Part shown: positions 1 to 64,000 of the stretch, one piece after another
How positions within the stretch are numbered: the stretch's first letter is position 1
Layout: each line of letters begins with the position of its first letter
The notes under the pieces: model-generated
The model's input: only the letters and a program-made list of their open reading frames with translations
What the model was told of the DNA's origin: nothing
Database searches by the model: none
Translations under genes and position numbers: made by a program
Origin: Mycobacterium sp.
GTDB lineage: Bacteria > Actinomycetota > Actinomycetes > Mycobacteriales > Mycobacteriaceae
NCBI GenBank assembly: GCA_020438845.1
Contig: JAGQTV010000052.1
Span: 28,395 to 92,394 of the forward strand
Length of the DNA stretch: 64,000 nucleotides
Direction: 5' to 3'

Positions 1-488
1 CCTGCCCAGAACACCACATGGTTCGGGTCGAAAAACCATCGAGTAGCGCCCAACAGCAGAACCCCCAGAACCAGGTTCGCGCCGGGTCCGGCGAGATTGA
101 CCTGCGTGCGCTGACGCGGAGTCATGAAGCCGGTGCGCAGGTACACCGCACCGCCGGGCAGTCCGATGCCGCCCATCGCGATGAACAGCAGCGGCAGGCC
201 CAGCGACAGCATGGGGTTGGAGTACTTCAACGGGTTGAGCGTCAGGTAACCGCGGGCCGCGGCATCATGGTCACCGAAGCGCCAGGCGGTGTAGGCGTGC
301 CCGAACTCGTGTAGGCACAGCGAGACCAACCAGCCTGCGATCACGAGCAGGAAAACCCCGACGCGGGCGAGGGGATCGGTACCGTCGGTGCCAAGCCAGG
401 CCAGGGCCCCACCCACAGCGGTAAGGCCGACCAGCCCCAGGAACACCGGGCTCGGCCGTACCGACCGGTTTATCGGACGAACAGTCAC
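1..488 (-). CDS. M50 family site-2-type metallopeptidase, 3' end cut by the window edge
   Basis: This is the N-terminal 162 codons of a polytopic membrane zinc peptidase of the M50 family (Rv0359-like by position). The reverse strand read from the GTG at 488 gives a first hydrophobic segment, then a second one containing the zinc-binding motif HEFGH followed by AYTAWRFGD. Next come the conserved NPLKYSNP stretch and a third membrane segment with an LPGGAVYL motif, ending in a fourth hydrophobic stretch. HExxH inside a membrane helix is the family hallmark; substrates are unknown. No Shine-Dalgarno sequence is visible before the GTG, so the start is provisional. It diverges from the P450 gene with only 22 bp between the proposed starts. 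The C-terminal part, which should carry the third zinc ligand, lies outside the window. Confidence 0.85.
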   Translation of the reverse strand, partial: MTVRPINRSVRPSPVFLGLVGLTAVGGALAWLGTDGTDPLARVGVFLLVIAGWLVSLCLHEFGHAYTAWRFGDHDAAARGYLTLNPLKYSNPMLSLGLPLLFIAMGGIGLPGGAVYLRTGFMTPRQRTQVNLAGPGANLVLGVLLLGATRWFFDPNHVVFWA

Positions 489-510
489 GCCACGACGGTA
501 CCGTGACAGT

Positions 511-1836
511 GTGCGTCCCCCCGCGCTTCCGGCGCCCCGACCGCTGACGCCGTTGTTCGGCGGGCTCTACGCCGCCGCGTATGGGATCGGTGGCCAGCAA
601 CTGGTGGGGCAACTGGTCCGCCGGATCGGGCCGGTGGTGGCTCTGCCGGTACTCGGGTACGGCCCGGTTGTCGCCGTCGCCGATCCAGCGCTGGCACGGC
701 AGGTCTTCGCCGCCAAACCCGATGTGCTGCTCGGGGGAGAAGGCGTGGGGCCGGCCGCGGCCATCTACGGGTCGAACTCGATGTTCGTCCAGGAGGAGCC
801 TGAGCATCTGCGCCGACGCAAGCTGCTGATTCCGCCGCTGCACGGTGCCGTGCTCGACGGCTATGTGCCGATCATCGAAGAGGCCACCCGCGCGGCAATG
901 GCCCGGTGGCCGGTCGGCCGGCCGCTTCGGATGCTTGAGGCAGCCCGCGAACTGACCCTCGAGGTCATCGTTCGCATCATGTTCGGCGTGCGGGACCCCG
1001 AGGAGGTCAAGCGGCTGGGCGTGCCGTTCGACGATCTGCTGGTGCTTGCCATCTCGGAAGAGACGCCGGTGCGCTACGCGGCCCGCCGGCTGGGTGCGCT
1101 GCGATTATGGGGCCGGCTGGGAGGGATCAACCGGCGGGTCGACGAGGTGCTGCTGCCACTGATCGCCGCGCGCCGTGCCGACCCCGATCAGGAGGCAGGC
1201 ATCCTGGGGATGCTGGTCGATGCCCGAACTGAGGACGGAGAAGGGCTGTCGGACAAGGAAATCCGGGATGACCTCGTCACCCTGGTACTGGCCGGACATG
1301 AGACGACGGCCACCACCTTGGCCTGGACAGTGGATCTGCTGCTGCACCACCCCGAGGCCTTGGCCCGGGTGCGCGCCGAGGCGCGCGACGGCGGTAGCGC
1401 CTACACCGAGGCCGTGATCAACGAGACTCTGCGGCTGTGGCCGTCGGCCCCGATCACGGGGCGGATGACTGCCGGTCGCTACCAACTCGGCGACTACACG
1501 CTGGAGCCTGGAACCCGGATCGTGCTCCTGCTTGATGCGGTCAATCGTGATCCCGACTCCTACCCGGACCCCGATGAGTTCCGTCCCGAGCGTTTCCTCG
1601 GCAGCCGCCCGCAGCCGTATGCGTGGATTCCGTTCGGTGGCGGTATCAAACGCTGCATCGGCGCGGCCTTCGCGATGTGTGAGTTGGTCACCGTCCTGCA
1701 CACCGTGTTGCGGGAGGGCTCGCTCGAACCGGTGAGTTCCAGACCGGAGACTCCGCCGTGGCGCGCCGCTCCGGTTCTGGTGCCGCGCAACGGAACTCGC
1801 GTCTATTTCACAAATCGAGTGCCGGTATCTCCGTAG
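511..1836 (+). CDS. Cytochrome P450
   Basis: This is a soluble haem mono-oxygenase of about 441 residues. Visible P450 signatures in order are the I-helix oxygen-activation motif AGHETT, the K-helix ExxR motif in NETLRLWP, a PERF-type meander (FRPERFLG) and the haem-binding loop FGGGIKRCIGAAFA with the cysteine thiolate ligand. It resembles mycobacterial CYP135/CYP138-like proteins in general shape, but the subfamily cannot be fixed by eye. The frame stays open upstream to 388, but that part overlaps the M50 gene and reads as low-complexity shadow sequence. I therefore prefer the GTG at 511, which starts a proline-rich N-terminus. No Shine-Dalgarno is seen, so it may be leaderless. It belongs to the accessory block absent between Rv0358 and Rv0359 in M. 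tuberculosis. Confidence 0.85.
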   Translation: MRPPALPAPRPLTPLFGGLYAAAYGIGGQQLVGQLVRRIGPVVALPVLGYGPVVAVADPALARQVFAAKPDVLLGGEGVGPAAAIYGSNSMFVQEEPEHLRRRKLLIPPLHGAVLDGYVPIIEEATRAAMARWPVGRPLRMLEAARELTLEVIVRIMFGVRDPEEVKRLGVPFDDLLVLAISEETPVRYAARRLGALRLWGRLGGINRRVDEVLLPLIAARRADPDQEAGILGMLVDARTEDGEGLSDKEIRDDLVTLVLAGHETTATTLAWTVDLLLHHPEALARVRAEARDGGSAYTEAVINETLRLWPSAPITGRMTAGRYQLGDYTLEPGTRIVLLLDAVNRDPDSYPDPDEFRPERFLGSRPQPYAWIPFGGGIKRCIGAAFAMCELVTVLHTVLREGSLEPVSSRPETPPWRAAPVLVPRNGTRVYFTNRVPVSP

Positions 1837-1884
1837 TTCCGCTGGTGATCAACCGGATTGCGTGAGCGGCTTTGTGTCAGCGCC

Positions 1885-3351
1885 CTACGAGTCGAGGCCC
1901 AACGAGTCGTAGCCCAACGAGAGGACGTGCGCGGGTGAGACGGGCATCCGGGCGGGCAGCCTGAGATGCAGCATGCCGCCGGCCACGTGCCAGTGGACGG
2001 GCTCTTCGAGGCCGAGCATGCGCACGGTGGTGACTGCGCTGGCGTCGATTCCGCGAATGCCGAATTCGCGCGTCGGCATATCGAGCAGGATGGCGTTGAC
2101 AGAGCCTTCCGTCTGGGTGAAGCGGACTTCGGTGCCCTCGGTTGTGCTGGTCTCGGCGATCTCCCATGGGCGGCTGCCATAGATGGCCTGGCCGTTGACC
2201 TTGAGCCAGGCTCCCAGCCCGCGCAGTGGCGCCAGTTGCCGATCGGGGAAGGAGCCGTACTGGTCTGGCCCGATGCCGATGAGGAGGTTGCCGTTCTTGG
2301 AGACGATGTCGACGAACGTGCGCACCAACTCGGCGCCTGTGACGATGTCCTCGGGAGGTTCGTTGCGATTGATGGCGAATGAATGACCGACCCCGCGGGT
2401 CGACTCCCATTTGGTCCTCTGGATGGAGTCGAACGTCGCGTATTCGGGCGTGCGGATGTCGTAGTGCCGGCTGGCGGGGAAGCTCAGGGTCTTGTACTCG
2501 TCGGGGACCAGCGACCAGAAGCGCTGCACGACAAGCCCGCCGAGGCGGGCAGCGGCGTCGCTGAGCATGCTTCGATGCACTGGGGTCTCGATCCAGCGGT
2601 CATTGATGACTCCGTCGGGAACTGCGTTGTAGTACTCGGCGAACAGAGCTGCCAGATCGCCGCCGGCGGGCCAGCAGACGTCGTTCCACAGCACTGATGG
2701 GTGGTAGCGGGCGATGAGCTCGCGCACATGGGCGGCGGCGTACACGTGGTAGTCCGGGGTGTCGGGTACCGCGAGCACGACGTCGGCCGGGTTCCGGATC
2801 AGGGCGTCGTTGTAGGGCCAGTCGTAGCCGCCGGAGTAGTACAGCCCCATGCGCATGCCGGCATCGACCACTGCCCGGCCCAGTTCGCCCACAATGTCCC
2901 GGCGGGCGTGATAACGACCCTTGCGGGGGTGCTCCAACCGGGTGGGCCACAGACAGAACCCGTCGCAATGTTTGGTGGTGAGCACCACGTAACCGGCCCC
3001 GGCGTCGCGGCACACCGCGGCGATGGCGTCCATGTCCGCCCCTGCGGTGCCGTCATCGAACTCCGGCACGAAGTCGTCGTAGTCGGCGTCAGGCCCGTAT
3101 GTCTCGCGGTGGTACACCCACGTCGGGCTTCCACGCAACCGGCTGGTGTTGAGATACCACTCGGCATAGGGGTTGTTGCGGAAAACGTGCGCCGGCCCGG
3201 ATTGCTTCAACTCCTTCTGGATGTCGCCTACCTGCGGCGCCCAGCCCGGCACCGAATACAAGCCCCAGTGGATGAAGATCCCCAACTTGGCATCGTCGTA
3301 CCAGTCGGGCAGTCGATGGGTGGAGACCGATTCCCAATCCGGGGTGAACAT
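1885..3351 (-). CDS. Alpha-L-fucosidase, glycoside hydrolase family 29 (copy 1)
   Basis: A 488-residue GH29 enzyme expected to hydrolyse terminal alpha-L-fucosyl linkages with retention of configuration. The N-terminus (DAKLGIFIHWGLYSVPGWAP) is the typical GH29 barrel start with the conserved HWG motif. The pattern KHCDGFCLWP matches the substrate-binding His pair region. LWNDVCWP places the expected nucleophile at Asp224, the same motif (LWND) and number as in the Thermotoga maritima enzyme. A C-terminal beta domain follows. There is no signal peptide, so it should be cytosolic. A close paralogue lies at 7001-8461 on the same strand. The last 40 bp contain a 15-bp imperfect tandem repeat coding SLGYD/SLGLD. 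The acid/base residue cannot be assigned by eye, and the natural substrate is unknown. Confidence 0.88.
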   Translation of the reverse strand: MFTPDWESVSTHRLPDWYDDAKLGIFIHWGLYSVPGWAPQVGDIQKELKQSGPAHVFRNNPYAEWYLNTSRLRGSPTWVYHRETYGPDADYDDFVPEFDDGTAGADMDAIAAVCRDAGAGYVVLTTKHCDGFCLWPTRLEHPRKGRYHARRDIVGELGRAVVDAGMRMGLYYSGGYDWPYNDALIRNPADVVLAVPDTPDYHVYAAAHVRELIARYHPSVLWNDVCWPAGGDLAALFAEYYNAVPDGVINDRWIETPVHRSMLSDAAARLGGLVVQRFWSLVPDEYKTLSFPASRHYDIRTPEYATFDSIQRTKWESTRGVGHSFAINRNEPPEDIVTGAELVRTFVDIVSKNGNLLIGIGPDQYGSFPDRQLAPLRGLGAWLKVNGQAIYGSRPWEIAETSTTEGTEVRFTQTEGSVNAILLDMPTREFGIRGIDASAVTTVRMLGLEEPVHWHVAGGMLHLRLPARMPVSPAHVLSLGYDSLGLDS

Positions 3352-3505
3352 GGCGTGAGGCTACGCCGTATCAGTTCCCGCGATCTTCCGCGATGCCGAA
3401 GATCGTTGCCGCGGAACGGCTCTGTGACCGTTACGATTTGCTGATGTCGATTGCCAGCGCCCGGACGTGTCGGGTCGACCTGCGCATCAGTTCTGGAGAA
3501 AGCCG

Positions 3506-4168
3506 ATGAGTCCCGACGACGATCCCGAACGCCGAATCCAGGACCTGGAACGGTCGCTGGCCCAGTCGGCACCGGAGCGAACGCTGTCGCAGTCGGTGCC
3601 GGGCGAACCGCTGCCGACCGAAACTCCCACTCTGGCTGAAGGGTCCAGAACCGGGTTGAAAGTCGGTTGGGTGCTGTTGGGACTGATGGTCGCCGCGATG
3701 GTGGTCAGCGGCGGCGTGATATTGAGCCGTCCGTCCACAACCGTCGGCCGCCCGGTTGCGGAGAAATCCACTCCCGACGTGGCCGGTGGGGGCGGTCGAT
3801 TCGGCAGTTCAACCCGTGAAACACCCTCTGCGCCAACTCCTTCTGCTGAAGTTCCCTCGGTTTCGGAATCTCCTCCGCTCGTCCCTCTCGAACCACCGCC
3901 TTACGACACCTCGATCAGTATTGCCGGGGTGGGCAGAAGCGAGACCATCGACTGTGCCGACCGACCCGCCAGCATCAGCGGGGTTGATAACCAGGTCGTG
4001 CTGACGGGCCACTGCGGGCTGGTGGACGTCTCCGGAGTCAACAATTCAGTGATAATCGACTCGGCGGACGCCATCGATGTCTCCGGGATGGCCAACCACG
4101 TGACATTCCATTCCGGAGACCCTGAACTGAGTAGGTCGGGCCTCGACAACACCATCGAACGCGGTTGA
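3506..4168 (+). CDS. DUF3060 membrane-anchored protein
   Basis: This 220-residue protein has a charged cytoplasmic N-terminus (about 1-60), one transmembrane helix (VGWVLLGLMVAAMVVSGGVIL, about 62-82) and a Ser/Pro/Thr-rich linker. A C-terminal domain of repeated short beta strands follows (ISGVDNQV, VSGVNNSVI, VSGMANHV). The x-V-x-G-x-x-N-x-V repetition is typical of DUF3060, a family common in mycobacterial secreted or surface proteins with no known function. The ATG at 3506 is chosen because GGAGAA lies 6 nt upstream; the frame itself is open from 3467. It is transcribed opposite to both flanking genes. Confidence 0.75.
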   Translation: MSPDDDPERRIQDLERSLAQSAPERTLSQSVPGEPLPTETPTLAEGSRTGLKVGWVLLGLMVAAMVVSGGVILSRPSTTVGRPVAEKSTPDVAGGGGRFGSSTRETPSAPTPSAEVPSVSESPPLVPLEPPPYDTSISIAGVGRSETIDCADRPASISGVDNQVVLTGHCGLVDVSGVNNSVIIDSADAIDVSGMANHVTFHSGDPELSRSGLDNTIERG

Positions 4169-4293
4169 TGCGTGCGTCTGAACTCGATTTTCCGTGCGGG
4201 GGTCCGGCGGTGCCGAGCCTCAGAAACCTGAGCGGCATCTGCCGGAATCAGCGGCGACTGAGCGGCGCTCGGCGACATCGGCACGGACTATGA

Positions 4294-6783
4294 CTATGGC
4301 GACCCTGCCGACTCCAGCGTTTCGAGCACCTGGTTGTAGTTGAAATCGGCGACGAGGATCGCCAGCGCATCGGCCAGTCCCGGGTTGGTCTCGCGGACTT
4401 TTTCGATTGCCGTTGTGATTTCGGAGGCTTTCCCCACGACGAGCGCTTCGGCGAGTTGCGTGCGTACGGTCTCGGGCAGCGCGCACAACTCCGGCGACAG
4501 GTCGATCGCTGATTGGGTGTCGGACTGCTCGGACTGTTCTTCGTAGATGTACTTGACTCCGAGCAGGCTTTTCATGCAGTCGAAGACCTCCGATTCGCGG
4601 AACGGTTTTCCGACGAAGTCGTCGATGCCGGCGCGAACCCATTCCTTGCGCTGCTCTTCCATTACCGCGGCGGTCAGGGCCGCAATCTTGACCTCGCGAC
4701 CGCCCTCCCGCTGCCGGATGCGTGAGGTCGCCTCCACGCCGTCCATCATCGGCATGCGGCGGTCCATCCAGATGAAGTGCGGCCGGAACTCGTCGAAGAC
4801 TGTCAGGGACTGCGCGCCGTTCTCGGCGAACGCCACCAGGAAGCCAACGTGTTCGAGCAGTCGTCCCAGCAGCTGCCGGTTGAGCGGTTCGTCCTCGACC
4901 ACCAGCACCCGCCACTGCGGCTGACCCGGTGCCAGCCCCACCACGCGGCGGGACGCGTCTGCCGGGGCGATGTCCTCGGCTTCCGCCGGCTCGACGGGAA
5001 TGCTGACCCGGAACAGCGATCCCACGCCCACCTTGCTCGTGACCTCGACATCACCGCCCATCAACCGCAGGTAGTCCGCCACCAGGGCCAGGCCGATTCC
5101 CGTGCCGGGTGCCCCGACCTCCTGGAGTCGGACGAACGGTTTGAAGATCCGCTGCTGCTGGTCCTCGGGGATCCCGGAACCGCTGTCCTCGACCTCGATC
5201 ACCAGGCGCAACCCGGCCTCGGTAACGGTTTTCACTCGTAGGCTCACGCCGCCCTCGGTAGTGAACTTCAGGCTGTTGTCCAACAGGTTCAGTATGATCT
5301 GGCGCACCTTCTGCCCGTCACAGCGGATGTAGCGGGCGGCTTCGTCGGCCACCTCCACCACGAACCGCAACCCAGCCTCCTGAGCCCGGGCGCGCATCAT
5401 CAAGTCCACATCGCTGACCAGCGCCGGCAGGTCCACCGGCGACGGTTCCAACACCGTGCGCCCCGACTCGATCCGGGCCATGTCGAGCACCTGGTTGATC
5501 AGCCCCAGCAGATGGGTGCCGCTGCGGTTGATGATGTCCAGATCGGCGCGCTGATCGGCCGACGCCGTCGGATCTCTGCGCAGTAGATCCGAAAACCCCA
5601 GAATCGAATTCAACGGCGTGCGCAATTCGTGACTCATCGCCGAAAGAAATTCACTCTTCGCCCGATTCGCCGCTTCCGCATGCTCTGTGACAGCCCGCAG
5701 CGATTCGTTGCTGGCACGCAGATCGGCGGTCATCTGGAGGGCCATTTCCTCTGCCCGCTGTCGACGTACGGCCAGCGAGGCGACTACCGCGAAGAGCAGT
5801 GCGTCGATGACCAACCCGGCACCGGCAACAATCCATGGCTCAGCTGAACTCGCGGTCAGTGTTTTGTCTGAGGTGAACCGGGTGGTCCAAGTTCGATTCC
5901 CGATGGGAAGCGAATTCTGGGCCACTCGACCCGGTTTGAAGTCACTCGGCCGAGGGCTTTCGTACAACAGGTTTTCAGTAGCTGTGTCATCGCCGTAGAA
6001 GATCTCGGAGAAAAATTCGCGCGCTGCCGGTGGGAGAACGCCGTCCATTAGGTCGCGGGTTCGAAACGCCGCGTAGACCCACCCAATCAAGGCGTTCTCG
6101 CGTTGCTCGACGGTGTCGATGGGAGCGCCGTCTCGGTAGTAGGGAACGTACATGAGAAACCCGCGTTGAATATCTTGGTCGGTTTCCTGGACGAGTTTCA
6201 CAGGGCCGGACACTGTCGCCAACCCGGTGCGCGCGGCGCTCTTCATCGCTTCTCGGCGGGTCGGTTCGGAATACATGTCGAACCCGAATGCCCGCTGATT
6301 CCTGTAATCAAACGGTTCGATGTAAAGGATCGCCGAGTAGGGATCTCGATTACCGGGCGGTCGAATAGTGAAATCCGGAAAGCCCTCGGCGCGAACGCTT
6401 TTTTCGAAGTCCAGCTTCTTCTCCGGTGGCACAATCACCGCGTAGCCCAGGGCCTGGATTCCCCTGAACTGAGTCTGCAATTGCAGGCTGTCGGTGAATG
6501 TTTTCCACCCAGTCCGGGTGATCGGCGCGTCGCTGCTACGTAATAGCCCCACGGCGCTGTCCAAAGCTATGTTGTAGTCCAACATGCGGCTTGAGATCGC
6601 ATCGTTGGAGTCCCTGACGACATTCAAATATTCTTGTTCGGCGGTGTTGTCAACGGAGGTTTTGGTGAAGCGCCATGCGAAAAACGTCGCAACAACCGTC
6701 ACGACAAGCACCACCCACGCCAGCCCCGAATTCCGCATGAATCCGGCGACCGAACCACCCGCCGGGCCGCGCCCTAACCGCAC
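4294..6783 (-). CDS. CHASE-domain hybrid sensor histidine kinase
   Basis: An 829-residue membrane sensor kinase. TM1 is about residues 20-38. An extracytoplasmic CHASE-type sensor region spans about 45-310 and includes the motif ALGYAVIVP and the stretch RREAMKSAARTGLATVSGPV. TM2 is about 316-340. A coiled-coil linker leads to HisKA with the phospho-acceptor His385 (MSHELRTPLNSILGF). The HATPase domain carries N box NLLDNSLKFT, G1 DSGSGI and G2 GTGIGLAL. A receiver domain about 625-745 has Asp674 in WMDRRMPMMDG. The C-terminal roughly 75 residues are helical but contain no histidine, so they are not a working HPt. Start: the GTG at 6783 follows GGAGG with a 6-nt spacer. CHASE domains sense small extracellular ligands. 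It lies between two fucosidase paralogues; no separate response regulator is adjacent. Confidence 0.88.
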   Translation of the reverse strand: MRLGRGPAGGSVAGFMRNSGLAWVVLVVTVVATFFAWRFTKTSVDNTAEQEYLNVVRDSNDAISSRMLDYNIALDSAVGLLRSSDAPITRTGWKTFTDSLQLQTQFRGIQALGYAVIVPPEKKLDFEKSVRAEGFPDFTIRPPGNRDPYSAILYIEPFDYRNQRAFGFDMYSEPTRREAMKSAARTGLATVSGPVKLVQETDQDIQRGFLMYVPYYRDGAPIDTVEQRENALIGWVYAAFRTRDLMDGVLPPAAREFFSEIFYGDDTATENLLYESPRPSDFKPGRVAQNSLPIGNRTWTTRFTSDKTLTASSAEPWIVAGAGLVIDALLFAVVASLAVRRQRAEEMALQMTADLRASNESLRAVTEHAEAANRAKSEFLSAMSHELRTPLNSILGFSDLLRRDPTASADQRADLDIINRSGTHLLGLINQVLDMARIESGRTVLEPSPVDLPALVSDVDLMMRARAQEAGLRFVVEVADEAARYIRCDGQKVRQIILNLLDNSLKFTTEGGVSLRVKTVTEAGLRLVIEVEDSGSGIPEDQQQRIFKPFVRLQEVGAPGTGIGLALVADYLRLMGGDVEVTSKVGVGSLFRVSIPVEPAEAEDIAPADASRRVVGLAPGQPQWRVLVVEDEPLNRQLLGRLLEHVGFLVAFAENGAQSLTVFDEFRPHFIWMDRRMPMMDGVEATSRIRQREGGREVKIAALTAAVMEEQRKEWVRAGIDDFVGKPFRESEVFDCMKSLLGVKYIYEEQSEQSDTQSAIDLSPELCALPETVRTQLAEALVVGKASEITTAIEKVRETNPGLADALAILVADFNYNQVLETLESAGSP

Positions 6784-7000
6784 ACAACACCTCCATTCGC
6801 GCTATGCCCGCCGATCAAGAATGATCGCACGGCCTACCTCCACTTAATGCGCCACTGCACATGTGGCCACATGCTGTACCAGCTGCGAAGCGCCTATCCG
6901 TTGCGCGGACCCGACCTGGGATAAGTCGAATTTGCCCTACGTTACGGGCACTTTCGCGCATCAGCACCCAGCTGCGTCGGCATTCCGCGCAAAATCCGGG

Positions 7001-8461
7001 TTAACCGGCGGGGCGTGCTCCACCCTCCAGGACCAGGACATGGGCCGGGGACACCGGCATCCGCTCGGGCAGCCTAACTGTGATGAGACCGTCGGTGACC
7101 TGCCAGTCCACCGGTTCGGCGAGGCCCAGTATGCGCACCGCGGTGAGGGCGGATCCGTCGACCCCGCGCAGTCTGAAGTCGCGTTCCGGCAGGTCCAGAA
7201 GGATGGCATTGACCGCGCCGTCACGCTCGGTGAACCTGACCTGACTACCGCCGGTTGTGGTGGCCTCGGCGATCGCCCAGGGCCGTGTGCGGTAGATCGC
7301 CTCGCCGTTGACGGCCAGCCATGACCCGAGACCCCGCAACGGCACCACCTGCTCGTCAGGAATGCGGCCGCGCTCATCCGGCCCGATTCCGATCAGAAGA
7401 TTGCCGTTCTTCGACACGATGTCGGCGAAGGAACGGACAAGTTCGGTGGCAGTGACGATATCCTCTGGCCGCTCATTGCGGTTGGCGCCGAATGAGTGCC
7501 CGACCCCGCGGGTGGACTCCCACTTCTTTTCCTGAATCTCGTCGAACCGGGCGTACTCCGGCGTGCGGAAATCGAAGTGGTTGTTGGTCGGAAAGGCAAG
7601 CGTCTTGTAGCGATCGGGGATTAGCGGCCAGAGTCGCTGCACCGCAATGCCGCCCAGCCGGGCCAGGGCGTCGGTGGGGATGCTCCGAACCCGGGGCGGT
7701 TCGATCCAGCGGTCGTTGATCACGCCGTCGGGGACGGTGTTGTAGTACTCGGCGAACAGCGCCGCCAGATCGCCACCCGGCCAGCAGATGTCGTTCCACA
7801 GGACGGAGGGATGGTATCGACCGATCAGTTCACGCACGTGATCGGTGGCGTAGACGATGTAGTCCGCGGAGTGTGGAACCGCCAGGAAGCTGTCGGCCGG
7901 GTTCTTCAGCAGAGCATCGTTGTACGGCCAGTCATATCCGCCTGAGTAGTACAACCCCATCCGCATGCCGGCGTCGCGGACAGCTCTGCTGAGGTCGCCG
8001 ACGATATCTCGATCGCAGTGGTAGCGCCCTTTGCGTGGATGTTCCAATTCGGTTGGCCACAAACAGAATCCGTCGTGATGCTTGGTGGTGAGCACGACGT
8101 ATCCGGCACCGGCGTCCCGGCACACCGCCGCGATTGCGGCCATGTCGGCGGCTGCGGCTCCCGCATTGAATGTCCCGCGGAAATCGTCGTAGGTAGCGTC
8201 CGGCCCGTAGGTGTCCCGTTGATGGCACCAGGTGGGACTGCCTTGAAGGCGGCTGCTGTTGAGATACCACTCGGCATAGGGGTTCTCGCGCAGCAACTCT
8301 GCGGGACCTCGGTCTTTGAGGAGTTGCTGGATGTCGGGCACCCGCGGGGCCCAGCCGGGAACCGAGTACAAACCCCAGTGCAGAAAGACGCCGAGCTTGG
8401 CTTCGTCGTACCAGGTCGGTAGGGGATGTGACGCGACGGATTCCCAACTCGGCTCGTACAT
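7001..8461 (-). CDS. Alpha-L-fucosidase, glycoside hydrolase family 29 (copy 2)
   Basis: A 486-residue paralogue of the gene at 1885-3351. The two align almost without gaps and most residues agree by eye. It keeps HWGLYSVPGWAP, KHHDGFCLWP and LWNDICWP with the expected nucleophile at Asp224, the same number as copy 1. Copy 1 has Cys where this one has His in the KHxDGF motif. There is no signal peptide, so it should be cytosolic. The 217 bp between this gene and the kinase gene (6784-7000) show no ORF of note and should hold the kinase promoter. Duplication followed by insertion of the DUF3060 and kinase genes, or a composite transfer, would both explain the layout. Confidence 0.88.
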   Translation of the reverse strand: MYEPSWESVASHPLPTWYDEAKLGVFLHWGLYSVPGWAPRVPDIQQLLKDRGPAELLRENPYAEWYLNSSRLQGSPTWCHQRDTYGPDATYDDFRGTFNAGAAAADMAAIAAVCRDAGAGYVVLTTKHHDGFCLWPTELEHPRKGRYHCDRDIVGDLSRAVRDAGMRMGLYYSGGYDWPYNDALLKNPADSFLAVPHSADYIVYATDHVRELIGRYHPSVLWNDICWPGGDLAALFAEYYNTVPDGVINDRWIEPPRVRSIPTDALARLGGIAVQRLWPLIPDRYKTLAFPTNNHFDFRTPEYARFDEIQEKKWESTRGVGHSFGANRNERPEDIVTATELVRSFADIVSKNGNLLIGIGPDERGRIPDEQVVPLRGLGSWLAVNGEAIYRTRPWAIAEATTTGGSQVRFTERDGAVNAILLDLPERDFRLRGVDGSALTAVRILGLAEPVDWQVTDGLITVRLPERMPVSPAHVLVLEGGARPAG

Positions 8462-8479
8462 CGGTGTAACGCTATTGGG

Positions 8480-9130
8480 TCAGCCCACCCGCAGCCAACC
8501 AGTGGTGTGCCGGTAGAAGGTCGACCGTTTCACCTCACGCTTGCCCGGGACTCCGTCCCGCACCACACGAACACCTGTGGTCCCCAGCTGCGCGGCACGG
8601 CCGGTGACCCAGGCGCGTTTCCTGGAGCCCAGCACGCTGGCCCGAAGTCCGGCACCCAAGACTCTGGCCCGAAGGCCGGGCAGGGTCGTCGTCGGCTCGA
8701 TCCGCACACCGGGGACGTGTCCGTCGAAAAGCACGATGTCGTCGACCACGGCTTCGCCGTGCAGCAGCGTGGCCCCCTCGGGTGGTAGCCATAGCGCTGA
8801 ACCCACCAGCACGGTGCCGGTGTCGTCTCGGATGAGCGGAACCCGCCGCGCCCGACCTCGCACTGCACGCCGTGCGCTGAACCAATTCCCGGGCCGGCCA
8901 CCTGGGTAGGCGACCTCGATGTCGAGCCGGTCGGTGCGCAGCAGCCGGGACAAAACAGCGGCCAAGTCTGCGTCGTCGCCGATGACAACCACCCGGCGGG
9001 CATCCCTGATCGCCTCGTCGAGGGATCCGCCGATAGACGGCGAGGCGTCGATCTCCCGGCAGCGCAGCGAACCCAGCGGACGGGGCAAACGGCGGCCGCC
9101 GAAGCGCAACACGGTGATCTCGGACTTCAT
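8480..9130 (-). CDS. Conserved mycobacterial protein, Rv0358 homologue
   Basis: About 216 residues, matching the usual length of Rv0358 (about 215) if the ATG at 9130 is used. A GTG at 9139 in the same frame is the alternative. GGAG lies 10 nt before the ATG but only 2 nt before the GTG. The N-terminal half contains a hydrophobic strand and acidic loop (VVVIGDDADL) that look like a nucleotide- or sugar-phosphate-binding Rossmann-like start, but I cannot name a fold with confidence. The C-terminus is basic. No signal peptide or membrane helix is seen. It diverges from purA with about 60 bp between, as in M. tuberculosis. Function unknown. Confidence 0.7.
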   Translation of the reverse strand: MKSEITVLRFGGRRLPRPLGSLRCREIDASPSIGGSLDEAIRDARRVVVIGDDADLAAVLSRLLRTDRLDIEVAYPGGRPGNWFSARRAVRGRARRVPLIRDDTGTVLVGSALWLPPEGATLLHGEAVVDDIVLFDGHVPGVRIEPTTTLPGLRARVLGAGLRASVLGSRKRAWVTGRAAQLGTTGVRVVRDGVPGKREVKRSTFYRHTTGWLRVG

Positions 9131-9154
9131 CTGGGCCACGCTCCGATAGGGTAG

Positions 9155-10486
<1,332 letters not shown>

Positions 10487-10514
10487 GCCTTACGAACGCA
10501 TCCGCGAAGAACCC

Positions 10515-11150
10515 GTGACCATGCCCCGGGACCCCCACGATCTTGACCCGGATTACGACCGGCACGGCGGGTTCCCCCGTCTCGAACCGGTCGAGGAGCC
10601 GCCCGGTTTCGGCCGCTTCGTCGAGGCGATGCGCCGGGCTCAGGATCTGGCTGTTTCCTGCGACGGGGCTGATTGGAACGCCGCCGCCGATCGCGTCGAA
10701 GACCTGGTTGCCTTCCTGGCACCGCACCGCGGTCCCGGCGGGATCGGCCCTGCCTCACGGGTCATGAACCTGCCAGGCGCAGGCAGCCTGCTGATGGCGC
10801 CGTGGGAGATCCGCCGGTTCGACCCCGACGGGGTCGAGGTGGAGGTGGAGTTCAGCCGGTATCACGTCGGAGGCAACAACGCCGTCCACGGCGGCATGGT
10901 GGCCATGATGTTCGACGTGACGTTCGGGATGATCATCCACGCGACGGGCCGGCCGATCAGCCGGACGGCGTTCCTGCACGTCGACTACCGCAAGGTGACC
11001 CCGATCGACGTGCCGCTTACCGTGCGCGGCTGGGCGGCCCGGGAAGAGGGGCGCAAGACGTTCGTCAACGCCACACTCACCGATGCCGAGGGCAGGTTGC
11101 TGGCCGAGGCCAACGGGCTGATGGTTCAACTGCTGCCCGGCCAGCCCTGA
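10515..11150 (+). CDS. PaaI-type hotdog-fold thioesterase, Rv0356c homologue
   Basis: About 211 residues. The C-terminal two thirds have the single hotdog pattern GGNNAVHGGMVAMMFDVTFG, where HGG followed by an acidic residue on the long helix is the typical catalytic region of 4HBT/PaaI thioesterases. The strand FLHVDYRKVTPI follows. The N-terminal 60 residues are an acidic-proline-rich extension. The expected role is hydrolysis of an acyl-CoA or other thioester of unknown identity in the cytosol. Starts at GTG 10515 (GAAGA just upstream) or ATG 10521 are equally in frame; the longer open frame to 10401 overlaps purA and is rejected. Confidence 0.75.
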   Translation: MTMPRDPHDLDPDYDRHGGFPRLEPVEEPPGFGRFVEAMRRAQDLAVSCDGADWNAAADRVEDLVAFLAPHRGPGGIGPASRVMNLPGAGSLLMAPWEIRRFDPDGVEVEVEFSRYHVGGNNAVHGGMVAMMFDVTFGMIIHATGRPISRTAFLHVDYRKVTPIDVPLTVRGWAAREEGRKTFVNATLTDAEGRLLAEANGLMVQLLPGQP

Positions 11151-11180
11151 GGTTCGCGGGCGGAGTGACAGACTGAACCC

Positions 11181-11849
11181 GTGTCAAGACCTGGTTCCCA
11201 TGCCTTGAAAGCTCTCACCACACCGCGCGCCGCCGCCGTGTCCGGCGTTTTGTTCGCGGTGCTGTTCGCAACCGCGATCGTTCTGATTCGGTCCTCCTTG
11301 CCGGAAGGGGCCGAGCCCGGCTCCCAGTGGCTGACGGAGGGCAACACCAAGATTCGGGTAGCCGCAGAACTGATGCCGTTCGCCGGCATCAGCTTCCTGT
11401 GGTTCATCGGTACGGTGCGGGCGGGCATGGGGGAGTTGGAGGACCGGTTCTTCGCCACCGTGACCTTCGGGAGCGGCCTGTTGTTTCTGGCCATGATGTT
11501 CGCCTCCAGCGCGGTGGGTGGCGCACTGTCCGCCACGAACTCGGCGCTGGGAGAGTCGATCGCGGGCAACGGTGTCGGGGTGTTCGGCCAGATGATGTTG
11601 TTGCACCTGTCCAAGACCTACGGGCTGCGGATGGCGGCGGTGTTCATGATGTCGTTGACAACGATCTGGCTGCGAACCGGCTTGATGCCCCGCTGGCTGG
11701 TGATTCTGAGTTACGTGCTGTCGGTAACTCTGATCGTCGGCGGCGACGTCAGCATGTGGCTGACGCTGGCGTTTCCGGCCTGGGTGCTGGTGGTGAGCCT
11801 CGTGATGCTCGCCCAGGCGGGGGTGCTGAAGGAGCACCACGATGAGTAG
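11181..11849 (+). CDS. Polytopic membrane protein of unknown function
   Basis: 222 residues with about six hydrophobic segments: near 15-37, 60-78, 95-115, 135-160 (less clear), 172-190 and 192-212. No catalytic motif or transporter signature is recognised. The GTG start lies 30 bp after the thioesterase gene. The last 8 bp overlap the start of the VanZ-like gene, so the two are probably co-translated. Confidence 0.65.
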   Translation: MSRPGSHALKALTTPRAAAVSGVLFAVLFATAIVLIRSSLPEGAEPGSQWLTEGNTKIRVAAELMPFAGISFLWFIGTVRAGMGELEDRFFATVTFGSGLLFLAMMFASSAVGGALSATNSALGESIAGNGVGVFGQMMLLHLSKTYGLRMAAVFMMSLTTIWLRTGLMPRWLVILSYVLSVTLIVGGDVSMWLTLAFPAWVLVVSLVMLAQAGVLKEHHDE

Positions 11850-12264
11850 GGACACGCGGCTCGCTCGCCTGCTCTGGCTGGCGCTGCTTGGCTGGGCGTG
11901 CGGCATCCTGTGGTTGTCGTCCTTGACTCCGGACGAACTCCCGTCTGCGGCGCATCTGGTTTGGGACAAGCTCAACCACTTCCTGGCCTACGCGCTCGGC
12001 GGCTGGCTGGCGGCCAACGCAATCCGGCTGTCGCGACCGTCGGCGTCCGTGATCGGAACGATCGTGACTGCCGTTGTCCTCATCGCCGCCTTCGGCGCCC
12101 TCGACGAGCTGTGGCAGGAATTCACCCCCGGCCGCAGCGGGGGCGACCTCTACGACTGGATCGCCGACGCCCTCGGGGCTACCGTCGGTGCGGCGTTGAC
12201 TCTTGTGCCGTGGTGTCGTAGGCGCTGTCCTCCAAAGCCGGCCACCAGATCACCGGCCCGATGA
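11842..12264 (+). CDS. VanZ-like family membrane protein
   Basis: 140 residues with four hydrophobic segments. The family pattern is visible: DKLNHFLAYALGGWL followed by ALDELWQEFTPGRSGGDLYDWIADALGATVG (given here in two parts), matching the conserved KxxHxxxY and ExxQxFxPGRxxxxxDxxAN signatures of VanZ-like proteins. In enterococci VanZ gives low-level teicoplanin resistance; in actinobacteria the role is unknown. The start overlaps the upstream membrane gene by 8 bp. The last 86 bp run convergently into the 3' end of the MMPL gene, where the coding sequence of both strands overlaps. Confidence 0.75.
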   Translation: MSRDTRLARLLWLALLGWACGILWLSSLTPDELPSAAHLVWDKLNHFLAYALGGWLAANAIRLSRPSASVIGTIVTAVVLIAAFGALDELWQEFTPGRSGGDLYDWIADALGATVGAALTLVPWCRRRCPPKPATRSPAR

Positions 12265-14323
12265 GCGTGAACAGCGCCGGGATGACGACGGTGCGCACCA
12301 CGAACGTGTCCAGCAGAATGCCCAGGCCGACGATGATGCCGAGTTGGGTCAATGCGATCAACGGCAGTACCCCCAAGACGGCGAACACGGCCGCCAGGAC
12401 GACGCCCGCACTGGTGATGACCGCGCCGGTCGCTGACACCGCGCGCACGATGCCTTGGCGGGTGCCGTGGTCCGGCGTTTCCTCGCGGGCGCGGGTCACC
12501 AGGAAGATGGTGTAGTCGACGCCGAGTGCGATCAGGAACAGCACGGCGAACAACGGCGTGGTGTTGTCCAGTGCCGGGAAACCCAGCACGTGCACTCCGA
12601 CCCAACCGCCCATGCCGAGTGCAGCCAGGGTTGAGAGTGCGGTCGCCGTCACCAGTACCAGCGGTGCCAGCGCGGCCCGCAAGAGCACGTACAGCACCGC
12701 GAGCACCACGGCCAGGATTGCCGGTATCACCACCCACTGGTCGCGGATCGCCGCCTTGCGGGTGTCCAACGCCTGGGCGTCGGAACCGCCGACGAGTGCA
12801 GCGGGATCGGCCTTTCGAACCGAATCGCGAAGAGCGTCGACGGTGGTGAACGCAGCTTTCGACGCCGGGGCAGCGTCGAGAACCACCTGCCATTGGGTCA
12901 GCCCGGTGTCGGAGACCCCGGCAGGGGTGATCGATGCGATCCCCGGCGTGGACTCGATCGCGGCCGCCACCTGACCGGCGCTCTCGGTGTGGGCGATCAC
13001 CCGGGTCGGGTCGCTCACGCCGCTGGGGAAGTGGTCGGCCAGGGTCTGGAACCCGGTGACCGAATCGGCCTTCACCCGGAACTGGTCGATCAGTGAGAGG
13101 CCTACGGGAAGTGTGACCACCAAGGCGGCCAGCGCGCTCAGGGCCGCGACCGAGACCACCGCCACCCGTCCGGCGTGTCCGGACACCCAGTTCGCCACCC
13201 GATGCCAGGCCCCGGTTGTGGTGAGGTCCTCGCTGCCGGGCTGAGGTATGAAGGGCCAGAACAACTTCCGGCCAAACAAGGCCAGCAGGGGTGGCAGCAT
13301 CAGCAGAACGAATAACGCGGCCACCAGAAGACCGGAGGCCGCCTGCACCCCGAGGCTGCGAGTGGTCGGTGAGGATGCCAGCAGCAGTGTGAGCAACGCC
13401 AGGACCACCGTTGCGTTGCTGGCCACAATGGCGGGGCCGGCATGGCGCACCGCGGTCCGCAGCGCCTGCCGGTGGCTGGTTGCCGATGCCGCAGGACGAC
13501 GCAGTTCCTCGCGGTAGCGCGAGATCAACAGCAGCGCGTAGTTGGTCCCCGCGCCGAACACCAGCACGCTGGTGATGCCGGTGGTCGATCCGTCGCCGCC
13601 CATCCCGGTGCTCTCGGCGATTGCCGCTCCGAGCACAGCGGCCACCCGGTCGGCGAAAGCGATCACCAACAGCGGCACCAGCCACAACACCGGCGAGCGA
13701 TAGGTGATGATCAGCAGCAGTGCCACCACCATGCCGGTGACGGCCAGCAGTGTCACGTTGGCGCCGGAGAACGAATTCGCGATGTCGGCGCCGAACGCGG
13801 GGCCGCCTGTCACGTTGGCCACCAAGCCGGTTGGAAGTCCCGCTCTGGCGGCCGCGCGTAAGGCGGTCACGGTATCGGACAGTTCGAACCCGGTGAGGTC
13901 CGGCTTCAGCGCCACAGGTGCCAGCGCCGCCTGGCCGTCGGCCGAGGGAATCGGTGGTACGGGCGGCCCGGCGGCCACGCCGTTGACCCCCATCATGCGC
14001 TGGTGGGCCTGCTGTACGGCGTCGAGGTCCGCCGGCGACAGCGCCCCGCCGTCTGCTTTGGTCACCACCAGGATCACCGGTGCCGTGTCGCCGCCGGGGA
14101 ACTGCTTGGCCAATTCGGCCGCCCTGGCCGACTCGGCGGTGGGGGGCAGTACCACCGGCGATTGCTCGGCGCTCGAACTTGCCGGGATCAGCCCCAACAG
14201 AGCTCCGCCGATCAACGCCACGGCAATCGCCAGCAGCCATGAGAGGCGGCCGGACACCAGTCCGCCGAAACGTTCCCAGAGCGGGTGATGCAGCTCGGGT
14301 GCGCGGTGCATGCCGAACATCAT
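12179..14323 (-). CDS. MMPL/RND-family transporter
   Basis: A 714-residue inner-membrane transporter with the duplicated RND layout: one helix, a periplasmic loop (about 45-180), a bundle of helices, a second helix, a second loop (about 395-520) and a final bundle. The second half carries the proton-relay pair in GVDYTIFLVTRAREE. The equivalent place in the first half reads GTNYALLLISRYREE, with Asn where MmpL3-type proteins have Asp. It belongs to the shorter ActII-3-like MMPL class, about 700 residues, and not to the large MmpL lipid exporters. Substrate unknown; lipid or secondary-metabolite export is likely. The start (ATG 14323, or ATG 14320) is 22 bp from the divergent ATPase gene. Confidence 0.85.
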   Translation of the reverse strand: MMFGMHRAPELHHPLWERFGGLVSGRLSWLLAIAVALIGGALLGLIPASSSAEQSPVVLPPTAESARAAELAKQFPGGDTAPVILVVTKADGGALSPADLDAVQQAHQRMMGVNGVAAGPPVPPIPSADGQAALAPVALKPDLTGFELSDTVTALRAAARAGLPTGLVANVTGGPAFGADIANSFSGANVTLLAVTGMVVALLLIITYRSPVLWLVPLLVIAFADRVAAVLGAAIAESTGMGGDGSTTGITSVLVFGAGTNYALLLISRYREELRRPAASATSHRQALRTAVRHAGPAIVASNATVVLALLTLLLASSPTTRSLGVQAASGLLVAALFVLLMLPPLLALFGRKLFWPFIPQPGSEDLTTTGAWHRVANWVSGHAGRVAVVSVAALSALAALVVTLPVGLSLIDQFRVKADSVTGFQTLADHFPSGVSDPTRVIAHTESAGQVAAAIESTPGIASITPAGVSDTGLTQWQVVLDAAPASKAAFTTVDALRDSVRKADPAALVGGSDAQALDTRKAAIRDQWVVIPAILAVVLAVLYVLLRAALAPLVLVTATALSTLAALGMGGWVGVHVLGFPALDNTTPLFAVLFLIALGVDYTIFLVTRAREETPDHGTRQGIVRAVSATGAVITSAGVVLAAVFAVLGVLPLIALTQLGIIVGLGILLDTFVVRTVVIPALFTLIGPVIWWPALEDSAYDTTAQESTPHRR

Positions 14324-14345
14324 CGCGCCTGGCTATGGTCGACGG

Positions 14346-15461
14346 GTGCTCGACACCCTTGCCGTGGAGAACTATCGGTCCCTGCGGCGGGTGGTGGTGT
14401 CCTTGCGGCGGTGCACGGTGGTGACCGGACCCAACGGCAGCGGAAAGTCGAATCTGTACCGCGCCCTGCGACTGCTGGCCGATTCGGCACGCAACGGGGC
14501 AGTCAACGCGCTGGCGCGGGAAGGCGGGTTGGCCTCGACCATGTGGGCCGGTCCGGGACGACCCGGACCCGTGAGCCTCAAACTCGGTTTCGCCGGGGCC
14601 GACTTCGGCTACGCAGTCGACCTCGGGCTGCCCCAAGACGGCAACACCCTGTTCTCGCTCGACCCCGAGATCAAGGCCGAAGCGGTGTGGGCCGGGCCGG
14701 TGTTGCGGCCGTCCACTGCGCTGGCGGAGCGCGGTGGACCACTGGTGCGCATCCGCGACGGTGACGGCAACTGGGCTATCGCGGCCAAGGGCATGCGTCC
14801 GTTCGACAGCATGGTCAGTGAACTGGCCGATCCCCAGACCGCGCCCGAACTGGTGCTGCTTCGGGAGCGGATGCGGTCCTGGCGGTTTTACGACCATGTC
14901 CGGACCGACGGTTCGGCACCGGTCCGTCAGCCCAGGATCGGTACCCGAACAATGGTTTTGGGTAACGACGGTGCCGACTTGGCGGCGGCGTGGCAGACCA
15001 TCAAGGAGATCGGCGACGCCGCCGCCCTGGCCGAGTCGGTGGAGGCCGCCTTTCCGGGCAGCCGGGTCGAGATCGTCCCTGGCGAACGGTTCGAGTTGGC
15101 GCTGCGCCAGCCCGGGATGATGCGTGCGCTCACCGCTGCGGAGTTGTCCGACGGAACGCTGAGGTATCTGCTGTGGACCGCGGCGCTGCTCAGCCCCCGG
15201 CCCGCCGAACTGACTGTCCTCAACGAACCGGAGGCCAGCCTGCACCCGGATCTGATTCCGGCACTGGCCGGGCTGATAGCCCGGGCCGCCCAACGGTCGC
15301 AACTCGTCATAGTCACCCATTCCGAGGCCTTGGTGCGGGCCCTCGGGGCAATCGCCGACGACCTGGGCCTGCTGCGGCTGGCCAAGGACGACGGCCAGAC
15401 CGTGATCGAGGAACAGAGCCTGCTCGACGAGCCGGCCTGGCACTGGCCCGGCCGCCGGTGA
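14346..15461 (+). CDS. AAA family ATPase of the RecF/OLD-like ABC-ATPase type
   Basis: About 371 residues. Walker A is GPNGSGKSN near residue 26. An ABC-type signature is LSDGTLRYL, Walker B is LTVLNEPEASLHPDL and the switch histidine lies in IVTHSEALV, an arrangement found in RecF, OLD and SMC-like ATPase heads. There is no room for a long coiled coil and no TOPRIM nuclease domain, so it is a stand-alone ATPase. The GTG at 14346 starts VLDTLAVENYRSLRR, the normal beginning of this family (LxxxxIxNYRSL). It is divergent to the MMPL gene. The role could be DNA repair, or one half of an unrecognised defence pair; no partner nuclease gene is adjacent. Confidence 0.8.
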   Translation: MLDTLAVENYRSLRRVVVSLRRCTVVTGPNGSGKSNLYRALRLLADSARNGAVNALAREGGLASTMWAGPGRPGPVSLKLGFAGADFGYAVDLGLPQDGNTLFSLDPEIKAEAVWAGPVLRPSTALAERGGPLVRIRDGDGNWAIAAKGMRPFDSMVSELADPQTAPELVLLRERMRSWRFYDHVRTDGSAPVRQPRIGTRTMVLGNDGADLAAAWQTIKEIGDAAALAESVEAAFPGSRVEIVPGERFELALRQPGMMRALTAAELSDGTLRYLLWTAALLSPRPAELTVLNEPEASLHPDLIPALAGLIARAAQRSQLVIVTHSEALVRALGAIADDLGLLRLAKDDGQTVIEEQSLLDEPAWHWPGRR

Positions 15462-15502
15462 GGCCCGTCTATTCCGGGCAGCCCCGCTTATCCTGTTCAG
15501 CT

Positions 15503-15937
15503 ATGAGCGAACGCGAAAACAAGCCCAGCGTGCTGCCGATCGGGATAGCGCTGGGGTTGGTTGTGGTCGCGATGCTCGCCATGGGTGTGCTGCGGCTGAT
15601 CAAGGGTGACGAGGTTCCGGCCGAGGGACTGGTGGGCCGCGCTGTCGTCGCACAGAACGACGCCCTGCAACGGGAGAACTACCCGGACTTCCGCCGTTAC
15701 ACCTGTACCGCCCAGCAGGGCACCGAGTCGCAGGTGATCGGCGATCAGCGGCAGTCCAAAGCGGCCAAGGGCAATCGCTTCGTCGACGACGTCGAAGAGG
15801 TGGTGGTCACCGAGGACAGGGCCACCGCCGACGTGGTCTACCACTTCGAGAAGGCGCCGGATGACAAGATCACGACGCCCATGACTTTCGCCCGGGAAAA
15901 CGACGTGTGGACGGTGTGCTCGCCCGGGCCGAAGTAG
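15503..15937 (+). CDS. Small membrane-anchored protein with a lumazine-binding/DUF4878-like domain
   Basis: 144 residues. One transmembrane helix (about 12-29) follows a short charged cytoplasmic tail. The outside domain of about 110 residues has the pattern YPDFRRYTC, then alternating strands ending VVYHFEKAPDD and ENDVWTVCSPG. This resembles the small NTF2-like domains (DUF4878 or lumazine-binding type) common in mycobacterial membrane proteins. The two cysteines, one early in the domain and one near the end, may form a disulphide outside the membrane. The ATG at 15503 begins MSERENKPS; the open frame to 14990 is a shadow of the ATPase gene. Confidence 0.65.
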   Translation: MSERENKPSVLPIGIALGLVVVAMLAMGVLRLIKGDEVPAEGLVGRAVVAQNDALQRENYPDFRRYTCTAQQGTESQVIGDQRQSKAAKGNRFVDDVEEVVVTEDRATADVVYHFEKAPDDKITTPMTFARENDVWTVCSPGPK

Positions 15938-15940
15938 CCG

Positions 15941-16279
15941 TCAGTCCCGGGCGAATTCGGCTGCGATGCCGATCCCGAACGCCACGACGACCGCGACTAT
16001 GACCAGCGTCGTCACCGGGATGAGATAGCGGGACAGTGGTGTCTGCCCGGTGCCTACCGTATGCAGCACCCGCTGGTAGCGCGCTCGCACGATGAACAGT
16101 CCGGCGACGCCGCCGAACGCGCAGAGCAAGACGCCGGGGTAGGGGGGAAAATCCTCCGCCACGCTCCAGCGGATTGCGAGCGCGCCGACGGCGATCAGGC
16201 CGAGGCTGGTGCGGCGCCATGACAGTGCGGTTCGCTCCGCCTGTCTTCCAGCATCGGGCTGTTGCGGGGTCGACTGCAC
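15941..16279 (-). CDS. DUF202 membrane protein (second of a pair)
   Basis: 112 residues beginning at GTG 16279, one base after the stop codon of the upstream DUF202 gene, so the two are translationally coupled. It has the family start (ERTALSWRRTSLGLIAVGALA) and two further hydrophobic segments. DUF202 (YidH-like) proteins are small three-helix membrane proteins of unknown function. The pair resembles Rv2272-Rv2273 of M. tuberculosis in type. The longer open frame up to 16429 overlaps the first DUF202 gene and is rejected. Confidence 0.75.
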   Translation of the reverse strand: MQSTPQQPDAGRQAERTALSWRRTSLGLIAVGALAIRWSVAEDFPPYPGVLLCAFGGVAGLFIVRARYQRVLHTVGTGQTPLSRYLIPVTTLVIVAVVVAFGIGIAAEFARD

Positions 16280-16280
16280 G

Positions 16281-16649
16281 CTATCGCGCTTCGGCCAGAT
16301 AGATGAGTACGGCCGCCGCGGCGATGATGATCGCGACGCCGGCGATGAGGAGTCGGGGCAGCGGATCGTATGGCAACGGCCGGTTCTCTCGCATGGCGCG
16401 TTCGGCGCGGTCCCAGCGCCAGTAGGCACCGACGGTCACCGCCAGGGACAGCGCGAGCAGCAACGCCGTGATACCCAGCCGCATCGGCCGGGGTCCGAAA
16501 TTGTGGATCAGGCTCGACAACGCGACCGCACCGGCCAACAGGCCCAGCCCGGTCCGCAGCCAGGCCAGGAAGGTCCGCTCGTTGGCCAGGGTGAACCGGT
16601 AGTCCGGATCGGTGCCAACGCTGCGCAGGGGCGGCTTGCGCAGAGTCAC
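16281..16649 (-). CDS. YidH-like DUF202 membrane protein (first of a pair)
   Basis: 122 residues from GTG 16649. The cytoplasmic N-terminus leads to the DUF202 hallmark DYRFTLANERTFLAWLRTGLG. Three hydrophobic helices follow, around residues 33-53, 62-80 and 98-116. Function is unknown. The open frame continues upstream to 17090, but that part is antisense to the rhodanese gene. The 81 bp between this start and the rhodanese start at 16731 must hold both divergent promoters. Confidence 0.75.
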   Translation of the reverse strand: MTLRKPPLRSVGTDPDYRFTLANERTFLAWLRTGLGLLAGAVALSSLIHNFGPRPMRLGITALLLALSLAVTVGAYWRWDRAERAMRENRPLPYDPLPRLLIAGVAIIIAAAAVLIYLAEAR

Positions 16650-16730
16650 GGTGGCATCCTGCGCGGGGTCATCAGCTGACCGTACCGCTCGCACTGAGAT
16701 GGGGAGCGCCGGTATGGAAGACTCCGAAAC

Positions 16731-17141
16731 GTGAGCTATGCCGGTGACATCACCCCGCAAGAGAGCTGGGAGCTGCTCAGCCAGAACCCTGATTCCGTGC
16801 TCGTCGACGTCCGCACCTCCGCAGAGTGGAACTGGGTCGGCCGTCCGGACCTGACCGAACTGGGCAAGGAGGTGGTGTTCGTGGAGTGGAACACCGCTGA
16901 GGGCCCCAACCCGAGCTTCGTTGCCGACCTTCTCGCGGCGGGCGTCACGCCCGGCGATCGGCCGGTGATCTTTCTGTGCCGCTCGGGCGCCCGGTCCATC
17001 CCGGCCGCCGAGGCAGCGACGGCTGCCGGGATCGGGCCGTCGTACAACATGCTTCAGGGTTTCGAGGGGCATCTCGACGAGGCGGGCCACCGAGGCGTCA
17101 CCGGCTGGCGGGCAGTGGGTCTGCCGTGGAAGCAGTCGTGA
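16731..17141 (+). CDS. Rhodanese-like sulfurtransferase, Rv0390 homologue
   Basis: A 136-residue single rhodanese domain. The active-site loop is CRSGARS, whose cysteine would carry the persulfide; the preceding strand VIFL and the N-terminal VLVDVRT are typical. Its stop codon overlaps the GTG of metZ (GTGA), so the two are one translational unit as in M. tuberculosis. A role in supplying or handling sulfide for O-succinylhomoserine sulfhydrylation is plausible from this coupling, but that is inference. Confidence 0.9.
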   Translation: MSYAGDITPQESWELLSQNPDSVLVDVRTSAEWNWVGRPDLTELGKEVVFVEWNTAEGPNPSFVADLLAAGVTPGDRPVIFLCRSGARSIPAAEAATAAGIGPSYNMLQGFEGHLDEAGHRGVTGWRAVGLPWKQS

Positions 17142-18370
17142 GCTCTCAGGGAGACGCGGTTCCCTCGGTTCGGATTCCGAAGCCGCTGCCCGAAGGGGTC
17201 AGCCAGGCCACGATCGGGGTGCGCGGCGGATTGCTGCGCTCAGCTTTCGAGGAGACTGCCGAGGGGCTGTACCTGACGTCGGGTTATGTTTACGGTTCGG
17301 CTGCTGAGGCGGAGAAGGCGTTCACCGGTGAGGTAGACCGCTTCGTCTACTCCCGGTACGGCAACCCGACCATCGAGATGTTCCAGGAACGGCTACGGCT
17401 GATCGAGGGTGCCGAAGCGGTGTTCGCCACCGCGTCCGGGATGTCCGCAGTGTTCACGGCGTTGGGCGCACTGTTGGCCTCCGGCGACCGGTTGGTGGCG
17501 GCTCGCAGTTTGTTCGGTTCGTGTTTCGTGGTGTGTAACGAGATCCTGCCCCGCTGGGGCGTGGAGACCGTCTTCGTCGACGGCGACGACCTCGCGCAGT
17601 GGGAGCAGGCGCTGTCGGTTCCGACCACGGCGGTGTTCTTCGAGACGCCATCGAATCCGATGCAGTCGCTGGTGGACATCGCCGCAGTGTCGGAAATGGC
17701 ACATGCCGCCGGTGCGAAAGTGGTTCTGGACAACGTTTTTGCCACGCCACTGCTCCAGCAGGGTTTCCCGCTGGGGGTTGACGTGGTGATCTATTCCGGG
17801 ACCAAACACATCGATGGCCAGGGCCGTGTGCTTGGTGGGGCGATTCTGGGCGACAAGGAGTACATCGACGGTCCGGTGCAGACGTTGATGCGCCACACCG
17901 GCCCGGCTTTGAGCCCCTTCAATGCCTGGGTGCTCCTGAAAGGGCTTGAGACGCTGTCGGTTCGGGTGAACTACAGCAACGCCTCGGCGCAACGGGTGGC
18001 GGAGTTCCTGGAGGGCCATCCGGCGGTGCGCTGGGTGCGGTACCCGTATCTGCCGTCGCATCCGCAGTACGACCTGGCAAAGCGGCAGATGGACGGCGGC
18101 GGCACTGTCGTCACCTTCGAACTCGACGCTTCGGCCGGCCGCGCCAAGGAACGGGTTTTCGAGGTGCTCGACAAGCTGTCCGTCATCGACATCTCCAACA
18201 ACTTGGGGGATGCGAAGACGCTGATCACCCACCCGGCCACCACCACTCACCGGGCGATGGGCCCGGAAGGCCGGGCGGCCATCGGCCTGGGCGACGGGGT
18301 GGTGCGCATCTCGGTGGGCCTGGAGGGCACCGACGACCTGATCGCCGACCTGGACAGGGCCCTGGGATAG
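17138..18370 (+). CDS. metZ: O-succinylhomoserine sulfhydrylase
   Basis: A 410-residue Cys/Met-metabolism PLP enzyme that makes homocysteine from O-succinylhomoserine and sulfide in methionine biosynthesis. Visible motifs are YSRYGNPT, the SGMSAVF PLP-phosphate region, ETPSNP, DNVFATP and the Schiff-base lysine in YSGTKHIDGQG. The C-terminal SVGLEGTDDLIADL is a normal family end. The start is GTG 17138, overlapping the rhodanese stop. Length and neighbours match Rv0391. Confidence 0.95.
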   Translation: MSSQGDAVPSVRIPKPLPEGVSQATIGVRGGLLRSAFEETAEGLYLTSGYVYGSAAEAEKAFTGEVDRFVYSRYGNPTIEMFQERLRLIEGAEAVFATASGMSAVFTALGALLASGDRLVAARSLFGSCFVVCNEILPRWGVETVFVDGDDLAQWEQALSVPTTAVFFETPSNPMQSLVDIAAVSEMAHAAGAKVVLDNVFATPLLQQGFPLGVDVVIYSGTKHIDGQGRVLGGAILGDKEYIDGPVQTLMRHTGPALSPFNAWVLLKGLETLSVRVNYSNASAQRVAEFLEGHPAVRWVRYPYLPSHPQYDLAKRQMDGGGTVVTFELDASAGRAKERVFEVLDKLSVIDISNNLGDAKTLITHPATTTHRAMGPEGRAAIGLGDGVVRISVGLEGTDDLIADLDRALG

Positions 18371-18372
18371 CG

Positions 18373-18843
18373 ATGTCGCGTAACTCGGCAGCCAAGAAGG
18401 CGCGTCGGAAAAAGCGGCAGGTGAACCGCGATGCGCGGTGGATTCCCCCCCTCGACCTGGAATCGGAACCCGTGGATGTCGATCCACTGGCAGTTGATGA
18501 GGGGTCGTCCGAACTGCTTGCCGCTGCAGAGGAATTCGATGCGTGGATTCTCTCGCGTGGTTGGACCTATGACGAAGACAACTCCGTCGACGGGGTGGCC
18601 ACCTGGGTCTACGAGCCGTCGGCCGCTGAGTTCGACGACGACGAGGAGGCCGAGCCGGTGACCAGGGTCTGGATCGCCGTTGTGGGCGACGAGGACGACT
18701 TCCCGATTTCGGTCAACGCGGCACTGGTCGGTGCTGGCGACGACGGACGCGGGGTCTACCGGGTAAGCCCCCCCGTTCTGATAGGTGGTATCGGGCAGAT
18801 CGAGGCCCATCGTCACGGAATGGTGGCGCCGGAGTTGGCCTGA
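18373..18843 (+). CDS. Conserved hypothetical acidic protein
   Basis: 156 residues starting 3 bp after the metZ stop, so it is probably the last gene of the rhodanese-metZ operon. The first 20 residues are strongly basic (KKARRKKRQ), the rest is acidic with a run of Asp/Glu near residue 85. No known domain, signal peptide or membrane helix is seen. It looks like a real gene because it fills the space between metZ and the convergent SDR gene with good codon bias. Function unknown. Confidence 0.6.
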   Translation: MSRNSAAKKARRKKRQVNRDARWIPPLDLESEPVDVDPLAVDEGSSELLAAAEEFDAWILSRGWTYDEDNSVDGVATWVYEPSAAEFDDDEEAEPVTRVWIAVVGDEDDFPISVNAALVGAGDDGRGVYRVSPPVLIGGIGQIEAHRHGMVAPELA

Positions 18844-18847
18844 TCCG

Positions 18848-19711
18848 CTACTCCAGCATGCCGGTCGCAGTTTCCGCGCGGCGTTCGTAGTCGGCTCGGG
18901 CGGTGGTGTCGAGGTCCAGGAAAACCCTGGCGGTGCCCATCTTCGCCGATAGCCAGCGTCGGCCGCGCGGCGGAAGCACGGCCGTTGCGGCGGCGATGAA
19001 TCGCAGCGGGTACGGAACCGAAACCATGGTCTTCGGTTTGTCCAGCGTGCGCAGGACGGCGGCGGCAATGTCCTCGGGTGCCACCGGTGCGGTCAATCCA
19101 CCGGTCTGGGTTCCCGATATCAATTCGGTTCTGGTGAACGTCGGCAGTACGCAGCTGACCTGGACGCCTTGCGGGGCGAACTCGTCGGCCAAAGCGGTGG
19201 ACAGTCCGACAACGGCGAATTTGGTTCCCGCATACACCGCTTGGCCGGGAACGGCGAGCAGTCCTGCCATCGAAGCAATGTTGACGATATGCCCGCTGCG
19301 TCGCTTGACCATCTCCGGCAACACCAGTCGGCATCCGGTGAGTACTCCGTAGAAGTTCACCTCGACCGCTGAACGGAGGGCCTGATCGCTCTGATCAAGG
19401 AAAGGTCCAACCGGCATCACCCCGGCGTTGTTGATCAGTGCATCGATTCGTCCGCCACCGTCGGCCCGGGCCTTGTCCAGGAAAGCGGCGAACGACTGCG
19501 GGTCGGTGACATCGAGCGGATGACCGGACACCGGCCCGAGGTTGCTCAGTTGGGCAACGGCAGACTCGCCGAGGGCGACGTCGCGATCGCCGATGACAAC
19601 CCGGGCGCCGCGGGCCAACAATGCCCGGGCAGTGGCGAAGCCGATACCGCGGGCAGCGCCGGTGATGGCGACGGTCTTCCCCCTGATGTTCTCCCCGCGG
19701 ATGTTCTTCAT
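18848..19711 (-). CDS. Short-chain dehydrogenase/reductase
   Basis: About 287 residues. Classical SDR signs are GAARGIGFA for NAD(P) binding, NNAGVMPVG, the catalytic serine in IVNIASMAG and YAGTKFAV for the Tyr-Lys pair. A C-terminal extension (about 245-287) is basic and amphipathic, as in several mycobacterial SDRs. The start at 19711 (MKNIRGEN) is preferred; an in-frame ATG at 19744 would add 11 residues. Substrate unknown. It ends 5 bp from the stop of the hypothetical gene on the other strand. Confidence 0.85.
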   Translation of the reverse strand: MKNIRGENIRGKTVAITGAARGIGFATARALLARGARVVIGDRDVALGESAVAQLSNLGPVSGHPLDVTDPQSFAAFLDKARADGGGRIDALINNAGVMPVGPFLDQSDQALRSAVEVNFYGVLTGCRLVLPEMVKRRSGHIVNIASMAGLLAVPGQAVYAGTKFAVVGLSTALADEFAPQGVQVSCVLPTFTRTELISGTQTGGLTAPVAPEDIAAAVLRTLDKPKTMVSVPYPLRFIAAATAVLPPRGRRWLSAKMGTARVFLDLDTTARADYERRAETATGMLE

Positions 19712-19773
19712 GGACTCGAACTTTACTGCCGTCAAATTTCGCAAGCGCTTGCCATTGCGTAGGGTGGCGTCTT

Positions 19774-20484
19774 GTGAGCGGAGCAGGCAGACGGGCAGTT
19801 CACTATTTTGCGGTGTTGCTCGCCCTCGTTTTGGCGGCGTGTTCTTCGCCTGAGCAGATGACCCCGGCTCAGCAAGCCGAACTCCCGGGTGATCACGTCG
19901 TCGTCATCGGTGACTCGTACACCATGGGTGCGGAAAACAACGGCAAAGACCCTGACGACTGGCCGGCGATCGTGTGGGATCAGTTGCGCGCCAAGGGCTA
20001 CGACATCCAGCCCACGGTCGTGGGCGAGGGCGGCTCAGGGTATATCCACAAGGGCTACCGGGGCGGCATCTTCGGGGACAAAGTGTCCGCTGTGCAACCC
20101 TCGACCGACCTCGTCGTGTTCTTCGGCGGCGCAAACGACTTGGACATCCCGCCCGATGTCGAGAAGAACAGCGTCAGCCAGACGTTGAAGGCGACCAGGC
20201 TGGCGGCCCCGAAGGCCAAGATATTGATCATCGGCCCGGCATGGCCCCGCGCTGACGCGCCCCCGGAGGTGTGGAAGGTGCGTGACATCCTGCGCGCCGA
20301 GGCGGCTGTTATCGGTGCGAAGTTCGTCGACCCGCTCGCCGAGCGTTGGCTGTGGGATGATCCGAGTCTGATCGGTGCGGACTGGATTCACCCCAATCGG
20401 GCCGGCCAGGAGTATCTGGCGCAGAAGATCTTGCCGCTCATCCAGGCTGAACTACCGCCGCCGACGTCGGAGCCAGCGGGCTGA
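19774..20484 (+). CDS. SGNH/GDSL-hydrolase lipoprotein
   Basis: 236 residues. The signal peptide ends in the lipobox LAAC with Cys23 as the lipid-modified residue. The mature part shows block I GDSYTMGAENN (catalytic Ser), block III GGANDLD and block V DWIHPNRAGQEYL with the Asp/His pair. The enzyme is an exported esterase or lipase of unknown substrate, similar in type to Rv0518. The GTG start at 19774 gives the normal signal-peptide length. Its end converges with the MBL hydrolase gene over 13 bp in which an imperfect 15-bp repeat is visible. Confidence 0.85.
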   Translation: MSGAGRRAVHYFAVLLALVLAACSSPEQMTPAQQAELPGDHVVVIGDSYTMGAENNGKDPDDWPAIVWDQLRAKGYDIQPTVVGEGGSGYIHKGYRGGIFGDKVSAVQPSTDLVVFFGGANDLDIPPDVEKNSVSQTLKATRLAAPKAKILIIGPAWPRADAPPEVWKVRDILRAEAAVIGAKFVDPLAERWLWDDPSLIGADWIHPNRAGQEYLAQKILPLIQAELPPPTSEPAG

Positions 20485-20497
20485 GCAGGCCGGCGGG

Positions 20498-21232
20498 CTA
20501 AGCAGGCTGGGCCTGGCGCACCGCTTCCCGGACCGGTCCGATCCACAGGTCCCCATGGCCGGGGATGAGTTTGTCGGTGTCCGCCGCCGCGAGCGCACCG
20601 AGGCTGTCCAGGTACTGAGCCTCGTCGTGGTTGAACATCTCAGGCAGCACTTGCGGACCGCTCCGTCGGGCCAGGGGGTGGCCGGTGATCAGGGCATCGC
20701 CGGCGACAAGGACGCGACCGATCACGTACGAGCAATGGCCCGCGGTGTGTCCCGGCGTCGGGATGGCCTTCGGTTGCCCGGGCAGTGTCGCAGCGACCTC
20801 CGGCGTCAGGGCTTGGGTGCCCGGAATGCCTTCGCGAACCATGCCGCCCTTGGCCACAGCCTCCAGCGACCACTTCAGCCAACTCGGCCGCCAGGCGTGG
20901 GACAGCACTACCTCCGGCGAAACCTGTTGGAGGTACTCGCGTTTGGCGTGGCCCACCTCATCTGCGTGGCAGTAGACGGGTGTGCCGAGGGTTTTGGCGA
21001 ACCAGATTGCGCTGCCCAGATGGTCGATGTGGGCGTGGGTCAGCACGATGGCGCGAACTTCGTCTGGCCCGAACCCAAGCTCGTCGAGCGATCTCAACAC
21101 ATCGGTGCGGCTGCCCGGGTACCCGGCATCGATCAACAGCACGCCGGTGTCGTCGGTCACCAGCGTCCAATTCACCAGTGGAGTCTGGGATAAATAGACC
21201 TGGTCGGTTACCGCCGTCAGTACCGGAGCCAT
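20498..21232 (-). CDS. Metallo-beta-lactamase-fold hydrolase, Rv0406c homologue
   Basis: A 244-residue MBL-fold protein. The metal-binding motif appears as [10 protein letters not shown] (HxHxDH), with further ligands in [11 protein letters not shown] and an Asp in [11 protein letters not shown]-terminal His (PGHGD) is also conserved. There is no signal peptide, so it is cytosolic. It belongs to the broad glyoxalase II-like group and the substrate is unknown. It is divergent from fgd1 with 23 bp between, as in M. tuberculosis. Confidence 0.88.
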
Positions 21233-21255
21233 ATCGGCAGTGTAGAAACAGTTAT

Positions 21256-22266
21256 ATGGCGGAACTGAGACTGGGGTACAAGGCGTCGGCCGAGCAGTTC
21301 GGGCCCCGCGAGTTGGTCGAGCTGGGCGTATTGGCTGAACAGCATGGCATGGACAGCGCGACGGTCAGCGACCATTTCCAGCCATGGCGGCACCGGGGAG
21401 GTCATGCGCCGTTTTCGCTTGCCTGGATGACCGCGGTCGGCGAGCGCACCAAGCGCATCACGCTGGGCACTTCGGTTTTGACGCCGACGTTCCGATACAA
21501 CCCCGCGGTGATCGCTCAGGCCTTCGCGACCATGGCCTGCCTGTATCCGGGAAGGATTTTCCTCGGGGTCGGCACCGGGGAGGCGCTCAACGAGGTCGCC
21601 ACCGGGTTCACCGGCGAGTGGCCCGAGTTCAAAGAACGTTTCGCCCGGTTACGCGAGTCGGTCCGTCTGATGCGCGAGCTGTGGTCCGGCGGACGGGTGG
21701 ACTTCAGCGGGGAGTACTACCACCTGAAAGGAGCGTCGATCTACGATGTGCCCGACGGTGGGGTTCCGGTGTACGTCGCGGCCGGTGGGCCGGCGGTGGC
21801 CAAATATGCAGGTCGGGCGGGCGATGGGTTCATCTGCACGTCCGGCAAGGGCGAAGAGCTCTACGTCGAGAAATTGCTGCCCGCGGTGCGGGAGGGCGCC
21901 GCGGCCGCCGAGCGTGACGTCGAGGCCATCGACAAGATGATCGAGATCAAGATCTCTTACGACACCGACTACGAGACCGCCCTGAACAACACCAGGTTCT
22001 GGGCGCCGCTGTCGCTGACGCCGGAACAGAAGCACAGCGTGCACGACCCGATGGAGATGGAGCGGCTGGCCGACGAACTGCCCATCGAGCAGGTTGCCCG
22101 CCGGTGGATCGTCTCCGCCGACCCTGATGAGGCGGTTGCGAAGGTGGCCGAGTACCTGGGCTACGGGCTCAACCACCTGGTCTTCCATGCACCAGGGTCC
22201 GACCAGAGGCGCTTCCTGGAGTTGTTCGAACGCGACCTGCTGCCGCGCCTGCGAAAACTTGGTTAG
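21256..22266 (+). CDS. fgd1: F420-dependent glucose-6-phosphate dehydrogenase
   Basis: 336 residues, the exact usual length of Fgd1. The enzyme oxidises glucose-6-phosphate with coenzyme F420 and is the main source of F420H2 in mycobacteria. The N-terminus [17 protein letters not shown] and the internal motifs [27 protein letters not shown] and [10 protein letters not shown] match the luciferase-like F420 family. Position between the MBL hydrolase and pta matches Rv0407. No Shine-Dalgarno is visible ahead of the ATG and the divergent gene starts 23 bp away, so a leaderless transcript is likely (inference). Confidence 0.97.
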
Positions 22267-22274
22267 CTGTCGGC

Positions 22275-24338
22275 GTGACAACGGCGACGTCGATCTACAT
22301 CGCCTCCCCGGAGGGGGAGACCGGTAAGTCCACCATCGCGCTGGGCCTCTTGCGCCGGCTGGCTGCATTGGTTCCGAGAGTCGGGGTTTTCAGGCCGATA
22401 ACCCGACGGGAGGACCGCGACTACATCCTCGACCTGCTGCTGTCGCAATGCGATTCGGGCCTGTCCTATGAGCAGTGCGCGGGAGTGAGCTACCAGCGAT
22501 TGCACCAAGACCCCGACGGTGCGATCACCGATATCGTCGACCGCTATCACGCGGTGGCCGACCTGTGCGATGCGATGGTGATAGTGGGTTCTGACTTCAC
22601 CGATGTCGCATCGCCGACTGAACTCGCTGTCAATGCGCGCATCGCCGCCAATCTTGGTGCGCCGGTGCTGCTGTCGGTGCGAGCCACCCGCCGCACGCCG
22701 GCGGAAATCGCCGACGTCATCGAACTGTCCCTGTGTGAGCTTGGTCACCAGCACACCCATACGGCCGCGGTGGTGGCCAACCGCTGTGAGCGGGACAAGA
22801 TGGCTGCCGTCCAAGCAGCATGTGCCGACCTGGGTCCACCGGTCTACGTGCTGCCCGAAGAGCCGCTACTCGTGGCGCCGACGGTGGCTGAATTGGCGGC
22901 AGCAATCGACGGCGTCCTGGTTCACGGCGATCCCTCGCTGATGTCCCGGGAGGTACAGGACATGATGGCGGCGGGGATGACAGCCGAGCATGTGCTGGAG
23001 CGGCTTACCGAAGGCGTTGCCGTCGTCACGCCGGGGGACCGTTCCGATGTTGTCATGGCGGTCGCTGGAGCTCATGCCGCCAAGGGTTTTCCCTCGTTAT
23101 CGGCGATCATCCTCAACGGAGGTCTGCCGCTGCACCGCGAGGTTGCCCGCCTGGTGACCGGCATCGGACTGCGGTTGCCGATCGTCGCCACCGAATTGCG
23201 CACCTTCGAGACCGCCACCGCGATGGCCAACACCCATGGCCGGGTGACCGCAGCGTCGCGACGCAAGATCGACACCGCGATCGAACTGGTTCAGCGCTAC
23301 GTCGACGTGGACGATCTGATCGCCCAACTTGCGATTCCGATCCCGACTGTCACCACGCCGCAGATGTTCACCTACCAGTTGATGGAGCGCGCGCGGGCCG
23401 ACCGTCAGCGCATCGTGTTGCCGGAGGGCGATGATGACCGAATCCTGCAGGCCGCCGGTCGGCTGTTGCTGAGAGGAGTGGCCGACCTGACCATCCTGGG
23501 CGAGGAGTCTGCAGTTCGTACCAGGGCAGGTGAGTTGGGTGTCGACCTCGACGGAGCAACCATCATCAACCCGGAGACCAGCGAGTTGGTCGAGGAATTT
23601 GCCGTCCAGTACGCCCAACTGCGTAGGCACAAGGGAGTGACGCTCGAACACGCCCGTGAGATCGTCCAGGACGTTTCCTATTTCGGCACGATGTTGGTGC
23701 ACAACGACATTGTCGACGGCATGGTGTCCGGAGCGGCCCACACCACGGCCCATACCGTCCGACCGGCCTTCGAGATCATCAAAACCCAACCGGATTGCTG
23801 CACGGTGTCGAGCATCTTCTTGATGTGCCTCAGCGACCGGGTGCTGGCCTACGGCGACTGCGCGATCGTTCCGGACCCCACCGCCGAGGAACTCGCCGAT
23901 ATCGCGATCAGTTCGGCCCGCACCGCTGCACAGTTCGGAATCGACCCGCGGGTGGCGATGCTCTCGTATTCCACGGGTGACTCTGGAAGCGGTGCAGGGG
24001 TCGACAAGGTAAGGACTGCAACCGAACTCGTACGACAACGCGAACCCGACCTGCTGGTCGAGGGTCCGATCCAGTACGACGCCGCGGTCGACCCGATCGT
24101 GGCGGAAGCGAAGATGCCCGGGTCGCTTGTCGCAGGCAAGGCGACCGTGCTCATCTTCCCGGACCTCAACACCGGCAACAACACCTACAAGGCGGTGCAA
24201 CGCAGTGCGGGGGCGGTGGCGATCGGCCCGGTGCTGCAAGGTTTGAACAAACCGGTGAACGATCTGTCTCGCGGCGCTCTGGTCGACGACATCGTCAATA
24301 CCGTTGCCATTACCGCGATCCAAGCTCAGGGGTCCTGA
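22275..24338 (+). CDS. pta: Phosphate acetyltransferase, long form
   Basis: 687 residues: an N-terminal BioD-like P-loop domain ([15 protein letters not shown]), a central DRTGG-type domain (about 200-330) and a C-terminal catalytic phosphotransacetylase domain (about 365-687) with [17 protein letters not shown] and [16 protein letters not shown]. It converts acetyl-CoA and phosphate to acetyl phosphate. The start is GTG 22275. The stop codon overlaps the ATG of ackA (TGATG), so the two are translationally coupled. Gene order fgd1-pta-ackA is as in M. tuberculosis. Confidence 0.95.
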
Positions 24339-25525
24339 TGCCTACGACGGTTTTGGTGCTCAACTCCGGATCCTCGTCGCTGAAATATCAACTGGTGCAG
24401 CCGGTAACCGGTGAATCGTTGTTCGACGGGATCGTCGAACGGATCGGCGAGGAAACGTCGCGGGCCAAGCTGAACATCGCCGGCGAGCGGATCGTTCGCG
24501 AGGGGCCGGTGCCGGATCACGAAGCCGCACTGCTGCTGGCCTTCGACCTGGTGGCCGAGACCGGGCGGAGCCTGGGCGGGCTGGGGTTGGTGGCGGTGGG
24601 CCACCGGGTCGTGCACGGTGGACCGAACCTGTACCGGCCGACGGTCGTGGACGACGCGTTGCTCGATGAGCTTCGGGAATTGGCGCCGTTGGCACCACTG
24701 CACAATCCGCCCGCGGTGCTGGGCATCGAGGTGGCCCGCAAACTGCTTCCTGATCTTCCGCACATCGCGGTCTTCGACACGGCGTTCTTCCACGACCTCC
24801 CTGCGGCGTCGTCCACCTATGCCATCGACCGGGATGTGGCCGCCCGGTGGAAGATACGGCGCTACGGATTCCACGGGACGTCACACGATTACGTCAGCCG
24901 CCGAGCCGCAGATTTCCTGGGTTCCCCGGTCACCTCGTTGAACCAAATCGTGCTGCACCTCGGTAATGGCGCCTCGGCGTCGGCGATCGCCGCCGGCCGG
25001 CCGGTGGACACCTCCATGGGCATGACGCCGATGGAGGGTCTGGTGATGGGCAGCCGGTCCGGAGACGTAGACCCGGGCATCATCAGCTATCTGTGGCGCG
25101 AGGCGGGGATGGGGGTCGATGAAATCGAGACCATGCTCAACCGGCGTTCCGGGATGCTGGGGTTGTCCGGCGACGTCGACCTGCGCGAGATCCAGCGGCG
25201 TATCGACTCCGGTGACGAGGTGGCTTTGCGGGCCTATCAGGTGTATATCCACCGCTTGCGCAAATACGTCGGTGCCTACTTGGCCGTGTTGGGGCATGTC
25301 GACGCCATCAGCTTCACAGCGGGCGTTGGCGAAAACCAGGCGGCGGTTCGCCGTGACGCGCTGAGCGGGCTGGGTCGTTTCGGTATCGAGATCGACGAAG
25401 ACCTCAACGCCAGCCCCTCACGGGAGCCGCGGCGCATTTCGACGGATAGATCGGCGACCGCTGTGCTGGTGATTCCGACCGACGAGGAGCTTGCCATCGC
25501 GCAGGCCTGCATGACGGTGGTGTAG
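24338..25525 (+). CDS. ackA: Acetate kinase
   Basis: 395 residues. Acetokinase signatures are [13 protein letters not shown] at the N-terminus, VGHRVVHGG, the catalytic-Asp region [23 protein letters not shown] and [10 protein letters not shown]. It makes ATP and acetate from acetyl phosphate or the reverse. The start ATG overlaps the pta stop. In M. tuberculosis the next gene is pknG on the other strand; here seven other genes (25621-33186) lie between. Confidence 0.95.
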
Positions 25526-25620
25526 CCCACATGGAACCGACGGGAGCACCATCGAAGGGCTCCGGGTAACTCCAGTTCCCGGTAGTCTCACGCCGTTCGA
25601 CGACACCGAGGAGTGGCCAA

Positions 25621-26676
25621 ATGTGCACAGGAATTCGTCTGACGGCCGCCAACGGCGACGTCGTATATGCGCGGACGATGGAGTTCGATACCGAGCTGCC
25701 GGGGTTGATCGGTTACGTCCCCCGCGGGCAGGAGTTTTTCGGTGATACAAACTCCGGAGCCGACGGGATGAGGTGGACCAACAAGTACGGTTTCGGCGGC
25801 AACGTGGGAATCCTCGGCGGGAACCACTCGCTGGGTTCCGATGGGATAAACGAGAAGGGCCTCGTGGCAGGTGTTTTCAACCTCCCCGGGTTCACCGAGT
25901 TCTCACCGATTTCGGACACCAATCGGACGAAAGCGATCGCCAGTTGGCAGATGGTGCTCTATCTGCTCGGCAACTGCGAAACGACCGACGAAGCCGAGGA
26001 GGCTCTGCTGTCCGGCGAGGTCGTCGTCGTCGACACCGAATTCCCTTTCACGCCCACGACGAAAGGGCAGCTGCCGCTTCACCTGCGCGTCGGCGACTCC
26101 GGCGGTAGGACGATCGTCTGCGAATGGCACACTCCGAATCAGCCTCCGACGATCACCGAGTCACCAAGCGGCTGTGTCACGAATCCGCCGGGCTTCGATT
26201 TTCACCTGAACAACTGGGAGCACTACAAATCCCTCTCCCCGTACAACCCGTTCGGTCCGATCACGGCCGGCGGCTCTCAGACTTACAAGATCACCATGGG
26301 GAACGGCTATGTCGGCATGCCAGGCGGTAGCAACTCGCCGGACCGCTTCATCCGCGCCAGCCTTTACTCGCGTGATGCCTACGCAGCCGCGACCGGCGCC
26401 GATGCAGTCTGGACGGCCTGGCACATAATGAATAACTTCGACGTGCCGCGCGGAATTATGCGTAACGTCACCGACACCGGCATTGAGTCGACGGAATACA
26501 CGCTCTGGACCAGCGTCGCTGACACGAAGAACCTCAAGTACTACTTCCGCGTCTATGAGAACCCCGCTATCTACGAACTCGATCTCAAAGATCAGGACCC
26601 CTCCGGCACTACCGTGCTGATCGATGACAGGCCCACCACCGCGCCGATTGTCACTGTTCCAGTGCGGTTCACGTAA
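25621..26676 (+). CDS. Choloylglycine hydrolase family (linear amide C-N hydrolase)
   Basis: A 351-residue Ntn-hydrolase. Removal of Met1 would expose Cys2 (MCTGI) as the nucleophile, and Arg18 in YARTMEFD is the expected second catalytic residue. Further on are NEKGLVAGVFN and NSPDRF, the latter placing the later conserved arginine. The family includes bile salt hydrolases, penicillin V acylases and quorum-quenching acyl-homoserine lactone acylases. There is no signal peptide, so it should be cytosolic. GAGGAG sits shortly before the ATG. Codon use seems less GC-biased than in its neighbours (for example AATGAATAACTTC near 26430), which may mean acquisition. The substrate cannot be chosen from the sequence. 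Confidence 0.85.
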   Translation: MCTGIRLTAANGDVVYARTMEFDTELPGLIGYVPRGQEFFGDTNSGADGMRWTNKYGFGGNVGILGGNHSLGSDGINEKGLVAGVFNLPGFTEFSPISDTNRTKAIASWQMVLYLLGNCETTDEAEEALLSGEVVVVDTEFPFTPTTKGQLPLHLRVGDSGGRTIVCEWHTPNQPPTITESPSGCVTNPPGFDFHLNNWEHYKSLSPYNPFGPITAGGSQTYKITMGNGYVGMPGGSNSPDRFIRASLYSRDAYAAATGADAVWTAWHIMNNFDVPRGIMRNVTDTGIESTEYTLWTSVADTKNLKYYFRVYENPAIYELDLKDQDPSGTTVLIDDRPTTAPIVTVPVRFT

Positions 26677-26754
26677 ATGGACTGACTGAACTTCCCCCGT
26701 GCAGTTCCAGGTTTGCCGGGGTTACACCACTGCCTCCACCGAAATCGATTGCCG

Positions 26755-26789
26755 CAGCGGCGCGCCCGCGGTTGCGGGGCGCGCCGCTG
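26755..26789. terminator. Bidirectional hairpin between two convergent genes
   Basis: A perfect 13-bp inverted repeat (arm CAGCGGCGCGCCC at 26755-26767, matching arm 26777-26789) with a 9-nt loop lies between the stop codons at 26676 and 26806. No U tract follows on either strand, as is usual for mycobacterial terminators. It should end both the hydrolase transcript and the dab operon transcript. Confidence 0.75.
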
Positions 26790-26805
26790 GCCTGGGTGGC
26801 TGCGG

Positions 26806-27414
26806 CTAGACACACTCCAGTAGTGAGTCGCTGGGCTCACCGAGCGCGCCGACTGTAGCGTGGGCCGATATGCGGCCCTGGTGATCGGTTGTGGCGCATA
26901 CGATTCCGCACCTTCCGGCATCGACTCTCCCGGCGATCAAGGGTGAGTGCTCCAGCAACGACATCCCGACTGAGACGACGTGGGCCGAGCTGAGTTCCGC
27001 GGCGGTGGTGGCAGGTGTGGGCAGCCGCAGGATCGAGGACAGAGCCTGTTCGATGGTAAGCCTGCTGGCCCCGTTGGGGAGTTCCGCGTTCTGCCAGGCC
27101 CGTAACGCTGCGCGCATGGCCGTGCACTCTTGGTGGCCTAGTATGACGATCAGCGGAGTATTCAGGTTGTCGACGGCGTGCTCCAATGTTGCGAGCACCC
27201 CGGTGTCGACGACGTGGCCCCATGTGCTTACGTCGAGCAGTGCACCCTGGCTCTGGCCGAACACCATCTCGCTGGAGAGGTGGGTATCCGCACAGCGGAA
27301 TACTGCGGCTACCGGGGCGCCCTGGTGCACGGACTTATGCCGTGCCCGCTTCCGGATGGAGGGCACTTCGTTACCTGCGCGCAGTTGTTGCCAGATGCTC
27401 ATTGGGTTGGACAT
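26806..27414 (-). CDS. Beta-carbonic-anhydrase-like protein with an altered Asp-Arg dyad
   Basis: 202 residues with the beta-carbonic-anhydrase fold signature. Expected zinc ligands are present: Cys41 (FRCADTH), His94 and Cys97 (ILGHQECTAM); the ligand or switch Asp43 is also kept. The Arg that normally pairs with this Asp (CxDSR) is replaced by His45, and the usual HxxCG is HQECT. STWGHVVDTGVLATLEHA matches the TAGH-containing stretch of active enzymes. It follows the PII-like gene by 39 bp with AGAAAGG upstream of the ATG, as the last gene of the dab operon. It may hydrate CO2 poorly, sense bicarbonate, or work with DabA; which is not known. Confidence 0.8.
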   Translation of the reverse strand: MSNPMSIWQQLRAGNEVPSIRKRARHKSVHQGAPVAAVFRCADTHLSSEMVFGQSQGALLDVSTWGHVVDTGVLATLEHAVDNLNTPLIVILGHQECTAMRAALRAWQNAELPNGASRLTIEQALSSILRLPTPATTAAELSSAHVVSVGMSLLEHSPLIAGRVDAGRCGIVCATTDHQGRISAHATVGALGEPSDSLLECV

Positions 27415-27453
27415 GTCGGTGAACCTTTCTGTGATCAGTTGAACTATCGGTGA

Positions 27454-27789
27454 TTAGGAGAAGTAGTCGGGCCGGCTGACGTAGGTCTCGGTTGCGAACA
27501 TCACCCCCGACGATGCGTCCAGCAGGGGGCGCAGACCGGCGAGTAGGGCGTCCGCCTTGGCTTCGGGGATGACGGTGATGAGCAGTTCCAGGGTCGCCTG
27601 CTGGTTGAACAGCAGACGGCCTTGGTGGTAGCCGCGGTGGCCGAGTCCGGAGACACCAGACAAGCTGGTGAAGCCGGTCGCGCCGACGCTCTGGATGAGA
27701 TCACGTACTGCCGGTGCGTCGCTGCCGGCTACGACGACCTCGATCTTGATCATCTTCGTCAGCGCCTTGCTCATGGTCGGTGTGGTCAT
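27454..27789 (-). CDS. PII-like (GlnB-fold) small signalling protein
   Basis: 111 residues with the ferredoxin-like PII pattern: strand TKMIKIEVVVAG, helix AVRDLIQSVGATG, a glycine-rich T-loop region (SGVSGLGHRGYHQG), a strand LELLITVIPEAKADALLAGL and a C-terminal extension (FATETYVSRPDYFS). It lacks the classical PII uridylylation motif. It resembles the PII-like proteins encoded with bicarbonate transporters and DAB operons (SbtB/CPII type), which bind nucleotides or bicarbonate and adjust transport. Its ATG overlaps the dabA stop (ATGA) behind AAGGAG, so it should be made in a fixed ratio with DabA. Confidence 0.8.
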   Translation of the reverse strand: MTTPTMSKALTKMIKIEVVVAGSDAPAVRDLIQSVGATGFTSLSGVSGLGHRGYHQGRLLFNQQATLELLITVIPEAKADALLAGLRPLLDASSGVMFATETYVSRPDYFS

Positions 27790-30356
27790 CGAATCATCTC
27801 CTTCTGGTTGAGAATTGCCGTGCTGAAATCACTTGTGCGCCAGGCGCGCCAACCCGCCGGCGTCCATCGCTGCCACTGCTGACCCGCGTTCTCCCGCGCG
27901 GCCACAGTGAGCCATCCATTGCCGAAGAGTCGCTGCAGGATTGGGTTGCGCTCGACCACCGTGTCGATCCTGCCCAGGGGGGCCTGAATCACCGCGAGCA
28001 GTCGCATGGGTTCGTGCACCAGTCGCTCACTGGTGGCCACCGACTGCCAGGGCAGGCCGAGGCGGAGATCGCCTTCGTGTCCAGCGATCACGCCGGCGGT
28101 GCCGACGACGTTGTGGATCGTCTTGGTACCTGCTCCGAACACCTCCGGGGCCACAGTGGAGAAGTAGTACTGGCAGTTGATCCACTGGGCTACCACCAGT
28201 GGCGCGGTCAGGATGGTCTCCAGGGCGCTACCGTCCGGGTCGACCTCCGCGGAATATGAGTGCAGGAAGACGCGCCGTTGCAGGTTCTTGCCGCTGGAGA
28301 CCTCGCGTGGGGCGACCAGGAAGGCGGCGTTTCCGGCAAGGCCCCACTCGGGGTACACCTGGGCCCAGTCGGCCGACCTGCCTGCCACATGTCGGAAGGC
28401 GCTGGGGTCCGACATGTCGGCTGGGGCGCCGGGCAGCAAGGCGCTGCGTTCGGCCGCCAGCGCTGCACCGGCCCGGGCGAGGTCGGCTCGCAAGGTATCG
28501 ACCTGGGCCTGGTGTGAGGGAGGGACCAGGTGGGTGTCGAGCAGCGATACCCGATCGGTAGCGGTGTCATGCTGTGCAGCAAGGAAATACGTCTCCACCG
28601 GGATGTCGATGCCCAGTAGCCGCAACTCGGCCCGCACCTCCGGCTGGTTGAGGATTGTCGCGGCAGTACGCGCGTTGGGTCCGCCGGCCTGCCCGCCGCA
28701 GGCTCCGCAGTCCAGAGACGCCTGGTACGGGTTGTTCTCGGTGGTGCTCCCGTGCCCGGACAGGACCACCAGCCGGCCGAAGTCGCGCGTAAGCCCCATG
28801 GTGGTCAGCGCCACCTGGCCGAATAAGGCCCGCTGGTCCAGCGGCAGGTCACTCACGTTGAGTTCCGTCGGCGCAGCGGGCGCCGCGAGGTCGAGCAGCC
28901 GGCGCCGTAGGTTGCTGCTGGCCGCTGGGGCCAGAGTCTTCGCCGCCGCCAGCGGGGCGGCCACCCAACCCGCCGCCTCGGCGAGGCTGAAGGGCGCCGC
29001 CAGTGCGTCTTTAGCGGCGTGGAAGGCCGACTCAGCGCCGGCCAGGCCCCGGATACCGGCGATCCTGCGCTCTGCCGCAGCCTCGGCGTCGGGGACCGGT
29101 GTCTCGCGGATGTCGTGGCTGGGTTCGATCAGCACCGGGCACAGATCGCAGGGTTCGCCGCCAAGCAGGTCGGTGAACCGGATAGCGACCGCGAAGAATC
29201 CGGCGAAGCCGAACGTCTGATAGCCCGGGAGAGACTCAAGGTGGCGGCGCAGGCCCTCAGATCGGGTGTCGATGCAGGCGACAAGCTGGGTGTGCGGCCG
29301 GCCAGCAGGTGAGGCCTCAGCCGGTTCGGACAGCATGTCGAGTAGTCCGTCTCGGTAGTGGCCTTCGAAGGCGTTTTGCCACAGCATCTCTCGTGCCGTG
29401 ACCGGTAGGGCGGCGAGCACCCGGGCTGCAGCGGCCATGCCGGTCTCACTCACCTCGCCGACACCCCAGACCTGCGCCAGCTGCGCCGCGCGCTCGCGGG
29501 CCGACGGAATGCGCTCTGCTGGCCGTTCGGCCGCCCGGGAACCGGTGTGCCCGGCCAACAGTACGGCCTCGTAGCTCAGTCGCATCGCCAGATAATCGAT
29601 CAGGTCGATGCCGGTCTCCCGCTTGGCGCGCCACAGGATGTGGGCAGCCCAGCCGGGCAGGCGGGTGAGATGGGCCTGCAGGTATGCGGAGCGTGCGGCT
29701 TCGTCGACACCCAGATCCGAAAGTGCCTGTAAAACAGCGTCATCCGGGCGCTTGGCAATCCAGCGAAGCCGGACCCTGATCATGCGGGACAAGCTGGGAT
29801 CGGCATGAGCGAGTCCGCGCCAGGCGCTGTAGAAGCCCTTCTCGCGGCCCGGCATCGGCCAGGCGGCCCCCCCGAAGAAGGCCGCCAACCACTTGGCGGC
29901 TTGGGCGTCGATGATTCCAGCCACCTCGGGAGCGATCTGTTCGGCCTGGGTGAGGTAGCGGCGCTGCGGTTGCGGTCCTGCGGTTCCGTGCAGCAGGTCA
30001 CCACGCAGCAGCTCGGCCGGTGTGACTACCCGGTTGCCGAATTGGACGTCTTGCCCGGCCAGCAGGTTGGGGTACCGCTGTGCCAGCGCGCTGTCGAGGT
30101 CGGCGTCGGTGATGCGTCCCTGGCGGTAGAAGGTGCGGAATTCTTCGGCCGACAACGTCCCCCGGGTGCCATAGAGATCCGCGGCGCGGCGCACTGCCTG
30201 TTCGAAGGGCAGGGACTCAAACCCGGCCAGCGGGTTGACCGCGATGAAGGTCTCCAAGGGGTAGTGGGTGGGCAGCACTCGCGCTGCCAGTGCGATGTCG
30301 CTGCGGAGTTGCGAGCGTCGCTCGGCAACAGTGATTTCCGGGTGGGCGTTCGTCAT
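27786..30356 (-). CDS. dabA: DabA, inorganic carbon transporter zinc subunit (DUF2309/UPF0753)
   Basis: 856 residues from ATG 30356. The zinc site known from Halothiobacillus DabA (Cys, Asp, His, Cys) is present with the same spacing: Cys361 and Asp363 in LVACIDTRSE, His535 and Cys550 in LSGHGSTTEN and SLDCGACGG. Arg365 is also kept. DabA has a beta-carbonic-anhydrase-like active site and works with the membrane subunit DabB in energy-coupled accumulation of bicarbonate; Staphylococcus MpsAB is related. Start: the ATG at 30356 overlaps the dabB stop (ATGA) and lies 7 nt after AGGAG. An in-frame ATG at 30362 is too close to this SD, and the open frame to 30725 is a shadow of dabB. Confidence 0.93.
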   Translation of the reverse strand: MTNAHPEITVAERRSQLRSDIALAARVLPTHYPLETFIAVNPLAGFESLPFEQAVRRAADLYGTRGTLSAEEFRTFYRQGRITDADLDSALAQRYPNLLAGQDVQFGNRVVTPAELLRGDLLHGTAGPQPQRRYLTQAEQIAPEVAGIIDAQAAKWLAAFFGGAAWPMPGREKGFYSAWRGLAHADPSLSRMIRVRLRWIAKRPDDAVLQALSDLGVDEAARSAYLQAHLTRLPGWAAHILWRAKRETGIDLIDYLAMRLSYEAVLLAGHTGSRAAERPAERIPSARERAAQLAQVWGVGEVSETGMAAAARVLAALPVTAREMLWQNAFEGHYRDGLLDMLSEPAEASPAGRPHTQLVACIDTRSEGLRRHLESLPGYQTFGFAGFFAVAIRFTDLLGGEPCDLCPVLIEPSHDIRETPVPDAEAAAERRIAGIRGLAGAESAFHAAKDALAAPFSLAEAAGWVAAPLAAAKTLAPAASSNLRRRLLDLAAPAAPTELNVSDLPLDQRALFGQVALTTMGLTRDFGRLVVLSGHGSTTENNPYQASLDCGACGGQAGGPNARTAATILNQPEVRAELRLLGIDIPVETYFLAAQHDTATDRVSLLDTHLVPPSHQAQVDTLRADLARAGAALAAERSALLPGAPADMSDPSAFRHVAGRSADWAQVYPEWGLAGNAAFLVAPREVSSGKNLQRRVFLHSYSAEVDPDGSALETILTAPLVVAQWINCQYYFSTVAPEVFGAGTKTIHNVVGTAGVIAGHEGDLRLGLPWQSVATSERLVHEPMRLLAVIQAPLGRIDTVVERNPILQRLFGNGWLTVAARENAGQQWQRWTPAGWRAWRTSDFSTAILNQKEMIR

Positions 30357-31912
30357 GACCATGCTCCTGTCAGGTGGGTGGGAAGTGCTTGTGCGGGGGG
30401 CGTGATGTGGCCGGCGCTCAGGGCGCGGGCGTAGAGGGCTTTCTGGAACCTGGCGGCACTCGGTGCCCGTAGCGCGGCGGCTAGGCCACCCAGGATCGCC
30501 AGCGCGGTGCCGGTGATGAGCCACGTCGTGGTGGTCGGCAATGCGACCGCAGGCAAGTCGGGGGTGAGGAATCCGGTGACAGTGGAGACCAGCCAGACGT
30601 AGCCGATTCCGGCCGGCAGCAGGAAGGCGGCTGCCGTCGCGACCCCGCGAGCTCCAGGCTGGCGGGCCAGCCAGCCCGTGGTTGCGGCGGCTCCGGTCAC
30701 CCAGGCGAAGATCAATAACGCCCATTCGGCGGTGTGGTCACCGGGCTTCATCGGCACCAGGACGAGACCGAGGATGATCGAAGCTGCCGGCAGCACAAGG
30801 GCGGGAATCGCAAACCGGCGCGGTCGCTCCGTATGCGGCAGTGCCCTCATCCGGCGCCGGTGGGCGATCGCCGACCCCGAGGACAGGAACAGGGTGGCCT
30901 TGTAGAAGCCGTGCGCGAACAGGTGGAACACCGCTGCTGCCCACAGTCCCAGGCCGCAGGTGAGGATCATGAAGCCCATCTGAGCCATGGTCGAATGCGC
31001 CAGCGCCCCTTTGATGTCGGGCTTTACCAGCATGATGACGGCGCCGTAGGCCAGTGTGGCGATGCCGGCGACGACGATGAGCGCCTGGGCCACACCCGCC
31101 GCGGTCACGACGGGGCTGAGCTTGATGAGCAGGATGGCTCCGGCGTTGACTACGCCGGCATGAAGCAGTGCTGACACCGGAGTCGGTGCGGCCAGCGTGG
31201 CGGGCAGCCAGCGGTGAAATGGCATCTGGGCCGAACGGGACAGGGCGGCCGCGACCACCAGACAGGCGGCCAGGGCGACAAGCGGTCCGTCCAGCGGTTC
31301 GCCCTGGAGGGCGCGTAGGTCGACGGTGCCCTGACGGACCGCGATCAACCCGAACGCCGACCACAACGCCAGGTCGCCGATCAGGAACGCCTTGGCGGTC
31401 CTACGCACGCCGTCACGCGCCGACGGCAGCTGCCGATAGGTGCCCAGCAGTAGGCACAGAGCCACACCGGCTGCCGTCCAGCCCACAGCCAGAACAACGA
31501 GCGTCTGTGCTGTCATCAGCGTGGCCGAGGCGCTGGTGAGCAAACCGGCACCCGCGCTGAACCATCCGGCCCGGCTGTCTTCGGCGAGATAGCGGATGGC
31601 GAAGCTCTGCACGATCGCGCTGACGCCGTAGACCAGCACGAGCAGCACTGCCGCGAGGCGGTCAGCCGAGACGGCAACGACCGGCTGTTGTCCGATGTTC
31701 ACCGACATTGCTGCCAGGTGACCTCCGGCTGAACTGATCAGCAGGACCACTGCGCCGAGGAAGCCCAACGCGGCCGTACCTGCACCGAGTCGGCCGACGA
31801 GCCGATGCCGGCCTATGGCAGCTGCTGCCACCGTCGCTGCCAATGGCCCGATCAGCAAGGCCATCAAAATTCCATTCAGGACCGGACTTTCGGTCGCCGT
31901 AGTAGTCAACAT
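30353..31912 (-). CDS. dabB: DabB, NuoL-like proton-conducting membrane subunit
   Basis: 519 residues with about 13-14 hydrophobic helices, related to the antiporter-like NuoL/MrpA subunits. The core motif is seen as SRSAQMPFHRWLPATLAAP followed by TPVSALLHAGVVNAG, and a second as DIKGALAHSTMAQMG, including the Lys and His residues of the proton path. In DAB systems this subunit couples cation flux to DabA. The ATG at 31912 has no Shine-Dalgarno, but a promoter whose predicted start point is at or next to this ATG fits a leaderless mRNA. It is the first gene of the dabB-dabA-PII-CA operon. Confidence 0.92.
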   Translation of the reverse strand: MLTTTATESPVLNGILMALLIGPLAATVAAAAIGRHRLVGRLGAGTAALGFLGAVVLLISSAGGHLAAMSVNIGQQPVVAVSADRLAAVLLVLVYGVSAIVQSFAIRYLAEDSRAGWFSAGAGLLTSASATLMTAQTLVVLAVGWTAAGVALCLLLGTYRQLPSARDGVRRTAKAFLIGDLALWSAFGLIAVRQGTVDLRALQGEPLDGPLVALAACLVVAAALSRSAQMPFHRWLPATLAAPTPVSALLHAGVVNAGAILLIKLSPVVTAAGVAQALIVVAGIATLAYGAVIMLVKPDIKGALAHSTMAQMGFMILTCGLGLWAAAVFHLFAHGFYKATLFLSSGSAIAHRRRMRALPHTERPRRFAIPALVLPAASIILGLVLVPMKPGDHTAEWALLIFAWVTGAAATTGWLARQPGARGVATAAAFLLPAGIGYVWLVSTVTGFLTPDLPAVALPTTTTWLITGTALAILGGLAAALRAPSAARFQKALYARALSAGHITPPAQALPTHLTGAWS

Positions 31913-31919
31913 GAGATGG

Positions 31920-31949
31920 ACAATACATGTTATAAAATTCCGGTGTCAA
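31920..31949 (-). promoter_or_regulatory. Predicted SigA-type promoter of the dab operon
   Basis: On the minus strand a perfect -35 TTGACA (31949-31944) and a -10 TATTGT (31925-31920) are separated by 18 bp. The -10 ends 7 nt before the dabB ATG, which predicts a leaderless transcript and explains the missing Shine-Dalgarno. This short intergenic region is clearly more AT-rich than its surroundings. Confidence 0.6.
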
Positions 31950-31969
31950 TAGTCCGGATTAGAAAATCC
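31939..31969. promoter_or_regulatory. Candidate operator palindromes over the dab -35 region
   Basis: Two inverted repeats lie side by side: TCCGG-N10-CCGGA (31939-31958), which brackets the -35 box, and GGATT-AGAA-AATCC (31956-31969). They lie between dabB and the divergent winged-helix regulator gene and are natural candidates for its binding site. Both are seen directly; the link to this regulator is inference. Confidence 0.4.
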
Positions 31970-32048
31970 TATGAATGTTGGACAGGTGTCGTCGGCGTAA
32001 CTGCGATGCATGTTTCGTGTCATGGCAGTGCAGATCTACACTTCGGTA

Positions 32049-32345
32049 ATGCCCGAGTGGACGTTCCTGACCAACCACGCCCACACGTTGCTGTGCATTG
32101 CCCGGGATCCGGGTATTCGGCTGCGCGATGTGGCCGAGCGGGTAGGTGTAACCGAACGTGCTGCCCAGCGCATCGTCAGCGACCTAGTCGAGGCCGGCTA
32201 CCTGGACCGCCTTCGAGACGGCCGGCGCAACCACTACCAGGTCCGGGCCGACCGCCCGATGCGCCATCCAGTGGAGCGCGGCCACGACGTCGGCGAAATC
32301 CTGGCGGTGCTCCATGAACCAGAGAGTTCGCCAACCCCGGGGTAA
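32049..32345 (+). CDS. Winged-helix DNA-binding regulator, divergent to the dab operon
   Basis: 98 residues from ATG 32049 (MPEWTFLTNHAH); in-frame ATGs at 32010 and 32022 would add 13 or 9 residues, and no Shine-Dalgarno decides. The domain WTFLTNHAHTLLCIARDPGI leads into the helix-turn-helix RLRDVAERVGVTERAAQRIVSDL (quoted in part) and a wing GYLDRLRDGRRNHYQV, followed by RHPVERGHDVGEIL. This is a MarR/ArsR-like single winged helix with no obvious ligand domain. The gene overlaps the DUF6671 gene by 32 bp. It is the likely local regulator of the dab operon. Confidence 0.75.
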   Translation: MPEWTFLTNHAHTLLCIARDPGIRLRDVAERVGVTERAAQRIVSDLVEAGYLDRLRDGRRNHYQVRADRPMRHPVERGHDVGEILAVLHEPESSPTPG

Positions 32346-33186
32346 GTCAATCGACTACCGCGGCAGCCTGATCGCGGTGGGAACCCGCCACGGAAAGCAA
32401 TTGCAGTTCGCGCCGGCCTTCGCCGCCGTCCTCGGTGCTCGCGTGATCGCACCACCGGATCTCGATACCGATAAGTTCGGCACCTTCCCTGGCGAGGTTC
32501 CACGAACCATGAGCGCCCTGGACACCGCGCGCGCCAAAGCGCTGTTGGCCGTCCAGGCCAGTGGTTCGCGATATGCGCTGGCAAGCGAGGCCAGCTACGG
32601 ACCGCTTCCCGGGACCGGGATCCCGGGTCACGAAGAACTACTGGTCTTCATCGACCACGCCCGCGGGATCGAACTGGTGGAGGGCTATCGGACCACCGCG
32701 ATCCCTGGATTCGGCCAGCGCATCCGAGACTTCAGTGACTTGAAACCGGGCATCGTGGGCGCCTTGCCCGACCAAGCCCTGATCGTGCGGCCCTCCGTCG
32801 ATAGCCGCCCGGGAGACATCGTCAAGGGCATCACTACGACCGAACGACTCCAAGGTGCCGTCATCAGTGCCGCTGGGCGGTCATCAGATGGTCTGGCCCT
32901 CGTTGAGCCGGACCTTCGCGCGCATCACAATCCGACCCGCCGTCAGGTCCTGGCCAGGCTGGCCGAAACCATGGCGCACCGACTCGCCACCCGCTGCCCC
33001 GGGTGCAGTGCGCCCGGATTCGGCCGAGTAGACACTGAACCCGGTCTGCCCTGCCGTGCGTGCGCAACGCCGACACCGCTGAGCCGCCACCAGATCCACA
33101 GCTGCTCAGTCTGCACGCATGACGAGATCCACCCAGTCGCCGAACCGGCTGCTGATCCCCGCTGGTGCCCTGAATGCAACCCCTGA
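32314..33186 (+). CDS. DUF6671 family protein with C-terminal zinc-ribbon
   Basis: 290 residues. The N-terminal domain (about 14-230) carries the pattern YRGSLIAVGTRHGKQLQFAP, DTDKFGTFPGEVPR, ALASEASYGP and EELLVFIDHARGIELVEGY, which I recognise as DUF6671; its activity is unknown. The C-terminal 60 residues hold four Cys pairs (CPGC, CRAC, CSVC, CPEC) as expected for a zinc ribbon. The ATG at 32314 is the only practical start because the conserved domain begins right after it. It lies inside the regulator gene in another frame, so the two are coupled. Association with the dab operon is seen only by position. Confidence 0.75.
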   Translation: MNQRVRQPRGKSIDYRGSLIAVGTRHGKQLQFAPAFAAVLGARVIAPPDLDTDKFGTFPGEVPRTMSALDTARAKALLAVQASGSRYALASEASYGPLPGTGIPGHEELLVFIDHARGIELVEGYRTTAIPGFGQRIRDFSDLKPGIVGALPDQALIVRPSVDSRPGDIVKGITTTERLQGAVISAAGRSSDGLALVEPDLRAHHNPTRRQVLARLAETMAHRLATRCPGCSAPGFGRVDTEPGLPCRACATPTPLSRHQIHSCSVCTHDEIHPVAEPAADPRWCPECNP

Positions 33187-33269
33187 CGACAAGCTGACAA
33201 CCGTGAAGGTCAGCCCGCCGGATGCCCAGAGGTCCTGCAGCGTCGGTAGGCGGCAGAATCGTTCTGCGC

Positions 33270-38010
<4,741 letters not shown>

Positions 38011-38125
38011 CTCGCGGGACCTCGATCCTCTCTGGGGCGGTTGGAACTTATGAGCAAAGTCTAAGAGCAGCCGGCCTCGGATTGCGTCCCGGACAGCTTC
38101 TAATTCCCGACTTATCCTGAAAATC

Positions 38126-38698
38126 GTGCGAGGAGACGGCGACGGCTGGGTGGTGTCCCATGCCGGCACCCATCATTGGGGCCGGTATGGGGCCGCCGGT
38201 CTGCTTCTGCGTGCCCCCCTCGGCGACGGCACCCCGTCGGTCTTGCTGCAGCACCGCGCTCTGTGGAGCCACCAGGGCGGAACCTGGGGTCTACCGGGTG
38301 GAGCGCTGGACAGCCACGAGACTCCCGAGCAGGCCGCGGTTCGGGAGGCCTACGAGGAAGCCGGCCTGGCCGCCGAGCAAGTGCAGGTGCGTGCGGCAGT
38401 GACCACTGCCGAGGTGTGCGGACCCGGTGTCCGGTGGAGTTACACCACCGTCGTCGCCGACGCCGCCAGCCTGCTGCGCACCGAACGCAACCGCGAGAGC
38501 ACCGAGTTGCGGTGGGTGCCCGAGGACGAGGTCGCTGACCTACCGTTACACCCCGGCTTCGCCGCCAGTTGGCAGCGTTTGCGGATCGCTGGGCCGGTGC
38601 CGCCGCACGACTGTGTCAGCCCGGGGGGACTTCACCTGGCGCACACCGTGGTGACGGGCAGTGCCTTCGCCTGGTGCACCCCGACTACGGCACGCTGA
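38126..38698 (+). CDS. mutT3: Nudix hydrolase MutT3
   Basis: 190 residues from GTG 38126. The Nudix box [24 protein letters not shown] fits Gx5Ex7REUxEExGU exactly (quoted only in part here: REAYEEAGL). Mycobacterial MutT3 (Rv0413) hydrolyses 8-oxo-dGTP/8-oxo-GTP-type nucleotides. The C-terminus ([17 protein letters not shown]) is the family end. The last 14 bp overlap the 3' end of thiE on the other strand. Confidence 0.88.
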
Positions 38699-39371
38699 CC
38701 AGCGCTGCGCGGAGTCGTGCCGCGGCTGCACCGGGATCGGCGGCCTCGGTGATGGCGCGTACCACCACGATGCGTCTGGCCCCGGCCGCGATTACCTCGG
38801 GGAGGCGGGACTCGTCGATTCCGCCGATTGCGAACCAGGGCTTGTCGGCGTTCATCGAGGCCACCGCCCGCACCAGGTCCAGCCCGGGCGCAGGCCGGCC
38901 GGGTTTCGTCGGGGTCGGCCAGCACGGACCCACGCAGAAGTAGTCGACGTTCTCCATCAGCGCGCGGGCAGCTTCGCCGGTCTCGTGGGTGGATCGGCCG
39001 ATCAGGGTTTCCGGCCCGACGATCTCGCGGGCCGCATCCGGCGGAAGGTCGTCCTGACCGAGGTGCAATACGTCCGCGTGTGCGGCGCGGGCGATGTCTG
39101 CGCGGTCGTTAACTGCCACCAGGGCTCCGTGGCGCCGCGCCACGTCGGCCAGGATCTCCAGTGCCGCCAACTCGCCACGGGCCTCAAGCGGACCGAACCG
39201 TTGCTCGCCGGTCGAGCCCTTGTCCCGCAACTGGATGATGTCCACCCCGCCGGCGAGGGCCGCATCGGCGAACTCGGCCAGGTCGCCGCGCTCGCGTCGG
39301 GCGTCGGTGCACAGGTAAAGCCGGGCCCCAGAAAGTCGGGCGCCAGCAAGTCGGGATCGCGGTGGGTGCAC
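38685..39371 (-). CDS. thiE: Thiamine-phosphate synthase
   Basis: About 228 residues from GTG 39371 ([10 protein letters not shown]); the frame is open to 39446, but that reaches into the TPP riboswitch. ThiE joins HMP pyrophosphate and the thiazole phosphate carboxylate. Motifs: [35 protein letters not shown] and GRSTHE, with [13 protein letters not shown] and the C-terminal AIGGI. An imperfect repeat coding [11 protein letters not shown] sits just before the first strand. It is divergent to thiO as in M. tuberculosis. Confidence 0.92.
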
Positions 39372-39401
39372 ACCGCGACCGTAGCGGCTAGCGTTGGACA
39401 G

Positions 39402-39493
39402 TGACACGGGAGTCCCGAGGAGCGGGACTGAGAGTGGACTCGTCACCAGTCCAGACCGTCACCACCTGATCCGGATCATGCCGGCGAAGGAAG
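39402..39493 (+). promoter_or_regulatory. TPP riboswitch upstream of thiO
   Basis: The THI-box elements are in order: ACACGGGAGTCC at 39404, CTGAGAGT (39428-39435), then ACCTGATCCGGATCATGCCG with GCGAAGGAAGTG up to 39493. This is the conserved TPP aptamer. The ribosome site GAAAGGG and the ATG at 39504 follow immediately, so TPP binding should hide the start of the thiO-thiS-thiG transcript. Confidence 0.9.
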
Positions 39494-39503
39494 TGAAAGG
39501 GAC

Positions 39504-40598
39504 ATGCCACAGGGGTCGCTGGCCGTCGTGGGAGGCGGGGTCATCGGTTTGTCGGTGGCCCGCCGAGCCGCGCTCGACGGCTGGTCGGTACGTGTCCACC
39601 GACCCGGTCCGGTCGGCCCCGCCACGGTGGGTGCGTCCTGGGTGGCCGGCGGGATGCTGACGCCGCACAGTGAGGGTTGGCCGGGCGAGGAGCAACTGCT
39701 GCGGATAGGTCTGGAGTCCCTGCGGCTGTGGCGTAGCGACTCTGCCGGTGCCTTTCTGGACGGCCTGCCTGCCGACGTGGTCACCGCCCGCGAATCCCTG
39801 GTGGTCGCTGTCGACCGTGCCGACGCAGCCGACCTGCGCACGGTGGGGGAGTGGCTGGCCGCGCAAGGGCATCCGGTCACCGTGACGAGTTCGGCGCAGG
39901 ATATTGAACCCCTGCTGGCGAGAGGGATCCGGCACGGTTTCCGGGCGGCCGACGAACTCGCGGTGGACAACCGCAAGCTGGTGCTGGCCCTGGAGGGCCA
40001 CTGCGGGAGGCTCGGGGTGCAGTGGTCCGGTCCCGTCGACGGGCTCAAGGACGCCCACCATGGCGTGGACACCGTGGTGATCGCCAACGGTATCGATGCC
40101 CCGTCGCTGTGGCCCGGACTGCCGGTGCGTCCGGTCAAGGGCGAGGTGGTGCGGCTGCGGTGGCGAAGTGGCTGTGTGCCCGTGCCGAAACGGGTGGTGC
40201 GGGCCCGTGTGCACGGACGGCCGCTATATCTGGTGCCGCGTGCCGACGGTGTTGTTGTCGGCGCGACCCAGTATGAGCACGGCCGCGACACGGCACCCTC
40301 CGTAACCGGCGTGCGCGAACTGCTTGAGGACGCCTGCACCGTCATGCCATGTCTCGACGACTACGAACTGGCCGAATGCTCTGCCGGACTGCGGCCGGTG
40401 ACTCCGGACAACATGCCGCTGGTCGGAAGGCTCGACGACCGTACCCTGGTGGCCGCCGGTCACGGCCGTTCCGGTTTCCTGCTGGCACCGTGGACTGCCG
40501 AGCGCATCGCCGCCGAGCTGGCGGCAGCCCCCTTCGCGAGCGCCGGCAGCGAGTATCAGACCCGGACGACGCCGTGGAGGAGAGGGCAACCAGTGTGA
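39504..40598 (+). CDS. thiO: Glycine oxidase ThiO
   Basis: A 364-residue FAD-dependent amine oxidase that makes dehydroglycine for thiazole synthesis. The N-terminal dinucleotide-binding motif is VVGGGVIGLSVARRAA; VGASWVAGGMLTP and the C-terminal GHGRSGFLLAPWTAERIA are typical of the family. GAAAGGG precedes the ATG. The stop overlaps the GTG of thiS (GTGTGA). First gene of the riboswitch-controlled thiOSG operon (Rv0415-Rv0417 order). Confidence 0.93.
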   Translation: MPQGSLAVVGGGVIGLSVARRAALDGWSVRVHRPGPVGPATVGASWVAGGMLTPHSEGWPGEEQLLRIGLESLRLWRSDSAGAFLDGLPADVVTARESLVVAVDRADAADLRTVGEWLAAQGHPVTVTSSAQDIEPLLARGIRHGFRAADELAVDNRKLVLALEGHCGRLGVQWSGPVDGLKDAHHGVDTVVIANGIDAPSLWPGLPVRPVKGEVVRLRWRSGCVPVPKRVVRARVHGRPLYLVPRADGVVVGATQYEHGRDTAPSVTGVRELLEDACTVMPCLDDYELAECSAGLRPVTPDNMPLVGRLDDRTLVAAGHGRSGFLLAPWTAERIAAELAAAPFASAGSEYQTRTTPWRRGQPV

Positions 40599-40792
40599 GA
40601 GTGACGGTCAACGACACCGAACTACAGGTGGACGATGGCACCACCATCGCCACGTTGTTGGAGCGGTTGGGCTACCCGTACACAGGCATCGCAGTAGCGG
40701 TGAACTGGGCCGTGCTGCCCCGATCCCAATGGGACTCACCGGTGCCGGCCGACGCGCAGGTCGAGGTCGTGACGGCGGTGCAGGGTGGTTGA
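40595..40792 (+). CDS. thiS: Sulfur carrier protein ThiS
   Basis: 65 residues with the ubiquitin-like fold (VRVTVNDTELQVDDGTTIATLL split across strands) and the C-terminal Gly-Gly, which is thiocarboxylated to give sulfur to ThiG. The GTG at 40595 is chosen because it overlaps the thiO stop and gives the usual length (Rv0416, about 68). The longer open frame from 40349 is a shadow of thiO. Confidence 0.92.
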   Translation: MRVTVNDTELQVDDGTTIATLLERLGYPYTGIAVAVNWAVLPRSQWDSPVPADAQVEVVTAVQGG

Positions 40793-40800
40793 GGTGGTAG

Positions 40801-41565
<765 letters not shown>

Positions 41566-41576
41566 CCCAGCCAGGG

Positions 41577-41610
41577 TTGGTAGCTCAGTGCCGTTGGTAG
41601 CTCAGTGCCG
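41577..41610 (+). repeat. 17-bp perfect tandem duplication between thiG and lpqL
   Basis: TTGGTAGCTCAGTGCCG occurs twice head to tail (41577-41593 and 41594-41610) in the 74-bp gap. GGTAGCTCAGT resembles a tRNA D arm, but no acceptor stem, anticodon arm or T arm is present. Confidence 0.85.
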
Positions 41611-41639
41611 CGCTACCGAGATCCGTTTAACCTGAGCCG

Positions 41640-43118
41640 ATGAAGCGAACACTGCTGGCGATGTGGGTCGCCCTTCTGATCGCCGTGCCGCTTGGCTGCA
41701 GTCAGTCCGCTGGCGTCACCGATTCTGCCGATCGGCAGAGGTTTGCAGTCGAGTTGAGCCGCGCGGTCACCACCGACTCGATGATGGGTCACTTGGCCAA
41801 ACTCCAGGAGATTGCCGACGCCAACGGCGGTACCCGCGCCGTCGGCACGCCCGGCTACGACGCAAGCGTGAACTACGTGGCCGAAACATTGCGCGCCAGG
41901 GGGTTCGACGTGCAGATGCCGGAGTTCCAGACCAAGGTGTTCGAAGCGGAGAAACCATCGCTGACGGTTGGCGGTGCGACCGTCCCATCCACCGCCCTGC
42001 AGTTCAGCGCAGGAACCCCCGCCGATGGCGTCACCGGCCCGTTGGTGGCTGCACCCGCTGACGAGACGCCCGGCTGCGCCCCGGTGGACTACCAGGGTCT
42101 GCCGGTCGCCGGCGCGGTCGTGCTCGTCGACCGTGGCAGCTGCCCGTTCCGGGCCAAAGAGACGATTGCGGCGAAATTGGGGGCGGTCGCTCTCGTCGTC
42201 GCCGACAATGTCGACGAGGAATACATTGGCGGAACATTAGGTGAACAGGGCGAGGTGACCATTCCGGTGCTCGGGATCAGTAAGGCCGACGGCGCGCGGC
42301 TGCGTGCCGCGGCCGGACCGGCGACGGTCACACTCAAGGCCACCACGGAGACGATCACCGCGCGTAACGTCATTGCACAGACCAAAACCGGATCGACGCA
42401 GAACGTGGTGATGACCGGTGGTCATCTCGACAGCGTCCCGGAGGGCCCGGGCATCAACGACAACGGCTCCGGAGTGGCCGCCATTCTGGAGACCGCCGTG
42501 CAACTCGGCAGCGCTGCACCGGTTCGCAACGCCGTGCGGTTCGCCTTCTGGGGTGCCGAGGAACTCGGCACGGTGGGGTCCACGAAATACCTCGAGTCAC
42601 TCGATGTCGAGCAGCTGAAGGACATCGCGCTGTATCTGAACTTCGACATGATCGGGTCACCCAACCCCGGCTATTTCGCCTACGACGGCGACCAGTCGGC
42701 CGACCTGGGACCAGACCAGAGCGTCCCGCGTGTGCCCGAGGGGTCGGCAGGTATCGAGCGCACTTTCGCCGCCTACCTGAAGGCCGCCGGAAAGACTCCC
42801 CAGGACGCCGGATTCGACGGCCGCTCGGACTACGACGGCTTCACCCTGGCCGGGATCCCATCCGGCGGCCTTTTCTCGGGTGCCGAGGAGAAGATGAGTC
42901 CCGAGCAGGCCAAGCTGTGGGGCGGGAAGGCCGAGATGCCGTTCGACCCGAACTATCACAAACCCACCGACACCCTCGATCACGTCGATCGGGACGCCCA
43001 GGGCATCAACGGTCGCGGGGTCGCGTACGGAGTCGGCTTTTACGCCCAGAGTCTCGACGGCCGCAACGGAATGCCGGCCCGCGAAGACCGAACGCGCCAC
43101 ATGCTCCCGAAGTCTTGA
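41640..43118 (+). CDS. lpqL: M28-family aminopeptidase lipoprotein LpqL
   Basis: 492 residues. The signal peptide ends in VPLGC with Cys20 as the lipidated residue. A protease-associated domain is about 115-250 (PVAGAVVLVDRGSCPFRAKE). The zinc peptidase domain has GGHLDSVPEGPGINDNGSG (His and Asp ligands), FAFWGAEELGTVGS (catalytic Glu) and HKPTDTLDHV with the last His. Mycobacterial LpqL (Rv0418) is a cell-envelope aminopeptidase. The related lpqM, next in M. tuberculosis, is absent here; repeats and a SulP gene follow instead. Confidence 0.92.
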   Translation: MKRTLLAMWVALLIAVPLGCSQSAGVTDSADRQRFAVELSRAVTTDSMMGHLAKLQEIADANGGTRAVGTPGYDASVNYVAETLRARGFDVQMPEFQTKVFEAEKPSLTVGGATVPSTALQFSAGTPADGVTGPLVAAPADETPGCAPVDYQGLPVAGAVVLVDRGSCPFRAKETIAAKLGAVALVVADNVDEEYIGGTLGEQGEVTIPVLGISKADGARLRAAAGPATVTLKATTETITARNVIAQTKTGSTQNVVMTGGHLDSVPEGPGINDNGSGVAAILETAVQLGSAAPVRNAVRFAFWGAEELGTVGSTKYLESLDVEQLKDIALYLNFDMIGSPNPGYFAYDGDQSADLGPDQSVPRVPEGSAGIERTFAAYLKAAGKTPQDAGFDGRSDYDGFTLAGIPSGGLFSGAEEKMSPEQAKLWGGKAEMPFDPNYHKPTDTLDHVDRDAQGINGRGVAYGVGFYAQSLDGRNGMPAREDRTRHMLPKS

Positions 43119-43222
43119 ATGGGTCCGGAGTCTGGATGGGGTCCGGAGTCTGGATGGGGCCCGGAGTCTGGATGGGTACGGAGTCTGGATGGGTACGGAG
43201 CCTTGATGGGTAAGGAGCCTTG
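43119..43222 (+). repeat. Six 17/18-bp tandem repeats, each with SD and start codon
   Basis: Units begin at 43119, 43136, 43154, 43172, 43189 and 43206 with lengths 17, 18, 18, 17, 17 and 17. Each reads ATGGG(G)TnCGGAGTCTGG or a close variant, so a GGAG sits 5 nt before the next ATG. The last unit, with AAGGAGCCTTG, supplies the ribosome site of sulP at 43223. The two final units code MGTEP and MGKEP mini-frames ending in TGATG overlaps. Confidence 0.95.
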
Positions 43223-43223
43223 A
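43119..43223 (+). CDS. 34-codon repeat-coded ORF bridging lpqL and sulP
   Basis: An ATG directly follows the lpqL stop (TGAATG) and opens a 34-codon frame across six tandem repeats. The first part codes MGPESGWGPESGWGPESGW, and the stop TGA at 43221-43223 overlaps the sulP ATG (TGATG). There is no known domain. Its likely importance is coupling translation across the gap and not the peptide itself. It could be untranslated. Confidence 0.4.
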   Translation: MGPESGWGPESGWGPESGWVRSLDGYGALMGKEP

Positions 43224-44905
43224 TGCGGCTCAACCTCAGTGCCGTCGCGCCGGGACTGGCCCAATTCAAGGGTTACCAGCCGTCTCAACTGCGGGGCGAC
43301 ATCATGGGTGGTCTCACCGTGGCTGCCTACCTGGTTCCGCAGGTGATGGCCTACGCCACCCTGGCCGGGCTGCCGCCCGTCGTTGGTTTGTGGGCCTCGG
43401 TGGTGCCGTTGGTGCTCTACGCGTTCTTCGGCACCTCCCGGACATTGTCAGCCGGGCCCGAGTCGACCACCGCGCTGATGACCGGGACTGCCATCGCGCC
43501 GCTCGCAGCGGGTGACCCCGCGACCCATGCCGGAATGGCAGCGATGTTGGCGCTGATGGTCGGCGCGATGTGCCTGTTCGCCGGTTTCATCAAACTCGGC
43601 TTCCTGTCGGACTTACTGTCCAAGCCGGTGCTGGTTGGCTATATGACCGGCCTGGCGGTCATCATGATCTGCAGCCAGCTGGGCAAGCTGACCGGCGCCC
43701 CGGTGGAGGGCGACGGGATCGTGGACCAGATCAAGTCGCTGGTTTCGGTGCGCGGTCAATTCCACACTCCCACCATCATCTTTTCGACAGCCGTGTTGGC
43801 CGTCCTGCTGATCTTTGCCAAAGTGATCCCGAAGTGGCCGGGGCCTCTGTTCGCGGTGCTGTTGGCTACCGCCGCAGTGGCCGCCTTCCACCTCGACGAT
43901 CTGGGCATCCAGACCATCGGCGCGGTGCCGGGTGGGCTGCCGGCGTTCGGGTTCGGCCATCTCACGGCGCACGCGGCCGACGTCGACAACCTGATGGCGG
44001 TGGCTGTCGGCGTCGCGATCGTGAGTTTTGCCGACACCGTGCTGACCGCCCGCTCGTTCGCTTCGCGGGATGGCAGCACGATCGACGCCAACGCCGAACT
44101 GCGTGCCATGGGTATCTACAACATGGGCGCGGCCCTCGGCCACGGGTTCCCGGTCAGCTCCAGCGCCAGCCGCACCGCGCTCGGATTCCTGGTCGGTGCC
44201 CGCAGCCAGTTCTACTCGATCGTGGCGATGGTCGTCGTGATCGTCATCATGCTCACCGCCCACAACGTGCTGGCGATGTTCCCCAAGGCGGCATTGGGCG
44301 CGCTGGTCGTGTATGCGGGCCTTCGGCTCGTCGAGATCCCCGAGTTCAAACGGCTCTACAAGTTCCGCCGCAGCGAGTTGATCCTGGCCTTGTTGACCGT
44401 CTTGGCCGTGCTTTTGCTCGGTGTCCTACTCGGCGTCATCGCCGCGGTCGGGCTCTCCATCCTGGACCTGCTGCGGCGCGTAGCCCGACCACACGACGGC
44501 ATCCTGGGCTTCGTGCCGGGTCTGGCTGGAATGCACGACATCGAGGACTACCCCGAGGCACACACCGAGCCGGGTCTGGTGGTCTACCGTTACGACGCTC
44601 CGCTGTTCTTCGCCAACTCCGACGATTTCGTCCGGCGCGCCCTGCAGGCCGTCGACGACAACCCGACCCCGGTGGAGTGGTTCATCCTCAACGCCGAAGC
44701 GAACGTCGACGTCGATTTGACGGGCCTTGATGCCCTCGAATTACTCCGGCAGTCGCTGAACCGGCGCGGCATCGTGTTCGGAATGGCCCGGGTCAAACAG
44801 GAGCTGCGTGATGCCATGGCGTCAGCCGGCATCCTGATCGACATCGGCGAGGACAACATGTACATGACGTTGCCCACTGCGCTGGAGGCCTACCGGGCCC
44901 GCTGA
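43223..44905 (+). CDS. SulP-family anion transporter with STAS domain
   Basis: 560 residues. The N-terminal part has about 11-12 hydrophobic helices with the SulP signature GGLTVAAYLVPQVMAYATLAG (quoted in part) and ESTTALMTG. A conserved central SSSASRTALGFLVGARSQ follows. The C-terminal STAS domain (about 440-560) has VVYRYDAPLFFANSDDF and the loop AEANVDVDLTGLDAL. SulP proteins carry sulfate, bicarbonate or dicarboxylates. Bicarbonate is a possibility given the dab operon in the same window, but the sequence does not decide. The ATG at 43223 follows AAGGAG by 5 nt. Convergent with the APC permease gene over 16 bp. Confidence 0.9.
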   Translation: MRLNLSAVAPGLAQFKGYQPSQLRGDIMGGLTVAAYLVPQVMAYATLAGLPPVVGLWASVVPLVLYAFFGTSRTLSAGPESTTALMTGTAIAPLAAGDPATHAGMAAMLALMVGAMCLFAGFIKLGFLSDLLSKPVLVGYMTGLAVIMICSQLGKLTGAPVEGDGIVDQIKSLVSVRGQFHTPTIIFSTAVLAVLLIFAKVIPKWPGPLFAVLLATAAVAAFHLDDLGIQTIGAVPGGLPAFGFGHLTAHAADVDNLMAVAVGVAIVSFADTVLTARSFASRDGSTIDANAELRAMGIYNMGAALGHGFPVSSSASRTALGFLVGARSQFYSIVAMVVVIVIMLTAHNVLAMFPKAALGALVVYAGLRLVEIPEFKRLYKFRRSELILALLTVLAVLLLGVLLGVIAAVGLSILDLLRRVARPHDGILGFVPGLAGMHDIEDYPEAHTEPGLVVYRYDAPLFFANSDDFVRRALQAVDDNPTPVEWFILNAEANVDVDLTGLDALELLRQSLNRRGIVFGMARVKQELRDAMASAGILIDIGEDNMYMTLPTALEAYRAR

Positions 44906-46125
44906 ACCTTCCGGGTGATCCCGTACACCGCGGCGCCGATGGCGACCACCGTGAGCCCAGCCGCCACGGAACCGTGCGGCAGCGTGAACGCCAGTAGCAG
45001 GCACCCGGCCAGGCCGGCGACCGGGATCAGTCGCGGGCGCACACCATCCTCCAGCGTCCACGCCGAAGCGTTGGCGATCCCGTAGTACAGCAGAACCGCG
45101 AACGACGAGAATCCGATGGCGCCCCGAATGTCGGCCACCGCGGCCACCGCGGCGACGACCACGCCCACCGCCAGCTCCGCATGCTGTGGCACCCCGGACC
45201 TCGGGTGAACCGCGGCGAGCGTCGCCGGCAGGTATCCATCGCGGGCCATCGACAGCGTGGTGCGCGAGACCCCGAGGATCAGCGACAGCAGCGATCCCAA
45301 TGCCGCCGCCACCGCGCCGGCCTGCACCACCGGCCCCAGACCCGTTCTGCCGCTGGCAAGCACCACCTCCGTCAGCGGAGCCGGCGCTGATGCCAGCCCG
45401 TCGGGTCCAACGCATGCGAGGGCAGCCACCGCGACCGTCGCGTACACCGCCAGGGTGATCGCCAGCGACATGCGCACCGCACGCGGAATGATCCGGGCCG
45501 GATCGCGCACCTCCTCGCCGAGGGTGGCAATGCGGGCGTAGCCGGCGAAGGCGAAGAACAGCAGGCCCGCCGCCTGCAGTACTCCCGTCGCCGTGCCGCC
45601 GGTCAGCGTGACCCGGGTGGGGTCTGCGCGGTCGGAGAAAGCCACCGCGACTACGACGGCCGTCAGCGCAGCGAGGACAACGGCGACGATGACCCGGCTC
45701 AGCAGCGCCGACTTCTGGATGCCGCGCAGGTTCACCGCAGTGAGGGCGAGCACCGCCACCACCGCGATGGCATGGGCGCCGGCCGGCCAGAGGTAGAGCC
45801 CGACGGTGAGCGCCATCGCTGCGCACGACGCCGTTTTGCCGACGACGAAGTTCCAACCGGCCAGATATCCCCAGAACGCGCCCAGGCGCTCGCGGCCGTA
45901 GACATACGTTCCCCCGGATTCGGGGTAGCGAGCGGCGAGCCGGGCCGAGGACGTGGCATTGCAATAGGCGACCAGAGCCGCGACGGCCAGGCCCACCAGC
46001 AACCCCGAACCGGCAGCAGCGGCAGCGGGACCCAGCGCAACGAAGATTCCGGCACCGATCATCGAGCCCAACCCGATGAAGACCGCGTCTGCGGTGCCCA
46101 GTCGGCGCTGCAGCGACGGTGTCAC
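44890..46125 (-). CDS. APC-family amino acid permease
   Basis: 411 residues with about 11-12 hydrophobic helices. The N-terminal motif DAVFIGLGSMIGAGIFVALG is the conserved substrate-binding helix 1 break (GSxxGxGIF) of the APC superfamily; RYPESGGTYVYGRE and the later GEEVRDPARIIPRAV are typical of the family. It likely takes up an amino acid, identity unknown. It starts at GTG 46125; the last 16 bp overlap the sulP 3' end. Confidence 0.88.
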   Translation of the reverse strand: MTPSLQRRLGTADAVFIGLGSMIGAGIFVALGPAAAAAGSGLLVGLAVAALVAYCNATSSARLAARYPESGGTYVYGRERLGAFWGYLAGWNFVVGKTASCAAMALTVGLYLWPAGAHAIAVVAVLALTAVNLRGIQKSALLSRVIVAVVLAALTAVVVAVAFSDRADPTRVTLTGGTATGVLQAAGLLFFAFAGYARIATLGEEVRDPARIIPRAVRMSLAITLAVYATVAVAALACVGPDGLASAPAPLTEVVLASGRTGLGPVVQAGAVAAALGSLLSLILGVSRTTLSMARDGYLPATLAAVHPRSGVPQHAELAVGVVVAAVAAVADIRGAIGFSSFAVLLYYGIANASAWTLEDGVRPRLIPVAGLAGCLLLAFTLPHGSVAAGLTVVAIGAAVYGITRKVQRAR

Positions 46126-46154
46126 CGCCGGTGGCTTCTTGCCGATTACCGGCG

Positions 46155-46415
46155 CTAGCTGCGCAGATTACGTATGACGCCGTACCCGAGGTAGCCGACG
46201 TAGCCCACAGCCCCCGCGATCGCATACTTACGGGTCTGTGGGACGACCAGACCCACTCCGATCGCCGTCTCGATACCGCCGTCGACGTAGACGTGCCGGC
46301 GGGTGTTCTTCGGGAAGGCGAGCTTTGTCATCGGCTCGTACCATTCGGGCCGGGCGAAGTGGGACAGGCCGGTTGCGGCCAGTGCCACGCCGATACCGGG
46401 AACGCGAAGCGACAT
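46155..46415 (-). CDS. Small DoxX-like membrane protein
   Basis: 86 residues with two or three hydrophobic segments: GIGVALAATGLSHF, GGIETAIGVGLVV and AIAGAVGYVGYLGYG. The pattern SHFARPEWYEPMTKLAFPKNTRRHVYVDGG (quoted only as SHFARPEWYEP) is common in short mycobacterial DoxX-like proteins. It lies 29 bp upstream of the permease gene in the same direction and 36 bp after the monooxygenase gene. Function unknown. Confidence 0.7.
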   Translation of the reverse strand: MSLRVPGIGVALAATGLSHFARPEWYEPMTKLAFPKNTRRHVYVDGGIETAIGVGLVVPQTRKYAIAGAVGYVGYLGYGVIRNLRS

Positions 46416-46451
46416 CGGGACAGCCTTTCGTCTCTGGGCAACCCGTTCAGA

Positions 46452-47939
46452 TTAGGCGAACTTGTAGTCGCTCAGCGGTGATTCGGATGCCTGCCGGATG
46501 GCGGCCTTGGCTGTCATCGGGCGCAGCAGTGTGGCCTCGCCGTGCGGGTTGAAGTAGTAGGACCGTGCGCTGGCGCACTGCCCGACCGTGAACACCGCGT
46601 CACCGACCAGTTCGGTCACCTCGTCCAGGAACCGGGAGTTGGCCTCCTCGGTGACTTCGAAGGTTCGGCCGCCCCGCCGCTTCACTTCGCGGAACAGCCG
46701 ATCCATGTGCCGCATCTGGTATTCCATGTTGTTGAAGAAGTTCAGCCCGATGAACGCGTATGGGCTGGCCAGACTGAGATAGTTCGGGAAATAGGGGATC
46801 GAGACGCCCTGGTAAGCCTGGAACCTGTTCTCCCGCCACCACTTTCCTAGATTGCGGCCCTTGCGGCCGATGATCTCGATGGCCGGGATGTTGGCCTCCC
46901 ACAAGTCGAAACCCGTGGCCAGAACCAGGGTGTCGATCTCGGTCCGAGTGCCGTCGTTGGCCACGATGGCGTGCGGTTCGATGTGATCGATGCCGCTGGC
47001 CTGCAAGTGCACGTTCGGCTTGGTGAAGGTGCGGTAGTAGCTGTTCGAGAACGTCGGACGCTTACAGCCCAGGTCGTAGGGCGGTGTCAGTTTCCGGCGC
47101 ACCTCCGGATCGCGGATCGTGAGAAACCGGTAGATCTTGGCCGCGTCTGCACCGCTGATGTCGAGCCGGCGGTAGAGAAATTTGTTCTGGTGCAGCACAA
47201 CGTAATTGAAGAATTCGTAGATCGCGTCGGTGACCGCCCGGACGGCCCGCTGGGTGATCGGGAGGCGAGCGAACAGCCGCCTGGCCCAGTCCGGATAGCC
47301 GAAGTCGATCTTGGGCACCACGTGGATCGCGGTGCGCTGGTAGACGGTCAGGTCGCCGGCCTTCTTGGCGAGTTCGGGAATGAGTTGCACGGCGGTCGCC
47401 CCGGTGCCGATCAGCCCTATCCGCTTGCCCGCCGGGTCGTAGCCGTCGTCCCAGGCAGTGGTGTGGATGACCTTGCCGTCAAAGTCGTGGATACCGGGAA
47501 TGTCCGGGGTGTGCGGTTGGGACAGGAATCCGGTGGCGGTGATCAGGTACTGCGAGCTGAGGGTGGTGCCGTCGGCCAGCGTCACCCGCCAAAGCTGTGC
47601 CTCTTCGTCCCAGCGGGCGCCCTCGACTGCCGTGTTGAACCGGATGTGGCGTCGGATGTCGTACTTGTCTGCCACGTCGTCGGCATACTGCTTGATCTCC
47701 GCGCCGGTGCAGAACAGTCTCGACCAGTTCGGGTTCGGCTCGAAGAAGTAGGAATAGGTGGTCGTGGGGACGTCGCAGGCCAGCCCTGGGTAGTGGTTGA
47801 CGTACCAGGTACCGCCCAGGTCGGCGAGCCGCTCAAGGAGAACGAAGTTCTCGAAACCCAGGCGCTTGAGCTGGATCGCCGTGCCGATGCCTCCGAAGCC
47901 GGCCCCGACGATGATCGCGTCGTACTGCTGCTCGGTCAT
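46452..47939 (-). CDS. Baeyer-Villiger-type flavin monooxygenase
   Basis: A 495-residue FAD/NADPH enzyme. There are two Rossmann motifs, IIVGAGFGGIGTA at the N-terminus and IGLIGTGATAVQLIPEL for NADPH. Between them is the BVMO fingerprint FDGKVIHTTAWDD (FxGxxxHxxxW). LATGF near the end is the usual FAD contact. Such enzymes insert oxygen into ketones or oxidise N/S atoms. Mycobacteria carry many paralogues (Rv3049c, Rv0892 and others), and the substrate cannot be assigned. No Shine-Dalgarno stands out. Confidence 0.88.
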   Translation of the reverse strand: MTEQQYDAIIVGAGFGGIGTAIQLKRLGFENFVLLERLADLGGTWYVNHYPGLACDVPTTTYSYFFEPNPNWSRLFCTGAEIKQYADDVADKYDIRRHIRFNTAVEGARWDEEAQLWRVTLADGTTLSSQYLITATGFLSQPHTPDIPGIHDFDGKVIHTTAWDDGYDPAGKRIGLIGTGATAVQLIPELAKKAGDLTVYQRTAIHVVPKIDFGYPDWARRLFARLPITQRAVRAVTDAIYEFFNYVVLHQNKFLYRRLDISGADAAKIYRFLTIRDPEVRRKLTPPYDLGCKRPTFSNSYYRTFTKPNVHLQASGIDHIEPHAIVANDGTRTEIDTLVLATGFDLWEANIPAIEIIGRKGRNLGKWWRENRFQAYQGVSIPYFPNYLSLASPYAFIGLNFFNNMEYQMRHMDRLFREVKRRGGRTFEVTEEANSRFLDEVTELVGDAVFTVGQCASARSYYFNPHGEATLLRPMTAKAAIRQASESPLSDYKFA

Positions 47940-47957
47940 GAATCGACGGTACCCGAC

Positions 47958-48581
47958 CTAGCTGGACAAACAGATCCTCAGCGCGGCCGCCACGGCGACT
48001 TCCGGGACGTTGAGGACTTTGGACCCTAAATCATGCCGGGCTCCGGTGACCTCGACGATCTCGACCGCTGCCGGGATCAGCGCGGCAGCGTCGCGCAGCT
48101 CCAGGATGCTGCCGAACGGATCGGAGGTGCCGTGGGTGAACACAGTAGGAATGGTGATCGCGGCGAAGTGCTCGGTGCGCAGTCGCTCGGGTTTACCCGG
48201 CGGGTGCAGCGGATAGGAGAACAGCGTGAGTCCGTCCACCTTTGAGTTGTCCGCTACCGCCGTCGACGTCAGCCGCCCGCCGTAGGAATGTCCGCCGGCG
48301 ATGACCGGACCGTCGACCAGGCCCCGGGCCACGGCGATGGCCTCGGTGATCCCGGCCTGGTCGGTGGCCGCGGACCCAGAGGGCGGGCCCTTCGGCCGGC
48401 GGCGCCGGTAAGGCAGGTTGTAGCGGACGGCCAGCCAACCGCGTCGGGCCCACTCGTCGCAGACGGCGACCAGCATCGGTGACTCCCTGCTGCCGCCGGC
48501 CCCGTGGGTGAGCACGACCACGCCCGCGGGGGTTCCAGCCGGTGCGTGGGCGACGCCTGCTATCGCCTCCAGTGGGGTCAT
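47958..48581 (-). CDS. Alpha/beta-hydrolase family protein, Rv0421c homologue
   Basis: 207 residues from ATG 48581, which overlaps the thiD stop (ATGA); this gives the Rv0421c length (about 209). The longer frame to 48650 is inside thiD. Motifs are VVLTHGAGGSRESP (oxyanion loop), VIAGGHSYGGRLTS with the nucleophile elbow GHSYGG, and THGTSDPFG plus a C-terminal GARHDL for the Asp/His. It belongs to the Tex30/KANL3-like hydrolases. The coupling to thiD is conserved, but no thiamine role is known. Confidence 0.82.
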   Translation of the reverse strand: MTPLEAIAGVAHAPAGTPAGVVVLTHGAGGSRESPMLVAVCDEWARRGWLAVRYNLPYRRRRPKGPPSGSAATDQAGITEAIAVARGLVDGPVIAGGHSYGGRLTSTAVADNSKVDGLTLFSYPLHPPGKPERLRTEHFAAITIPTVFTHGTSDPFGSILELRDAAALIPAAVEIVEVTGARHDLGSKVLNVPEVAVAAALRICLSS

Positions 48582-49426
48582 GCCTGCAACCGGAACAGCG
48601 CCGACACCGGACCATGCCCGCCGCCCAGTGGATAGGCCGCGCGCAGGCACTCGGTCACCCAGGCCTTGCCGAACGCCACCGCGTCGGGTATCTCATAACC
48701 GTGGGCCAGGGCACACGCTATGGCCGCCGCCAGGGTGTCCCCGGCCCCGTGGTCGTGGCCGGTGTCCACCCGCGGGGCATCGAAGGAGTGGAAGTCCGTG
48801 CCGTCGTAAAGCAGATCCGGGCTGTCCGGGGCCGAGCGCAGGTGGCCACCCTTGACCAGCGCCCATTGCGGGCCGAGATCGTGCAGGGCTCTGGCTGCGT
48901 CGCGTTGAGTCGCCGCGTCGACCACCTCGATGCCGACGAGCAGTCGCACCTCGTCGAGATTCGGGGTGACCAGACTGGCCAACGGGAACAACACGGTGCG
49001 CAGGGTTTCCAGTGCGTTGTCGTGCAGCAGTGGGTCCCCGTGCATGGACGCGCACACCGGGTCGACAACGAAAGGTACGGTCCCGGCAAGGCCCAGCGTG
49101 CGCCATGAGTGGGCAACGGTCTCGATGATCTGTGAGGATGCCAACATCCCGGTCTTGGCGGCGTGGAGGCCGATATCGGTGGCGACCGCATCGATCTGGC
49201 CGGCGATGACATCCACCGGGATTTCGTGAAAACCCTTGACGCCCAGTGAGTTCTGGACCGTCACTGCCGTCACTGCGACCAACGGGTGAACGCCCAGCAG
49301 GGAGAACGTCCGCAAGTCGGCCTGCAGCCCGGCCCCGCCGCCGGAATCCGACCCGGCGATGGTGAGCACTCGTACCGGGGTCCGGCCCGTCGGCGTCAGG
49401 GGCAAACTCAGGGGCAGCATCGTCAT
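48578..49426 (-). CDS. thiD: HMP/HMP-phosphate kinase ThiD
   Basis: 282 residues. It phosphorylates hydroxymethylpyrimidine and its monophosphate. Motifs: LTIAGSDSGGGAGLQADLRT (family start), VTAVTVQNS, VVDPVCASMHGDPLL, TPNLDEVRLL, KGGHL and DTGHDHGAGDTLAAAI with the catalytic-Asp GAGD. The ATG at 49426 lies 5 nt after AGGGAG; GTG 49432 would overlap this SD. It is preceded directly by a TPP riboswitch. In M. tuberculosis thiC is the upstream neighbour, but here the next gene upstream is xthA. Confidence 0.93.
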   Translation of the reverse strand: MTMLPLSLPLTPTGRTPVRVLTIAGSDSGGGAGLQADLRTFSLLGVHPLVAVTAVTVQNSLGVKGFHEIPVDVIAGQIDAVATDIGLHAAKTGMLASSQIIETVAHSWRTLGLAGTVPFVVDPVCASMHGDPLLHDNALETLRTVLFPLASLVTPNLDEVRLLVGIEVVDAATQRDAARALHDLGPQWALVKGGHLRSAPDSPDLLYDGTDFHSFDAPRVDTGHDHGAGDTLAAAIACALAHGYEIPDAVAFGKAWVTECLRAAYPLGGGHGPVSALFRLQA

Positions 49427-49430
49427 TCGC

Positions 49431-49520
49431 ACTCCCTACGTCGGCATTACCCGGTCAGGTTCTTACGGTCGGCGGCCCGATAGCCGTCCTCTCAGCACGC
49501 TGGTGCCTGCTCCCGTGTGG
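49431..49520 (-). promoter_or_regulatory. TPP riboswitch upstream of thiD
   Basis: On the minus strand the THI-box elements run CACACGGGAGCAGG (from about 49519), GCTGAGAGGACGG, then GAACCTGACCGGGTAATGCCG and GTAGGGAGTG ending near 49431. The AGGGAG used as the thiD ribosome site (49437-49432) is inside the 3' part of the aptamer, so TPP binding would block translation start directly. Confidence 0.9.
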
Positions 49521-49578
49521 GTCGCGTTCACGCTACCCGGTGCCGGCAGTGCTCACGGGCCGATCGAATCCAGGGCAC

Positions 49579-50397
49579 TCAATTCACGTCGATGAACAGC
49601 GGTGCATGGTCACTTGGTGACCCGATCCGGTTCTTTCCGGTCTTGCGTTCGTCACGCGCGATCTCGGCGTGGGCCACCCGCCGGGCCAGGGCCGGCGAAG
49701 CCAGGATGAAGTCGATCCGCATCCCCTGGCGCTTGGGGAAGCGAAGCTGGGTGTAGTCCCAGTAGGTAAAGGTGCCCGGTCCGGGGGCGTAAGGGCGCAC
49801 GACGTCGGCGTAGTCGCGCTCAATGGCCTGAAAAGCGCGGCGTTCCGGCTCGGTCACATGGGTGGCGCCACGGAACACCTCGACATCCCACACGTCCTCG
49901 TCGGTTGGCGCGATGTTCCAGTCCCCGACCAGGGCGATCTGGGCCCCTGGCTCTTTCCGCAGCCAAGATTCCGCTGTATTGTGAAGTGCGGCAAGCCATT
50001 CCAGTTTGTACTGGTAATGCGGGTCATTGATGGTGCGGCCGTTTGGCACGTACAGGCTCCACACCCGCACCCCGGCACAGGTGGCCCCGAGAGCGCGCGC
50101 CTCCGACCGGGCGCTGTCGCCGGCGCCCCAGGCGGGCTGCCCGTCGAAACCCACCTGAACGTCGTCGATTCCGACCCTGGAGGCCACGGCCACCCCGTTC
50201 CACTGGTCGTACCCGACATGCGCCACCTCGTACCCCGCGGCCAGGAACGCCATCGTCGGGAATTGGTCGTCCGAGCACTTGGTCTCCTGCATCGCCAGGA
50301 CGTCGACTTCCGCACGTTGCAGCCAGTCGACGACTCGATCCGCCCGAGCGCGAACGGAGTTCACGTTCCAGGTCGCGACTCTCAATTTTCCTGGCAT
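49579..50397 (-). CDS. xthA: Exodeoxyribonuclease III / AP endonuclease XthA
   Basis: A 272-residue member of the ExoIII family that cleaves abasic sites and removes 3' blocks in base excision repair. Motifs: LRVATWNVNSVRAR, LAMQETKCSDDQFP with the metal-binding Glu, YVPNGRTI, ALVGDWNIAPTDEDVWD with Asp/Asn and the C-terminal SDHAPLFIDVN with the catalytic His. It lies 15 bp downstream of def on the same strand; the Rv0428c acetyltransferase found between them in M. tuberculosis is absent. Confidence 0.93.
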   Translation of the reverse strand: MPGKLRVATWNVNSVRARADRVVDWLQRAEVDVLAMQETKCSDDQFPTMAFLAAGYEVAHVGYDQWNGVAVASRVGIDDVQVGFDGQPAWGAGDSARSEARALGATCAGVRVWSLYVPNGRTINDPHYQYKLEWLAALHNTAESWLRKEPGAQIALVGDWNIAPTDEDVWDVEVFRGATHVTEPERRAFQAIERDYADVVRPYAPGPGTFTYWDYTQLRFPKRQGMRIDFILASPALARRVAHAEIARDERKTGKNRIGSPSDHAPLFIDVN

Positions 50398-50412
50398 GGC
50401 GTCAGTCCCCTG

Positions 50413-51006
50413 TCAGTGTCCGAACGGGTCGGGCACGGTGCCCGGCATCCAGGACAAGCCGGGAACCCCCCAGCCGTTCGACTTCACGGCCCGCTTGGCT
50501 GCCCGAGCATGGCGGCCCAGAAGTCCGTCGACGTAGAGGAAGCCGTCGAGGTGGCCGGTTTCGTGCTGGAGCATCCGGGCGAACAGCCCATTGCCCTCCA
50601 ACTCCACCGGCTTTCCGTCGGCGTCCAGTCCGGTGACCCGGGCCCAGCGTGCGCGGCCACGGGGGAAGGTTTCGCCGGGCACCGACAGGCAGCCCTCGTC
50701 GTCGGTATCCGGGTCGGGCATGGTCTCCGGAATTTCGGACGTTTCCAGAACCGGGTTGATCACCACGCCCCTGCGGTGGGTGCCCCTGCTTCGATCGTCG
50801 GGGCAGTCGTAGACGAACAGGCGCAAGCCGACGCCGATCTGGTTCGCGGCCAGACCAACGCCGTGGGCGGCGTCCATGGTGTCGTACATGTCGGTGATCA
50901 GGTCGGCCAAATCCGCCGGCAGTGCGCCGGAGGAATCGACCGGCACCGGCGCGGTGGGGGTGTGCAGAACGGGATTGCCGAGGATCACAATGGGACGGAT
51001 CGCCAT
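50413..51006 (-). CDS. def: Peptide deformylase
   Basis: 197 residues. It removes the N-formyl group from new proteins. All three PDF motifs are visible: [18 protein letters not shown] (Cys ligand) and QHETGHLDG (HExxH-type with two His ligands). The usual mycobacterial C-terminal tail ([20 protein letters not shown] in part) is present. The start is ATG 51006. It is divergent from the DUF3263 gene. Confidence 0.95.
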
Positions 51007-51116
51007 GGTCGGCTAGCTTAAGTGAGCCGACGCGCGGTGTTCGTTGCCATCCCAATGCATCGTCGGCGTGATTGAATGACGCACGAACTACAAGGATATC
51101 ATTTCGAAGGGGTCGC

Positions 51117-51425
51117 ATGGACGGCGCGATGGCACGGGCGGCGCAGGTGGTCGACGACGCCGAGTTGCCCGACGGGCTGACTCGCCGCGAATACGACATC
51201 CTTGCCTTCGAGCGCCAGTGGTGGAAGTACGCAGGCGCGAAAGAAGATGCCATCAAAGAACTTTTCGCCATGTCGGCCACTCGCTACTACCAGGTGCTCA
51301 ACGCGTTGGTCGACCGTCCTGAGGCATTGGCTGCCGACCCGATGCTCGTCAAGCGACTTCGCCGGTTGCGGGCGAGTCGGCAAAAGGCGCGCGCTGCCCG
51401 TCGGCTGGGTTTCGAGGTTCCCTGA
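51117..51425 (+). CDS. DUF3263 protein, Rv0430 homologue
   Basis: 102 residues from ATG 51117, the Rv0430 length, with GAAGGGG upstream. The frame is open from 51072 but lacks a site there. The body is helical: LTRREYDILAFERQWWKYAG, then KEDAIKELFAMSATRYYQVLNALVD (shortened here) as a helix-turn-helix-like segment, and a basic tail. DUF3263 proteins are small predicted DNA-binding proteins of actinobacteria. It lies 73 bp upstream of virR on the same strand. Confidence 0.85.
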   Translation: MDGAMARAAQVVDDAELPDGLTRREYDILAFERQWWKYAGAKEDAIKELFAMSATRYYQVLNALVDRPEALAADPMLVKRLRRLRASRQKARAARRLGFEVP

Positions 51426-51498
51426 CGATGCCCGCTAGGCTGCCCGCCCGGCTGCCCGCGCAGTCGGATGCGGATCGGCCGGGGCTACAGTTGGCCCG

Positions 51499-51963
51499 AT
51501 GAACGAGCGCGTTCCGAACTCCACCGGCCTTCCCCTGCGTGCCATGGTGATGGTGCTGCTGTTCCTGGGCGTGATTTTCCTCCTCGTGGGCTTTCAGGCG
51601 ATGAACTCGGGCAACGACGGAGGCGACGACTCCCCGTCGTCTCTGACTGTCACCACCACGTCGACCACCACCAGCAAGCCTGCCGCGCCGAAGCCCGACG
51701 TCCGAGTGTTCAGCGTGTTCAATGACGAGGAGGCGGCCGGCCGGGTCGGCGACCGACTGCGTGAGGCAGGTTGGAACGTCACGGAGGCGACGACGACCCA
51801 AACGGAAACCGAAATTCCGGCAACGACTGTCTACTTCGGCACCACTCCCGGTGAACAAGCCGCCGCGGAAGAGGTGGGCAAGATTCTGGAGGCGCCCGTA
51901 CTGCCCAGAATCCCGGAAATCGCCGAGCAGCCACCAGGGGTGATCGTGCTGGTGACGGGATAG
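51499..51963 (+). CDS. virR: VirR-like LytR_C membrane protein, Rv0431 homologue
   Basis: 154 residues. A short cytoplasmic tail leads to one transmembrane helix (AMVMVLLFLGVIFLLVGF, about 15-33) and a Thr/Ser-rich linker. The LytR C-terminal domain (about 67-154) has VRVFSVFNDEEAAGRVGDRL and TTVYFGTTPGEQAAAEEV. Rv0431 (VirR) controls vesicle release and envelope remodelling in M. tuberculosis. Position between Rv0430 and sodC is conserved. The ATG is at 51499; sodC starts 9 bp after its stop. Confidence 0.88.
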   Translation: MNERVPNSTGLPLRAMVMVLLFLGVIFLLVGFQAMNSGNDGGDDSPSSLTVTTTSTTTSKPAAPKPDVRVFSVFNDEEAAGRVGDRLREAGWNVTEATTTQTETEIPATTVYFGTTPGEQAAAEEVGKILEAPVLPRIPEIAEQPPGVIVLVTG

Positions 51964-51972
51964 GCTCACGGG

Positions 51973-52713
51973 ATGCTCAGGTCCATCAACGCGTGTCGTT
52001 CCGTCGTCCTCCTCGCTGTTCCTCTGGGGCTGGGTGCGTGCACTCCCAACGAACCGGTCGCCACTGCTCCCGGTACCCCGCCTCCGGTGTGGACCGGTTC
52101 CCCGGCACCGCACGCTGACGGGGGGCACGCCGGGACCGCACACGGCACTGGCGCAATCCCGGGGCCGATGTCCGGTGCCCCTGTCGGTCCGGCCGACATC
52201 CTGACCGCGCAACTCAACGGCCCGGACGGCAATCAGGTCGCGGCGGCCACGATCGAGTTCCGTGACGGGGTCGCCACCGTCATGGTCCAGACAACCGACC
52301 CCGGCAAGCTGACACCGGGCGCGCACGGGTTGCATATCCACACCGTCGGTAAGTGTGAGGTCAACTCGGTGGCACCAAGCGGGGGTGCCCCTGGCGACTT
52401 CCTTTCTGCCGGTGGGCACTTCCAGGGCGGCGGATCCCCGGACCATCCAGGCCATGCCGGCGACCTGTCCTCGTTGCAGGTGCGGCCTGACGGTACGGCG
52501 ATGCTGGTCACCACCACCAGTGCGTTCACCCGCGAACAGCTGATGGCAGACCCGGGCACGGCGATGATCATTCACGCCGGTTCCGATAACTTCGCCAACA
52601 TTCCGGCCGATCGCTACCAACAGACCGACGGTGCCCCACCTCCGGATGCCACCACCTTGGCCACCGGCGACGCCGGCAAGCGGGTGGCTTGCGGTGTCAT
52701 CGGCACCGGGTAA
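51973..52713 (+). CDS. sodC: Cu/Zn superoxide dismutase lipoprotein
   Basis: 246 residues. The signal peptide ends in LGAC (Cys23), so it is a cell-envelope lipoprotein as in M. tuberculosis SodC. After a His/Gly/Pro-rich linker the SOD domain begins near residue 70. Ligand motifs are [19 protein letters not shown] with HPGHAGDL, and the later [10 protein letters not shown]; the Cys pair is KCE and RVACGVIG. It removes superoxide at the envelope. The last 22 bases, including the stop, are duplicated just downstream at the ybdK start. Confidence 0.95.
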
Positions 52714-52740
52714 GCACCGTGTCATCGGCACCGGGTAAGC
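52694..52740 (+). repeat. 25-bp-period tandem duplication at the sodC/ybdK junction
   Basis: A 22-bp segment beginning GTGTCATCGGCACCGGGTAA occurs at 52694-52715 and again at 52719-52740, period 25 bp. The first copy is the end of sodC; the second starts with the GTG used for ybdK. The ancestral ybdK start may have overlapped the sodC end by about 20 bp, with the duplication separating the two genes. Confidence 0.9.
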
Positions 52741-53891
52741 GGTATCCCGGGCCGGGGCCCGGCACACGCCGGGCGGCCGCCGGCCGCATCGACTTCGCCG
52801 GGTCCCCGCGACCGACGCTCGGGGTGGAATGGGAGTTCGCGCTTGTCGACGCCGTCACCCGGGATCTGAGCAACGAGGCTTCCGCAGTGATCGCCGAGAT
52901 CGGCGAGAACCCGCACGTGCATAAGGAACTGCTGCGCAACACCGTCGAAGTCGTCACCGGGGTGTGCGACACCGTGGCCGAGGCGATGGATGACCTGCGA
53001 ACCAACCTGAGGTCAGCCCGGGCCGTGGTGCGCGATCGAGGCATGGAGCTGTTCTGTGCAGGCACTCATCCCTTTGCCGAATGGTCGACACAGAAGCTCA
53101 CCGACGCGCCGCGCTACGCCGAGTTGATCAAACGCACCCAGTGGTGGGGGCGGCAGATGCTGATCTGGGGCGTGCATGTGCATGTGGGAGTCTCCTCGGC
53201 CCACAAGGTGATGCCGATCATCTCCTCACTGCTCAATCACTACCCGCACTTGCTTGCGCTGTCGGCGTCGTCGCCGTTCTGGGCTGCTGAGGACACTGGG
53301 TACGCCAGCAACCGCGCGATGATGTTCCAACAGTTGCCGACAGCGGGCCTGCCCTTTCAGTTCCAGACCTGGCGTGAGTTCGAACATTTCGTGCATGACC
53401 AGAAGACCACCGGGATCATCGACGACATCAACGAAATCCGTTGGGATATAAGGCCTTCTCCCAAGCTTGGCACCGTTGAAATACGGGTCTTCGACGGAGT
53501 GTCCAACCTGCGAGAACTATCGGCGTTGGTGGCACTGACGCACTGCCTCGTCGTGGATTTGGACCGTCGGCTCGATGCCGGTGAGGATCTGCCGGTGATG
53601 CCGCCCTGGCACGTGCAGGAGAACAAGTGGCGGGCCGCCCGCTACGGACTGGACGCCATCGTCATCCTCGACGCGGACAGCAATGAGCGCCTGGTGACCG
53701 ACGATCTCGACGATCTGGTGGACCGGTTGGCGCCGGTGGCCTACTCGTTGGGGTGTGCCGATGAATTGGCCGCGGTGGCCGACATCCCCCGCCGCGGCGG
53801 GTCCTACCAACGGCAACTGCGGGTGGCCGAGGAACATGACGGGGACTTGCGCGCGGTTGTCGACGCGCTCGTCGGTGAACTGGATGTTTAG
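52719..53891 (+). CDS. ybdK: YbdK-type carboxylate-amine ligase (glutamate-cysteine ligase 2 family), Rv0433 homologue
   Basis: About 390 residues from GTG 52719, six bases after the sodC stop. The GCS2-type core has PTLGVEWEFALVDAVTRDL, FCAGTHPFAEW, GVHVHVGV, PFWAAEDTGYASNRA and VEIRVFDGV. Enzymes of this family make gamma-glutamyl amides weakly in vitro, and the cell role is unknown. No good Shine-Dalgarno is seen, and the first 30 residues are Pro/Arg/Gly-rich. The start was changed by the 25-bp duplication, so it is the least certain part; the Rv0433 length (about 376) would allow a start a few codons downstream. Confidence 0.88.
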   Translation: MSSAPGKRYPGPGPGTRRAAAGRIDFAGSPRPTLGVEWEFALVDAVTRDLSNEASAVIAEIGENPHVHKELLRNTVEVVTGVCDTVAEAMDDLRTNLRSARAVVRDRGMELFCAGTHPFAEWSTQKLTDAPRYAELIKRTQWWGRQMLIWGVHVHVGVSSAHKVMPIISSLLNHYPHLLALSASSPFWAAEDTGYASNRAMMFQQLPTAGLPFQFQTWREFEHFVHDQKTTGIIDDINEIRWDIRPSPKLGTVEIRVFDGVSNLRELSALVALTHCLVVDLDRRLDAGEDLPVMPPWHVQENKWRAARYGLDAIVILDADSNERLVTDDLDDLVDRLAPVAYSLGCADELAAVADIPRRGGSYQRQLRVAEEHDGDLRAVVDALVGELDV

Positions 53892-53903
53892 AGGGGCAGG
53901 CCG

Positions 53904-54227
53904 ATGAACTGGTGGAGACCCTGCCTGAGGCGGGCAGCGCTCGCCGCAATGGCTGTCGCTGCGGTGGTGGGCGCCGCTGGATGCGCTCGTTCGATCGGTG
54001 GCACTCCGGTTGCTGCACCGGGTGCAGCGCTACTGTCCACCCGGTGCGGGGAGTACGTCGCAATGTCGAAGGCCGGGCGCCGTGAGGTTGTCGCCGCGAT
54101 CGGGGAGGACGGCAACCGATTGGTGGCCGCCAACCCAGACCTGTGGGTCGGGCTGACGGCGGCGTTGTGCACGTTCACCGATCCGGAGACGCCGGTACTC
54201 GATGTCGTCGCGGGCGGCCTGCGGTAG
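53904..54227 (+). CDS. Small mycobacterial lipoprotein
   Basis: 107 residues. A basic N-terminus and hydrophobic stretch end in the lipobox GAAGC with Cys27. The mature part of 80 residues has two further cysteines (RCGEYV and LCTFTD) that may pair. No known domain is recognised. It lies 12 bp after ybdK and 4 bp before the Lon-N gene, so it is part of the same run of genes. Function unknown. Confidence 0.7.
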   Translation: MNWWRPCLRRAALAAMAVAAVVGAAGCARSIGGTPVAAPGAALLSTRCGEYVAMSKAGRREVVAAIGEDGNRLVAANPDLWVGLTAALCTFTDPETPVLDVVAGGLR

Positions 54228-54231
54228 CGCA

Positions 54232-54885
54232 ATGAGTAGGCAGCCGATGTTCCCGTTGCAGTCGGCGCTGCTCCCCGGGGAGACGCTGCCGTTGCGTGTT
54301 TTCGAACCGCGGTACTCCCGTTTGGTGGCGGACTGCCTGGGTTCGGCAACGGGCGATCCGACATTCGGAGTGGTGCTGATCAAGCGGGGTAGTGAGGTCG
54401 GCGGCGGGGACGTGCGACACGACGTCGGTGTCTTGGCGCACATCACTGCCCACACCGAGTTCGGCGCGGGTCGTTATGAGGTGCTTGCGGCGGTAGGGGA
54501 GCGCATCCGGGTGCTGCAATGGTTGCCCGACGACCCCTACCCGTGCGCCGACGTGGAGGAATGGCCCGACGAACCCGGGCCTCCGGTCAGTCACGAGCGG
54601 CTGAGCGCGGTGGCGGAAGGCGTCGTGTCCCTGTATCGACGGATCGCCGCAGCCCGCGGCGAAGACTTGCCTGTGGACCTCCTCGCCGGCCGGATTCCCT
54701 CCGTGGCCGAGACCGCCGATAATCCATCGCGCTATCTGTGGGCGCTGGCGGCGCGGGTGCCGATGGGGCCGGCAGACCGTTATTCCGTGCTGGCGGCGCC
54801 GACGTTGAGTGAGCGGGTCGAAGTCCTGGCCGACGCCATCGACAGTGTCGCTGCCATGGTCGAATTCCGTTTTTCGCAGGAGTGA
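54232..54885 (+). CDS. Lon N-terminal (LAN/PUA-like) domain protein, Rv0434 homologue
   Basis: 217 residues from ATG 54232, exactly the Rv0434 length. It begins MSRQPMFPLQSALLPGETLPLRVFEPRY (quoted in part: FPLQSALLPGETLPLRVFE), the substrate-binding N-domain of Lon protease, then a helical C-terminal part. No AAA or protease domain is attached. It may be an adaptor that recognises unfolded segments; role not known. The frame open to 54202 overlaps the lipoprotein gene. Confidence 0.88.
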   Translation: MSRQPMFPLQSALLPGETLPLRVFEPRYSRLVADCLGSATGDPTFGVVLIKRGSEVGGGDVRHDVGVLAHITAHTEFGAGRYEVLAAVGERIRVLQWLPDDPYPCADVEEWPDEPGPPVSHERLSAVAEGVVSLYRRIAAARGEDLPVDLLAGRIPSVAETADNPSRYLWALAARVPMGPADRYSVLAAPTLSERVEVLADAIDSVAAMVEFRFSQE

Positions 54886-54888
54886 GCA

Positions 54889-55104
54889 GTGTCGACGTGG
54901 AAGCAGGGCTGGTACGTCGTGCTGGGAACCGTTGTCACCACCAGCACGATGGTCTGGCTGGGTGTGCCGCATGCAGCGGCTGGTGCAACGACGATGATCG
55001 TGGGCCTGGGCTTCATCCGGACGCCGCCGCGCGCGTGCCGATCAGCGCGAGGCGCGGCCTTCCGCGAAGTCCCGCAACGACTCCACCTGAACGGGGTCCA
55101 GTGA
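54889..55104 (+). CDS. Small membrane protein
   Basis: 71 residues from GTG 54889 with AGGAG 6 nt upstream, 3 bp after the Lon-N stop. Two hydrophobic segments are seen (YVVLGTVVTTSTMVWLGV and AAGATTMIVGLGFI). The last 20 residues are basic and read through the 3' end of the AAA ATPase gene on the other strand (63 bp overlap), so the true C-terminus may be of little importance. The ribosome site and membrane pattern support a real gene. Confidence 0.5.
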   Translation: MSTWKQGWYVVLGTVVTTSTMVWLGVPHAAAGATTMIVGLGFIRTPPRACRSARGAAFREVPQRLHLNGVQ

Positions 55105-57249
55105 CGGCCGAACGTTCTCCCGCGCTTTGGCGATGTCCTCGGCGGTGACGTCGGCGGCGTCGATCGAACGGCGCATCGCCGTCAGCGCGGCCTCGCGCAG
55201 CAGGGCAACGCAATCCGCCGCACTGTAACCGTCGAGGTCGGCCGCCAACTCGTCGAGTTTGACCTCCTTGCTCAGCGGCACCGACTTTGCGGCCGTCTTG
55301 AGGATCTCCTTGCGCGCCTCGGCATCCGGTGGCTCGACGAACACCAGTCGCTCAAGTCGACCGGGGCGCAACAGAGCGGGGTCGATCAGGTCGGGACGGT
55401 TGGTGGCTCCCAGTACCACCACGTCACGCAGCGGTTCGATGCCGTCCAACTCGGTCAGCAGCGCGGCCACCACCCGGTCGGTGACCCCGGAGTCGAAGCT
55501 CTGCCCGCGCCGCGGCGCGAGAGCGTCGATTTCGTCGAGGAATACCAGCGAAGGCGCGGAATCTCTTGCTCGCCTGAACAATTCGCGCACCGCTTTCTCC
55601 GACGAACCCACCCACTTGTCCATCAACTCGGCACCCTTGACGGCATGGACACTCAAGCGTCCAGAACTGGCAAGGGCGCGCACGACGAACGTTTTTCCGC
55701 AGCCCGGTGGACCGTAGAGCAACACCCCGCGGGGCGGTTCGACACCGAGTCGGGCGAAGGTGTCCGGGTGCTGCAGCGGCCAGAGCACCGCCTCGGTCAA
55801 CGCCTGTTTGGTCCCCACCATGTCGCCGACATCCTCAAGGGTCACCGAGCCGACCGCCACCTCCTCGGTATTGGACCTCGACAGCGGCCGGATCACGGTC
55901 AACGCCCCAGTGAAGTCCCCTTGGGTCAGCTGCGGCGGCTTGCCGTCCTCGCTCGCGCGTGCCGCGGCCCGCAGCGCGGCCTCGCGGACCAGCGAGCCCA
56001 AGTCGGCCCGCACGAATCCCGGTGTGCGCTCCGCGATCTCGTCGAGCTTGAGCTCTTCTGCGGGTACGTCGCGCAGCAACACCTCCAACAGTGCCTTGCG
56101 GGTGGTGGCGTCGGGAAGGCTCAGGCCGAGTTCGCGGTCGCACAGGTCCGGTGCCCGCAGTCTGGGGTCCAGCGAATCGGGTGCCTGCGAGGTGGCGACC
56201 AGCGCGACGCCGGGCGTGGCGACCGCTTTCTTGAGCTCGCTGAGGATCATCGTGGCCACCGGCTCAGGGGGAGTGGGCAGCAACGCGTCGATGTCGCTGA
56301 CCAGCAGTACCCCTCCACCGTGGCTGATGTCGGCTACCGCCTTCGCGACGGACTGGTGGCGTTCGCCGGCCGCCAACGCGCCGGTGTCAGGACCGTCCAG
56401 GTCTATCAGCCTGCGGCCCGCGCAGACGGCGTGGACCAGCGTTTGCTTGCCGACGCCGGCCGGCCCGGTGATCAGCACGCCGAGGTTCGGCTTGGCGCCC
56501 AGTGTCTGGAGTAGTTCGGGCTCGTCCAATGCCAACTTGAGCCATTCGGTCAGCCGGGCGGCCTGCGCGTGTTGGCCCTTGAGGTCCTCGATGCTCACGG
56601 CCGGCTCTTCCGGCCACTGCATGGGTGGGCTTACCGCCGCGGTGGATCCCGGTGCGACCGGAGCGCCGTCACCCCAACTGACCGACGAATTGGGTTGCAC
56701 CGAAACGGGTCCCGTCGGGTCGGTGCCGGTCACCGTCAGCAATTCCGAGGTCCAGGTGATACCGACCGCGATGGCCAGAGCCGAGCTGGCGGCGGAGGTG
56801 GACGTGCCCGGCCCGAGATCGCGGGGCAGCAGCGACACGGTGTCGCCCACCGTCATGACTTTGCCGAGCAGTGCCTCCCGCAGCGTTCCGGAAGTGACCG
56901 ACCGGGTGGCTAGTGTCGAGCCTCGCACTGTCACCGAGCGAGCCCCGTACACCGTCACCGGTGCCACCACAACGGTGGCGTCTTCGCGTAATCCGGCGTT
57001 GGACAGTGTGACGTCGTCGAGCAGTGCAGTGCCGGCGGGTGTGCCCGACGGCGCGATTCCGGCGACGGCGGCGGTGGTACGGGAACCCATCAGCGACACC
57101 GCATCCCACTCCCGAATGCCGAGCGCGGCCAGAGCTTCGGGATGCAGGCGTACGACGCCACGGCGGGAATCCAGCGCCGAGGTGTTGAGCCGTGCCGTCA
57201 GGCTCAGGCTCGAGCCGCGGGCCGGAGGTTCGGCCATCAGGTCCGACAT
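55042..57249 (-). CDS. Tandem AAA ATPase (Cdc48/p97-like), Rv0435c homologue
   Basis: 735 residues from ATG 57249 (Rv0435c about 728). The N-domain (about 1-240) begins with the double-psi-barrel-like pattern of p97 proteins (VVRLHPEALAALGI, REWDAVSLMGSR). The first AAA domain has GPAGVGKQTLVHAVCAG and a degenerate Walker B. The second has GPPGCGKTFVVRALA, LVFLDEIDALAPRRG and an ARxxRPGRLE-type sensor region (LLRPGRLERLVFVEPP). It likely unfolds or remodels proteins. The frame open to 57483 is antisense to pssA. The pssA stop is 7 bp upstream of its ATG, so psd-pssA-ATPase form one operon. Confidence 0.92.
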   Translation of the reverse strand: MSDLMAEPPARGSSLSLTARLNTSALDSRRGVVRLHPEALAALGIREWDAVSLMGSRTTAAVAGIAPSGTPAGTALLDDVTLSNAGLREDATVVVAPVTVYGARSVTVRGSTLATRSVTSGTLREALLGKVMTVGDTVSLLPRDLGPGTSTSAASSALAIAVGITWTSELLTVTGTDPTGPVSVQPNSSVSWGDGAPVAPGSTAAVSPPMQWPEEPAVSIEDLKGQHAQAARLTEWLKLALDEPELLQTLGAKPNLGVLITGPAGVGKQTLVHAVCAGRRLIDLDGPDTGALAAGERHQSVAKAVADISHGGGVLLVSDIDALLPTPPEPVATMILSELKKAVATPGVALVATSQAPDSLDPRLRAPDLCDRELGLSLPDATTRKALLEVLLRDVPAEELKLDEIAERTPGFVRADLGSLVREAALRAAARASEDGKPPQLTQGDFTGALTVIRPLSRSNTEEVAVGSVTLEDVGDMVGTKQALTEAVLWPLQHPDTFARLGVEPPRGVLLYGPPGCGKTFVVRALASSGRLSVHAVKGAELMDKWVGSSEKAVRELFRRARDSAPSLVFLDEIDALAPRRGQSFDSGVTDRVVAALLTELDGIEPLRDVVVLGATNRPDLIDPALLRPGRLERLVFVEPPDAEARKEILKTAAKSVPLSKEVKLDELAADLDGYSAADCVALLREAALTAMRRSIDAADVTAEDIAKARENVRPSLDPVQVESLRDFAEGRASR

Positions 57250-57256
57250 TGCTCGG

Positions 57257-58126
57257 TTAGCCTCCTGGTTTGCGCAACCCCAGTCGCGCGGTCGACCGAC
57301 GGTTGGGATGCCGTGCCCGGCGGGTGGCCCGGCGCGCTGCGCGGCGTTGCCGTGAGGTGTCGTCCCATGATTCGGGGTGTGCGGCCGCCCAGCGCTGACT
57401 TCGCACCGCGAACGGAATGTGCAGGACGTAGGCCGCGATGATGGCCAGGATGAGCAGGTACGGGAACACCAGCGCGGCGGCAACCACCATGGCGAAGCCC
57501 GCCAGCAGCGGAGCCGCCATGTGCGGTGACACCGCGAAGGTGTGGACCTTGCGCATCGGGATGCGGCTGACGACCAGAAGCGACACCGCGATCATCCAGA
57601 TGATCACCACGGTTTCGGCGGTCTGCGTCGACCACCACGAACCCGGCCATTGCATCTTGGCCGCCAGTGGTCCGATCGCGCCGATGGCACCCGCCGGGGC
57701 GGGCATGCCGACGAAGTACTCCTTGGTATAGGCAGGCAGATCGGAGTCGAGTAGCGCGTTGAAGCGGGCCAGTCGCAGCACGATGCAGACGGCGTAGAGC
57801 AGGACCACGATCCAGCCGACCCGGTTCTGCTGCAATAGCGTCGCGTAGACGATGAACGCCGGCGCCACCCCGAAGTTCACCGCATCCGCCAGCGAGTCGA
57901 TTTCCTCGCCCATTCGGGAGGTGGCCTTGAGCACCCGGGCGACTCGGCCGTCGAGGGCGTCGAGTACGGCCGCGGCGGCCAGCAGCGCCATCGCCTCGGT
58001 CGGGCGCTGCTCCAGCGCGAACTTCACCGATGTCATGCCCAGGCAGATGGCCAGAACGGTCATCGCGCTCGGCAGCATCCGCATCGGACTGCCCTTCGAC
58101 GTACGCTGCGGCCGGGGTTTGATCAT
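57257..58126 (-). CDS. pssA: CDP-diacylglycerol-serine O-phosphatidyltransferase
   Basis: 289 residues. It makes phosphatidylserine from CDP-diacylglycerol and serine at the membrane. The CDP-alcohol phosphotransferase motif is complete: [20 protein letters not shown] followed by IDSLAD (DxxDGxxAR...GxxxDxxxD). About six to eight hydrophobic helices and a long basic C-terminal tail are present. The start overlaps the psd stop by 4 bp (ATGA-type). Rv0436c by order. Confidence 0.93.
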
Positions 58127-58827
58127 GGCAGCCGCGCCATCACGGTCTCGCCAGCCAGCGTCCGTTGGCTGAGTTCGATCCGCACCTCCGAGCCGGGCGG
58201 CAAGTAGGTATCCAGGCGGGAGCCGTATCGGATCAGCCCATAGGTGTCACCGATGCCGATCCGGTCGCCTTCGTGCACATCGCAGACGATGCGCCGGGCC
58301 AGCAGTCCGGCGATCTGGACGACTACCACTTCCTGCCCTTCCGGCGTACGGATCACCACGCTGTTGCGCTCATTGTCGTCGCTGGCTTCCGGAAGATCGG
58401 CGGAATAGAACCGACCGGGCCGGTAGGCCACTGCGGTGACCTCGCCACCGACCGGCGCGCGCTGAACGTGAGCGTCGAGCAGGGACAGGAAGATGCTGAT
58501 CCGTTGGACCGGTTCGCTTCCGAGCCCGAGTTCGGGTGGTGGCACCGCGGTGTCCATCAGGCACACCTGACCGTCGGCCGGAGCGACGATCACGCCGGGC
58601 CGGGTTGGGGGAACACGGGGCGGATGCCGGAAGAAGCCCGCGTTCGCGCCCGCAGCCGCCAGTCCGAGGTTGCGAACCCACCGGTGGTTGCGGCCGAGGG
58701 CCGCCACCGCGAGGCCGGCCGCGACGAACGGCAAACCGGCGGGATGCACCGGCGGCACGGACGATCGCACGAGGGCGATCACGCGTTGCGGGCCGGACTG
58801 GGTGCTGACATCGGGGTGCCTGGCCAT
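58123..58827 (-). CDS. psd: Phosphatidylserine decarboxylase
   Basis: 234 residues, the short Psd class with pyruvoyl cofactor made by self-cleavage. The cleavage site appears as [14 protein letters not shown] (Gly-Ser). VAPADGQV and [18 protein letters not shown] carry the conserved Asp/His catalytic region. An N-terminal hydrophobic segment anchors it to the membrane. It converts phosphatidylserine to phosphatidylethanolamine directly after PssA, with which it is co-translated. Length fits Rv0437c (231). Confidence 0.93.
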
Positions 58828-58860
58828 TACCGGGAGTTTACGGTTCGTAACGCACTTCGG

Positions 58861-60075
58861 TCAGGAAAGATCCCAGACGGTGACCTGCTGACCAACCGCC
58901 AACTCGGTGACGTCCGCGCCGATGTCCAGCAGGCAGTTTGCCGACGCCAGCCAACGCAAGTGGTGCGAAGCCGGCGGGCCGTAGCTGGTGACCGTACCGA
59001 CAGGGCTGCCGAGGGTGCCGGCGTCATACACGCCGCGGCGGAACTGGCGTTTGCCACTCGGGGAGGTCACGGCCTCGGCCAGGGACGCCGTCCGCCGGAT
59101 TCGGTGGGGCGGGAGTCCCATCGCCGCGCGCAACGCCGGGCGGACGAACACCTCGAAGGACACCAGCGCGCTGACCGGGTTGCCGGGCAGGGTCACGATC
59201 GGGATTCCGTTGACCGTTCCGGCCCCCTGCGGCATTCCCGGCTGCATGGCGACTTTGACGAACTCAACTTGCCCAGTTCCCGATGCGAGCGCGTCCTTCA
59301 CCACCTCATAGGCGCCCGCGCTGACCCCGCCGGAGGTGAGGATCAGGTCGGCCCCACCGGCGTGTTCGTCGAGCGCGGCGGCGAACTGCCGGACGTCGTC
59401 GCTGGTGGTGACCACGGCTACCACCTCGGCACCGGCGTCGCGAACGGCGGCGGCGAGCATGACGGCGTTGGACTCGTAGATCTGTCCGGGAAGCAGCGGA
59501 GTCCCGGGCGGGACAAGTTCCGAGCCGGTGGAGATCACCAGCACGCGCTGGCGTGGAATCGCCTGGAGTCGAGCCAGTCCCAGTGCGGCCAGCAAGCCCA
59601 GCGCGGCGGGTGTGACGACTTGGCCGGTCTGCAGCACGGTCGTGCCGGCGCTGACGTCCTCGCCGGCCCGACGGATGTGCTGGCCCGGCTTCGGGGCTGC
59701 CGTTATGACGACGACGTCGGTCCCCGCGTCAGTGGCCTCGACAGGCACCACCGCATCCGCACGGGCCGGCACCGGCGCCCCGGTCATGATTCGGTGGGCG
59801 GTGCCCGGGGCCAGCGTCAGGAGGTCAGTTCGCCCGGCCGGAATGTCCTCGGCGACAGGCAAAGTGACCGGCGCCTCGGCACTGGCAGTCTTGACGTCCC
59901 CGGCGTATACCGCGTAACCGTCCATCGCGGAGTTGTCGAACACCGGTAGCGGAAGGGTGGCGACCACGTCGGCCGCGAAAACCAGGCCGTCAGCCTCGCC
60001 CAGCCCGACGGTGGCGGCGGGCCGTGCCGCGATCAGGTCCGCGACGACGCGCTGATGCTCCTCGACACTTCGCAC
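58861..60075 (-). CDS. moeA2: Molybdopterin molybdenumtransferase MoeA2
   Basis: 404 residues. It inserts molybdenum into adenylated molybdopterin. The MoeA pattern is clear: LPVFDNSAMDGYAV, MTGAPVPARADAVVPVE, the MPT-binding domain with STGSELV and LTSGGVSAGAYEVV, then PGMPQGAGTVNGIPIVTLPGNPVSALVSFE (quoted in part: VTLPGNPVSALVSFE). Position between psd and the SDR matches Rv0438c (405 residues). Confidence 0.93.
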   Translation of the reverse strand: MRSVEEHQRVVADLIAARPAATVGLGEADGLVFAADVVATLPLPVFDNSAMDGYAVYAGDVKTASAEAPVTLPVAEDIPAGRTDLLTLAPGTAHRIMTGAPVPARADAVVPVEATDAGTDVVVITAAPKPGQHIRRAGEDVSAGTTVLQTGQVVTPAALGLLAALGLARLQAIPRQRVLVISTGSELVPPGTPLLPGQIYESNAVMLAAAVRDAGAEVVAVVTTSDDVRQFAAALDEHAGGADLILTSGGVSAGAYEVVKDALASGTGQVEFVKVAMQPGMPQGAGTVNGIPIVTLPGNPVSALVSFEVFVRPALRAAMGLPPHRIRRTASLAEAVTSPSGKRQFRRGVYDAGTLGSPVGTVTSYGPPASHHLRWLASANCLLDIGADVTELAVGQQVTVWDLS

Positions 60076-60084
60076 TGGTGATTC

Positions 60085-60999
60085 TCAGACCGGAAAGGTG
60101 ACGCCGGTCAGTTCCTCCGACACCGTCCACAATCGCTTCTGGATGGCCTCGTCCTTGGACTGCCTACTGGAACCGACCAATTTCGGGTGGCCGCGCAACT
60201 CGCGAAAGCCGTCCGGGCCGTAGTACTGACCGCCCAGGACCGACGGGTCGGTGGCGGCTCGCAGAGTGGGCAGCGCGCCCATCTCGGCGGTATTGAGCAG
60301 CTTTCCGGAAATCCAGTCGACGCCGGGCAGCCCGGCGCCGGGGATGTGGCGGACCAACTCGGTGGCGGCAACACCCGGATGGGCCGCCACGGCGATGGTC
60401 TTCGCTTTCGCTGCAGCCAGCCTGCGTTGCAGGTCGTAGGCGAACATCAAGTTGGCCAGCTTGGACTGCCCATACGAGGCCACCCGGTCGTAGCGGCGGT
60501 GTTCCCACTGCAGATCGTCGAAGTCGATTTTCGCTCGGATGTTGTGGGCGATGCTGGCCACTACCACCACGCGGGAGCCGTCGACGGTGAGAAGGTTGCT
60601 CAGCAGCAGTCCGGTGAGCGCGAAGTGGCCGAGGTGGTTGGTGCCGAACTGCAGCTCGAAACCGTCCGCGGTGGTCTGCTTCGGCGGGTACATCACTCCG
60701 GCGTTGTTGATCAGCAGGTCGATGCACGGGTAGGCGGCGGACATCTCGGCACCGGCTTGTTTGACCGAGGCCAGCGACCCGAGGTCGAGCTTGTGCACCA
60801 CCACGTCGGCGCCGGGGGTCAGGGCGCGGATGCGTGCTGCAGCCGTCTCGCCCTTGGCGGTGTCACGGACGGCCATCACCACCTTCGCGCCGCGGGCCGC
60901 GAGCACCCGGGCGGTGTCGAAACCCAGGCCGGTGTTGGAACCGGTGATAATCGCCAGTCGGCCGCTCTGGTCCGGGACGTCCCTCTCAGTCCATTTCAT
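60085..60999 (-). CDS. Short-chain dehydrogenase/reductase, Rv0439c homologue
   Basis: 304 residues from ATG 60999 ([14 protein letters not shown]), with CTAGGA upstream. The frame is open to 61323, but that overlaps the lipoprotein gene. Motifs: [12 protein letters not shown] for NAD(P), [18 protein letters not shown] and [11 protein letters not shown] (Tyr-Lys). It belongs to the retinol-dehydrogenase-like SDR group; substrate unknown. It ends 9 bp before the moeA2 start on the same strand. Confidence 0.9.
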
Positions 61000-61063
61000 T
61001 CCTAGAACATACGGCCCCTTACTGGGCCATGCGGGGGGCCTTGAGTACTTACTATCGGTCGGT

Positions 61064-61855
61064 ATGACGCGACGGAGTCTTCTAGTCCTACTGCTGGGGC
61101 TCTGGTCGTTGATCGGCTGCGCCAGCGCAAACGCCGACGAAGGAGGTTCGGTGCCGGATTCGTTGACGCTGAGCGGCATGGTGGTTTTTGGTGAACCCAT
61201 GGCTCTGCCGCCCGATGCCGTGTTGACGGTGACACTGGAGGACGTTTCACGAGCGGACGCACCCGCGGTGACTCTGGCCCAACAGACACAGCCGGCAGTG
61301 AGCGGGTCTCGGATCCCCTTCACGCTGGTCTACCCGGGTTCGGCGGTCACGCCGGGAGCGCGCTACGTCGCCCGCGCGAGGGTGACCGCGGGCGACCGCC
61401 TGCTGTTCACGACAACGGAAAGCAATCCGGTGGATGCACTCAACCCTTCGCCGATTGACCTGGTGGTGGACAGCGTCGATCCCCCGGATGTGACGCCCGA
61501 TGTCTCGTTGACCGACACCTATTGGAAATTGGTGGAAGTGGACGGTCAGCCCGTCGAAGTGACCGGGCAGATGCGAGAGCCCTATATCGTGCTCGACGGC
61601 CAGGACGGTCGATTCCACGGTTCGGGCGGGGTGAACCGCTTGCTGGGCGGCTACTCCACCGACGGTGACACGGTTACTTTCTCGCAGGTGGCCTCGACCA
61701 TGATGGCCGGGCTGCCCGAGGCTATGCAGCAGGAGCAGCAGATCGTCGGGGCCCTCGAACGGGTCCGCGGCTTTCACATCGCCGGGGATTGGTTGACGCT
61801 CGTCGACGGGTCGTCGCAGCCGGTGCTGAACGCCGTCGCCCTGGTGCTGAATTAG
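61064..61855 (+). CDS. Lipoprotein with YbaY-like and META domains
   Basis: 263 residues. The signal peptide ends in SLIGC (Cys19). The first mature domain (about 35-140) has the YbaY-type pattern [19 protein letters not shown] and [21 protein letters not shown] (shortened). The second (about 152-263) is a META/HslJ domain: [27 protein letters not shown] and VASTMMAG. HslJ-type domains occur in envelope stress and novobiocin-resistance proteins. The ATG at 61064 gives a normal signal peptide. The stop overlaps the 3' end of the helicase gene by 4 bp. Confidence 0.85.
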
Positions 61856-63537
61856 ATACGAAGCGTTCGAACAGCTTCGATTCGGGCTTGGAGTTGTTCC
61901 CGGTTGGCGGCCGCCACCGGCGGTCCGCCGCACAGTCGGCGCAACTCGTTGTGGATCCAGCCATGCGATCTGCCGGTGCGGTGATGCGTAGCCGCGACCA
62001 GAGCGTTGAGCTCGCGGCGCAGTTCGCGCAGCTGGCCGTGCGGGGTTCGTGGGGTGGCGTCGACGCCGGCAGCCGAACGGGTCGCCAGCTGCTCCTCCTG
62101 CCGACGGCGTAACAGGTCGCGCATCTGTTCGGCATCCAGAAGGCCGGGGATGCCCAGATAGTCGGCTTCCTCTTCGCTGCCCGCCGGGGTTGCGGTGCCG
62201 AATGATGCGCCGTCGAAGATGACCTGGTCCAGTTCGGCGTCGGCCCCCAGGGACTGGAACCCGCTGTCGGTCTCGGTCGGTTCGGTGCGTCGGCGCTCGA
62301 CGAGCAACTCGTCGTCGAGGGATTCGCGGTGCGGCTTACCCAGGACGTGGTTGCGCTGGGCCTCCAATTCGCTGGCCAGCTGTAGCAGCGACGGCACCGA
62401 CGGCAGGAAGATGCTGGCTGTCTCGCCGGGGCGCCGCGATCGGACGAACCGACCCACGGCCTGAGCGAAGAACAGCGGGGTCGAGGCGCTGGTGGCGTAG
62501 ACACCGACTGCCAGTCGGGGGACATCCACCCCTTCGGAAACCATCCGCACGGCAACCAGCCACCTACTGGTGCCGGCCGAGAACTGGCTGATCCGGTCCG
62601 ATGAGCCGGGGTCATCGGAGAGCACGACCGTCGGTGCTTCGCCGGTGATCTTGGTGAGCAGTCCGGCGTAGGCGCGGGCGGTCGTCTGGTCGGAGGCGAT
62701 GATCATGCCTCCGGCATCGGGCATGCCGTCCTCGCGCTTTTGGCGCAGCCTCTTGTCTGCTGCGCTGATGACGGCGGGCATCCATTCGCCGTCGGGGTCG
62801 AGTGCGGTGCGCCAGGCTCTGGCGGTGTGCTCGGCGGTCAGGGGCTCCCCGAGGCGGGCGGCATGCTCCTCGCCGGCGCTGGTGCGCCAGCGCGCCTCGC
62901 CGGAGTAGGCCAGGAACACCACCGGGCGCACCACACCGTCGGCCAGGGCGTCGGAATAGCCGTAAGTGTGGTCGGCGCTGGACCGCAGCAGGCCCTGTCC
63001 GTCGGGGGAGTAGCTGACGAACGGGATGGCGCTGTCGTCGCTGCGGAACGGCGTCCCGGTCAGCGCCAGACGCTGGGTCGCGTCGCTGTACGCCTCACGA
63101 ATGCCTTCGCCCCAACTCTTGGCATCCCCGCCGTGGTGGATTTCGTCGAAGATGACCAGGGTCCGGCGGTTCTCGGTACGGACCCGGTGGCGCATCGGGT
63201 GGTTGGCTACCTGGGCGTAGGTGACGACGACGCCGTCGTAGTCGTCGGAGGTCTGGCTGTTGGAGTTGGAGAACTTCGGGTCCAGCGCGATTCCGGCTGT
63301 CGCAGCGGCCGCCGCCCACTGGATCTTGAGGTGCTCGGTGGGTACGACGACGGTCACCCGCTCAACGGAATTGTCGGCCAGCAGTTCACTGGCGATGCGC
63401 AGTGCGAACGTGGTCTTTCCGGCACCGGGTGTAGCCACCAGCAGGAAGTCCTTCGGCTTGGCCGACAGGTATCGCACCAGTGCCCGCCGCTGCCAGCCCC
63501 GCAAAGCCCGGGTACTGGGCGCTTCGACTGCCGGCAC
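61852..63537 (-). CDS. SF2 DEAD/DEAH-type helicase
   Basis: About 561 residues. Helicase motifs: Q-like RGWQRRALVRYL, motif I ATPGAGKTTFAL, motif Ia VVVPTEHL, motif II IFDEIHHGGD (DEIH), motif III LTGTPFRS, motif V VRMVSEGVDVPR and motif VI QAVGRFVRSRR. The C-terminal 160 residues are helical and charged. The frame is open to ATG 63606, but I choose GTG 63537 because AAGGAG lies 7 nt upstream, while the 63606 ATG has no ribosome site and falls inside a CIRCE operator. It is divergent from groEL2. Role unknown; perhaps DNA repair or RNA remodelling. Confidence 0.88.
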   Translation of the reverse strand: MPAVEAPSTRALRGWQRRALVRYLSAKPKDFLLVATPGAGKTTFALRIASELLADNSVERVTVVVPTEHLKIQWAAAAATAGIALDPKFSNSNSQTSDDYDGVVVTYAQVANHPMRHRVRTENRRTLVIFDEIHHGGDAKSWGEGIREAYSDATQRLALTGTPFRSDDSAIPFVSYSPDGQGLLRSSADHTYGYSDALADGVVRPVVFLAYSGEARWRTSAGEEHAARLGEPLTAEHTARAWRTALDPDGEWMPAVISAADKRLRQKREDGMPDAGGMIIASDQTTARAYAGLLTKITGEAPTVVLSDDPGSSDRISQFSAGTSRWLVAVRMVSEGVDVPRLAVGVYATSASTPLFFAQAVGRFVRSRRPGETASIFLPSVPSLLQLASELEAQRNHVLGKPHRESLDDELLVERRRTEPTETDSGFQSLGADAELDQVIFDGASFGTATPAGSEEEADYLGIPGLLDAEQMRDLLRRRQEEQLATRSAAGVDATPRTPHGQLRELRRELNALVAATHHRTGRSHGWIHNELRRLCGGPPVAAANREQLQARIEAVRTLRI

Positions 63538-63592
63538 CCTGGGACTCCTTCCGACCGAGATGGACTCTACCCGTCCTCCGAGGGCGAACGAC

Positions 63593-63619
63593 CTTGCACT
63601 CGCCATGCCCGAGTGCTAA
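63593..63619. promoter_or_regulatory. CIRCE operator 1 (HrcA site)
   Basis: CTTGCACTC-N9-GAGTGCTAA. The right arm is perfect against the consensus TTAGCACTC-N9-GAGTGCTAA, and the left arm deviates in two or three positions. It is 8 bp before the second copy. Confidence 0.75.
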
Positions 63620-63627
63620 AAAAGACG

Positions 63628-63654
63628 TTGGCACTCGCGACCGGCGAGTGCTAG
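63628..63654. promoter_or_regulatory. CIRCE operator 2 (HrcA site)
   Basis: TTGGCACTC-N9-GAGTGCTAG, one mismatch from consensus in each arm. It lies about 100 bp upstream of the groEL2 ATG and should bind the heat-shock repressor HrcA. Confidence 0.9.
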
Positions 63655-63667
63655 GTCGGGACGGTGA

Positions 63668-64000
<333 letters not shown>

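Follow-up and report, generated by a model that had tools for sequence, protein, structure and literature searches.

The locus and its gene content

The window (the whole stretch of DNA analyzed here, 64,000 nucleotides of a Mycobacterium sp.) carries on its minus strand a complete four-gene operon running from 31912 to 26806. The first gene, dabB (31912-30353), encodes a 519-amino-acid membrane subunit of the NDH/Mrp type that matches Proton_antipo_M (PF00361, 136 bits, 2e-39). It is followed by dabA (30356-27786), which encodes an 856-amino-acid cytoplasmic subunit resembling a zinc beta-carbonic anhydrase (beta-CA) and matching PF10070 at 806.7 bits, against a cut-off of 25 bits. The remaining two genes encode a PII-like protein (27789-27454; 111 aa; P-II, PF00543, 57.3 bits, 2.2e-15) and a degenerate beta-CA, here called dab-CA (27414-26806; 202 aa; Pro_CA, 65.7 bits). 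The plus strand carries, divergent from the operon, a winged-helix (MarR-like) gene (32022-32345; 107 aa; MarR_2, PF12802, 32.2 bits, and also PF13412) and a DUF6671 gene (32314-33186; 290 aa; 103 bits to the DUF6671 profile). All of these other genes score above their cut-offs as well. A first-pass annotation of the sequence had described this arrangement, with ATGA overlaps joining dabB to dabA (30353-30356) and dabA to the PII gene (27786-27789) and with 39 bp (27415-27453) ahead of the CA-like gene, and all of it holds, strands and coordinates included. The region is flanked by ackA (24338-25525) and pknG (33270-36467). Also within the ackA-pknG gap, and passed over in the first-pass annotation, is a plus-strand gene for a protein similar to choloylglycine hydrolase or penicillin V amidase (25621-26676; CBAH match).

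Judged by its sequence, the operon is a predicted inorganic carbon pump of a known kind, the DAB/DAC type. PF10070 is matched over its full length (profile positions 2-747 of 747), and the only PDB sequence matched at E 0.001 or better is the solved DabA2, 9rd0 (phmmer, E 1.3e-106). Aligned to 9rd0, the window protein keeps all of the zinc ligands and the Asp-Arg dyad: C361, D363, R365, H535, and C550 in the 856-aa numbering. Cys361, Asp363, His535, and Cys550 had been correctly picked out before; Arg365 was absent from that list. In DAB2 (DabA2-DabB2) of Halothiobacillus neapolitanus, the cryo-EM study assigns zinc binding to Cys351, His524, and Cys539 and the role of dyad to Asp353-Arg355, and alanine changes at those residues impaired growth at limiting CO2 (PMC13144422). 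The mycobacterial locus thus shares with DAB2 both the Cys, Asp, Arg, His, Cys zinc site and the pairing of PF10070 with an adjoining subunit of the proton-antiporter family. It differs in adding PII, degenerate CA, winged-helix, and DUF6671 genes, and in belonging to a genome with no RuBisCO match.

A DabA phylogeny (FastTree, 115 rows) gathers the mycobacterial and Rhodococcus proteins into one 80-row group with a local support of 100, and within it the window DabA falls in a group of six mycobacteria. None of the rows is an experimentally studied DabA, so kinship to DabA2 rests on the sequence match to 9rd0. Next to the two Rhodococcus rows is a mycobacterial group of slow-grower-like type (support 94), so that either the operon may have passed from one genus to another or Rhodococcus may have lost the fourth gene. 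Elsewhere among the actinobacteria, the PF10070 matches of several loci (L073-L078 and L080) span about 3.6-3.8 kb rather than 2.4 kb, and the frames that hold them are about 1300-1390 aa long, as expected of a DabA with a large insert.

Distribution, site, and use of the bicarbonate

How widespread is this operon? DabA was found in 67 of 297 sampled genomes of the same genus and in 23 of 396 genomes of the phylum. Named mycobacterial loci include those of M. gordonae, M. szulgai, M. bohemicum, M. simiae, M. innocens, M. persicum, and M. attenuatum; Mycolicibacterium contributes M. chubuense, M. neoaurum, M. iranicum, and M. vanbaalenii, and other named loci belong to Rhodococcus, Nocardia, Amorphoplanes, and Dactylosporangium. 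With these numbers, the operon can be neither unique nor lineage-specific. The order dabB-dabA-PII is present in all 40 same-genus loci examined (11 to 20 kb each), with the CA-like gene next after PII in 39 of them and a contig end cutting the last.

The site is another matter. Among 18 same-genus genomes searched, ackA is intact in 16. In all 13 genomes compared (left out were G016, G022, and G072, with ackA intact, and G075 and G115, with ackA decayed), ackA and pknG are convergent neighbors with no DAB between them. The distance between match edges ranges from about 23 to 4310 bp, with three at 152 bp or less, and 10 of the 13 have DAB elsewhere. The position seen in the window is therefore an insertion. 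Neither ackA nor pknG was near DAB in any of the 40 same-genus loci, within a reach of about 8 kb per side or less. The first-pass annotation had spoken of a lineage-specific insertion and proposed the synteny map that yields these counts; the insertion stands, while lineage specificity falls to the 67 genomes with DabA. Only the operon's site is peculiar here, and the operon itself is not rare. The variable length of the ackA-pknG gap, together with the choloylglycine-hydrolase-like gene inside it, could mark an insertion hot spot. Among the matches listed in a literature search, whose scope left out most subscription journals, no paper on a mycobacterial DAB was found, and the portions available of PMC13144422, PMC8552792, and PMC8567241 mention none.

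What might a mycobacterium do with the bicarbonate? The reported lack of RuBisCO in the window extends to the whole genome: a profile search for the large subunit (PF00016) gave no match in an assembly that is 99.78% complete. Autotrophy and carboxysomes are rejected for this genome on that ground. Across the 297 same-genus genomes, RuBisCO occurs in 42, 10 of which are among the 67 with DAB. The two show no association (odds ratio 1.09, Fisher p 0.84), so that mycobacterial DAB is not tied to the Calvin cycle. The likeliest use of the pump would be the one already suggested in the first-pass annotation, the supply of bicarbonate to carboxylases, by analogy with MpsAB of Staphylococcus.

MpsAB of Staphylococcus aureus is a DAB homologue in another heterotroph, is needed at the CO2 level of air, and complements an Escherichia coli CA mutant (PMC6689103); the likeness drawn here is one of description rather than of compared sequences. 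It has been proposed to be a sodium-bicarbonate symporter, while proton-driven CO2 hydration has been put forward for DAB2 (sections of PMC13144422). The intact zinc site of the window DabA favors hydration over symport, a choice that sequence alone cannot decide. MpsAB is not known to have a PII or CA gene as a partner.

The fourth gene, a degenerate carbonic anhydrase

The new part of the system is not where the first-pass annotation had placed the novelty. It is the fourth gene, a putative pseudo-carbonic-anhydrase added in mycobacteria to a DAB operon of known type. The earlier label, beta-CA-like, is right as to family and fold. The predicted protein has the beta-CA fold, and its closest solved relative is the CanB-type mycobacterial enzyme Rv3588c (1ym3, 2a5v); COS hydrolase, considered as the nearest fold, was rejected. 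What had been missed is that the active site is degenerate, with CADTH in place of CxDSR and hence a His for the catalytic Arg (C41, D43, and H45). The Cys-His-Cys zinc site (C41, H94, and C97) is kept. This degeneracy changes the reading of the gene.

The same pattern runs through the family. Among 70 unique dab-CA sequences, some of them nearly identical, all three zinc ligands are present in 66, and the set Cys, Asp, His, Cys is complete in 64. The Asp-Arg dyad is mostly lost, Arg45 being absent from 65 sequences and present in 5. Both zinc cysteines have been replaced (S41 and S97) in three, namely two M. gordonae records and the metagenome-assembled genome (MAG) AWTP1-6. At the same time, 37 columns are conserved at 95% or more. 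Compared with 21 canonical CA rows (5 of 26, L187, L172, L173, L175, and L177, were left out), the near-invariant residues R40, S63, W65, W107, A144, and C173 replace canonical ones, and they are likewise new with respect to Rv3588c, from which dab-CA also differs in the replaced Arg and in its tie to DAB.

Selection has kept the gene. In 17 close pairs chosen by hand, dN/dS for dab-CA is 0.08-0.28, near the dabA value (the PII gene gives 0-0.10 in 17 pairs), and the two cysteine-less pairs give 0.08 and 0.16. A midpoint-rooted tree of 66 rows (IQ-TREE, which warned of long branches) places all 40 dab-CAs in a single group (support of 100/100) whose stem measures 1.6 changes per site; the canonical rows in it were the best non-dab matches and are biased to near kin. 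The end branch of the window copy measures 0.41 and that of its sister 0.037, a difference that may reflect relaxed selection in the lineage of the window.

How tightly is dab-CA bound to the pump? It is present in 64 of 67 DAB-positive and 0 of 230 DAB-negative same-genus genomes. In this search the window protein was the query against 297 genomes and the best 10 candidates at most were scored per genome; dab-CA matches reach at least 175.8 bits in the 64 genomes, and the next CAs score at most 116.6 bits. Two of the three exceptions (G139 and G212) are cut at contig ends, and the third (G074) has a broken dabA, with neither PII nor dab-CA found. Beyond the genus sample, where dab-CA was looked for inside DAB loci only, it turned up in records labeled Mycobacterium or Mycolicibacterium and in several MAGs with a higher actinobacterial label. 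It was not found in the DAB loci of Rhodococcus, Nocardia, Amorphoplanes, Dactylosporangium, and Microbacterium, nor in those of Spirochaetaceae and Solirubrobacterales MAGs.

Other DAB loci are built differently at this end. No CA follows PII in Rhodococcus (L135) or Amorphoplanes (L152), where visual inspection shows the next long frames to be convergent and unrelated, and Microcella and its kin have, instead of dab-CA, a CxDSR CA on the opposite strand after PII. A PII match is itself absent from archaeal, NC10, and several other actinobacterial DAB loci, some with short flanks. In a Kiruna MAG (L131/L210, on the same contig as G139) and in G074 (L211), a canonical-looking CA of 35% identity is divergent to dabB, with a CSDSR motif in the L131 copy. 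One MAG labeled Acidobacteria (L160) carries DAB of the mycobacterial type along with dab-CA, probably through misbinning, or else by transfer.

Control of the pump

A promoter is predicted for dabB, TTGACA-18-TATTGT (31920..31949, minus strand), with 10 of 12 consensus matches. It lies 7 nt from the ATG, a spacing that points to a leaderless transcript. TTGACA recurs in 26 of 28 related divergent regions, against 0.77 expected from mononucleotide shuffles, and the other two have TTGACG; these regions are unique, divergent, and next to a helix-turn-helix gene of at least 70% identity, and two come from Rhodococcus. Within the spacer, ACA-N-GTA stands at a fixed distance with at most one departure per column in those 26 regions. 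The regions were lined up on TTGACA, and part of their likeness is due to descent. The motif is a candidate operator, and the winged-helix protein would be its obvious reader. Of 40 same-genus loci, 16 have a homologue of that protein with 73-89% identity placed divergently from dabB; the other 24 lack one or have weaker matches in other places. This limited occurrence was counted against the explanation favored below.

The DUF6671 protein has a predicted ITPase/YjjX-like fold, an ATP-grasp-like piece, and CxxC pairs at its C terminus. The likeness to ITPase, HAM1, and YjjX is one of predicted fold at 13% identity, and the extra ATP-grasp-like piece and C-terminal cysteine pairs would set the protein apart from those nucleotide pyrophosphatases. 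It is a recurrent companion of DAB, recurring with it in Amorphoplanes, Nocardia, Microbacterium, and a Spirochaetaceae MAG. A literature search found no paper on DUF6671.

For PII, the nearest solved structure is 5d4n (P-II/GlnB; phmmer, 63.4 bits, 1.7e-16), which we take to be CPII of Thiomonas intermedia. The title of Wheatley (2016) presents CPII as a carboxysome-associated PII-like protein regulated by bicarbonate. The window PII, in contrast, belongs to a genome with no RuBisCO match. Gating of the pump in response to adenine nucleotides and bicarbonate is its probable function, by analogy with CPII and SbtB.

Taken together, the reading that we consider rather probable is that of a DAB pump feeding heterotrophic carboxylases under the control of a CPII-like PII protein and a pseudo-carbonic-anhydrase. 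Its steps, largely argued from homology, would be as follows. (i) DabB couples an ion gradient, probably of protons, to DabA. (ii) DabA would hydrate incoming CO2 in one direction only, yielding cytoplasmic bicarbonate. (iii) The bicarbonate would pass to biotin-dependent and anaplerotic carboxylases. (iv) Transcription from the dabB promoter is probably regulated by the winged-helix protein, by way of sites lying between -35 and -10. (v) PII would adjust pumping to the signals that it senses. (vi) The beta-CA paralogue bound to the operon in mycobacteria would act on DabA or PII as a partner.

What, then, does dab-CA do? With the dyad mostly lost and selection maintained, it is most likely either no enzyme or a very weak CA, and its most likely role would be as a partner to DabA or PII, whether for regulation or for structure. 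Human CA in the cytosol of the cyanobacterium Synechococcus causes massive CO2 leakage, and cytosolic CA puts the bicarbonate pool at risk, though low to moderate coexpression of pump and CA can be tolerated (PMC10880623). If an active CA were produced in the cytosol alongside the pump, the pumped bicarbonate would leak away, and loss of activity fits this. The window genome does have two other Pro_CA genes, L187 and a canonical, canB-like L186 with no obvious signal, and the operon alone therefore does not avoid the leak. Nor do these two genes support a replacement of CA by DAB in this genome. By eye, L187 (G000:C90:4201-4623) has a lipoprotein-like N terminus, and a CA outside the cell could feed CO2 to the pump.

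In its more specific form, the proposal is that a duplicated CA became a pseudoenzyme and a control subunit of the pump, acting either as a sensor of CO2 or bicarbonate or as a silencer of the cell's resident CA that keeps the pumped bicarbonate from being lost, in concert with PII and a nucleotide-handling DUF6671 protein. We offer this tentatively, at somewhat less than an even chance. It is also conceivable, if on the doubtful side, that dab-CA is still an enzyme, be it a slow CA or a CA-fold hydrolase of another small molecule such as COS. Weak CO2 hydration is possible because Arg45 occurs in 5 of the 70 sequences and the other four residues in 64. Improbable, in our estimate, is a dominant-negative partner of CanB whose mixed dimers switch off cytosolic CA and spare bicarbonate while the pump runs. 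The kinship to Rv3588c, the canB-like L186 in the same genome, the retention in dab-CA of the fold and of many shared invariant residues, and the cost of cytosolic CA in Synechococcus (PMC10880623) would all suit it. Seven near-invariant dab-CA residues, however, differ from those of canonical CAs, and partnership with DabA, which itself has beta-CA-like domains (PMC13144422, passages available), is equally possible. Decay of the fourth gene into uselessness after recruitment, for which its lost catalytic residues and the long end branch of the window copy might speak, is very hard to credit given the dN/dS of 0.08-0.28, the 37 conserved columns, and the presence of dab-CA in every sampled DAB-positive genome whose locus is neither cut nor broken.

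Mycobacterial CAs are proposed drug targets. Mycobacteria have been described as having three beta-CAs (PMC6278287, in excerpt), and M. tuberculosis as having "only CA homologs" for carbon supply (PMC8552792, in the portion available). For the 67 DAB-positive genomes in the same-genus sample, the prediction is that bicarbonate is supplied by a second route as well. Should dab-CA prove to be a pseudoenzyme, nature would have provided an example of a carbonic anhydrase recruited to regulate a pump, and one could test directly how a futile cycle is avoided where pump and CA share one cell. DUF6671, for its part, gains a predicted fold and a process. One locus (L070; G026:C1:5130912-5132355) carries two dab-CAs in tandem, one with C41 and C97 and the other with S97 and CADDR, so that a division of labor between the two is possible.
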